This document shows positions 1 to 35,902 of a DNA stretch of 35,902 nt, piece after piece. Source of the DNA: Rubripirellula sp. (GTDB lineage Bacteria > Planctomycetota > Planctomycetia > Pirellulales > Pirellulaceae); assembly GCA_016779185.1 (NCBI GenBank), contig JADHOA010000007.1, positions 1-35,902 on the forward strand, written 5' to 3'. Both the position numbers and the translations under genes were made by a program. A model generated the notes under the pieces. The model ran no database searches. It was not told where the DNA came from and worked only from the letters and a program-made list of their open reading frames with translations. Numbering within the stretch: position 1 is the stretch's first letter; each line of letters opens with the position of its first letter.

Positions 1-824
1 AGCAAGGTGAAATTGGTACCTGCAAGTATCATGAATATGATTGTCGTGTATTCAATCAAAGGACTATTGAAGTGTCCTAAGCTCGAGTTGTAAGTACTGA
101 AGCCACCCGTAGCCATCGTTCCAAATGCGTGGCAGGCGGCATCGAAAAGACTCATTCCCTCGAGCAAGTAAATCAGTGTGAGAAGCATATTCAGTGAGAC
201 ATAAATCGATGCGAACACTAACGCTGTGTGCTGCATGCGGGGCTTGCTTCCTTCTTTATTAGGTCCTGGCATTTCTGCTCGCATCATTGCCTTGCCGGAA
301 GATCCTTGACCAAGGATTGCAACGAATAGCACGACGATTCCAAGGCCACCGAGGAAGTGCGTCCATGATCTCCAAAACAGAATGCATCTGGGGACGGCTT
401 TAACTGACTCGAGGTCAGTCAAAATCGTTGCTCCGGTCGTGCTAAAGCCTGACTGAGACTCAAACATCGACTCAATGAAAGTAATGTCTTTTCCGGGAAC
501 CGTTTGGGTTTGGCTGAGAAAAAAAGGTAAAGCGCCCAAGACGGTTGCAAAGATCCAGCTTAATCCCACAACTGCCATTGCTTCTTTTTGAAACAGAGTC
601 CCTTTCTGTGGTCCTCGACCAATCCATCGAAATGCCAACCCCACCGTGATGCATATTGCCATGCTTTGGAGTAAGGCAAGGACGCCACGTTGCTCATATT
701 CCGAGAACCGTTCTGGTGGTTCGCCAGACAGTAACGGAATCGCAAACGGGAGACTAAAAAGCATCGAAGCGCCCATGAGGACGCAGATAGTTCCCAGTAA
801 TCTAGATAAGAGTTTGTAATTCAA
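1..824 (-). CDS. trkH: TrkH-family potassium transporter subunit, 3' end off window
   Basis: Translating the minus strand by hand gives about 274 codons without a stop, leaving the window at base 1; the ORF track misses it because it has no stop here. The protein is a polytopic inner-membrane K+ uptake subunit. Seen: a first pore loop 'ESQSGFSTTGATIL', then 'FWRSWTHFLGGLGIVVLF', and a second pore loop 'HAFGTMATGGFST', all hallmarks of TrkH/KtrB. The reading frame opens just upstream with no ATG; the TTG at 824 gives 'MNYKLLSRLLG', which resembles normal TrkH N-termini, so I chose it. An internal ATG at 776 is the alternative. Family knowledge: TrkH works with a cytoplasmic NAD-binding TrkA ring; no trkA is visible in this window and could lie beyond the left edge. 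Identity is firm; the start is less so. Confidence 0.93.
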   Translation of the reverse strand, partial: MNYKLLSRLLGTICVLMGASMLFSLPFAIPLLSGEPPERFSEYEQRGVLALLQSMAICITVGLAFRWIGRGPQKGTLFQKEAMAVVGLSWIFATVLGALPFFLSQTQTVPGKDITFIESMFESQSGFSTTGATILTDLESVKAVPRCILFWRSWTHFLGGLGIVVLFVAILGQGSSGKAMMRAEMPGPNKEGSKPRMQHTALVFASIYVSLNMLLTLIYLLEGMSLFDAACHAFGTMATGGFSTYNSSLGHFNSPLIEYTTIIFMILAGTNFTL

Positions 825-1150
825 TGGTCGTTTAACTGTTGAGGACAGTTCCAGGCACGGTATCAGTCCATTAAGTATCTCGCCTCAATCATCATTTATC
901 TAGACCAAGTTATCGAAGTGGAGATCGCACACCAAGGAGCCAAGGTATTCTAAGTCATATCTACTTGACTAGCATCGAGAAATACCATCGAACTACTCTT
1001 TGCGGTAGTAATCTCCTCAATTCGATGCGTTTATTAAAACACTTTCTGGAGTTTACCTTCAAACCCTTTTCGCATGGATGCGAACGACCCTTTTGGCGAT
1101 TAACATACAAAACCAATTGACTGAATAAACTCGACTTGGAATCCTTCGAC
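825..1150. other. Intergenic region between divergent trkH and DUF4432 gene
   Basis: About 326 bases between two divergently transcribed genes, so promoters for both should lie here. The only clear structure I see is a dyad (TTCGCAT-GG-ATGCGAA) near the right end, listed separately. The minus-strand ORF 961..1203 has no recognisable protein character and overlaps the signal-peptide region of the next gene, so I do not call it. Confidence 0.5.
1069..1084. promoter_or_regulatory. Perfect 7-bp dyad, possible operator
   Basis: TTCGCAT-GG-ATGCGAA is a perfect inverted repeat with a two-base spacer, 67-82 bases upstream of the preferred ATG (1151) of the DUF4432 gene. The size and spacing fit a dimeric transcription-factor site better than an RNA hairpin, because a two-base loop is too tight. 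No cognate regulator is visible nearby. Function is inferred. Confidence 0.35.
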
Positions 1151-2428
1151 ATGCGATCTGTAAATAGTTGGTTAGTTCTCGCGTCATTCGCCGCTTGTTG
1201 CATTCTGGTCAGTAGTAAAAGTGGGTATTCGAAGGAGAAGATTATCCCTCTCCTAGATGCTACAGATAGCTTGCACCATCAAGATTTTGATTTGCGTGAC
1301 CATGTTTCAGCTGCCATTGCTAGTCGCTGGCAACTAGAGGTAAGGACTCTTCATGGAGGGATGCAGGAAGGTGTTCAATTGTTGCAAGTTGATAACGGCA
1401 GGCTTCGTACCTCAATCGTATTGAACCGCGGATTGAGTATCCTTGGGGTTGAGGAAAGTTTGACTGGTGAGAGGGTGTTTGGTTGGGATTCTCCAGTCAA
1501 AGAAATTGTAAACCCGATGTTTATCGACTTGGAAAGTCGTGGCGGATTAGGCTGGCTTTATGGTTTCAATGAATGGCTGGTGCGATGTGGTCTTGAGTTC
1601 GCTGGGCATCCCGGTACCGATTTGCTCCGTTCGAACACTGGGGAAACAAAGGAGCTTGATCTGACGCTGCACGGTCGGATTGGGAATATTCCTGCGTCGA
1701 AGGTGCAGGTGCTAATCGATGAAGATAAGCCTAGTTATCTTCGAATACGAGGCGTGATAGAAGAACGTATGTTCTATGGACCGCAGTTACGGTTAACAAG
1801 TGATCTAATTCTTGTTGCGGGCAAACCAAGTATTCAACTCGAAGAGAGCATTCAAAATCTTTCGGCTTCTCCGCAAGAGTATCAGATTATCTACCACACA
1901 AATTTCGGAACACCCATTTTACAACGAGGCTCGAAGGTTGTACCCGCAGCGAAAAGTGTTACTCCGATGAATGATCACGCTGCGCGTTCGGTGGACCGAT
2001 TTGATCTGTACGATGCTCCAACGATTGGTTTCACTGAAGAGGTTTACTTAGTTGAGCCTTGGGTTGATGAAGACGGCATGACCGGTGCGGTGTTGCATAA
2101 TGAGGCAGGTAACTGCGGAGCCATGATGACATGGTCCGCCGAGACACTTCCCTACCTAACGATTTGGAAGAATACTGCAGGAATCGAGGATGGATATGTG
2201 ACGGGGATTGAACCAGGTTCGGGCTACCCCTTTAATCGACGGATCGAAAGGCATTTTGGTCGAGTTCCAATATTACAGGCCAAAGAGACTCGCATATTTC
2301 GATTGAATTACACATATCTAGATAGCTCTTCGTCAGTCAAAACAGCGATTTCTAGAATCAATAAAATTCAGATGGATCGACCACGCGAATTGCATCATTC
2401 GCCACCTGAACTACCGAAGTTCGAATAG
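1151..2428 (+). CDS. Secreted DUF4432 family protein (aldose 1-epimerase-like fold)
   Basis: About 425 residues. The ORF track begins at a TTG (1136), but the ATG at 1151 gives a cleaner export signal, 'MRSVNSWLVLASFAACCILVSS', so I prefer it. A cysteine pair in the signal could allow lipidation, though the residue at -3 is Phe and the lipobox is poor. The mature part matches DUF4432, a galactose-mutarotase-like beta-sandwich family: 'GMQEGVQLLQVDNGRLRTSIVLNRGLSILGVE' near the start, 'GLGWLYGFNEWLVRCGLEFAG' in the middle, and 'LTIWKNTAGIEDGYVTGIEPGSGYPFNRR' near the end. It probably binds or acts on a carbohydrate in the periplasm; the substrate is unknown. The gene is flanked by long intergenic regions and looks monocistronic. 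Confidence 0.82.
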   Translation: MRSVNSWLVLASFAACCILVSSKSGYSKEKIIPLLDATDSLHHQDFDLRDHVSAAIASRWQLEVRTLHGGMQEGVQLLQVDNGRLRTSIVLNRGLSILGVEESLTGERVFGWDSPVKEIVNPMFIDLESRGGLGWLYGFNEWLVRCGLEFAGHPGTDLLRSNTGETKELDLTLHGRIGNIPASKVQVLIDEDKPSYLRIRGVIEERMFYGPQLRLTSDLILVAGKPSIQLEESIQNLSASPQEYQIIYHTNFGTPILQRGSKVVPAAKSVTPMNDHAARSVDRFDLYDAPTIGFTEEVYLVEPWVDEDGMTGAVLHNEAGNCGAMMTWSAETLPYLTIWKNTAGIEDGYVTGIEPGSGYPFNRRIERHFGRVPILQAKETRIFRLNYTYLDSSSSVKTAISRINKIQMDRPRELHHSPPELPKFE

Positions 2429-2755
2429 TCGTGCGATCGGGTAGTTTTGGCACTTAGTTTGCACGTTGTTGATTGTGTGGTTAATGCTACAGGCGATTTT
2501 TTATTCCCCCCCCCAAATGTTGCCTGTCTTTAGCTTCTAGGGTGCGGAGTGCTGTGAAGAGGTAAGCGGCACTCCGCACCAATTTGTCGATCACTTTACA
2601 AGTTTAAGTATTGCCGGATTCCGCTTCGTTATCACCAAATGTGCATATTTGCCTAATCTAATCGCATCACGCTGTAGCAGAATGATGCACGGTTTGCGAA
2701 TGAGTGATGCCTTTTAAAAATATCAAGCATTATTTCTTACAGGCGAAAGTAGTTA
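2429..2755. other. Intergenic region with C9 run and stem-loop
   Basis: 327 bases between two same-strand genes. It holds a run of nine C (2506-2514) directly after a T-rich stretch, and a strong stem-loop at 2541-2580 (listed separately). No ORF with protein character is seen. The segment just before the SRAP start contains 'tttttaaaaatatcaagcattatttctta', an AT-rich stretch where a promoter could sit. Confidence 0.5.
2541..2580. terminator. Perfect 12-bp stem-loop, terminator-like but without T-run
   Basis: GGTGCGGAGTGC at 2541-2552 is followed by a 16-base spacer and its exact reverse complement GCACTCCGCACC at 2569-2580. It lies about 110 bases after the DUF4432 stop codon. No U-run follows on either strand, so it is not a textbook intrinsic terminator; it could be a 3'-end stabilising hairpin, a Rho-related site or a dispersed palindromic element. 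Confidence 0.45.
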
Positions 2756-3487
2756 ATGTGCGGTCGATTTTCTATGCACACGAGTCTTACGAAATGGTGT
2801 CAGTTGTGTTGCTCTGATTGGATTCCAGATCCGACTTCATGTGAAGTGGGTCCCAGATACAACCTATCGCCGGGACAGCATGCAAATGTTTGCGTAAGGG
2901 ATAACACGGATTCCCCCAGAATAATTCGAGCGATGAAATGGGGGATAACCGCTGAAGTGCATGAATCCTCATCAAGTAAGGTTTTGCATATCAACGCTAG
3001 ATCAGAGTCAATTGAATCAAAGAAAGCTTTTGCAGAATGTTTCAGACGAAACAGGTGTCTGGTTCCTGTAAATGGATTCTTCGAATGGCAATCAGTCGGC
3101 CGAAAAAAACAGCCGTACTATTTTTATTCCTCCGGTGAAGGTGTTTTTGCACTCGCAGCAATTTGGAAAGAGTCGAGCGCTGTTGAGCCAACGCAAACAT
3201 CTGGAAATTCATTTTGTATCATCACTACAAAAGCCGATCATGTCGTTTCAGCAATACATAATCGAATGCCAGTGATTGTTCATCCTAGGTTCTACGAACA
3301 GTGGCTTGACCCCAGCGAGCGAGATCCCTTTCGTGTTCAAGAATTAATCCAACTAAGCCGCGGATCGACGCTTCGCATCCGTCCAGTTTCGAGGATGGTT
3401 AATCAGGTGAGTCTCGATTCGGTGAATTGCATCATGGAAATCTCTGATCCTCTGCGAAGGAAAGAAACACAACCGCGGCTATTCTAA
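2756..3487 (+). CDS. SRAP-domain protein (SOS-response-associated peptidase, YedK/HMCES family)
   Basis: 243 residues, the usual size for the family. Cys2 immediately follows the initiator Met ('MCGRFS'), which fixes the start because this Cys must become the N-terminal residue after Met removal; it forms the thiazolidine crosslink to abasic sites in single-stranded DNA. Other expected elements are present: 'RYNLSPGQ' (34-41), 'WGI' (62-64), 'NARSE' with Asn80, 'RCLVPVNGFFEW' with Glu110, and 'HNRMPV' with His168. Family knowledge: the protein shields abasic sites from breakage and can self-reverse the link. No SOS-box-like site was recognised upstream and no SOS genes are adjacent, so regulation by DNA damage is not shown. 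Confidence 0.95.
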   Translation: MCGRFSMHTSLTKWCQLCCSDWIPDPTSCEVGPRYNLSPGQHANVCVRDNTDSPRIIRAMKWGITAEVHESSSSKVLHINARSESIESKKAFAECFRRNRCLVPVNGFFEWQSVGRKKQPYYFYSSGEGVFALAAIWKESSAVEPTQTSGNSFCIITTKADHVVSAIHNRMPVIVHPRFYEQWLDPSERDPFRVQELIQLSRGSTLRIRPVSRMVNQVSLDSVNCIMEISDPLRRKETQPRLF

Positions 3488-3845
3488 ATGAATTTCCACC
3501 GTGGATATTTTTTAAGCTGGCTCACATCAGCTGTCTTGAGTGCTTGGGAGATATGTAAAAGTGACTGGGTTTTATCGACAACGAACCGCTGGCAGTCAGT
3601 CTCGATCAATGGCACAGCAAAGTCATCTTGATTAGCGAGTGGTTTTCCGAATCAGACAGGTTTCCGCAATCGGTAGTGTTTATCTACGCGTTACGGCTAG
3701 CTTGAACTGACCAATTGGTAGATATGATCTTGTACGCGGCTTGATTCTGCACCATTAAGCGACTTCAATTCCAATCGCTGTGTTTGTCTGAACGATATTC
3801 TTTTGGGACATGGAGTCCTTTCATGACACTTCAGGTGATGCACGG
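3488..3845. other. Intergenic region upstream of exported protein
   Basis: About 320-360 bases, depending on the start chosen for the next gene. I see no gene and no strong hairpin. The only symmetry is a 10-base palindrome ACCAATTGGT at 3710-3719, short enough to be chance. ORF 3784..4065 is a shadow of the downstream gene in another frame. Confidence 0.45.
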
Positions 3846-4724
3846 ATGCGTCAGACATTACTGCCTCTGCTCATTTCGCTCTTCAGTTTCGTTACTGCTT
3901 GCACAGGGCAAACGACGATCACAGATCGATCAATGGATATTACGGTCGGGAACGGTCTGTTGGGAGTTTTTTTACCGGATTACCGAGTTGGATCCAACGA
4001 GACCTCTGAAACCGCGTTATTTGATGATGGAGATTTGTTGGGATATCAGGGTGAACTTCGGTTAATCCGAAGATTTTTGCATACTCGAACAAGTATCGAA
4101 GGTCGTGTTTTCTATGGAGTCGCTGAATCAAATGACACCAATCAAGTCGACTCTTTGATTTTGTCTGAACTAGGCGGTAGCAACGAGCTGTCTTTTGGCC
4201 AAGGCAGGGCCGATCTCAAAACCTCAATCGATCATTATGGATACGATTTAGGTCTTCGAGATACTTGGCGTACAACTTTTGGTGGTTTGTCAGCTGGTTG
4301 CCTGCTCAGTTATATGATGTTTGACCAGAACTACGATGTTTTCCATCAAAGCACCGCAGCTCTGAGCGAAGAGTTATCTTCAGAATTTATCGGAGGGAAA
4401 GCTGTTTTTGGGTGGGACGGTTATTTGCGAGAATGTCCAACGCTACTCGATTTCGCTGTCGGCTTTTACCAGCTTAGAACCGATTACCTTGCATCGAGCG
4501 AACAAGTTTCAACTATCGAAATAGATTATGTTTACTCAAATCCAGTGAACTTAGAGGCAACATTCACCACATTTCAAAACGTCAATGACGTTCGTTTGTC
4601 TTACACCATTTCGATGACCCACCTCGATAAAATCCCGTCTCTCTCGCGAGATAGTCTAAAGGGCACATCAATCAAATTCGACGATGGATTCTTACTTAAG
4701 ATGATGGTAGAGATTCTGCTTTGA
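3846..4724 (+). CDS. Exported protein of unknown function, possibly a lipoprotein or outer-membrane beta-barrel
   Basis: I do not recognise a named family. The track start (3810, ATG) places 12 residues before the hydrophobic segment; the ATG at 3846 gives a compact signal, 'MRQTLLPLLISLFSFVTACTGQ', so I prefer it (292 residues). 'VTAC' fits a lipobox, so the mature protein may be lipidated at that Cys. The rest has no transmembrane helix but many alternating hydrophobic/polar stretches and aromatic residues ('LRDTWRTTFGGLSAGCLLSYMMFDQNYDVF', 'DYVYSNPVNLEATFTTFQNVNDVRLSYTISM'), a beta-strand pattern that would suit an outer-membrane barrel. An alternative is a soluble beta-sandwich. It lies about 95 bases upstream of the cytochrome c peroxidase gene and may be co-transcribed with it. 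Confidence 0.65.
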   Translation: MRQTLLPLLISLFSFVTACTGQTTITDRSMDITVGNGLLGVFLPDYRVGSNETSETALFDDGDLLGYQGELRLIRRFLHTRTSIEGRVFYGVAESNDTNQVDSLILSELGGSNELSFGQGRADLKTSIDHYGYDLGLRDTWRTTFGGLSAGCLLSYMMFDQNYDVFHQSTAALSEELSSEFIGGKAVFGWDGYLRECPTLLDFAVGFYQLRTDYLASSEQVSTIEIDYVYSNPVNLEATFTTFQNVNDVRLSYTISMTHLDKIPSLSRDSLKGTSIKFDDGFLLKMMVEILL

Positions 4725-4818
4725 AAATCTCATCTAAAGTTGCATTCAAACCGGTGATCTATGACCGTATCGTAAACGCAAATGTTGAGTTGTTTTTTAG
4801 CGTTGATCTAAATAAGGC

Positions 4819-6006
4819 ATGAAAGAGAAAACTTATTATCTGACGTTTGTTTTCTCTTTTGTCTTGGGCACTAGTACATGCATTATGCATCAAGGTTTTT
4901 GCGAAAGTGCCAATGAAATACGGAGCCTGAATCTCAATCTACCCAAGATACCATTCCTTTACTCAGCTGATAAATTTCCGGATCATGTGGAGAAGCACGT
5001 GTCGGATATAGATGGTGTATTAGGTGAGAATTGCGTGACCAATGATGGCGCCACGCTCGGGCGAGTTTTGTTTTATGACAAGAGATTGTCGGCGAACGGA
5101 ACCATTTCTTGTGGTTCATGTCACGTACAAAAACATGCCTTTGCAGATCCACGGCCAAGAAGCTCAGGCTTCAACGGCATTTTTGGAAATCGCAATTCAA
5201 TGGCGTTGATTAATTTGCGATTCAATCCAAGTTCGCGTTTTTTTTGGGATGAGCGAGCTGCAAATTTGGAGACTCAGGTTCTGATGCCTATTGAGGATCC
5301 AAATGAGATGGGGCATTCGGTAGATCAGATCGCTTTGAATTTTGGAAAAGATCCCACCTATCAGAGATTATTTGAGCTAGCGTTTGGTGATACTGTGGTT
5401 TCAAGAGATCGTATTGCGATGGCTCTCAGTCAGTTCTTGCGTTCGATGGTATCTTTCCAATCCCGATATGATGCTGGGTTGCAGTTGACGAGGGATGTGA
5501 ATCAAGACTTCCCCAATTTCACGGATCAAGAAAACCTCGGCAAAGATCAATTTTTTGGCCGCGCTCGCTGCGCTGAATGTCATCTACCAAAAATTCACAA
5601 AGGGGATGTTTCAGCCGATCAGTACGCTTTTTTTCAGCTTCTCGAACCTACCGTGAATGGAGTTGACTCAGACGATCCTAGTTTTGACCAGGGTGTGGGA
5701 TTGATATCCCATCGCCAGAAAGATGTCGGACGATTCAAAGCTTCGAGTCTACGAAATATTGAAGTCACATTTCCCTACATGCACGATGGTCGTTTTCAAA
5801 CGATTGATCAGGTCATTGAGCATTACAACTGGAGTGTAAAGCCACATCCAAATCTGGATCCGCGATTACAAGATTTTTCTGCAAATGGGATGGCCCTACC
5901 AGAGGTAGAAAAGGTTGCATTAGCGGCATTTTTGCGTACGTTGACAGATCATCAATTTCTTACAGATCCAAAATTTTCAGATCCCTTCGATCACGACGGT
6001 CAATAA
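4819..6006 (+). CDS. Di-heme cytochrome c peroxidase (CcpA/MauG family)
   Basis: 395 residues with an export signal (about residues 1-29, ending near 'QGFCESANE'). Two covalent heme sites are visible: 'CGSCH' (98-102) and 'CAECH' (251-255). Further family landmarks are 'LGRVLFYDKRLSANGTISCGSCH', 'HAFADP', 'RNSMALIN', 'FFWDERA' and 'YMHDGRF', whose Met321 is placed to be the distal ligand of the electron-transfer heme. The N-terminal heme is the usual peroxidatic site. The protein should sit in the periplasm and reduce H2O2 with electrons from small c-type donors, or oxidise another substrate if it is MauG-like; sequence alone does not decide. Heme attachment requires a cytochrome c maturation system, not visible here. 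Confidence 0.93.
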   Translation: MKEKTYYLTFVFSFVLGTSTCIMHQGFCESANEIRSLNLNLPKIPFLYSADKFPDHVEKHVSDIDGVLGENCVTNDGATLGRVLFYDKRLSANGTISCGSCHVQKHAFADPRPRSSGFNGIFGNRNSMALINLRFNPSSRFFWDERAANLETQVLMPIEDPNEMGHSVDQIALNFGKDPTYQRLFELAFGDTVVSRDRIAMALSQFLRSMVSFQSRYDAGLQLTRDVNQDFPNFTDQENLGKDQFFGRARCAECHLPKIHKGDVSADQYAFFQLLEPTVNGVDSDDPSFDQGVGLISHRQKDVGRFKASSLRNIEVTFPYMHDGRFQTIDQVIEHYNWSVKPHPNLDPRLQDFSANGMALPEVEKVALAAFLRTLTDHQFLTDPKFSDPFDHDGQ

Positions 6007-6025
6007 AAATACGGATGCTACGAAG

Positions 6026-6731
6026 ATGAATCATCCCACATTTGACCGATTTGCCTCCCAATACAACGACGCGTTGCAGACTGGTCTGTCAGTCAGTGGC
6101 GAGGCAAGTGATTTCTTTGCTGAATCAAGATTAAGGTATCTGTCGAATCGAATTCAAGAAAACCATTTCACAGTCCGCCGTGCGCTGGATTTCGGTTGCG
6201 GTATCGGATCCACGACAAGATGTTTTTTTTTCCCATTTTGAACTCGATTATTTTGCAGGGGTTGATCCGTCATCCGAATCAATCAACATCGCGAAAAAGT
6301 CACGACAGAAAGTCGATGCCAGCAACGACTGTGAAGTTGAATATTTTTATTTAAAAGATTTTTTGCCTCGCGAGCAGTTTGATTTGGTGTACTGCAACGG
6401 TGTGTTCCACCACATCGGGCTGGATGACCGAGGCGAAGCGATGACCATCATTTACGAATCATTGAAGTCAGGTGGGGTCTTTGCGTTTTGGGAAAATAAT
6501 CCGTATAGCCTACCCGCTCGATATGTCATGAGTCGTATTCCGTTTGATCAAGATGCCCTTATGGTATGGCCAAGCCATGCAAGGGCAATGATCAGAGGGG
6601 TTGGGTTCAAGCCGATTTTGACGGAATACAGGTTCATTTTCCCTCGATTCATTCGATGGATGAGATGGTCAGAAAATCTGGTTTGCAAGTTGCCAATTGG
6701 TGCGCAGTATCTTGTGCTGGCAGTGAAGTGA
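6026..6731 (+). CDS. Class I SAM-dependent methyltransferase, reading frame broken at a T9 run
   Basis: Two ORFs in different frames form one methyltransferase: 6026..6241 carries the N-terminus and SAM-binding motif I ('RALDFGCGIGS'), and the frame of 6180..6731 carries the rest ('YFAGVDPSSESINIAKK', 'FDLVYCNGVFHHIG', 'SLKSGGVFAFWENNPYSLPARYVMSR'). The break falls in nine T (6223-6231); with eight T the frames join as 'TTRCFFSHFELDYFAGVD', giving a normal 234-residue protein. The reading could be a sequencing or assembly slip, a real inactivating mutation, or a site where polymerase slippage restores some product. The target of methylation is unknown. It starts 19 bases after the peroxidase stop, so it is probably in the same transcript, and it converges with comM on the other strand. 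Confidence 0.8.
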
Positions 6732-6766
6732 GTGACGTGCGAATCATAATGAAAGGCACGAGCGGC

Positions 6767-8308
6767 CTAGGGGTGATGCGTTCGGTCAAGTGAGCGATAT
6801 CCAATCGCTTCCGCCAAGTGGTGTTCCTCGATATGACCGCAGGAATCAAGGTCAGCAATCGTCCTCGCTAGTCTGATGATTTTATCGTGAGCTCTTGCTG
6901 ATAGTCCTAGCGTTTCAACGCTATGCCGAAGAAGTTGTCGGCAAGGCGGATTTAGCTTGCAATAAAATCGAATTTCACGAGAGGACATTTGAGAGTTGTA
7001 TCGAGTGTTATTCATTTTAAATCGCGAGTGTTGTACTTCGCGGGCTGAGTCTACCGCCTCACGCATTGTTTTACTGCTCAAGCCCTCCGGTAGCTGACTT
7101 TCTAGTTCATCGTAGGTTACAGCTGGTACCTCTATCTGAAGGTCAATTCGATCGAGAAGAGGACCCGATATGCGACTCATGTAATTCTGAGTTTGCGCGG
7201 GAGTGCAATGGCATGGTCGCCTTTGGTCGCCACGGAAACCACACGGACAAGGATTCGCGGCGGCAATGAGCATGAAGTCTGCAGGGAATTTGGTTGATCG
7301 TAGTGCGCGAGAGATCGTGACAGAGTGTTCCTCGAGTGGCTGACGCATCACCTCAAGAGTTTTACGATTGAATTCTGGGATTTCGTCGAGGAAAAGAACG
7401 CCGTGGTGTGCCTTGCTAATTTCACCCGGCGAGGGTGGATTACCGCCACCAACCAGTCCTGCGTTGCTAATGGTATGGTGTGGGCTTCTGAATGGTCTTC
7501 TGGCGAGCAGAGGTTGATCCTTTGGTAATTGACCTAGGACACTATAGATTCGAGTGGTTTCAATCGATTCAGTTGCGAGTAAAGCTGGGAGTATCGAGGG
7601 CATGCGTTTTGCAAGCATGGTTTTTCCCGATCCAGGTGGTCCCATCATCAATAAGTTGTGAGAACCAGCTGCAGCAATCGTCATGGCGCGTTTTGCTGAT
7701 TCTTGTCCTCTTACATCTTGGTAATCAACGTCATACTGTCCGAATTGCTCAAAAATCAAGTTGACACTACTTGGTGTTGAATCGATTTCGATTTCACTTG
7801 CGAAGAACCCCGCTGCCTGCGCTAAGCTATCGACTGGAATCACATCAAGGCCTTCCACCACTGAAGCCTCGTATGCGTTTTGTCTCGGGACGACGAAGCC
7901 TCTCTTTTTTTTGAATAGGCTTGCTTCAATGGCCATTGATAAAACTCCTTTTACTGATCGGGTAATACCCTCGAGGCTTAATTCACCGACCACCGCATAT
8001 TGGTCGAATTTCTCCAGCGAGATTTGCCCACTTGCAGCTAACACGCCAAGTGCGACCGGTAGATCAAAGGACGATGCTTGTTTAGGCAAGTCACCGGGGG
8101 CAAGGTTGATAACGACTCGCTCTTGAGGCTTGACAAAACCACTATTCACTATGGCTCGTTCCACGCGATGCGTGCTTTCCTTCACTGCCGCGTCAGGGAG
8201 TCCTACAAGTATGGTCTTTGGCATCGCAGACGAAGAAATGTCAACTTCGCAGTCGACGGATATGGCATCGATACCTAGTAAGGTGAATGTCTTCAATCTC
8301 GCAAGCAT
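6767..8308 (-). CDS. comM: ComM/YifB family Mg-chelatase-like AAA+ ATPase
   Basis: 513 residues, the usual size. Seen in order: the N-terminal ribosomal-S5-like domain ('VGLPDAAVKESTHRVERAI', 'VINLAPGDLPKQASSFDLPVALG'), Walker A 'GPPGSGKT' (223-230), Walker B 'GVLFLDEIPEF' (about 294-304), a zinc-type segment 'ANPCPCGFRGDQRRPCHC', then 'SGPLLDRIDLQIEV' and the C-terminal Mg-chelatase lid ending in 'AIGYRSLDR'. Family knowledge: ComM is a hexameric helicase that promotes branch migration during natural transformation. No other competence gene is adjacent. The start is the ATG at 8308; an unusual nested inverted repeat lies just upstream (see 8327-8372). It converges with the frameshifted methyltransferase 35 bases away. 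Confidence 0.96.
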   Translation of the reverse strand: MLARLKTFTLLGIDAISVDCEVDISSSAMPKTILVGLPDAAVKESTHRVERAIVNSGFVKPQERVVINLAPGDLPKQASSFDLPVALGVLAASGQISLEKFDQYAVVGELSLEGITRSVKGVLSMAIEASLFKKKRGFVVPRQNAYEASVVEGLDVIPVDSLAQAAGFFASEIEIDSTPSSVNLIFEQFGQYDVDYQDVRGQESAKRAMTIAAAGSHNLLMMGPPGSGKTMLAKRMPSILPALLATESIETTRIYSVLGQLPKDQPLLARRPFRSPHHTISNAGLVGGGNPPSPGEISKAHHGVLFLDEIPEFNRKTLEVMRQPLEEHSVTISRALRSTKFPADFMLIAAANPCPCGFRGDQRRPCHCTPAQTQNYMSRISGPLLDRIDLQIEVPAVTYDELESQLPEGLSSKTMREAVDSAREVQHSRFKMNNTRYNSQMSSREIRFYCKLNPPCRQLLRHSVETLGLSARAHDKIIRLARTIADLDSCGHIEEHHLAEAIGYRSLDRTHHP

Positions 8309-8838
8309 TCATATAACCAATTAGTTTGCGCATCGCGTCATATGGATGACGTCTGCCCGAGACGGATGCGCAATCAGTTGAAAAGAAGAAACCTGATTTA
8401 AACTACGATTCAATCGTTACATATCAAGTGGCTGGGTAGAAAGTTGTTTTCTTGTTCCAGTGATCGATCGGTTGAGTCGTGGTCTGCTAGCGGGTCCCTG
8501 ATTCTCGTGTTTCTTTACCGCTGCACCGGTATCCATCACGAATCAGCGTGCAATGGCTCGACATCGTGAAAAAATTGCTTTGTTTTTTTTGGGGTGCAGG
8601 ACACCTAAACGGTTGTCTGTTTTCGAACCAGACGCATTGCTAGATGGGAATGGTGGCCGAACACAAACATTGGTTCTGCGTTACCAAAAAGGTTTCGTGG
8701 TCAGGTTGGTTGAATCTCGTTTTGAATTATGGAAATGTTTGTCGAGATGTTACGATTACTTCAGCAATAGCTAAACGGTTCGTGAGATCGTCCTATTAGA
8801 TTGCTATGCTGTTTTTATTGAGACAAGACTGGTGAAAC
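8309..8838. other. Intergenic region between divergent comM and moxR
   Basis: About 530 bases between two divergent genes. Near the comM side is a nested inverted repeat (listed separately). A T8 run lies near 8582. The plus-strand ORF 8553..8774 (73 codons) has no recognisable domain and an irregular composition; I do not call it, but it is the only candidate small gene here. No tRNA, riboswitch or terminator was recognised. Confidence 0.45.
8327..8372 (-). promoter_or_regulatory. Nested inverted repeat in the comM leader
   Basis: Outer arms TGCGCATC (8327-8334) and GATGCGCA (8365-8372) are perfect complements and enclose an inner hairpin, CGTCAT (8336-8341)-ATGG-ATGACG (8346-8351). The block sits 19-64 bases upstream of the comM ATG. 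It may fold in the 5' leader of the mRNA or be a protein-binding site. It matches no riboswitch class I know. Confidence 0.4.
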
Positions 8839-9807
8839 ATGGAAGAAAAAGAACGGTTGGCCTCCTCGGAGATCACAAAATATGGAGACGCACTCGAACA
8901 GATTTTAGGGAATCTGGAGCAAGTGATCCAAGGAAAGAGAGAGTCCTTGGAAGTGGTTGTGTGCTGCTTAGCAGCAGGGGGACATGCCCTGCTGGAGGAT
9001 ATACCTGGGACTGGAAAAACCATGCTGGCTAAGTCGCTGGCACGCTCAATCGACGGAATCTGTAAGCGGGTTCAATTTACCCCAGATTTGATGCCAACTG
9101 ATGTGTTGGGAGGATCTGTATACAACCCTGCCTCGGGAACTTTTACTTTTCAACCTGGGCCAATTTTTACGAATGTGTTTATTGCTGACGAGATTAATCG
9201 CGCCTCAGCAAGAACCCAGTCTGCTTTGCTCGAAGCGATGGGGGAGCAACAAGTAACTTTAGATGGTGAGACTTACTTTCTCGAATCTCCGTTTATCTGT
9301 ATCGCTACGCAAAATCCGTTTGACTTCCAGGGTGCATTTCAATTGCCCGAGGCACAGATGGATCGATTCATGATCGCAATAAAACTAGGATATGTTACCG
9401 AAGACGAAGAAATTGATTTATTAAAAAAAGGTGGTATGGGCAGAGCACTCGCGGATCTCAAGTGCATTACAACAAGTGAAACCATTCGTAATATTCAAAG
9501 TGCGGTTGAGAAAGTTCAGATAGAAGATTCAATATTTCGCTACATGATGGATGTGATCCATGCTACAAGAAATACTTCCAATATTCGACTCGGTATATCA
9601 ACCCGAGGCTCATTGCATTGGTCGTTGATTTCCAAGGCTTACGCAATGCTGCGTGGACGTGATTTTGTCATACCAGATGACGTGTATCATGTCGCTCATT
9701 CTGTTTTAGCGCATCGTCTCTTATTGAATTCCCGTTTTGGAGAGGGATCCGAAGCAAAACGCGCAAATCTGAACGAGATCATCGAGCGAATCGCGTTGCC
9801 GCGGTAA
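8839..9807 (+). CDS. MoxR-family AAA+ ATPase
   Basis: 322 residues, typical length. Walker A 'GTGKT' is at 57-61, followed by 'RVQFTPDLMPTDVLGG', Walker B 'FIADEINRA' at about 114-122, sensor region 'ATQNPFDFQGAFQLPEAQMDRF' and a C-terminal lid ('LGISTRGSLHWSLISKAYAML'). The MoxR-specific 'TPDLMP.D..G' and 'EINRA....Q.ALLEAM' signatures make the assignment firm. Family knowledge: MoxR proteins act as chaperone-like ATPases, often with VWA- or DUF58-containing partners. It is the first gene of a tight operon with the DUF58 and transglutaminase genes (17-base gap to the next). No VWA gene follows in this window, so the DUF58 protein is the likely partner. Confidence 0.95.
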   Translation: MEEKERLASSEITKYGDALEQILGNLEQVIQGKRESLEVVVCCLAAGGHALLEDIPGTGKTMLAKSLARSIDGICKRVQFTPDLMPTDVLGGSVYNPASGTFTFQPGPIFTNVFIADEINRASARTQSALLEAMGEQQVTLDGETYFLESPFICIATQNPFDFQGAFQLPEAQMDRFMIAIKLGYVTEDEEIDLLKKGGMGRALADLKCITTSETIRNIQSAVEKVQIEDSIFRYMMDVIHATRNTSNIRLGISTRGSLHWSLISKAYAMLRGRDFVIPDDVYHVAHSVLAHRLLLNSRFGEGSEAKRANLNEIIERIALPR

Positions 9808-9824
9808 GGAATACGGAGAGCTTA

Positions 9825-11042
9825 ATGACGCTTAGACGCCGCTGGTCATTCTGGATGCCGCCGCTTGAGCATCCGCCTATTTTATGGCTTGACGATCAAT
9901 ACCGGGGATTATTGACAGACAGCGGACGATTGGTGTTATGGGGTGTTGCTATCTCAACGTTATCGCTCTTCGCCTCTGGTTCGTATTTAATTGCGATTTT
10001 ACTTGGCTTTTCCCTCGCCGTGCTCAGTTTGTCGTTTGTCTTTGGGGCATTTACCCGTCCGACAGCTTCACTCGAAATAGTGAGAGACGAGATTCCTGAT
10101 GGCACCGAGGGCAATGTGGTCCACTATCGAGTTACGGTGCACAATCGAGGGATTCACGCGGTCAAAAATGTCTTGGTCGAAGAGCGAGGGATGGTTCCAG
10201 AGCTACGACCCATAAATAGTCCCACAAAAATTGATGAAATACCTCCTGATGAAAGTCGCACCGTAATTCTTTCTATGCACTGTGAACGTCGAGGAGTTTA
10301 CTCGGTGGAACGCTTACAGATTTCTAGTTCATTGCCGACTGGCTTCGTTAAGGTAGGGCGATCAAAGAGGCAAAAAAAGTTTGTGATTGTACACCCCATC
10401 CCAACTTCAAAGAATTGGGAGAAAATTCTCGCCATTCCTTACCACGAGAATTCTAAGTCGAGTTTTGGTACTAGGCTCGAGACGTGCAAAGAGCTGGTTG
10501 GTGTCCGGGATTGGAGATTGGGAGATCAGGTTTGCGATGTGCATTGGCGATCTACCGCGAGAAGAGGTCGACTTACCTCCAAAGAATACGCTCCTCAACC
10601 AGCGCCTACTTGCTCATTGCTTCTAGATCTCGAAGCGAAGACGGCCAAAGAAGAGCAGAGAATCGATCGAATGATTTCGATTGCGGCATCAATCACACAA
10701 TATCTAACCAGAAAAGATTTTGATCTGAACGTATTTTGTACTAAAGAAGATGGTATCAGCGATCATGCGGTGAATCATTTCAATGGCTTGCAACCACTTC
10801 TTTACGCACTGTCTTCGCTTGAATCGCATAGGCGGGGTGATTTGAGTACAGCCGTGACTGCTTTGGTTGAACCGGCACGCGCGGATCTAGTTGTACTGTT
10901 GATGGTCAGGATGGACTCAAAGCGACGGCAGTTTGTTAATGAAATCCGTCAAACTGGTTGCAGGTTATCTGTTTGGGTCGAAGGTAAATCTGGGATCCAT
11001 AGTGAGTGGCTAGAGGATGATCAGATGGAGATTTGGTCATGA
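9825..11042 (+). CDS. DUF58 domain-containing membrane protein
   Basis: 405 residues. An N-terminal hydrophobic stretch of about 40 residues (37-76) forms two closely spaced membrane segments; a beta-rich region follows ('VHYRVTVHNRGIHAVKNVLVEERG'). The DUF58 core 'GVRDWRLGDQVCDVHWRSTARRGRLTSKEY' is near 225-255, and a VWA-like C-terminal part follows ('SLLLDLEAK', 'DLVVLLMVRMDSKRRQF'). The gene sits between moxR and the transglutaminase; its stop overlaps the next start in an ATGA junction, implying translational coupling. Family knowledge: MoxR-DUF58-transglutaminase clusters are widespread and linked to cell-envelope processes; the biochemical role is not settled. Confidence 0.93.
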   Translation: MTLRRRWSFWMPPLEHPPILWLDDQYRGLLTDSGRLVLWGVAISTLSLFASGSYLIAILLGFSLAVLSLSFVFGAFTRPTASLEIVRDEIPDGTEGNVVHYRVTVHNRGIHAVKNVLVEERGMVPELRPINSPTKIDEIPPDESRTVILSMHCERRGVYSVERLQISSSLPTGFVKVGRSKRQKKFVIVHPIPTSKNWEKILAIPYHENSKSSFGTRLETCKELVGVRDWRLGDQVCDVHWRSTARRGRLTSKEYAPQPAPTCSLLLDLEAKTAKEEQRIDRMISIAASITQYLTRKDFDLNVFCTKEDGISDHAVNHFNGLQPLLYALSSLESHRRGDLSTAVTALVEPARADLVVLLMVRMDSKRRQFVNEIRQTGCRLSVWVEGKSGIHSEWLEDDQMEIWS

Positions 11043-12916
11043 GAAAAAATTACCTGACTGATTACCGATTCGTTCGTGCATTCCCCTTGATTTCCGCTCT
11101 TTGTTATCAAGCGGTGGCTTTGCATCGCTGGCCGGTAACATGCGTTTTAACTCTTTTGATGGTTGTCGCGGGGGAGCGATACTTTTTCGATGCAACGAGG
11201 TTTTCAAAAGCACTGTTCTGTTCAATTCTCAGCGCCTTAGCGTTGATGATATCAGCTGGCGATAGTCCGATTGTTGGCGTGCTGCCACCGCTGATGGGTG
11301 AGTTTCTTCTTAACCTTCTGATCGTGTGCGGTTTCATTGCGATCGGTCGTAAAAAATATTTCAGAGGTTGTCTAATCGCTTGGGGAATCATTGGTTTATC
11401 AATCAGTTCCGATCAGTCACTTGATGCATTATTCCCTTTACTATGCTTTGCGAGCTCCTTGCTTTTCTTTTCAGCCTTGGACTCAGGTTTATTTGCGTCA
11501 AAAAAAATTCACTTTTCAATCTACGTTGTTTTCATTGGCCTAGTTGGATCGTCCGCTGCAGAATTCGGAGCCTTCACAAGAGCAGCCCAATTCTTGATTC
11601 AAGATGCAATCGCTTCTTATTACGACACACCGGGACTTTCAGGCCTTGGTCAAGAGTTGTTTGTTGGATCCAGAGGATCAATAAAAGCGTCGCAAGTTGC
11701 GGTGCTGGAGGTGTCTAAACCTGTGTCACGCCTGCGATCCAAAGTATTTGATCATTTCGATGGATCCAAGTGGTTTGCAGATGAGGAACAACTACAAAAG
11801 AATCTACATCCATCAGCCGCCCCTTTTGATAGTGCTGAATTGGGTCAGTTGGATTTTGTTTGGCTTGATCAGCCAAGTTCGAGCATTCCAACCCCAGGTG
11901 GTACCATTAAGGTTTTTGGTGACCATGTGAAGACGGTGAACGGTTGGGTTTACCATTGCGAGAGTTCGCCTCGTTTCGGAAGTCTCTTATATGATTCGAG
12001 TGAACGCTTACTACAGGAGAGTGCCGACCTTGATTCCTTGCTTCACGTGCCTAGAGAATTGTCAGCAGATCTCAAGCGTTTTGGGAATCGTTTTGCCGGT
12101 AAATTCCCTGACGCTCTGAGTCAATCATGCGCCCTAGCGGATCATTTTCAAAAAAATTACACCTATTCCCTTGCGACGAATTTCACAGGTGAGCAGCACC
12201 CGCTAATAGAACTGATTCAAGGTAAATCAAGCGCTTATTGTGTCTATTTTGCCAGCGCCATGGCTCTAACCCTTCGCACACATGGAATTCCTACACGGGT
12301 TGTCAGCGGTTACGTGCCGCTTGAAAGAAATCGTTTCACCGATTCAATAACGGTTCGGAAACGAGATGCGCACGCGTGGGTCGAAGTCTGGATTGCTGAT
12401 CAAGAAAGATTTGTTGCGTTTGATCCAACTCCGATGACTTCTAGGAATCAAGTGTTAGGTATCAAACCCACACGGAGCTTTGTGATCGAACTTGTCTATG
12501 CTGGGTGGGGTATCATTCGCCGATTGTGGATTCAATCGAGTGATGATCCTTTTAAGTTTCTCCTTGTTGTGTGTAAATCCATGATCTTAGATTTTGCAAT
12601 CGTGGCAGGATTACTGATTTGCGTTTTGGCCTACCGGATTAAAAGACAAATCCATAGATCTAAGGAGTTGAGTGGGATAAATTCGGATCTATGGATTGCG
12701 TATCGATATTACCGAAGTTCGCTTCAGAAAAAAGGTATTAAATTGCTTCCAAATCAACCCGATGAACTTGCGATTACAACACTGCATGAAAATGGTCTTG
12801 AGCAAACGGCTTATCACGCGGAAAGATTTTTAGACCAATATCGCAAACAGCGTTATGGCCAACGACCTGATTCGGAGAACTTATTACGCTTAGCGAAGCA
12901 AATTGCCGACAATTAA
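11039..12916 (+). CDS. Membrane-anchored transglutaminase-like protein (DUF3488/TgpA-type)
   Basis: About 625 residues. The track begins at a TTG (11033); the ATG at 11039 overlaps the preceding stop as ATGA and is preferred. Several hydrophobic helices occupy the first 180 residues (DUF3488-like), then a periplasmic part carries the transglutaminase core with a full Cys-His-Asp triad: 'SSAYCVYFASAMALTLRTHGIPTRVVSGY' (Cys401), 'DAHAWVEVW' (His445), 'FDPTP' (Asp462). Another membrane helix near 520-535 and a cytoplasmic C-terminal tail follow. This matches TgpA-type proteins, which are thought to crosslink or cleave envelope substrates. It is the third gene of the MoxR operon; the next gene starts only 6 bases downstream if its GTG start is used. 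Confidence 0.93.
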   Translation: MRKNYLTDYRFVRAFPLISALCYQAVALHRWPVTCVLTLLMVVAGERYFFDATRFSKALFCSILSALALMISAGDSPIVGVLPPLMGEFLLNLLIVCGFIAIGRKKYFRGCLIAWGIIGLSISSDQSLDALFPLLCFASSLLFFSALDSGLFASKKIHFSIYVVFIGLVGSSAAEFGAFTRAAQFLIQDAIASYYDTPGLSGLGQELFVGSRGSIKASQVAVLEVSKPVSRLRSKVFDHFDGSKWFADEEQLQKNLHPSAAPFDSAELGQLDFVWLDQPSSSIPTPGGTIKVFGDHVKTVNGWVYHCESSPRFGSLLYDSSERLLQESADLDSLLHVPRELSADLKRFGNRFAGKFPDALSQSCALADHFQKNYTYSLATNFTGEQHPLIELIQGKSSAYCVYFASAMALTLRTHGIPTRVVSGYVPLERNRFTDSITVRKRDAHAWVEVWIADQERFVAFDPTPMTSRNQVLGIKPTRSFVIELVYAGWGIIRRLWIQSSDDPFKFLLVVCKSMILDFAIVAGLLICVLAYRIKRQIHRSKELSGINSDLWIAYRYYRSSLQKKGIKLLPNQPDELAITTLHENGLEQTAYHAERFLDQYRKQRYGQRPDSENLLRLAKQIADN

Positions 12917-12922
12917 TGTTTC

Positions 12923-14092
12923 GTGTCAATTGCCACCCTATTGCTTCACGTCACATCGCAGTACTCTGAAAGCGGTTTAAACGCCACAAGTTCAACCAGC
13001 TTGGGTGATTCAAGCGTCACAACTAAGAGAGTAATTCGAAGAAGCATGACAGGAGAAGCCCGAGATGGATTAGTTCCAGTGAGTCAAGGGCCTGCGTTTC
13101 GCAGAGATGAAAAGAATGAAATCTCTAAATCGATTCGGCCTCCCATGGGCATGCTTGCGGGAGTTTTGTTTGGTCTCAGCTCAGCAGTACTCTACACCGC
13201 CACAAATGTTGCTTTACGGCATTGTGTTGACATAGACGCCTTTCTCGTGTCAGCCGTCAAAGCGATACCGACGGTTGCTTTCTTGGGTCCCTATTTGGTG
13301 TGGATGATTGTTCGTGGGGAATTGATTGCGAGCAGTTTTCGCATGGTCCCCAGATTTATACTGGCAGCGTTATTGGGCCAATTCGTTGGCAATGCTTTTT
13401 TTCAATTAGCTCTCGGGCGAATTGGTTTGGCAGTATCTGTCCCCATAACGCTTGGCACCATGATTATTGGTGCTGCAATATTCGGAAGATGGTTATTGCA
13501 TGAAAAAGTGAAGCTGCGGACACTTGTCGCAATGTTAATCTTGTTGGCCTCGATTCTGGTACTCTCATCACCCAGTAGTCACCCAGAGCTTGCACAACAA
13601 GCTGTTGTCGGCAGCGACTTCGAACCGACTAGTACAGCCCGTGAGGTTGGGATTGGCTCACTTTGTGCCGCAATGTCAGGAATTGCATATGCCGTTTTCG
13701 GGACTGTGATGCGTCAGGCACTAACAGGTGGTCTTTCGGCACCTTTTACGATGTTCCTAAGCGGAAGTGTTGGAGCGGTAGCGCTGTGGGCATTTTCGTT
13801 TTACCGAATTGGAGCGGTCTTAATCTTAGAGGTGCCGCCGGATGAATGGGGCACCATGGTCGTAGCCGGTCTTTTGAATTTCTGCGCGTTTGTATCTCTA
13901 TCTATTGCTTTGAAATCACTGCCTGTCGTCGCGGTCAACCTTTTGAATGCTTCTCAGGTAGCGATGGCAGCATTGGCTGGAATCATTTTTTTTTCCGAGC
14001 CCGTGACCAGTTCGTTGATCACAGGCGTAGGGTTAACACTACTGGGACTATTGGTAATGGTGCAGCGTAAACGCAATAACCCAGACAAGTAG
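12923..14092 (+). CDS. EamA/DMT-superfamily permease
   Basis: 389 residues from the GTG at 12923. From residue 75 on there are about ten transmembrane helices in two EamA repeats ('MGMLAGVLFGLSSAVLYTATNVALR' opening the first, 'GIGSLCAAMSGIAYAVFGTVMRQAL' the second), ending in a short basic tail 'VQRKRNNPDK'. The first 74 residues are Ser/Thr/Arg-rich, non-hydrophobic and unlike DMT proteins, so translation may really begin at the ATG at 13046 or, more likely by family length, 13145. Substrate unknown: EamA permeases export or import small metabolites. It follows the transglutaminase gene on the same strand but seems functionally unrelated to it. Confidence 0.85.
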   Translation: MSIATLLLHVTSQYSESGLNATSSTSLGDSSVTTKRVIRRSMTGEARDGLVPVSQGPAFRRDEKNEISKSIRPPMGMLAGVLFGLSSAVLYTATNVALRHCVDIDAFLVSAVKAIPTVAFLGPYLVWMIVRGELIASSFRMVPRFILAALLGQFVGNAFFQLALGRIGLAVSVPITLGTMIIGAAIFGRWLLHEKVKLRTLVAMLILLASILVLSSPSSHPELAQQAVVGSDFEPTSTAREVGIGSLCAAMSGIAYAVFGTVMRQALTGGLSAPFTMFLSGSVGAVALWAFSFYRIGAVLILEVPPDEWGTMVVAGLLNFCAFVSLSIALKSLPVVAVNLLNASQVAMAALAGIIFFSEPVTSSLITGVGLTLLGLLVMVQRKRNNPDK

Positions 14093-14117
14093 TATTGCTT
14101 TGGGTGAAGCACGTTTC

Positions 14118-15224
14118 TTACGCTCGCGTTAATTTGGTAATCCGTCCCGTTGAGACCCATTCTGCGACATAAATATCACCCTGTAGATCAAAACAAGCAT
14201 CATGAGGGTGGACGAATTTACCATCGTGCCATTTATCTGGCGTGGTTCGAATGGTGTACCCGGAATTAGTCTCCTTGTCGTTGACTATTCGCTCGCGATC
14301 GTCGCCTAGGGTTGTGATGGTTTTATAATCTGTGCCAAGAATTGAGACTCTTGAAACAAGTTCTGGCACTAAAAGAAGATTGTCAAAAGTATCAAGGTTA
14401 GCTGGTAATCCAAAGTCAGATATCGTCGACTGATACTCTCCTGACAAGCTAAACACTTGGAGTGCATTGTGAGCACGATCCGCGACAACAATTTTGGGAT
14501 CATCTTGTTTGCGACTATCAATCCAAATACCGTGCGGCAGACTAAATGTGCCGGCGCCGCTACCCGGACCACCAAACGAAGAGATCCATTCTCCATCTCC
14601 ACTGTAGCGGTGGATAAAGTAAGATCCGTACCCGTCTGCAACCAAAAACTCGTTGTTTGGTAAGAAGGCAAAGTTGGTTGGCATGAATCGGTTTCTTCCC
14701 CAAACCTTTCGAGGATTCGTTGCCTCATCTGCAGCGTAGTGACCGCTGCCAGTCGGCGCGTGTTTAATCCAAACTACTTCACCCTTCAGCGTAAGTTTTG
14801 CAATCGCCTTCACCTGCTGATACGCAGCAACATAAAGATACGAGATTCCATTCTCTACTCGAATGTCGATGCCGTGACCACCTCCTTGAAACTGTGAACC
14901 AAAAGAGCGAATAAACTTTCCTTTTTCGTCAAAAACAAAGATAGACGGGTGATCTGCAAGTCGCTCGGAACCTTCGTGGATCACGTAAAGGTTGTTGTCG
15001 CTGTCAACTGCTACATTATGAGTCGTTTGCCAATGAAACTGCGCAGGGAGCTCAACACAGAAATGATCATAGTGGTACTTCAGTTCTCCATCTCCCGTTA
15101 CCTGTTGAGCCGCAGTGCGTTTACTCGTGGCAATTGCGGGTGCTGCAACTAAAGCAGACGCGGTTCTTAAAAAGTGTCTTCGACTGCGGGATGTGGAAAG
15201 TGTTTGTTTCATTTTCGAATTCAT
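14118..15224 (-). CDS. Tat-exported NHL-repeat beta-propeller protein
   Basis: 368 residues. A twin-arginine signal is clear: 'SRSRRHFLRTASALVAAPAIA' (about 12-32), so the protein should be exported folded. The rest consists of NHL-type blades: 'HNVAVDSDNNLYVIHEGS', 'PSIFVFDEKGKFIRSFG', 'GHGIDI', 'YFIHRYSGDGEWISSFGGPGSGAGTFSLPHGIWIDSR', 'PHDACFDLQGDIYVAEW'. The arrangement resembles the six-bladed propeller of peptidylamidoglycolate-lyase-like proteins, but lyase activity is not shown. Such Tat-signalled NHL proteins are frequent in planctomycetes. It converges with the EamA gene (25 bases between stops) and looks like a single-gene unit. Confidence 0.88.
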   Translation of the reverse strand: MNSKMKQTLSTSRSRRHFLRTASALVAAPAIATSKRTAAQQVTGDGELKYHYDHFCVELPAQFHWQTTHNVAVDSDNNLYVIHEGSERLADHPSIFVFDEKGKFIRSFGSQFQGGGHGIDIRVENGISYLYVAAYQQVKAIAKLTLKGEVVWIKHAPTGSGHYAADEATNPRKVWGRNRFMPTNFAFLPNNEFLVADGYGSYFIHRYSGDGEWISSFGGPGSGAGTFSLPHGIWIDSRKQDDPKIVVADRAHNALQVFSLSGEYQSTISDFGLPANLDTFDNLLLVPELVSRVSILGTDYKTITTLGDDRERIVNDKETNSGYTIRTTPDKWHDGKFVHPHDACFDLQGDIYVAEWVSTGRITKLTRA

Positions 15225-15440
15225 TAATCACTGAAGGGTTGTGGGGGACATATTCTAAATACAATTTACGACATCGATTTCACAATGATGAAATCTAGGC
15301 GACGATGAATGTTTTCGGATTGGTATTATGCAGATTGAATAAAGTCATGATTATTCCTTATCTGCTTTGAATAAAATCACCGGCGATAACGCATTAGCGG
15401 TGCAAGAAGTTAGGCAGTGATTAGTAAGGTTCACCTCTCG

Positions 15441-16271
15441 ATGGTAGATGAGTATAAGGTCAAGCGTTTCGGGTTTGGCGAGAACTGGCTGGCATTTTCT
15501 GAACAAATAGATCACCAAAGAATCAAAGAAGCGGTGCGTTCTTTGAAAGAACTCTTTGAATTAGAAAGCTTTGCCGGCCGCACATTCTTTGATATCGGGT
15601 GTGGCAGTGGGATTTTTTCGCTTGCGGCACACCAGCTGGGTGCCACCGTTTTATCAATCGACTTTGATATGAATTCGGTCACTTGCGCGGAGCGTTTAAG
15701 GGATCAATTCGGTATTTCCCGCCAGTCATGGAGGATTAGCCAAGGTTCTGTGCTTGATGCGAAACTACTGTCAGATTTCGGTCAGGCTGATTTGGTTTAC
15801 TGCTGGGGAGTTGTTCACCATACGGGAAACATGCATGAGGCAATCAATAATGCTGTTGCAGCGGTGCGTATCGATGGTTCAATTTGTTTGGCGATTTATA
15901 ACCAGCAAGGAAACGCTAGTAAGCGTTGGAAATCGATCAAGATGGCTTACAACTACTTGCCGTGCGTTTTGCGACCAATTTATGTAATATGCATAGCGGG
16001 TTGGTATGAATTGAAGTTTGCTTTGGCTCGATTGATTCGTCGCCAAAATCCTTTGCCATTCGCTGACTGGAGTAAAAAGAAAGAAGACCGAGGGATGTCG
16101 GCTTGGCATGACTGGGTTGATTGGATTGGTGGATTGCCTTTTGAAGTTGCATCCCCAGATGATGTTGTTAGGCAGTTAAGGTCCCACGGTTTTGTTCTAG
16201 AGAAGCTAAAGACGGTGGGTAGTGGATGGGGCTGTAATGAATACCTCTTTCGACGCGAACATGAATTGTAA
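15441..16271 (+). CDS. Class I SAM-dependent methyltransferase
   Basis: 276 residues from the ATG at 15441 ('MVDEYKVKRFGFGENWLAFSE'); the track uses a GTG eight codons earlier. Motif I 'FFDIGCGSGIFSLAA' is intact, followed by an acidic motif II 'VLSIDFDMNSV' and 'ADLVYCWGVVHHTGNMHEAINNA', as in small-molecule and lipid methyltransferases. A hydrophobic stretch near the middle ('YLPCVLRPIYVICIAGWYELKFAL') suggests membrane association or a substrate lid. Substrate unknown. It is not closely similar by eye to the frameshifted methyltransferase at 6.0-6.7 kb apart from the fold motifs. It converges with the TVP38-like gene on the other strand. Confidence 0.85.
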   Translation: MVDEYKVKRFGFGENWLAFSEQIDHQRIKEAVRSLKELFELESFAGRTFFDIGCGSGIFSLAAHQLGATVLSIDFDMNSVTCAERLRDQFGISRQSWRISQGSVLDAKLLSDFGQADLVYCWGVVHHTGNMHEAINNAVAAVRIDGSICLAIYNQQGNASKRWKSIKMAYNYLPCVLRPIYVICIAGWYELKFALARLIRRQNPLPFADWSKKKEDRGMSAWHDWVDWIGGLPFEVASPDDVVRQLRSHGFVLEKLKTVGSGWGCNEYLFRREHEL

Positions 16272-16435
16272 TTTGTCTCCCACGGTAATTGGGTAAAAGC
16301 GTGAAACGGCCGGCTAATTGAGCTAATCTTTAGGACTAGGTATTACTAAGACATTCATGAACCAATTCAGCACTGAAGCGACTTGTTGCTGTGGGTCATT
16401 AACAACCCTTGTTTGCGCTTTGTTGATGGAGTCAA

Positions 16436-17101
16436 TCAGTCGATTGCTTTTAATTCCTTGCGAACCCTTCGCGATATCCAAGTGGACGCCAAGATTGCTG
16501 CTCCAATCGACACACACAAACTAAAAAGTTTCATTGTGTTAATTGTTCCGGAATCCATTATCTCGGAATTTGCGCCGACGTTTACCCACAGAGACTGCGG
16601 AAGCACTGCTAATGCAGTTCCCATAAGAAAGGGTCTTATTCGGCTACCCATCGCTCCCATGATGTAGCTGATAAACGCCGTCGGTATGGGGGTCAGTCGC
16701 ACAAGGAAATGGGATTTTGTATTTGCTGTCTCCGCTGCTAACCGTAAAACCGGTAACCATAACTTGTATTTGTTAGAGCTTGCAGCGTGAATGACTGTGG
16801 AGCGAAAAAAATAAGAGCCTAGATAGTAATTAACAACGGCCGCAATTAACGCAACTGCAAGCATTAAAGCGGTACCTAGCTTCCAACCAAATACTGCACC
16901 GCTGAATACGGATACAGGTGTTTTCGGTACCAATAGTGTCAGTGCGAGACTGCCAATGAGTACAAATAGAATGGGTGCAGTGCGATTGGAAAGAGAAAGG
17001 ATCTTCTGTGTTGACTCTATTTTGATGCCAGACAGCAACAGCAAGACAATCGAACCTATTAGACCGAAACCGACGATCCATTTAATTTTGGTCTTTTGCA
17101 C
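16436..17101 (-). CDS. TVP38/TMEM64 family membrane protein (VTT domain)
   Basis: 221 residues from a GTG start. Multiple membrane helices are visible, with the VTT/DedA-like signature in the middle ('LLVPKTPVSVFSGAVFGWKLGTALMLAVALIAAVVNYYLGSYFFR') and the later 'FLVRLTPIPTAFISYIMGAMGSRIRPFLMGTALAVLPQS', where the R-x-x-P-x-P-x-x-x-x-x-Y-x-x-G pattern is characteristic. Family knowledge: VTT proteins are implicated in lipid scrambling or undecaprenyl-phosphate recycling; which applies here cannot be told. No close operon partner: the region upstream leads to the divergent purQ. Confidence 0.85.
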   Translation of the reverse strand: MQKTKIKWIVGFGLIGSIVLLLLSGIKIESTQKILSLSNRTAPILFVLIGSLALTLLVPKTPVSVFSGAVFGWKLGTALMLAVALIAAVVNYYLGSYFFRSTVIHAASSNKYKLWLPVLRLAAETANTKSHFLVRLTPIPTAFISYIMGAMGSRIRPFLMGTALAVLPQSLWVNVGANSEIMDSGTINTMKLFSLCVSIGAAILASTWISRRVRKELKAID

Positions 17102-17322
17102 AGCTGAGGCTTGGTGGTTCTGATGAGAGTAGGTTAACGCTGATCTGATACTGGGACCGGCAGTTTGTTCAGCTTTTTATCAATAAATTACCACATTTTT
17201 AAAGCAGACTTACGAGCAGCGAAGCGAGAGATTGGGTTTAATTTGGCTGTGCTTTCCAAAATCACCTTATCGGTCTACACTCGATCCATCCCATTTCTTT
17301 CCACTTTGCCATCTATACCACA

Positions 17323-18123
17323 ATGTCGTCGCCACGCGTCCTTGTTCTTCGAGCTCCCGGCACTAACTGCGATGAGGAGACCGCTTATGCCTTTGAAAAA
17401 GCAGGCGCCATCGCTGAGAGAGTTCACGTGAATCGATTGATAGAAAATCCAGTTCTAAAAGATCGATATCAGATTTTGTGTGTTCCAGGAGGTTTTAGCT
17501 ATGGAGATGACATCGCGGCAGGGAGGATCCTCGCGACAAGATTAAAGCAGCATTTGGGTGACTTGGTTCACACCTTTGCTCAGGGAAATGAAGATCGCCT
17601 GATTTTAGGAATTTGTAATGGAATGCAGGTGCTAATGAGACTCGGTGTCCTTACTCAGGGTGTGGGAGACGGTAATTCCGCCCCTGCGACACTGACATGG
17701 AACAATCATGGACGGTTTGAAGATCGATGGGTTCATCTAGCCGTGGATACCACACCATGTGTTTTTCTTCGCGATGTCAAGCGAATGTATTTACCGATGG
17801 CGCATGCCGAAGGGAAATTCGTCGCCTCGAGTCCGCAAATCCTCTCTGAGCTCAAGTCTCAGGGCAGGTTGGCGATTCGATACTCTAAAAATGAATCAAG
17901 TGGCGTTGAAGACAATATTTTACCCTTCCCGTCGAATCCAAATGGTGCCGATGCAAATGTTGCTGGAGTTTGTGATGTTTCGGGACGTGTTTTTGGTCTA
18001 ATGCCACACCCAGAACGACACCTTGAACCCACTCATCATCCCGCGTGGACCAGACGCGTGGAGCAGCCTGAATACGGTGATGGCTTTGCAATTTTTAAAA
18101 ATGCCGTCGACTGGTTTGAGTAA
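17323..18123 (+). CDS. purQ: Phosphoribosylformylglycinamidine synthase subunit PurQ (glutaminase)
   Basis: 266 residues, a little longer than compact PurQ proteins. This class I glutamine amidotransferase supplies ammonia to PurL in the fourth step of purine synthesis. The nucleophile is Cys98 in 'LILGICNGMQVL', and the His-Glu pair is in 'LMPHPERH' (His229, Glu231). The N-terminal 'VLVLRAPGTNCDEETAYAFEKAGA' and 'VPGGFSYGDDIAAGRI' are diagnostic of PurQ rather than of other amidotransferases. purS and purL are not beside it, so the complex must be encoded at separate loci. No purine riboswitch was recognised in the upstream 220 bases. Confidence 0.96.
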   Translation: MSSPRVLVLRAPGTNCDEETAYAFEKAGAIAERVHVNRLIENPVLKDRYQILCVPGGFSYGDDIAAGRILATRLKQHLGDLVHTFAQGNEDRLILGICNGMQVLMRLGVLTQGVGDGNSAPATLTWNNHGRFEDRWVHLAVDTTPCVFLRDVKRMYLPMAHAEGKFVASSPQILSELKSQGRLAIRYSKNESSGVEDNILPFPSNPNGADANVAGVCDVSGRVFGLMPHPERHLEPTHHPAWTRRVEQPEYGDGFAIFKNAVDWFE

Positions 18124-18159
18124 TTCGTGAATATCGGCCGGTAATCTTGCGAGTTTTGT

Positions 18160-18576
18160 CTAGTTGATTTTGCAACTCTCGTTGTCACACCTTTTGCCCC
18201 AAAGGCGGTATCGATTTTTAGCGATAACTCGATAGAGGAATCGCCATATCGGACTGGTACCTGGGAAATGCACGATAGGTGCAAATAACCACAGTGTCGG
18301 TAGTTTTCTGAATAGATACTTCACCGCGTTTGATCCAGCGAAAATACGATTAGATTGATCGATAATATGCATTTCTTGCAACAGTTGGTTTCGATCAAGC
18401 ATCGGGAATTCGTGATCGATTAGGGGGTCGTGAAGCGACAGATAGGTCAGACGACGGTTTCCCCAATCTAGGTATTTGAGAAGATGGATTTGCGAACGGC
18501 AGAAATTGCATTCGCCATCAAAGATCACGACTGATCTTTCTCTCGAGCTACTTGCCTTTTGTTCCGTTTTTGACAT
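18160..18576 (-). CDS. DCC-family thiol-disulfide oxidoreductase-like protein (DUF393)
   Basis: 138 residues. The family motif Asp-x-x-Cys-x-x-Cys is present as 'VVIFDGECNFCRSQIHLL' (Asp20, Cys23, Cys26), followed by the usual 'FAGSNAVKYLFRKLPTLWLFAPIVHFPG' and 'IWRFLYRVIAKNRYRLWG'. Members have a thioredoxin-like fold and a probable redox function, mostly uncharacterised. The C-terminus adds two more cysteines ('RCDNESCKIN'). The protein is predicted cytoplasmic. It converges with purQ (36 bases between stops). Confidence 0.92.
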   Translation of the reverse strand: MSKTEQKASSSRERSVVIFDGECNFCRSQIHLLKYLDWGNRRLTYLSLHDPLIDHEFPMLDRNQLLQEMHIIDQSNRIFAGSNAVKYLFRKLPTLWLFAPIVHFPGTSPIWRFLYRVIAKNRYRLWGKRCDNESCKIN

Positions 18577-18731
18577 GTTGCTTTCGCAAATAGTTATTTT
18601 TGACTTTCAAGCCGGATGATCAGCTCATGTCCTAGCCTCAGCGATCCTCTTTTCCACAATTAATTTTGAAAAAGACGAGAAAACGGTTAGCTTGTAGGCA
18701 TTGGTGACCATGGGTTTCGGAGAAAAGTGAG

Positions 18732-20444
18732 ATGAACAGTATTCGTCGTGTGATTCGTCAAGCCAAGATCAGATTGGTTTGCGCTGGTCTTGGCCGATCC
18801 TTGTGTTACACGTTTACCGCGGCTTCAATCATTTCTCTAATTGCTATTTTAGCCTTGTATTTCGGTGACTGGGCATTCAATTTGTCTCTGTGGCGCGATG
18901 TTTTCTTAGCCATCGTATTTGGTTTGGCATTGAACGCTTCGCTTTTTCTAACTTGGCTGAAAGCCCCAAGTGATTCGTCTGTCGCGCAAGAGCTAGACCG
19001 TAGGTATCAGCTTCAGGAAAGAATTAGCACCGCTTTGCACATGGCTAGTAACGTGTCATGTAACTCAGTCGCTGCAGCACAGATCGCCGATGCAGAGCGG
19101 TCCGTCAGTGGGCTTGCTGTCACCGAAAAGTTTGATCTTCGACCTAATCGGCTTCTCTATTTACCGTGCTGCTTCCTTCCAATTTTATTTGCCTCTTACT
19201 CGTTGATTGACCTAGAAAATAAAGGAATTGCGGGTGCGTTGTCCTCACAAGAGATCATAGAACCGCAGCGAGTTACTGACACGGTGCGCCTATTAAGGAA
19301 AACAATTCAAGAGCGGAAAAAAAATGCAGCAGCAAAAAACCTAGTCGAGGCTCAAGATTTATTCAGCCGCCTTGAACAAAAATTAGAGCGATTGGCAACT
19401 AATCCGAGTGCTGATCAGAAGCAAACCATGATTGCGATGAATGACTTAAGAAAGCAATTGGAGGAACGCGCTTCGCAATTGGGTCGTTCTGAAGCTGTGA
19501 AGCGGTCGCTGTCGCCAATTAATGGCACAACGGACAAGGCCGATCAAGATATTCTCAAGGCAATTACCGAGGGGGATTTTCAGAGAGCCAATGAATTGAT
19601 GAGTGACTATGGGAGTAAGCTCGAGAAAGGAGATTTGAGTGACAAAGATAAGCAAACACTGCAGTCACAGCTCGATTCAATTCGTAACGCTCTCAATGAA
19701 GAAGTGAAAAGACATGAAGATCGCCAAGATGAGCTTGAGAACAAACTCAATGCTGCTCGGCAGTCAGGAGATCGTGCAGAAATCTCGCAACTTGAACGAG
19801 AACTTGAGAGTCTGCGACAGCAGAACCCACAGATTCAATCATTGAGTGAATTAGCTAATTCAGTGAGTAAAGCTAGTCAGGCGTTGAGTGACGAGCGCCT
19901 CGATGCAGGAAAGTCAATTAAAGATTTAGCTGAAAGCCTGCAAAGTTTGCAAAATGAGTCGAGTGAGTTGCGAGATTTAGAAGCGGCCTTGGATGACATA
20001 ACTATTTCGAAAAATGCGATGCGATGCCAAAGTTGTGCTGGTGAAGGATGTTCAGAGTGTGGTGGGAAAAGCGGATTGGGAGATCAACCCTCTAATGCCA
20101 TTGCGAAAACATCAGGCTCGTCAACAGCAGGGCAGGGAAATCAATTTGGCAACGGGAGTGGAAGTGGGCTGGGCAAAGGTAACGGATCAGGCGATCGCCC
20201 TGAAAGCGCAACAGAGACGAATACCTATCAATCGCGTGTGAAGGGGGATCTGACTCGGGGGCGAGCTGTAATTTCTGGGATTGCAGACGGTCCCAATCGC
20301 AAGGGGGTTAGCCGCGAGACGTTACAGAAAGCAATCGAAGTCTCGCTACAAGAAAAGGATAGCCCCACAGAGAATCAAGTCTTACCTAGATCCGAGCGAG
20401 AGCACGCGATGCAGTACTTTAATCAATTGCGTGAGGGGAAATAG
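18732..20444 (+). CDS. Membrane-anchored coiled-coil protein with four-cysteine cluster, unknown function
   Basis: 570 residues; I do not recognise a characterised family. Two transmembrane helices lie near 24-45 and 54-75, a third hydrophobic segment near 145-163 ('LLYLPCCFLPILFASYSLID'). Then comes a long Glu/Gln/Lys/Arg-rich region (about 185-425) with heptad-like coiled coil ('EDRQDELENKLNAARQSGDRAEISQLERELESLRQQ'). A CxxC-4-CxxC cluster, 'CQSCAGEGCSECGG' (Cys432, 435, 440, 443), resembles a DnaJ-type zinc site. A Gly/Ser-rich linker (about 460-490) leads to a conserved-looking tail ending 'SEREHAMQYFNQLREGK'. The layout suggests a membrane-tethered scaffold. The start ATG is preceded by 'ggagaaaagtgag', an unusually good ribosome-binding site for this window. 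Confidence 0.75.
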   Translation: MNSIRRVIRQAKIRLVCAGLGRSLCYTFTAASIISLIAILALYFGDWAFNLSLWRDVFLAIVFGLALNASLFLTWLKAPSDSSVAQELDRRYQLQERISTALHMASNVSCNSVAAAQIADAERSVSGLAVTEKFDLRPNRLLYLPCCFLPILFASYSLIDLENKGIAGALSSQEIIEPQRVTDTVRLLRKTIQERKKNAAAKNLVEAQDLFSRLEQKLERLATNPSADQKQTMIAMNDLRKQLEERASQLGRSEAVKRSLSPINGTTDKADQDILKAITEGDFQRANELMSDYGSKLEKGDLSDKDKQTLQSQLDSIRNALNEEVKRHEDRQDELENKLNAARQSGDRAEISQLERELESLRQQNPQIQSLSELANSVSKASQALSDERLDAGKSIKDLAESLQSLQNESSELRDLEAALDDITISKNAMRCQSCAGEGCSECGGKSGLGDQPSNAIAKTSGSSTAGQGNQFGNGSGSGLGKGNGSGDRPESATETNTYQSRVKGDLTRGRAVISGIADGPNRKGVSRETLQKAIEVSLQEKDSPTENQVLPRSEREHAMQYFNQLREGK

Positions 20445-20492
20445 CTTCGTTGACTTCATGCGTCAGCCCACTTAGCAATTCAGCAAGTTCAG

Positions 20493-23267
20493 TCAGATCC
20501 CTGCAAATGCCTGTTCCATTAGCTCAGCATGTTCAAGTTTATGGGCGGCTAAGCTACCTGTGCTTGGACTCGCTGATTCCACACGGCTCACGCGTTTCAG
20601 CTGATAGGTTTCATTGAGTTCATCACCGAAGTTGAACTTGATATACGGCCAAGCACCCATGTTCGTTGGTTCGTCCTGTACCCATAGGATTTCAGAGCCA
20701 TTGGGTAATCCTTGGATTGAGGATCTGATTTCTTCGATGCTGAGCGGATAAAGTTGTTCAATTCTCATGATCGCCACATTGCTAAGTTCTAGGCGCTCCC
20801 GTTCCTCGATTAGGTCGTAGTAGATTTTTCCGCTGCAAAGAATTAGGCGTTGGCAATCTTCGAGAGAGATGGATTCATCAGGGAGAATTTTCCTGAAGCT
20901 TCCATTTGCAATGTCTTCTAGTGAGCTGACCACTTTTGGGTGTCGTAATAGGCTTTTGGGTGACAGGACAACCAGTGGTTTTCTCCATTTACGAATCACC
21001 TGCCTGCGCAAGAGATGAAAGTACTGAGCTGGGCTGGTTGGTTGGCAAACCTGTATATTGTGCTCTGCAGCCATCGCGAGAAACCTTTCAACACGCGCGC
21101 TACAGTGTTCAGGACCTTGGCCTTCGAAACCATGTGGCAAAAGCATGACGAGGCCACTAAGTCGATTCCATTTGTCCTCGGCACTCGCGATAAATTGATC
21201 AACAATCACCTGAGCACAGTTCCAGAAATCACCGAATTGCGCCTCCCAAATCACCAGGCCATCGGGGCAGTCAAGGGAGTAGCCATATTCGAATCCTAAG
21301 ACGCTTGCCTCGGAGAGGGGGCTGTTGTAGAGCTTGAGTTGAGCTTGCTGGGGACTTAGGTTTTCTAATGGTACGTAGCGATTACCCGTTTTCGGATCAT
21401 GCAGGACAGCGTGTCTTTGACTAAAGGTGCCGCGCTCGCAATCCTGACCGGTCATGCGAATTGGGTGCCCGTTGACCAAGAGAGTAGCAAACGCTGCAGC
21501 CTCGGCGCTGGCCCAATCCAATGGTTTCTTGCCCAATGCCATATCACGGCGAAGCGCCATTGGACGTTTTAGTTTCTTGTGAGCAGAGAAATTATCCGGA
21601 AGTCTTGTAAGTGCGTCTAAGAGCTCAGTGATTTTTGATTGGTCGTAGGTGGTGTCGGTAGGTTCATGCGGTTCACGCCCGCCAAAATACTCACTCCAGT
21701 TTGCGGATAATGTCTGGGTATCTGGCACGAATGGTTCATTCTTGCTTGCTTCGAATTCCGATTCGAGTTTCTCCATGCGTTCTTGTTGAATTTGTTCGGC
21801 TTCCTCTTGGCTGATTTCACCAAGTTCGAGAAGCCTAGCGAGATACTGTTCTCGAACGCTCGCTCGGCGATCAATTTCTGCATACATCGTCGGCTGGGTA
21901 AAGCGAGGTTCGTCGCCTTCGTTGTGTCCCCAGCGGCGAAACGCGTAAAGATCGATCACAACGTCTTTCTGAAATTCACGTCGGAAGTCCATCGCAAGTG
22001 ATACCACTTGGGCCACAGCCTCCGGATCTTCACCGTTAACATGAAAAATCGGTATTTGCAGCATCTTTGCGATATCGGTCGCGTAGGTTGTGCTTCGTCC
22101 TTGTTGGGGTTCTGTCGTGAAGCCAACTTGATTGTTGATGACGATGTGAAGTGTTCCGCCCGTTCGGTAACCTTCTAGTTCGCTAAGGTTCAGGGTCTCT
22201 TGTACGATTCCCTCCCCAGCAAATGCGGCATCTCCATGGATGAGGATCGTCATGACTTCTTGGCGGTCGATGTCATTCCGGTGATCCTGTTTGCAGCGAG
22301 ACCGGCCTTGGGCCACGGTGTTAACGAATTCGAGGTGGCTAGGGTTGAAGCAGAGCGAAATGTGCAGGTTATCACCCGATGCCGTTTTCCAGTCGCTGCT
22401 ATATCCGAGGTGGTAGCGTACATCTCCACCTCCGCGATTCATTTCAGGTTTGGGGTCATCAAAAGACCAAAAAATATTCATCGCGCGTTTTTTTAGGATA
22501 TTCGCCATCACATTGAGGCGGCCGCGATGCGCCATTCCCATCACTACTTCTTTAACCTGATGTTCGGCAGCCTTTTCTAAGGCTAGATCGATCATCGGAA
22601 TCAGTGTTTCAGCACCTTCGAGAGAGAAAGTTTTAGCGCCAACGAATTTTCTTCGAACAAATTCTTCGAAGATAGAGGCGTCCGCTAGCCTCGCGTAAAT
22701 ACGTCGCTGAACCTCGTGCGGAAGTTCAAGACGATTTTCCGTCGACTCCATTCGTCGCTGTAACCAGTCGCGAATGCTTCGTCGATTGATGTGCATGAAT
22801 TGCACACCGATGCTTCGGCAGTAGGTGTTTTTAAGTCTCGTAAGAATCGCCTCGATCGTGCCGCCCATTACATTTTCTAGAGCAGTGCTGTCATAGGGCC
22901 GATTCAAATCATCTTCGCTCAGACCGTATATTTCTGGACTGAGTTCAGGGCTTTCTGATCTCTGAAGTCCAAGAGGATCAAGATTTGCGATTAAATGACC
23001 TCTAACGCGGTATTCGCGGACGAGATTGTTCACCCGGTCTTGAATTCGAGAAAGCCAGATCGCTTGGTCCATCGCGGAAGGATCACAGGCTGCTTCTGCT
23101 GGGCCTGTAGTTGAGGATCCTCGTTGAGGGGGTGCCGATGCGGCGCTGGGCCGATTGAGCACTAAAAATTGTTCGAAGTACTGGCGCCAGCCCTCCGATA
23201 CACTCGAAGGGTCTCGTACGTACTGAACGTACAGGTCATCGATGTAGTCCAAATTGTAGTCGTTCAT
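20493..23267 (-). CDS. sucA: 2-oxoglutarate dehydrogenase E1 component
   Basis: 924 residues, normal for SucA. The enzyme uses thiamine diphosphate to decarboxylate 2-oxoglutarate and passes the succinyl group to E2 in the TCA cycle. Seen: an N-terminal E2-binding segment 'DDLYVQYVRDPSSVSEGWRQYFEQF', 'GMAHRGRLNVMANIL', the active-site region 'HISLCFNPSHLEFVNTVAQGRSR', the ThDP motif 'GDAAFAGEGIVQETLNLSELEGYRTGGTLHIVINNQVGFTT', and C-terminal 'LPHGFEGQGPEHCSARVERFL' and 'WVQDEPTNMGAW'. sucB, usually next downstream, is absent: the next gene is convergent. The gene is monocistronic here and diverges from the ABC-F gene. Confidence 0.98.
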   Translation of the reverse strand: MNDYNLDYIDDLYVQYVRDPSSVSEGWRQYFEQFLVLNRPSAASAPPQRGSSTTGPAEAACDPSAMDQAIWLSRIQDRVNNLVREYRVRGHLIANLDPLGLQRSESPELSPEIYGLSEDDLNRPYDSTALENVMGGTIEAILTRLKNTYCRSIGVQFMHINRRSIRDWLQRRMESTENRLELPHEVQRRIYARLADASIFEEFVRRKFVGAKTFSLEGAETLIPMIDLALEKAAEHQVKEVVMGMAHRGRLNVMANILKKRAMNIFWSFDDPKPEMNRGGGDVRYHLGYSSDWKTASGDNLHISLCFNPSHLEFVNTVAQGRSRCKQDHRNDIDRQEVMTILIHGDAAFAGEGIVQETLNLSELEGYRTGGTLHIVINNQVGFTTEPQQGRSTTYATDIAKMLQIPIFHVNGEDPEAVAQVVSLAMDFRREFQKDVVIDLYAFRRWGHNEGDEPRFTQPTMYAEIDRRASVREQYLARLLELGEISQEEAEQIQQERMEKLESEFEASKNEPFVPDTQTLSANWSEYFGGREPHEPTDTTYDQSKITELLDALTRLPDNFSAHKKLKRPMALRRDMALGKKPLDWASAEAAAFATLLVNGHPIRMTGQDCERGTFSQRHAVLHDPKTGNRYVPLENLSPQQAQLKLYNSPLSEASVLGFEYGYSLDCPDGLVIWEAQFGDFWNCAQVIVDQFIASAEDKWNRLSGLVMLLPHGFEGQGPEHCSARVERFLAMAAEHNIQVCQPTSPAQYFHLLRRQVIRKWRKPLVVLSPKSLLRHPKVVSSLEDIANGSFRKILPDESISLEDCQRLILCSGKIYYDLIEERERLELSNVAIMRIEQLYPLSIEEIRSSIQGLPNGSEILWVQDEPTNMGAWPYIKFNFGDELNETYQLKRVSRVESASPSTGSLAAHKLEHAELMEQAFAGI

Positions 23268-23530
23268 GGGCGCGGCAAGACGATCGGGTGGGCTGATCAG
23301 GTGCTACAGGTGGCAAGCGAGACGCTATTTGGCTCAGGCGTGATTCGCGGAACCTAAAATTTAGAAAATCGCGAGATTCCGCGATAGATGTTCCCAATGA
23401 ATTCAACGTCTGGAAAAGCGGTTTTCGTTGGATTGAACTGTCAAAGGGACCTTGCGAATTCCGCTTCGGGGATCAAGAGTAGGGTCTTCATGGCGGTTGT
23501 CGCAACTATACGAGCATTTTGGCCACTGAA

Positions 23531-25321
23531 ATGGCAGTATTGATACAAGTTAGAGACGCGCATAAACGGTTTGGCGACCAGGTTCTCCTGGATGGTGCTG
23601 AATTGTCGCTCGTCGATGATCTCAAGGTCGGGTTTATTGGCCGCAATGGTGCTGGGAAGTCAACCTTGTTGAAGGTCCTGTTGGGGGATGAGGATGTCGA
23701 AAAGGGGGAAGTGATCCACCATCCCTCGCTAAGAATTGGCTACTTGAGGCAGCACGATCCGTTTTTACCCGGGGAGTCCGCTCTCGATTTTTTAATGCGG
23801 GATAGTGAGCAGCCCGACTGGCGTTGCGGTGAAGTGGCAGGCCAATTTGAGCTCAAAGGAGCCTATCTTGAAGGGCCAGTGAAATCGCTCTCCGGTGGTT
23901 GGCAAACGCGTGTTAAGCTCGCTGCTCTGCTGCTGAAAGACCCGAATCTCCTCATGCTCGATGAACCAACGAACTTCTTGGACCTGCGAACCCAGATTTT
24001 GTTAGAGCATTTTTTACGGGGTTTCAATAAGGCGGCTTTGATTGTCAGTCATGATCGCGCTTTCTTGAACGCGACTTGTTCACAGACCTTGGAGCTTTCT
24101 CGTGGCAAGCTGACGATGTTTCCCGGCAAAATCGATAGCTTCTTGGAGTATCGAGAAGAACGGCGAGAACACGATCGACGCGTCAACGCAACGGTGATCG
24201 CGAAGCAGAAACAGCTGAAGCGATTCATTGAGAAAAATCGAGCCAATGCATCCACTGCCAGCCAAGCTCGAAGTAAGGCGAAGCAGCTTGAAAGACTGCA
24301 GACTAACGAGATCTCAGTCGACGAACCTACTGTGTTTATTCAGGCTCCAAAAGTGGAACCACGCAGTGGGACTGCTGTGCGATGTGAAAATCTATCGATT
24401 GGGTATGCGGATCGCCGTGTTGCGGAAGGAATCCATCTTGAACTTGAGCACGGTGAGCGGGCTGCAATCGTTGGCGATAACGGACAGGGAAAGACCACCT
24501 TGCTCAGAACACTCGTCTACTCCCTTAACCCGCTGGCAGGGTCATTAAAGTGGGGATTCGGAGTCGAGATTGGAACGTACGCGCAGCACGTTTACACCAG
24601 CCTCGATGAAAGGCTGACGGTATTGGAGCATTTGGAATACGTTTCCAATAGTAGTACCACTCGACAAGATATCCTCGCGATGGCAGGCGCGTTGCTGTTT
24701 CGAGACGAACACATTCAAAAGAAGGTCAAAGTTCTCAGCGGTGGAGAACGAGCAAGGTTGTGTATGGCAGGGCTATTGCTAGGTACAGCAAACGTTCTCG
24801 TTCTTGATGAGCCAGGAAACCATTTAGATGTTGAAACCGTCGAAGCACTTGCAGAAGCTCTCAAGCTGTACCGAGGTACGGTTGTCTTTACCAGTCACGA
24901 TCGGCATTTCATGAGGCAAGTCGCTACAAGTGTCATCGAGGTTAGAGATGGTAAAGTCAAGAATTATTTTGGTGACTATGCAGCTTATCTGCAGTCAGTC
25001 GAACTGGAAATTGATTCAGGAGAACGCGACCGCAACGCTGGTTCAGCAAAGACCACAGCATCTGCGGTGAGTGATCCTTCTGGGCCAAGCGACTACCGAC
25101 AAACACGTCGTGATCAGAGGAAGGTCGAGAAGGAGATAAAAAATCTCGAGAAAAAAATAGCAAGTCTTGACGACGAAAAACGCCAGTTGAATGATCAGTT
25201 GATGTCAGAAACGGATCCCGGTAAAGCAATGAAATTGCATGAGTCGATACAAAGTTTGGTTCAGCAGTTGGAGGAATGTGAGGAGCGTTGGCTTGAACTC
25301 AACGATGAGTTTCAGGTGTAG
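23531..25321 (+). CDS. ABC-F family ATP-binding protein (Uup-like)
   Basis: About 596 residues. The track starts at a TTG (23519); the ATG at 23531 gives 'MAVLIQVRDAHKRFG' and is preferred. Two nucleotide-binding domains: Walker A 'GRNGAGKST' and 'GDNGQGKTT', signatures 'LSGGWQTRV' and 'LSGGERARL', Walker B 'LLMLDEPTNFLD' and 'VLVLDEPGNHLD'. The linker between them is the P-site-tRNA-interaction-type helix pair rich in basic residues ('RREHDRRVNATVIAKQKQLKRFIEKNRANASTASQARSKAKQLERL'). The C-terminus (about 530-595) is a coiled coil, as in Uup. There are no membrane segments, so this is a ribosome- or DNA-associated ATPase, not a transporter. The second Walker B carries Gly where most members have Thr (DEPGNHLD). 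Confidence 0.93.
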   Translation: MAVLIQVRDAHKRFGDQVLLDGAELSLVDDLKVGFIGRNGAGKSTLLKVLLGDEDVEKGEVIHHPSLRIGYLRQHDPFLPGESALDFLMRDSEQPDWRCGEVAGQFELKGAYLEGPVKSLSGGWQTRVKLAALLLKDPNLLMLDEPTNFLDLRTQILLEHFLRGFNKAALIVSHDRAFLNATCSQTLELSRGKLTMFPGKIDSFLEYREERREHDRRVNATVIAKQKQLKRFIEKNRANASTASQARSKAKQLERLQTNEISVDEPTVFIQAPKVEPRSGTAVRCENLSIGYADRRVAEGIHLELEHGERAAIVGDNGQGKTTLLRTLVYSLNPLAGSLKWGFGVEIGTYAQHVYTSLDERLTVLEHLEYVSNSSTTRQDILAMAGALLFRDEHIQKKVKVLSGGERARLCMAGLLLGTANVLVLDEPGNHLDVETVEALAEALKLYRGTVVFTSHDRHFMRQVATSVIEVRDGKVKNYFGDYAAYLQSVELEIDSGERDRNAGSAKTTASAVSDPSGPSDYRQTRRDQRKVEKEIKNLEKKIASLDDEKRQLNDQLMSETDPGKAMKLHESIQSLVQQLEECEERWLELNDEFQV

Positions 25322-25408
25322 GTAAAGAACAATGTATTTGTATCGTTGATTTGCAGGCCAAGCTTGCTGCTAAGTGAATTTTGAATCCTCAATTAAACTA
25401 AACAAAGA

Positions 25409-26434
25409 ATGGAAATACCGAGCCTTCGCATTGGTGATGTCACTGTTGATCCTCCTATTCTGCAAGCTCCCATGGCTGGTTTTACCAACGCAGCTTTTCG
25501 TGAGGTGGTACGTCAGTTTGGTGGTGCTGGATTATTGGCTACTGAGATGGTGAATGCTCGCGGCTTCGTATGGATGGATCAGAATGTTGCCGAGCATCCT
25601 GATCGATTATGGGGAGTTGCCGATGAAGCGCGTCCCCTTGCAGTGCAAATTTGGGATAATGATCCTGAGACGATGGCAAAGGTCGGTTTACGGCTGGTTG
25701 AGGAGTATCGGGTAAGTATCGTTGACATTAACTTTGGATGTCCTGTCCGGCAGGTCACGGAGAAAGCTCACAGTGGAAGTTATCTTCTACGTGAGCCGTG
25801 TCGAATGTCGGCAATCATTAGTCGACTGGTCAAAGCATGCTCACCCACCCCGGTTACGGCAAAAATTCGATTAGGGTGTAGTCGAGATAATATCAATTGC
25901 AATGAAATAGCGAGAGTCGTCGAGGAATCTGGAGCAGCGGCTTTAACGGTCCATGGTCGGACGGCACAAGATATGTTTAAGGGTCATGCAGATTGGGATC
26001 GTATTAGCGAGATTAAGAATCACTTAAAGGAGATTCCTCTTATTGGAAATGGTGATCTTGATTCGGCTCAAAAGGTTGTCAATGCGTTTGAACGATACAA
26101 TGTTGACGGTGTAATGATCGCGCGTGCGTGCCTAGGGCGCCCGTGGCTGTTTGCCCAGGCAGCCGCAGCGTTAAGAGGCGATGGGATTCCAGCTGATCCA
26201 ACTCTAGATGAACAGAGGGAAGTGATGTTAAATCATTATCGACTCGTTGTTGATCGGTTCGGTGAAGAAAAAGGAACCGTTCTCATGAGGAAATACGCAT
26301 GTTGCTATGCTCAAGGCAAACGAGGTGCTCGGTTTTTTCGGACTCACGTTGCGAGAGTCGCAAACGCTGACGAGTTCTATCAAGTCGTCAGGGAATACTT
26401 TCCTAAGGAAGATTCATCCGGCGTCTCTGAGTAA
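25409..26434 (+). CDS. dus: tRNA-dihydrouridine synthase (DusB-like)
   Basis: 341 residues. FMN-dependent enzyme that reduces uridine to dihydrouridine in tRNA D-loops. Seen: 'ILQAPMAGFTNAAFREVVRQFG' (17-38), the catalytic 'NFGCP' with Cys111, 'GSYLLREP', 'TAKIRLG', 'ALTVHGRTAQDMFKGHADWDRISEIK', 'IGNGDLDSAQK' and 'GVMIARACLGRPWLFAQ'. This order is standard for the DusB subgroup. The C-terminal helical RNA-binding domain is present ('VLMRKYACCYAQGKRGARFFRTHV'). It follows the ABC-F gene by 87 bases on the same strand, and both have translation-related roles, so co-transcription is plausible. Confidence 0.95.
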   Translation: MEIPSLRIGDVTVDPPILQAPMAGFTNAAFREVVRQFGGAGLLATEMVNARGFVWMDQNVAEHPDRLWGVADEARPLAVQIWDNDPETMAKVGLRLVEEYRVSIVDINFGCPVRQVTEKAHSGSYLLREPCRMSAIISRLVKACSPTPVTAKIRLGCSRDNINCNEIARVVEESGAAALTVHGRTAQDMFKGHADWDRISEIKNHLKEIPLIGNGDLDSAQKVVNAFERYNVDGVMIARACLGRPWLFAQAAAALRGDGIPADPTLDEQREVMLNHYRLVVDRFGEEKGTVLMRKYACCYAQGKRGARFFRTHVARVANADEFYQVVREYFPKEDSSGVSE

Positions 26435-26520
26435 TCCATTGCGATCCGTCTGGGTTGCGCCGAAGTCGCTTTGCAATACATTAGTCGCAGCGGCTCACTC
26501 CCGACTTTATTCCCGTAGGA

Positions 26521-27810
26521 TCACGACTGTAATAGTCCCCTGCAGTATGCCGGAAACTCCAGCATGTTATCGGGTAAAATGCCTGGGCCAATGATTAGAG
26601 GGCCTTGATCTTTAGAGGAAGCTAATAGTCCGTGACTGCCGCCTACAAGTCTTGGATTTAATGGCACAATGTCCATGCGATAGCGAAAACCTGCTTTTTT
26701 TTGGATGAGGCGTGCGATTGCTCTCGTTTTGCTAGAGGCGAAAAGTTCACAGGGGTCGTAGCCAGGTTTTCGATGAATGTCCACCGTTCGTGCAAAGTCC
26801 GGGGCATGCATTTCGTCCAACCAGTAGTAGTAGGTGAACCACGAGTTCTCGTTGGCAAGAACAATCAGTTCACCACTTCTGGAATGGTCTAACTGCAAGT
26901 CACGAGGATCCACAACTGCGGCTACCCCGGGAACGGATTCCACGATGCGCCTCACTCGATCAATATCGGATTGGCTTCGAATATAAAGATGCGCGATTTG
27001 ATGATCCGCAACCGCAAAGGCAAGGCTGTCACCTGGTGCTAGAGTTTCCCCAAACGGACCGCTTCGGACTTTTAGTAGGCCTGCATGACGCAAGTGGATA
27101 TTCAAGTGTATGGGGTTAGTTACTGGAGTAAGGCCGTATTCAGACACTACAACTACTTGAGCATTAATTTGTTCCGCCGCATTTAGAATGGTTGCGACAC
27201 AATCATCAAGTTCTCGTACCCGTTCAATCTTTGGATCGGTGTATCGTTGGAAGTCGTAATCGAGGTGAGGTAGGTATGCGAGCGTTATTTGCGGTTTTTT
27301 TTCACGCATAACCAAAGCGGTTGCCTCTGCAATCCAGCGACTGCATGGGAGTCCTGCATTGGGTCCCCAGAAAGTGAAAAAAGGGAAGGGGCCAAGTTTT
27401 TCAACCAGTGAACAACTTGTTTGGTCAATGATGTCAAAAACTTTCGATCCATCGCATCCGTAGTGAGGCTTCGGCGTGGCGCTGTATCTAACAGGGGCTG
27501 ATTGATTGAACCACCAGAACATTTTTGCGGTTTCAAAGTCTTCGTAAAACTTTTTACCCTCAATAAGACTAGAAGCTTGCTGCCAAAAACGGATTTCCGA
27601 AGTGTCGCGATAGTACCATCCGTTCCCGACGATCCCATGCTTGGACGGGGGGAGTCCCGTCAGCATGGTTGCCTGAGAGGTGCAAGTCACTGCAGGTACG
27701 GGGCTTGTCCAAGCAGACACACCGCCGATCGAAGCTGTTTGGGCGGCATGTTGAAGGAGTTCGGGCGTTAGCCCCACTGCGTTGATGATGCAAAGTGGTC
27801 GAGAGGCCAT
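26521..27810 (-). CDS. Alkaline-phosphatase-superfamily (nucleotide pyrophosphatase-like) protein with altered metal ligands
   Basis: 429 residues, no signal peptide. The fold signature is clear: 'INAVGLTPELL' (N-terminus), the nucleophile region 'PAVTCTSQATMLTGLPPSKHGIVGNGWY' (Thr42 probable nucleophile), 'LAYLPHLDYDFQRY' (180-190), 'VVVSEYGLTPVTNPIHLN' (221-236), 'AVADHQIAHLYI' and 'VGGSHGLL'. Several usual metal ligands are replaced: the first Asp is Asn10, the His of the D-x-x-x-H motif is Gln188, and the usual 'SDHG' reads 'SEYG'. I recall a subfamily with this 'SEYG' form in other bacteria, so the changes may define a subfamily rather than decay. The ATG overlaps the stop of the AGCS symporter gene (TAATG), indicating translational coupling. 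Confidence 0.85.
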   Translation of the reverse strand: MASRPLCIINAVGLTPELLQHAAQTASIGGVSAWTSPVPAVTCTSQATMLTGLPPSKHGIVGNGWYYRDTSEIRFWQQASSLIEGKKFYEDFETAKMFWWFNQSAPVRYSATPKPHYGCDGSKVFDIIDQTSCSLVEKLGPFPFFTFWGPNAGLPCSRWIAEATALVMREKKPQITLAYLPHLDYDFQRYTDPKIERVRELDDCVATILNAAEQINAQVVVVSEYGLTPVTNPIHLNIHLRHAGLLKVRSGPFGETLAPGDSLAFAVADHQIAHLYIRSQSDIDRVRRIVESVPGVAAVVDPRDLQLDHSRSGELIVLANENSWFTYYYWLDEMHAPDFARTVDIHRKPGYDPCELFASSKTRAIARLIQKKAGFRYRMDIVPLNPRLVGGSHGLLASSKDQGPLIIGPGILPDNMLEFPAYCRGLLQS

Positions 27811-29672
27811 TACGCAGTCTCTTTACCCGTGTATGGCTTCATTTCGCCGGACTTATATTTTCCCCAATATTCATCCAGTCGCCTTTTTACTAATCCACTT
27901 AGTAGGAAAACGCCGAGGAGATTCGGGAAGCTCATTCCTAGGATCATCAAATCACTGAATTCGAGAATATTTCCTCGGGTGACGATCGATCCCAAAATGG
28001 TGAAGACGAGAAAGAGAAGTTTGTAAACAATCGAAAACTGCTCCCCAAACATTTCAACCCAGCATCGCTCACCGTAATAAGACCACGAAATGCAGGTAGA
28101 GAAAGCAAAGAGTACGACTGCACCAAAAAGGATGTAGCCAAACCACGTGTATCCGCAACTTCGGAAAGCGACTAGCGTCATCGCCGCACCACGTTTAGTC
28201 TCGATAGTTTCCTGAAGAGATTCTTTCGCAGCGGAAATATCCGATGGGCTCACTTCACCAGTTGGTGTACTGCCTTGTACTGCGGCAATGACGGTCGCCG
28301 GGCTTTGGCGATCCACGAACGTCTCAGCGTCATACGCGCCGCTCACAACCAGAACAAGCGCTGTGATGGTGCAGACCAATACGGTGTCGATGAAAGGTTC
28401 CAGCAGCGCTACGATACCTTCGCTAACCGGCTCATCTGTCTTCGCCGCAGAATGGGCGATTGCAGCTGATCCAACGCCCGCTTCATTACTGAATACAGCA
28501 CGCTGTACACCAATGATCACGACACCTAGGAATCCTCCATAAGCTGCCTGTGGTGAAAAAGCTTCGGTAATAATTTGAGTGATTGCAGCAGGGATTTCAG
28601 ATGCATTGATTGCAAGGATGTAGAGGGCTGCAGAGACATACGCCACACACATGACTGGAACTAACTTTCCAGCAACCGCTCCAATACTTTTAATTCCTCC
28701 GAGGATCACTGATCCTACGGCAATTGCCATCACAATGCCGTAGAGATAGGGATAGTCTTGCAGGATAGTAACTTCCCCTCGAATCGCTTCAAGTGATTGG
28801 CCAACTTGGAACGCGTTTCCACCACCAAAGCTCGCGCCAACACAGAGAATCATGAATAGAAGTGAAAGCACTTTTCCTAGCTTTGCCATTCCTATGTCAG
28901 CTAACCCAAATTTTAAGTATCGCATTGGACCGCCGAGCACATGGCCATCGCTGTCCTTGACTCGATAAATTTGACCAAGCGTGCATTCACTAAATTTGGC
29001 TGTCATACCTATCAAGCCAATCATGATGATCCAGAATGTTGCACCCGGCCCGCCAAGTCCAATTGCAATCGCGACACCGGCAATATTTCCTAGGCCAACC
29101 GTTGCAGAAAGCGCAGCCGAGAGCGCTTGGAAATGCGAAACATCACCCTGCTCGTTTGGGTTGTCATAGATGCCTCGTGTTAAATCGATTGCGTGTCGAA
29201 AAGCTCGGAAATTGATAAAGCCCATCCGTAGCGTTAGAAAGGTTGCTCCAAACAATAGCCAGACAACGACAAACGGCACCGATATGCCATTTGGGTAAGC
29301 CGGTGTAATCAGCCATCCGGGGAGGGTCTCGGTGGTCGTCTGGCCGTCTTTGTCGGTGGTTTGTTTCTCCGTTGGTCCGGTTCCGAAATCAAAAAAAAGC
29401 ACTGATGCAACAGGAGAAACTAAATAGTCTCCAAAGGCTCCATCCAGTTTTTGAGTCCAGTTAACTGTTTCTGCCGCAGGATTATCCGAGTCTGCATCGG
29501 GTGTTTTGCTGACAACAGCACCGTTCTCGTCACTCGCCGCTGACTCAGTGGCTGGTGCGTCGTTCACACCGGTTTTGTTTTCCTGCGCTGATAAAGGTGG
29601 GCAGAAAAAGATAGAAAATGCGATTAATACGCATGCCAGCATGGACTTCAAAACGCTTTTGAGATGATTCAT
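27810..29672 (-). CDS. Sodium:alanine/glycine symporter (AGCS family) with long exported N-terminus
   Basis: About 620 residues, clearly longer than the 450-550 of ordinary AGCS transporters. The family motif is present: 'SAALSATVGLGNIAGVAIAIGLGGPGATFWIIMIGLIGM', together with 'VFSNEAGVGSAAIAHSAAKTDEPVSEG' and 'RGNILEFSDLMILGMSFPNLLGVFLLSG'. About eleven transmembrane helices are expected. The extra length is a signal-peptide-like start ('MNHLKSVLKSMLACVLIAFSIFFCPPLSAQ'), about 100 low-complexity acidic residues, and an insertion near 440-490 ('ASPATVIAAVQGSTPTGEVSPSDISAAKESLQE'-like region). It couples substrate uptake to Na+. I prefer the ATG at 29672 over the track's TTG at 29678. It is the first gene of a two-gene unit with the AP-superfamily gene. 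Confidence 0.93.
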   Translation of the reverse strand: MNHLKSVLKSMLACVLIAFSIFFCPPLSAQENKTGVNDAPATESAASDENGAVVSKTPDADSDNPAAETVNWTQKLDGAFGDYLVSPVASVLFFDFGTGPTEKQTTDKDGQTTTETLPGWLITPAYPNGISVPFVVVWLLFGATFLTLRMGFINFRAFRHAIDLTRGIYDNPNEQGDVSHFQALSAALSATVGLGNIAGVAIAIGLGGPGATFWIIMIGLIGMTAKFSECTLGQIYRVKDSDGHVLGGPMRYLKFGLADIGMAKLGKVLSLLFMILCVGASFGGGNAFQVGQSLEAIRGEVTILQDYPYLYGIVMAIAVGSVILGGIKSIGAVAGKLVPVMCVAYVSAALYILAINASEIPAAITQIITEAFSPQAAYGGFLGVVIIGVQRAVFSNEAGVGSAAIAHSAAKTDEPVSEGIVALLEPFIDTVLVCTITALVLVVSGAYDAETFVDRQSPATVIAAVQGSTPTGEVSPSDISAAKESLQETIETKRGAAMTLVAFRSCGYTWFGYILFGAVVLFAFSTCISWSYYGERCWVEMFGEQFSIVYKLLFLVFTILGSIVTRGNILEFSDLMILGMSFPNLLGVFLLSGLVKRRLDEYWGKYKSGEMKPYTGKETA

Positions 29673-29996
29673 TAGCAAGATAAACTGAGATAAAGAGTTA
29701 GATTTGGCATGCTCGTCGCGGGATCGCTGAGAGATTGCCTAGCTTGGAGTAGACGATTGTCGCCCAATTGTCTAACGCAATGTTCGTCTCAGATCAATAA
29801 AATCAAATCAACACTACTGCTAACAAGGAGCATTTTCGGTCCAGCGTATTCTTCCCAAAGGCTTGACCCTGCAAATGAGGTTACCCAATCAGGCGTTGGG
29901 TCGGTGGCTGGTGGTAGGTATTAGAAGCTTTCGAAGCAATTTGCTACCAAGATCACCCACCCTTAGAGGGGTTTGCTGCGGCGGGCGTTAAAGAAG
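29673..29996. other. Intergenic region between AGCS gene and tRNA-Phe
   Basis: About 324 bases; both neighbours are on the minus strand, so it holds the tRNA 3' end and the AGCS promoter. A small hairpin, ACCCAA (29883-29888)-7 bases-TTGGGT (29896-29901), could end the tRNA transcript but has no T-run. ORF 29709..29924 has no protein character and I reject it. No riboswitch was recognised. Confidence 0.45.
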
Positions 29997-30069
29997 TGGT
30001 CAGGGGCGGGCTCGAACCGCCGACACCGGCCTTTTCAGGGCCGTGCTCTACCAACTGAGCTACCTGACC
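29997..30069 (-). tRNA. tRNA-Phe (GAA)
   Basis: 73 bases that fold as a full cloverleaf on the minus strand: 7-bp acceptor stem GGTCAGG/CCTGACC, D arm GCTCAGTTGGTAGAGC, anticodon stem CGGCC/GGCCG with loop CTGAAAA (anticodon GAA), a five-base variable loop, and the T arm GGCGGTTCGAGCCCGCC. The discriminator base is A. The 3' CCA is not encoded; the next bases are CTT, so CCA must be added after transcription. It stands alone, with no other tRNA adjacent. Confidence 0.97.
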
Positions 30070-30333
30070 AAAAATTGTATTCTACTCGTCTCGAATCTAA
30101 TAAAAGTAGTCCGAGATGTCCGATGAATCAACTCTTCGGATGGGGATAGTAGGGTATGATGCAGCATATCGTCAATCGGATGCCCAATGATTGAGGCCTA
30201 CTGTCTAGGATTTTGATAACTTTATCGATGCCCCTCTTTAGGGTGTTTTGGGTTGGTTTTTGAGATTCGGTTCGCCATTGTCCATTTTCGCGTGTAGCTT
30301 CGTCCATCGCGCGTGCATCATCACAGTTCACAT

Positions 30334-32055
30334 ATGATTTCACTCATTATCAAGAAACGACAACCTCGGCCCGTTAGTTTCCTGGTCGTGCGAGTCTTTT
30401 TGCTGTTTTCACTCCTAGCTGGTTACGCGAGTGGTTACACACCCACGGATCCGGTCGTTACGAAGATGGTCGACCGCGGCCTTGCTTACTTGGAAACTCT
30501 TACAGACAACGATCTGCCAGGCGAGCCTGGTAGTTTTTCAGGGTCATCAGGTGTGCCCGTATTGGTTGCCTATGCTCATCATAAGTGCAGGCATGATCCT
30601 GAGCATCCGATCGTCAAGCGAGGTCTGAGCATTGCGGAGCGAATTGTCGGTTCTCTTGCGTCGCGCGGGGCAAGTGGTGCGAAGCGAAATTATGAGGCTG
30701 CCGTATGCGTGCTGTTGTTTGCTGAAGTGGATCCCGACCGTTATCGACCTCAGATGGAAACGGTCCAGAAGTTTCTCTTTGATTACCAAGGCCGGAATGG
30801 ATCGTTTGGCTATCCGATGTTTGACGAGATGTCTGAGGGCGACATCTCACAAACTCAATACGCATTACTCGCGATTTGGACTTTAGATCGCAATGGATTG
30901 CCACTGGATTACGCCAAGGTTGCCAGTGCACTTCAGTGGCTGATGCGAGTCCAGGACGTGCAGGGCGGTTGGCCGTACTTTGCACGAGATTCGGGACCGG
31001 GGCGACCGCTTACCTCGCAGACCGGAGCGAGAAACCATAGTCACTCTGGAGTCAGTCAGTCGATGGCGATTGCGGGTGGTAGTAGTGTTCTAATTGCCGG
31101 CGATGCTCTGAGGATTTGGGGAGATACCAATGAGGACAAAGATCCAGGGATCGCGGGGCTTCCAGAGGCGATCAAGCTCTTCAAAGAAGACGAAAATAAA
31201 TCACGCCGCAGTCGAGTAAAAATTGCACCGGAGCCAGTTCTAGGTTCGGTGACTTTGCTGAATCGTTGGAGGCAAGCTAATCCAGCCTCTCAGGCTGACG
31301 CTTACTATTTTTATCGTCTCTACACTCTCGAGCGTCTCGAGAGTTTTTGGGAGATCGCTAAAGGGTTGCCGAAGGATTCTAGCCCAGCTTGGTACAACCA
31401 AGGCGTAGACGAGCTTCGTAAGCTTCAGCAAGGAGATGGTTCCTTTAACGGAAAAGAGACCTGGGAGAGTAAGCCAATCGCCACGGCTTTCTCGCTGTTG
31501 TTCCTAATTCGAAGTACACAAAAGACTATCTTTACGATGAGCCAAGGAAGTTTGGCGGGAGGTTATGGACTGCCGAGCGACACGACTGATATTCGGGTAG
31601 ACGGTACTCAAATTAAAGGTCGGCCTGTCGCTGCCCAAGTGACGGACATGCTTGATATTTTGGAGAAGGACGGGGCAGGGGATACCGAAGGGAAATCTCT
31701 TCCAGATGATTTGCAGCTGTCGAAGGACCCCAAAAGTCGTGCGGCTCAACTTGACCGTCTAGAACGCCTGGTGAGGGGAAGTAAGTCATGGCAGGCAAGG
31801 CGAGTTGCAGCTCAGCTTCTGGCCAGAAGTGATGACCTTCGAGTGGTTCCATCGCTCATTTACGCCCTAAGTGATCCAGATGGCCCTGTGAAGCTCTATG
31901 CACGAGATGGATTGCGGTTTCTGAGCCGAAAGTTTGATGGATATGGAATGTCGGACGAGCCGTCTCGGGTTGAAATCGAGCAGGCTCAGCAAAAGTGGCG
32001 GGACTGGTATCGAACTATTAACCCTAAGTACGTTTTCTTGGACTATGACCTTTAG
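30334..32055 (+). CDS. Secreted prenyltransferase/squalene-oxidase-repeat protein with HEAT-like C-terminus
   Basis: About 573 residues. The ATG at 30334 gives a good export signal, 'RVFLLFSLLAGYASG', so I prefer it to the track's GTG (30313). Alpha/alpha-barrel repeats with QW-like motifs follow: 'GRNGSFGYPMFDEMSEGDISQTQYALLAIWTL', 'DVQGGWPYFARD', 'GDGSFNGKETWESKPIATAFSLLFLIRST'. I find no DxDD catalytic motif of squalene-hopene cyclases, so it is probably a binding or scaffold protein outside the cytoplasm rather than a cyclase. The last 110 residues look like HEAT helices ('SWQARRVAAQLLARSDDLRVVPSLIYALSDPDGPVKLYARDGLRFL'). It heads a same-strand array with a TonB-like protein, ExbB and two ExbD genes. 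Confidence 0.85.
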   Translation: MISLIIKKRQPRPVSFLVVRVFLLFSLLAGYASGYTPTDPVVTKMVDRGLAYLETLTDNDLPGEPGSFSGSSGVPVLVAYAHHKCRHDPEHPIVKRGLSIAERIVGSLASRGASGAKRNYEAAVCVLLFAEVDPDRYRPQMETVQKFLFDYQGRNGSFGYPMFDEMSEGDISQTQYALLAIWTLDRNGLPLDYAKVASALQWLMRVQDVQGGWPYFARDSGPGRPLTSQTGARNHSHSGVSQSMAIAGGSSVLIAGDALRIWGDTNEDKDPGIAGLPEAIKLFKEDENKSRRSRVKIAPEPVLGSVTLLNRWRQANPASQADAYYFYRLYTLERLESFWEIAKGLPKDSSPAWYNQGVDELRKLQQGDGSFNGKETWESKPIATAFSLLFLIRSTQKTIFTMSQGSLAGGYGLPSDTTDIRVDGTQIKGRPVAAQVTDMLDILEKDGAGDTEGKSLPDDLQLSKDPKSRAAQLDRLERLVRGSKSWQARRVAAQLLARSDDLRVVPSLIYALSDPDGPVKLYARDGLRFLSRKFDGYGMSDEPSRVEIEQAQQKWRDWYRTINPKYVFLDYDL

Positions 32056-32146
32056 TGCTTGCGCGATTCGCGACATATTAAGCTTCAATTTCCAGTATTG
32101 AAGCTGTCTCAGTTCTTGTTTTTCTGTCGTTTCAGGTTCTTATCGC

Positions 32147-33076
32147 ATGGCATCGACTCCTACCCCGTCGACCGCAACCTCCATCGAAAACCCTAGGGTC
32201 GCAGCAAGACTGCGCGAGAGGGAAAAGCTGCGGACCAGTCGATTTGATTCGGTCACCTCATTGTTTATGGCTTTGATTATTTTCATTGGAACATTTGTTT
32301 CGATGTTGTTCATCATTTGGTTGACAAGCCGCTGGTCATTTCCGCCGCTTGCGATTGAGCCCATCATTGAGAACCCTGCCGGTAGAGGAGAGAATCCGGA
32401 GGGATTTGAGCGAGACTTCGAACCTCCTGGAGCTGAGGAGGTAGAGGAGTTAATGGAACCAACTTTGCAGGATACTTTGGAGGCAGTCACGGATGCCGTG
32501 AGCTCTGTAGCCGGGGCATTGGCGACAACGGACACAGCGGCAACAGCAACCACCTCGGGGACAGGGGCAGGCGACAGTCGTCCCCCGGGACCACCCGGTG
32601 AGGGCGAGGATATTATTCCTAGGTTTGAGCGATGGCAACTTAATTTTACCGCAAGGGATGTGCGGTCGTATGCCACTCAACTCGATTACTTCAAGATTGA
32701 GCTTGGTGCCATTGGCGGATCGATACAGGGTGTTGATATCGCATCAAATCTCTCGTCGCGTGTCCAGAAAAGTAGGATTCAAGACACCGCTTCTGAAAAG
32801 AGACTTTACTTCATGTGGAATAGTCCCAGCCCACTGATGGAGTTTGACAGGCAATTGCTTTCGTCAGCAAGTATCGAGCTTGCTAATCGCCAAATGTTGA
32901 AGTTTATACCGAAGGATCTCGAGAACCAACTTGCTGTGATCGAGTTGGAATACTCAACCAGTAAAGGTCATCCTTCCGTCACCGAAATTGCAAAAACCGT
33001 TTTCGAATGTAAGTCAAATGGAGGGGACTATGCTTTCGAGGTTGTTAGCCAACGCTATCGAAAGTCACGAAAGTAG
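32147..33076 (+). CDS. Single-pass membrane protein with TonB-like topology, unknown family
   Basis: 309 residues; not a family I recognise. Residues 1-36 are basic and cytoplasmic, a single transmembrane helix spans about 37-60 ('VTSLFMALIIFIGTFVSMLFIIW'), then an extended acidic/Pro/Ala/Thr-rich linker runs to about 157 ('FPPLAIEPIIENP', 'ERDFEPPGAEEVEELMEP', 'TATTSGTGAGDSRPPGPPGEG'), and a folded domain of about 150 residues ends the protein ('FERWQLNFTARDVRSYATQLDYFKIELGAIGG'). The topology and position (directly before ExbB/ExbD) match TonB or TolA, but the C-terminal domain lacks the sequence landmarks of either. It may be the transducer of the adjacent ExbB/ExbD motor. The gap to the upstream gene is 91 bases. 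Confidence 0.75.
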   Translation: MASTPTPSTATSIENPRVAARLREREKLRTSRFDSVTSLFMALIIFIGTFVSMLFIIWLTSRWSFPPLAIEPIIENPAGRGENPEGFERDFEPPGAEEVEELMEPTLQDTLEAVTDAVSSVAGALATTDTAATATTSGTGAGDSRPPGPPGEGEDIIPRFERWQLNFTARDVRSYATQLDYFKIELGAIGGSIQGVDIASNLSSRVQKSRIQDTASEKRLYFMWNSPSPLMEFDRQLLSSASIELANRQMLKFIPKDLENQLAVIELEYSTSKGHPSVTEIAKTVFECKSNGGDYAFEVVSQRYRKSRK

Positions 33077-33127
33077 AGTTCAAGTATTTTCCTCCTCGCT
33101 GATCTAATAGAAGGTGCAAGCTTTTTT

Positions 33128-33147
33128 CCACAGTTGTTTTCCTGTGG
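33128..33147. repeat. Small stem-loop between TonB-like gene and exbB
   Basis: CCACAG (33128-33133) and CTGTGG (33142-33147) are perfect complements around an 8-base loop, directly after 'agctttttt'. The T-run lies before rather than after the hairpin on the plus strand, so it is not a standard terminator; it may be a weak attenuation or mRNA-processing element within the array. Confidence 0.3.
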
Positions 33148-33221
33148 TTGCGTTTAAGCGACTTTGACTTAATCAGCGCGACACAACTAGTTTTCCATGT
33201 TTTTTAAGGACTGAACGCCTG

Positions 33222-33878
33222 ATGCTGCTAGCCTCTTTATTCGACATGATTTCCAACGCGACTTACGGAGCACTTGCTGCTGTTGCGCTGTGGGGTCTTT
33301 ATTGCATCGTGATTGTTTGGACTCGAGTTAATAAAAAACGATTCAAGTCTGAAGAAGATCAGGATGTCTTTATGGATGACATCGATCAAATGCTCGATTC
33401 CGGTGACTACGAAGGTACGTCAGAATATTGCGAAGGCGACGGACGAGCGATTCCACAAATTGTTGAGATGGCAATTCGTCATCGTGAAATGGGTTACAAA
33501 AAGGCTCGGCAATTTGTCATGGATCGATTTCAACGTGATGTGATGAGCGACATCGAGTATCGCTTATCTTGGGTTAGCACTGTGATTAAGAGTGCTCCGA
33601 TGATCGGATTGTTCGGTACGGTGTTCGGGATGATGGGAGCTTTTGAGACGTTGGCGACTTCGGAGTCAGTTGAGCCAAAGTTTCTTGCAAAGGATATTAA
33701 CATCGCACTGCGGACGACTGCTTGCGGACTGGCAATCGCGATCCCACTGATGATCTTGGTAGCGAATGTAAATATCAGGATTGCCAAGATGGAGGATTTG
33801 GTCGGTGCCGGATTGGCTAGGTTTATGGCATCGTATCGAGCATCGTTAGCCAAGTTTTCGGGCGACTCAAGAAAATAG
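33222..33878 (+). CDS. exbB: MotA/TolQ/ExbB proton channel family protein
   Basis: 218 residues, typical ExbB/TolQ size. TM1 is near 11-33, a cytoplasmic loop of about 80 residues follows ('DIDQMLDSGDYEGTSEYC...VEMAIRHREMGYKKARQFVMDRFQRD'), then TM2 with the signature 'APMIGLFGTVFGMMGAFETL' (125-144) and TM3 with 'ALRTTACGLAIAIPLMILVANVNIRI' (about 162-187). It forms the pentameric channel that encloses an ExbD dimer and converts proton flow into motion. Two ExbD genes follow on the same strand. The name follows family usage; whether it powers TonB-, Tol- or other-type work is not determined. Confidence 0.95.
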   Translation: MLLASLFDMISNATYGALAAVALWGLYCIVIVWTRVNKKRFKSEEDQDVFMDDIDQMLDSGDYEGTSEYCEGDGRAIPQIVEMAIRHREMGYKKARQFVMDRFQRDVMSDIEYRLSWVSTVIKSAPMIGLFGTVFGMMGAFETLATSESVEPKFLAKDINIALRTTACGLAIAIPLMILVANVNIRIAKMEDLVGAGLARFMASYRASLAKFSGDSRK

Positions 33879-33995
33879 CTGCGTCGTCAGCGAGCGTAAC
33901 CTTTTTTAAAACTCACAGAGTTAGTTCGCCCAAATTGGTAAGTGCACAACGATTCATCAACGACGAAGGACTCCTGAAGAACAGGATTGAATTCA

Positions 33996-34478
33996 ATGAG
34001 TGAGCTAGATGATGTGATGGACGATGATGATGATTTTGTCATCCCGCGAAAGAAACGCGAGGATGATGAGATGGATATCACGCCGATGATTGATATCACT
34101 TTCCTTCTGCTGATTTTCTTTATCGTTTGTTCCACCATGGACCCAACCAAAATTGGGAGCATCCCTGAGGCGGATAATGGGTTGGCAATCTCTGCAAAAA
34201 ACTCTGCGGTGATTTTTATCAAGCCGTCCGGTAGCGACAGCGTGGTTTTGAGTACTCCTGATGGAACAGAATTCAGCTCAGATGAGAATGAGCAAGCGAC
34301 TGAAATCATCGAATACATCACGAGCGAGATGGAAAAGTCGCTCGGGACTCCCAAGGAGCATGTGATGTTGTTTGGTGATTCTGAAGTAAAAGTCGGCCAA
34401 GTCACAAGAATTCAGAAGCTGATTGGTGATGCTTTTGAGGACTTGGATTCGACATATATCGCTGTCAAGGAACAGTGA
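33996..34478 (+). CDS. exbD: ExbD/TolR family biopolymer transport protein, first copy
   Basis: 160 residues from the ATG at 33996 (the track uses a TTG three codons earlier). A very acidic N-terminus ('SELDDVMDDDDDFVIPRKKREDDE') precedes the transmembrane helix 'MDITPMIDITFLLLIFFIVCSTMD', in which Asp33 is the conserved proton-carrying residue. The periplasmic domain follows ('PEADNGLAISAKNSAVIFIKP...VMLFGDSEVKVGQVTRIQKLIGDA'). It lies 117 bases after exbB and 130 bases before a second, differently built ExbD. Identity is firm. Confidence 0.94.
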   Translation: MSELDDVMDDDDDFVIPRKKREDDEMDITPMIDITFLLLIFFIVCSTMDPTKIGSIPEADNGLAISAKNSAVIFIKPSGSDSVVLSTPDGTEFSSDENEQATEIIEYITSEMEKSLGTPKEHVMLFGDSEVKVGQVTRIQKLIGDAFEDLDSTYIAVKEQ

Positions 34479-34608
34479 TTCGAGTTTGATAGTCGAATAG
34501 ATGCAATTTGAATTTAACCGGGAACCGGAAAGCCGAGTCGCTCATCAAGAGGACCTGCGATCACTCCTGGTTTCAAAAGTTGTTAAGCCAAATAATTAAG
34601 CGTTTGTT

Positions 34609-35355
34609 ATGTCGATTCAATTCACGTGTGAGCATTGTAATGCGACTCATCTGGTCAACGATCGGTTTTCCGGTAAACGCGTTCGGTGCCCAAAATGTGA
34701 ATCTCCTGTAACCGTGCCGGATAGGAATCAGGGCATCGAGTTTTTGGATGATCCATCCGATGATGACCTACTTGGTGCACAGGATCGCCCCGCAGCAAGT
34801 GTTGATCTGCCGATCGATCAGGTGCTTGACTCAAGTTCGTCTGTAATGGCTTTCAGTGATCAAGGCGACCGTTTAGCCGAGACGGTTCTGCAAGAGGATG
34901 AAGATGAAGAGCCAGTGCTCGCTCGTAAGCGTCGTCCTGAAGAAGAGATGGACATGACTCCGATGGTGGACGTTACGTTTCTCTTGCTGATCTTCTTCAT
35001 GGTGACTGCTGCCTTTAGCTTGCAGAAGTCGATCGAGATGCCCCGTCAACAAACCGACGCACCAAGTACGAGTGTGCAGGAAGAGGAGGTTGAGGAGCTG
35101 GATATGGTTGAACTTCAAGTCGATGAGTTTGGCTCTTTCCTCGTTATGGCGCCCGAATGGGAACGCGAAACACCCGGAAAGCAAAATCTGATCTCAGCTT
35201 TGAAGGAAGCAATTGCGGGAAACACAGATGGAATGCGATTAGTAGTGAAGGTGCATGAAATGGCCAAGCTGAAATCGCTTGTGGATGCAATGGATGCAGG
35301 AACAATTGCAGGGTATGCACAGCTCGAAGTGATGCAGGTAGAGGAGTTTGATTGA
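34609..35355 (+). CDS. ExbD family protein fused to an N-terminal zinc ribbon, second copy
   Basis: 248 residues, much longer than a plain ExbD. Residues 1-38 form a zinc ribbon of the MJ0042/zinc-ribbon type, 'CEHCNATHLVNDRFSGKRVRCPKC' (Cys7, 10, 27, 30). A 70-residue acidic linker leads to the ExbD helix 'EEEMDMTPMVDVTFLLLIFFMVTAAFSLQKSIEMP' with conserved Asp121, then a periplasmic domain ('MVELQVDEFGSFLVMAPEWERETPGKQNLISALKEAI'). In ExbD topology the N-terminus is cytoplasmic, so the ribbon would face the cytosol, an arrangement absent from proteobacterial ExbD. It may heterodimerise with the first ExbD inside the ExbB pore. The zinc ribbon is seen directly; the role is inferred. Confidence 0.94.
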   Translation: MSIQFTCEHCNATHLVNDRFSGKRVRCPKCESPVTVPDRNQGIEFLDDPSDDDLLGAQDRPAASVDLPIDQVLDSSSSVMAFSDQGDRLAETVLQEDEDEEPVLARKRRPEEEMDMTPMVDVTFLLLIFFMVTAAFSLQKSIEMPRQQTDAPSTSVQEEEVEELDMVELQVDEFGSFLVMAPEWERETPGKQNLISALKEAIAGNTDGMRLVVKVHEMAKLKSLVDAMDAGTIAGYAQLEVMQVEEFD

Positions 35356-35455
35356 GATGAACTCAAGCCACACAATTTTATTTTTGCGGTAAAAAATCGG
35401 TTCGCCACCAACCCGCGTTTTATAGCCCCCGACGTTTATAGATTCTTGACAAATT

Positions 35456-35902
35456 ATGTTAGCAAATGAACTGATTGATCGATTGGAGAGCCTCGGACTA
35501 CTCGACCAAGAGATTATCGAGGCATTGCGTGAGCAACTTGTGCAGGGTGGTACTCGAGTTACTCCCGAAGCGGTTGCAAAGCTGCTCGTCGATAACGGCC
35601 ATCTCACTCGCTTTCAAGCGACCAAGTTGATCGGCGAGTTGCGAAGTGGGGAATATGATTCCGAAACAGAAGGATCGGGGGGACTCATCGAAGAATTGGA
35701 AGTCTTGCCCGAAGACGATATTGAGCCGATTGAGGTCGAGGCCGAAGAGGTAATGCCGGTTTATGAGGCATCTACAGAGCTCTATGAATCGTTCGAAGAA
35801 AGTGAAGTCGTAGCCGTTGAAGCCGTAGAGCTTGGAGAGGATGAGGCGAAGGTCGATAGGCCGAAGCCCAATCGAAAAAAGCCAGATGTAGAGAAGTCGC
35901 AG
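35456..35902 (+). CDS. N-terminal part of acidic protein of unknown function, cut by window edge
   Basis: 149 codons without a stop from the ATG at 35456 to the window end; not in the ORF track. The first 65 residues form a helical segment, 'LIDRLESLGLLDQEIIEALREQLVQGG...VAKLLVDNGHLTRFQATKLIGELRSGEYD'. The 'NGHLTRFQATKL' phrase resembles N-terminal segments I know from planctomycete serine/threonine kinases and other multidomain proteins. A very Glu-rich stretch follows ('EELEVLPEDDIEPIEVEAEEV'), ending in a basic patch 'KPNRKKPDVEKSQ'. It begins 100 bases after the second ExbD on the same strand, so it may belong to the array. Its function needs the missing C-terminus. Confidence 0.75.
   Translation, partial: MLANELIDRLESLGLLDQEIIEALREQLVQGGTRVTPEAVAKLLVDNGHLTRFQATKLIGELRSGEYDSETEGSGGLIEELEVLPEDDIEPIEVEAEEVMPVYEASTELYESFEESEVVAVEAVELGEDEAKVDRPKPNRKKPDVEKSQ

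Follow-up and report, generated by a model that had tools for sequence, protein, structure and literature searches.

The window, a stretch of 35,902 bases that makes up one whole contig (C46) of a genome 66% complete in 341 contigs, holds most of a conserved eight-gene set of one planctomycete class. The set encodes a secreted toroid/HEAT protein, a single-pass candidate force transducer (TD309), a module-specific ExbB, two different ExbD proteins, a membrane-anchored propeller protein and two secreted proteins with binding-protein folds, SBP5 and F4. On balance, it probably forms a proton-driven trans-envelope machine of a third kind, powered by ExbB and ExbD and equipped with a transducer of its own; its periplasmic target is putative. 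No account of the module or of the TD family is found in the literature searched, a search whose scope left aside most subscription journals and all preprints.

Gene content of the window

Six reading frames on the plus strand are verified, from 30313 to 35902, and the same-strand genes of the first-pass annotation are real. Intergenic gaps are about 90–150 bp. A promoter and terminator scan of the window gives counts at or below shuffled expectation. The contig ends at 35902, and the last frame is left open there.

The first gene (30313–32055, plus strand) encodes the secreted toroid/HEAT protein, an alpha/alpha-toroid of prenyltransferase/squalene-cyclase-like fold with HEAT repeats at its C-terminus, 580 aa from a GTG; 30334, taken earlier as the start, is an ATG seven codons inside this frame. 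Its signal peptide, like those of the other secreted proteins of the module, is called by eye. The prenyltransferase-repeat/HEAT assignment made earlier is sub-threshold for the single protein and clear for the family profile, which matches squalene-hopene cyclase at 1e-9 and HEAT/alphaRep at below 1e-20; alpha-2-macroglobulin toroids also match. A squalene/terpene cyclase is rejected: the catalytic DxDD is present, at any position, in only 8 of 39 rows, and no Cys or His is conserved. Lacking conserved DxDD, Cys and His, the protein reads from its sequence as a binding or scaffold protein. In several genera, among them loci labelled Stieleria sedimenti and Rhodopirellula baltica, it does not adjoin TD, and its proposed role as specific partner of the transducer finds no support.

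The last frame (35456–35902, plus strand, open) had been described as an acidic multidomain protein. The frame is real, but its 149 residues, a cytoplasmic domain and acidic linker, are merely the N-terminus of a protein of about 1120 residues, as relatives show. The full protein begins with a conserved cytoplasmic domain, continues through an acidic linker into a single TM, and ends in TPR repeats followed by a beta-propeller of PQQ/BamB-like type; the parts from the TM onwards are encoded past the contig end. A second contig of the same genome, C226 (L156), starts inside the propeller gene and carries the rest of it, followed by the genes of SBP5 and F4. The two contigs probably join across a gap of roughly 165 codons.

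SBP5 is a secreted TPR and SBP_bac_5 protein of about 790 residues (PF00496, 2.3e-15), with DppA, NikA and AgaA among the best PDB chains. F4 is secreted, about 600–660 residues long, and has no match in Pfam or by sequence profile. In Foldseek its predicted N-domain is similar to periplasmic binding proteins of type II (PtxB, PEB3, SsuA and LysR effector domains), with probabilities mostly above 0.9 and up to 1.0; whole-query TM-scores are low as one domain aligns. Beta-sandwich and helical parts follow the N-domain in the predicted structure. No gene for an ABC permease or ATPase, an outer-membrane protein or a lipoprotein is recognised in the conserved module.

The motor

ExbB (33222–33878, plus strand, 218 aa) is a proton-channel subunit of the ExbB/TolQ type and matches MotA_ExbB of Pfam (PF01618) at 1.9e-21. 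Two proteins matching ExbD (PF02472) follow. ExbD1 (33987–34478, plus strand, 163 aa, TTG start at 33987, ATG at 33996; 6.3e-14) has the membrane Asp in a PMID motif, and ExbD2 (34609–35355, plus strand, 248 aa; 1.4e-20) in a PMVD motif. The N-terminus of ExbD2 is cytoplasmic and carries a CxxC...CxxC zinc ribbon; the match to MJ0042/Zn_ribbon_4 is weak (1.7e-4, below the curated cut-off of Pfam).

The families, channel residues and membrane Asp, first noticed in these sequences alone, hold among relatives. T133, T166, G129, G132 and P175 of ExbB are invariant in the 33 relatives aligned. The membrane Asp motif of ExbD matches a strict pattern in 169 of 177 relatives; of the remaining eight, one (L036) is truncated where its contig stops, six (L108, L121, L157) have a T-A-M-[IV]-D variant, read by eye, and the last, L166, was left out of the by-eye reading.

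The module ExbB is a distinct orthologue, separate from the paralogues of the class. Its profile scores 200–334 bits in 47 class genomes; the best score outside the class is 121 bits. In a maximum-likelihood tree, 33 module ExbBs lie on one side of a 97/100 branch and 26 paralogues, taken from the same kind of genomes, lie opposite. The tree is read for the module clade only, as two paralogue rows are very long-branched. Each of eight complete class genomes encodes 6–10 proteins of the MotA/ExbB family, and the literature searched gives no use for the majority of them. Salt induction is reported for exbB/exbD RB12053/RB12055 of Rhodopirellula baltica (PMC2754498), a pair for which no tie to this module was found. 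The main text of a TraDIS study of Planctopirus limnophila (PMC10632474) makes no mention of ExbB or ExbD.

Conservation across the class

Gene order in related genomes, set beforehand as the test of the module, is conserved far outside the genus. The common order is toroid, TD, ExbB, ExbD, an extra ExbD in some loci, zinc-ribbon ExbD, propeller, SBP5 and F4. It was read in named Pirellulaceae genomes and in further relatives, and holds in most loci read. The five-gene module of the first-pass annotation is thereby replaced by one of eight genes, which includes the propeller protein and the two secreted proteins of binding-protein fold.

TD and F4 are found in an identical set of 52 of the 294 sampled genomes of the phylum. 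These comprise the genome of the window and 51 more from the same class; the listed non-matches include none of that class, and TD and F4 apparently belong to the whole class. Three of the 52 are members of a sister family, f23, and have weak, dispersed homologues. Matches of TD and F4 outside the class are marginal and non-overlapping. Beyond the phylum, the search consisted of six short TD309 peptides. The genes of SBP5 and F4 are direct neighbours in 46 genomes under a strict rule and in three more with a fragmentary SBP5 match. As the whole module is restricted to a single class, co-occurrence alone is weak evidence, and gene order counts for more.

TD309, the candidate transducer

TD309 (32147–33076, plus strand, 309 aa) has a single N-inside TM, an acidic Pro/Gly-rich linker of 96 residues and a C-terminal alpha/beta domain at residues 158–305. 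The net charge of the N-terminus is +3. The domain is predicted to be folded, with pLDDT mostly about 90. A TM is called by hydropathy in 73 of 73 relatives. In 40 of 47 genomes, less than 1 kb separates TD from the module ExbB.

No credible match to TD309 is found in Pfam, NCBIfam or the PDB, the last searched also by profile. Foldseek gives no structural relative (best E 0.19, probability at most 0.16); its top matches, PMS2, PCNA and topoisomerase ATPase domains, are rejected as relatives of the fold, with TM-scores of 0.10–0.14. The C-terminal fold of TonB/TolA has no Pfam match in TD309, and hhalign to planctomycete TonB C-termini, of which there are few rows, gives 0.05%. The vWA fold is matched neither in Pfam nor in Foldseek. 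TD is a candidate transducer family whose C-terminal fold was not found in the PDB.

Members of the family also occur in other settings. TD paralogues lie away from any motor (L064, L080–L083), and the C-terminal domain recurs in fusions with secreted proteins of LRR or LamG type. Two class genomes without a module-type ExbB, G055 and G268, retain TD and other parts of the module; in G268 a lipobox-like N-terminus replaces the usual TM of TD. A joint loss of propeller and motor is suggested by G055 and contradicted by G268.

A TM His is reported as the conserved motor-binding residue of TonB, TolA and vWA transducers (PMC12204202). This His (four residues after Ser/Thr, SHLS) is present in 0 of 48 aligned members of the TD subfamily of the window. 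Four planctomycete TonBs, used as the positive control, all have it; the residue four positions earlier is Ser in three and Ala in one.

The sister family f23 differs in this respect. A TD homologue is found in 49 of 61 f23 genomes, and 20 of 28 f23 TD homologues have a TM His four residues after Ser/Thr. Window-type and f23 proteins are clearly homologous in their C-terminal domains (hhalign 99.7%). An ExbD pair lies within about 1.5 kb in 12 of 30 f23 loci. Five larger loci, picked from these 12, all have TD convergent to ExbD-ExbD-ExbB, without other module genes. A TD that is accompanied by motor genes only, and usually carries the TonB/TolA-type His, is the most informative support for TD309 as a transducer. 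The view that TD309, being His-less, is unrelated to force transducers is weakened by the same His and the same motor neighbours.

TD309 is the likeliest transducer. The earlier proposal stands in so far as this protein is the best candidate, as neighbour of ExbB and by virtue of the f23 motor and His; the canonical motor-binding His is missing in this lineage. TD309 would have to couple to the motor without this His, and a transfer of force is suggested only by its topology. A transducer His lost in one lineage and present in its sister is a natural experiment on the coupling of arm and motor.

Proposed mechanism and alternatives

ExbB would form a pentameric channel with a mixed dimer of ExbD1 and ExbD2 inside, in a presumed stoichiometry of 5:1:1 within the 5:2 motor family. 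TD309 would be anchored beside this motor, its linker of about 96 residues spanning the periplasm. Gene order and topology suggest that its C-terminal domain may hand force to a periplasmic complex. The putative load is the membrane-anchored TPR/propeller protein with secreted SBP5 and F4 and, in many genera, the toroid protein. The composition appears closer to Tol (TolQ, TolR, TolA-like arm, beta-propeller, TPR) than to Ton. Because of this Tol-like composition, and because the module has no receptor, the moving or loading of envelope components is favoured over import through a TonB-dependent receptor.

The force of the motor might instead be taken by the propeller protein, in which case TD309 would be a neighbour with a regulatory or structural role. 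The propeller protein crosses the membrane once and has a large periplasmic TPR/propeller domain. Three genomes (G283, G222, G192) encode TD away from the motor and keep the propeller gene beside it, and G055, which has no module ExbB, has no propeller either. This alternative is nevertheless held unlikely: the TM of the propeller protein has a His in 0 of 57 cases, the motor of f23 keeps TD and not the propeller, and the propeller region is retained in G268, again a genome without module ExbB. Mere clustering, in which ExbB-ExbD would work for a distant TonB and the other genes encode unrelated periplasmic proteins, draws on the facts that same-strand grouping alone is no proof of co-function and that the genes are separated by gaps of the size given above. 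It is largely refuted by the conservation of the order throughout the class, and the module ExbB forms a separate clade; 9 of 13 genomes are without any TonB_C, and the TonB_C genes that exist mostly have a TonB receptor nearby. Clustering of this kind is regarded as highly improbable.

A further alternative concerns the load and not the arm. The motor may power the capture of peptides or polymers and their passage into the periplasm, where SBP5 and F4 would be putative cargo binders, and could in this way drive the proton-gradient-dependent macromolecule uptake of planctomycetes. The module has two secreted solute-binding folds and no ABC permease. In planctomycetes, CCCP abolishes the uptake of dextran into the periplasm, for which no route has been described (PMC5394234); this is consistent with such a role. 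On the other side, the module has no outer-membrane protein, and in f23, to which dextran-taking Gemmata may belong, the motor is not accompanied by propeller, SBP5 and F4. Cargo uptake is accordingly given a low probability, much as the propeller alternative is. The broader claim is more doubtful still: that macromolecule handling in planctomycetes has its engine in this module, a third, non-Ton, non-Tol ExbBD system in which the transducer and the secreted partners of binding-protein fold would bring large substrates into the periplasm by the proton gradient. A machine of its own kind, in which TD309 would transmit force to periplasmic components, remains the preferred reading, held with moderate confidence.

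With these results, one of the 6–10 MotA/ExbB motors of the class gains a defined set of partners found throughout the class, together with a candidate family of transducers. The replacement of Tol-Pal in TolB-less bacteria and the power source of CCCP-sensitive uptake are now addressable by gene deletion in Planctopirus limnophila.

Comparison with known systems

The motor had been proposed to be distinct from Ton and Tol, and the class genomes agree. None of 15 class genomes searched has TolB_N, with positive controls. TonB_C is found in 4 of 13, and in three of the four a TonB receptor lies no more than about 4 kb away. TonB-dependent receptors occur elsewhere in 9 of 13 genomes; the module itself contains neither a receptor nor TonB_C.

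With Ton (ExbB-ExbD-TonB and receptor) the module shares the motor family, the membrane Asp and the topology of the transducer. It differs in that receptor and TonB_C are absent from it and that the TD subfamily of the window has no TM His; planctomycete TonBs are separate genes, three of the four close to a receptor as above. With Tol-Pal (TolQ-TolR-TolA-TolB-Pal-CpoB) it shares an ExbB/TolQ and ExbD/TolR motor, a single-pass transducer-like protein, and periplasmic beta-propeller and TPR proteins in the cluster. Unlike Tol-Pal, it has two different ExbDs, a membrane-anchored propeller and the additional SBP5, F4 and toroid proteins. It has no Pal gene, the class genomes searched lack TolB_N, and the C-terminal domain of TD309 is not TolA-like. 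With ABC importers of SBP family 5 it shares the family-5 domain, without genes for permease or ATPase.

The AglRQS gliding motor of Myxococcus, which works with GltJ, has one TolQ-like and two TolR-like subunits and a zinc ribbon on a cytoplasmic N-terminus. Both features recur in the module. The match to GltJ of NCBIfam, the only Glt protein compared, has an E of 0.011, covers the ribbon only and is far below its cut-off.

Force transducers with a vWA domain were described in 2025 from the PVC group, where they accompany TolQ and paired TolR-like proteins (PMC12204202). Since these are described and the motor family is known, the module is not a categorically new machine. TD309 differs from them in having no vWA match and, in the subfamily of the window, no SHLS His, and the module differs in its propeller, SBP5 and F4. 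In common with these transducers (PMC12204202), the module has one TolQ-like and two heterologous TolR-like proteins, a TPR protein, and an arm built of TM, linker and globular domain, whose fold is neither that of TonB nor that of TolA.

Transducer candidates and TonB

The majority of planctomycete ExbB motors are without TonB, since MotA/ExbB-family genes number 6–10 per genome and TonB at most one (genomes G003, G027, G032, G042, G052, G111, G202 and G234). The C-terminal domain of the candidate force transducer TD309 (TD; domain at residues 158–305) is a mobile planctomycete domain, as it is fused to a secreted leucine-rich-repeat protein at locus L113 (8204–10486) and to a secreted LamG/ConA-like protein at L103 (9998–11620). 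Solitary TD309 paralogues, without motor genes, occur at L064 (3170–4135) and L080–L083 (around 10000). At L064 and L081 the genes that come next look, by eye, like those for a sigma factor and a Ser/Thr kinase.

Genomic context

In the sister family f23 (L249–L253), dnaK is followed by a TD homologue convergent with ExbD-ExbD-ExbB. At L211 the dnaK–TD pair is retained; neither ExbB nor ExbD genes were found in the 13 kb read. Two class genomes lack the module-type ExbB: G055 carries a propeller protein minus its propeller (L124, 10584–11951) and G268 a TD with a lipobox-like N-terminus (L206, 5124–6002). Upstream of the module, on the minus strand, lie a Type I phosphodiesterase/nucleotide pyrophosphatase gene and a sodium:alanine symporter gene (window 26521–29678), neighbours conserved in many relatives, separated from the module by a minus-strand tRNA-Phe gene (29996–30069).

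Cytoplasmic domains

N-termini of propeller proteins resemble, by eye, that of a neighbouring Ser/Thr-kinase-like protein (L120, 18762–20000, minus strand), a likeness suggesting that the propeller protein N-terminal domain may be a shared cytoplasmic adapter. ExbD2 bears a cytoplasmic zinc ribbon (window 34609–34740); a divergent ExbD (L116, 11202–11948) has a weak GYF_2 domain in its place. Together they recall Myxococcus GltJ, which possesses a ribbon and a GYF domain.
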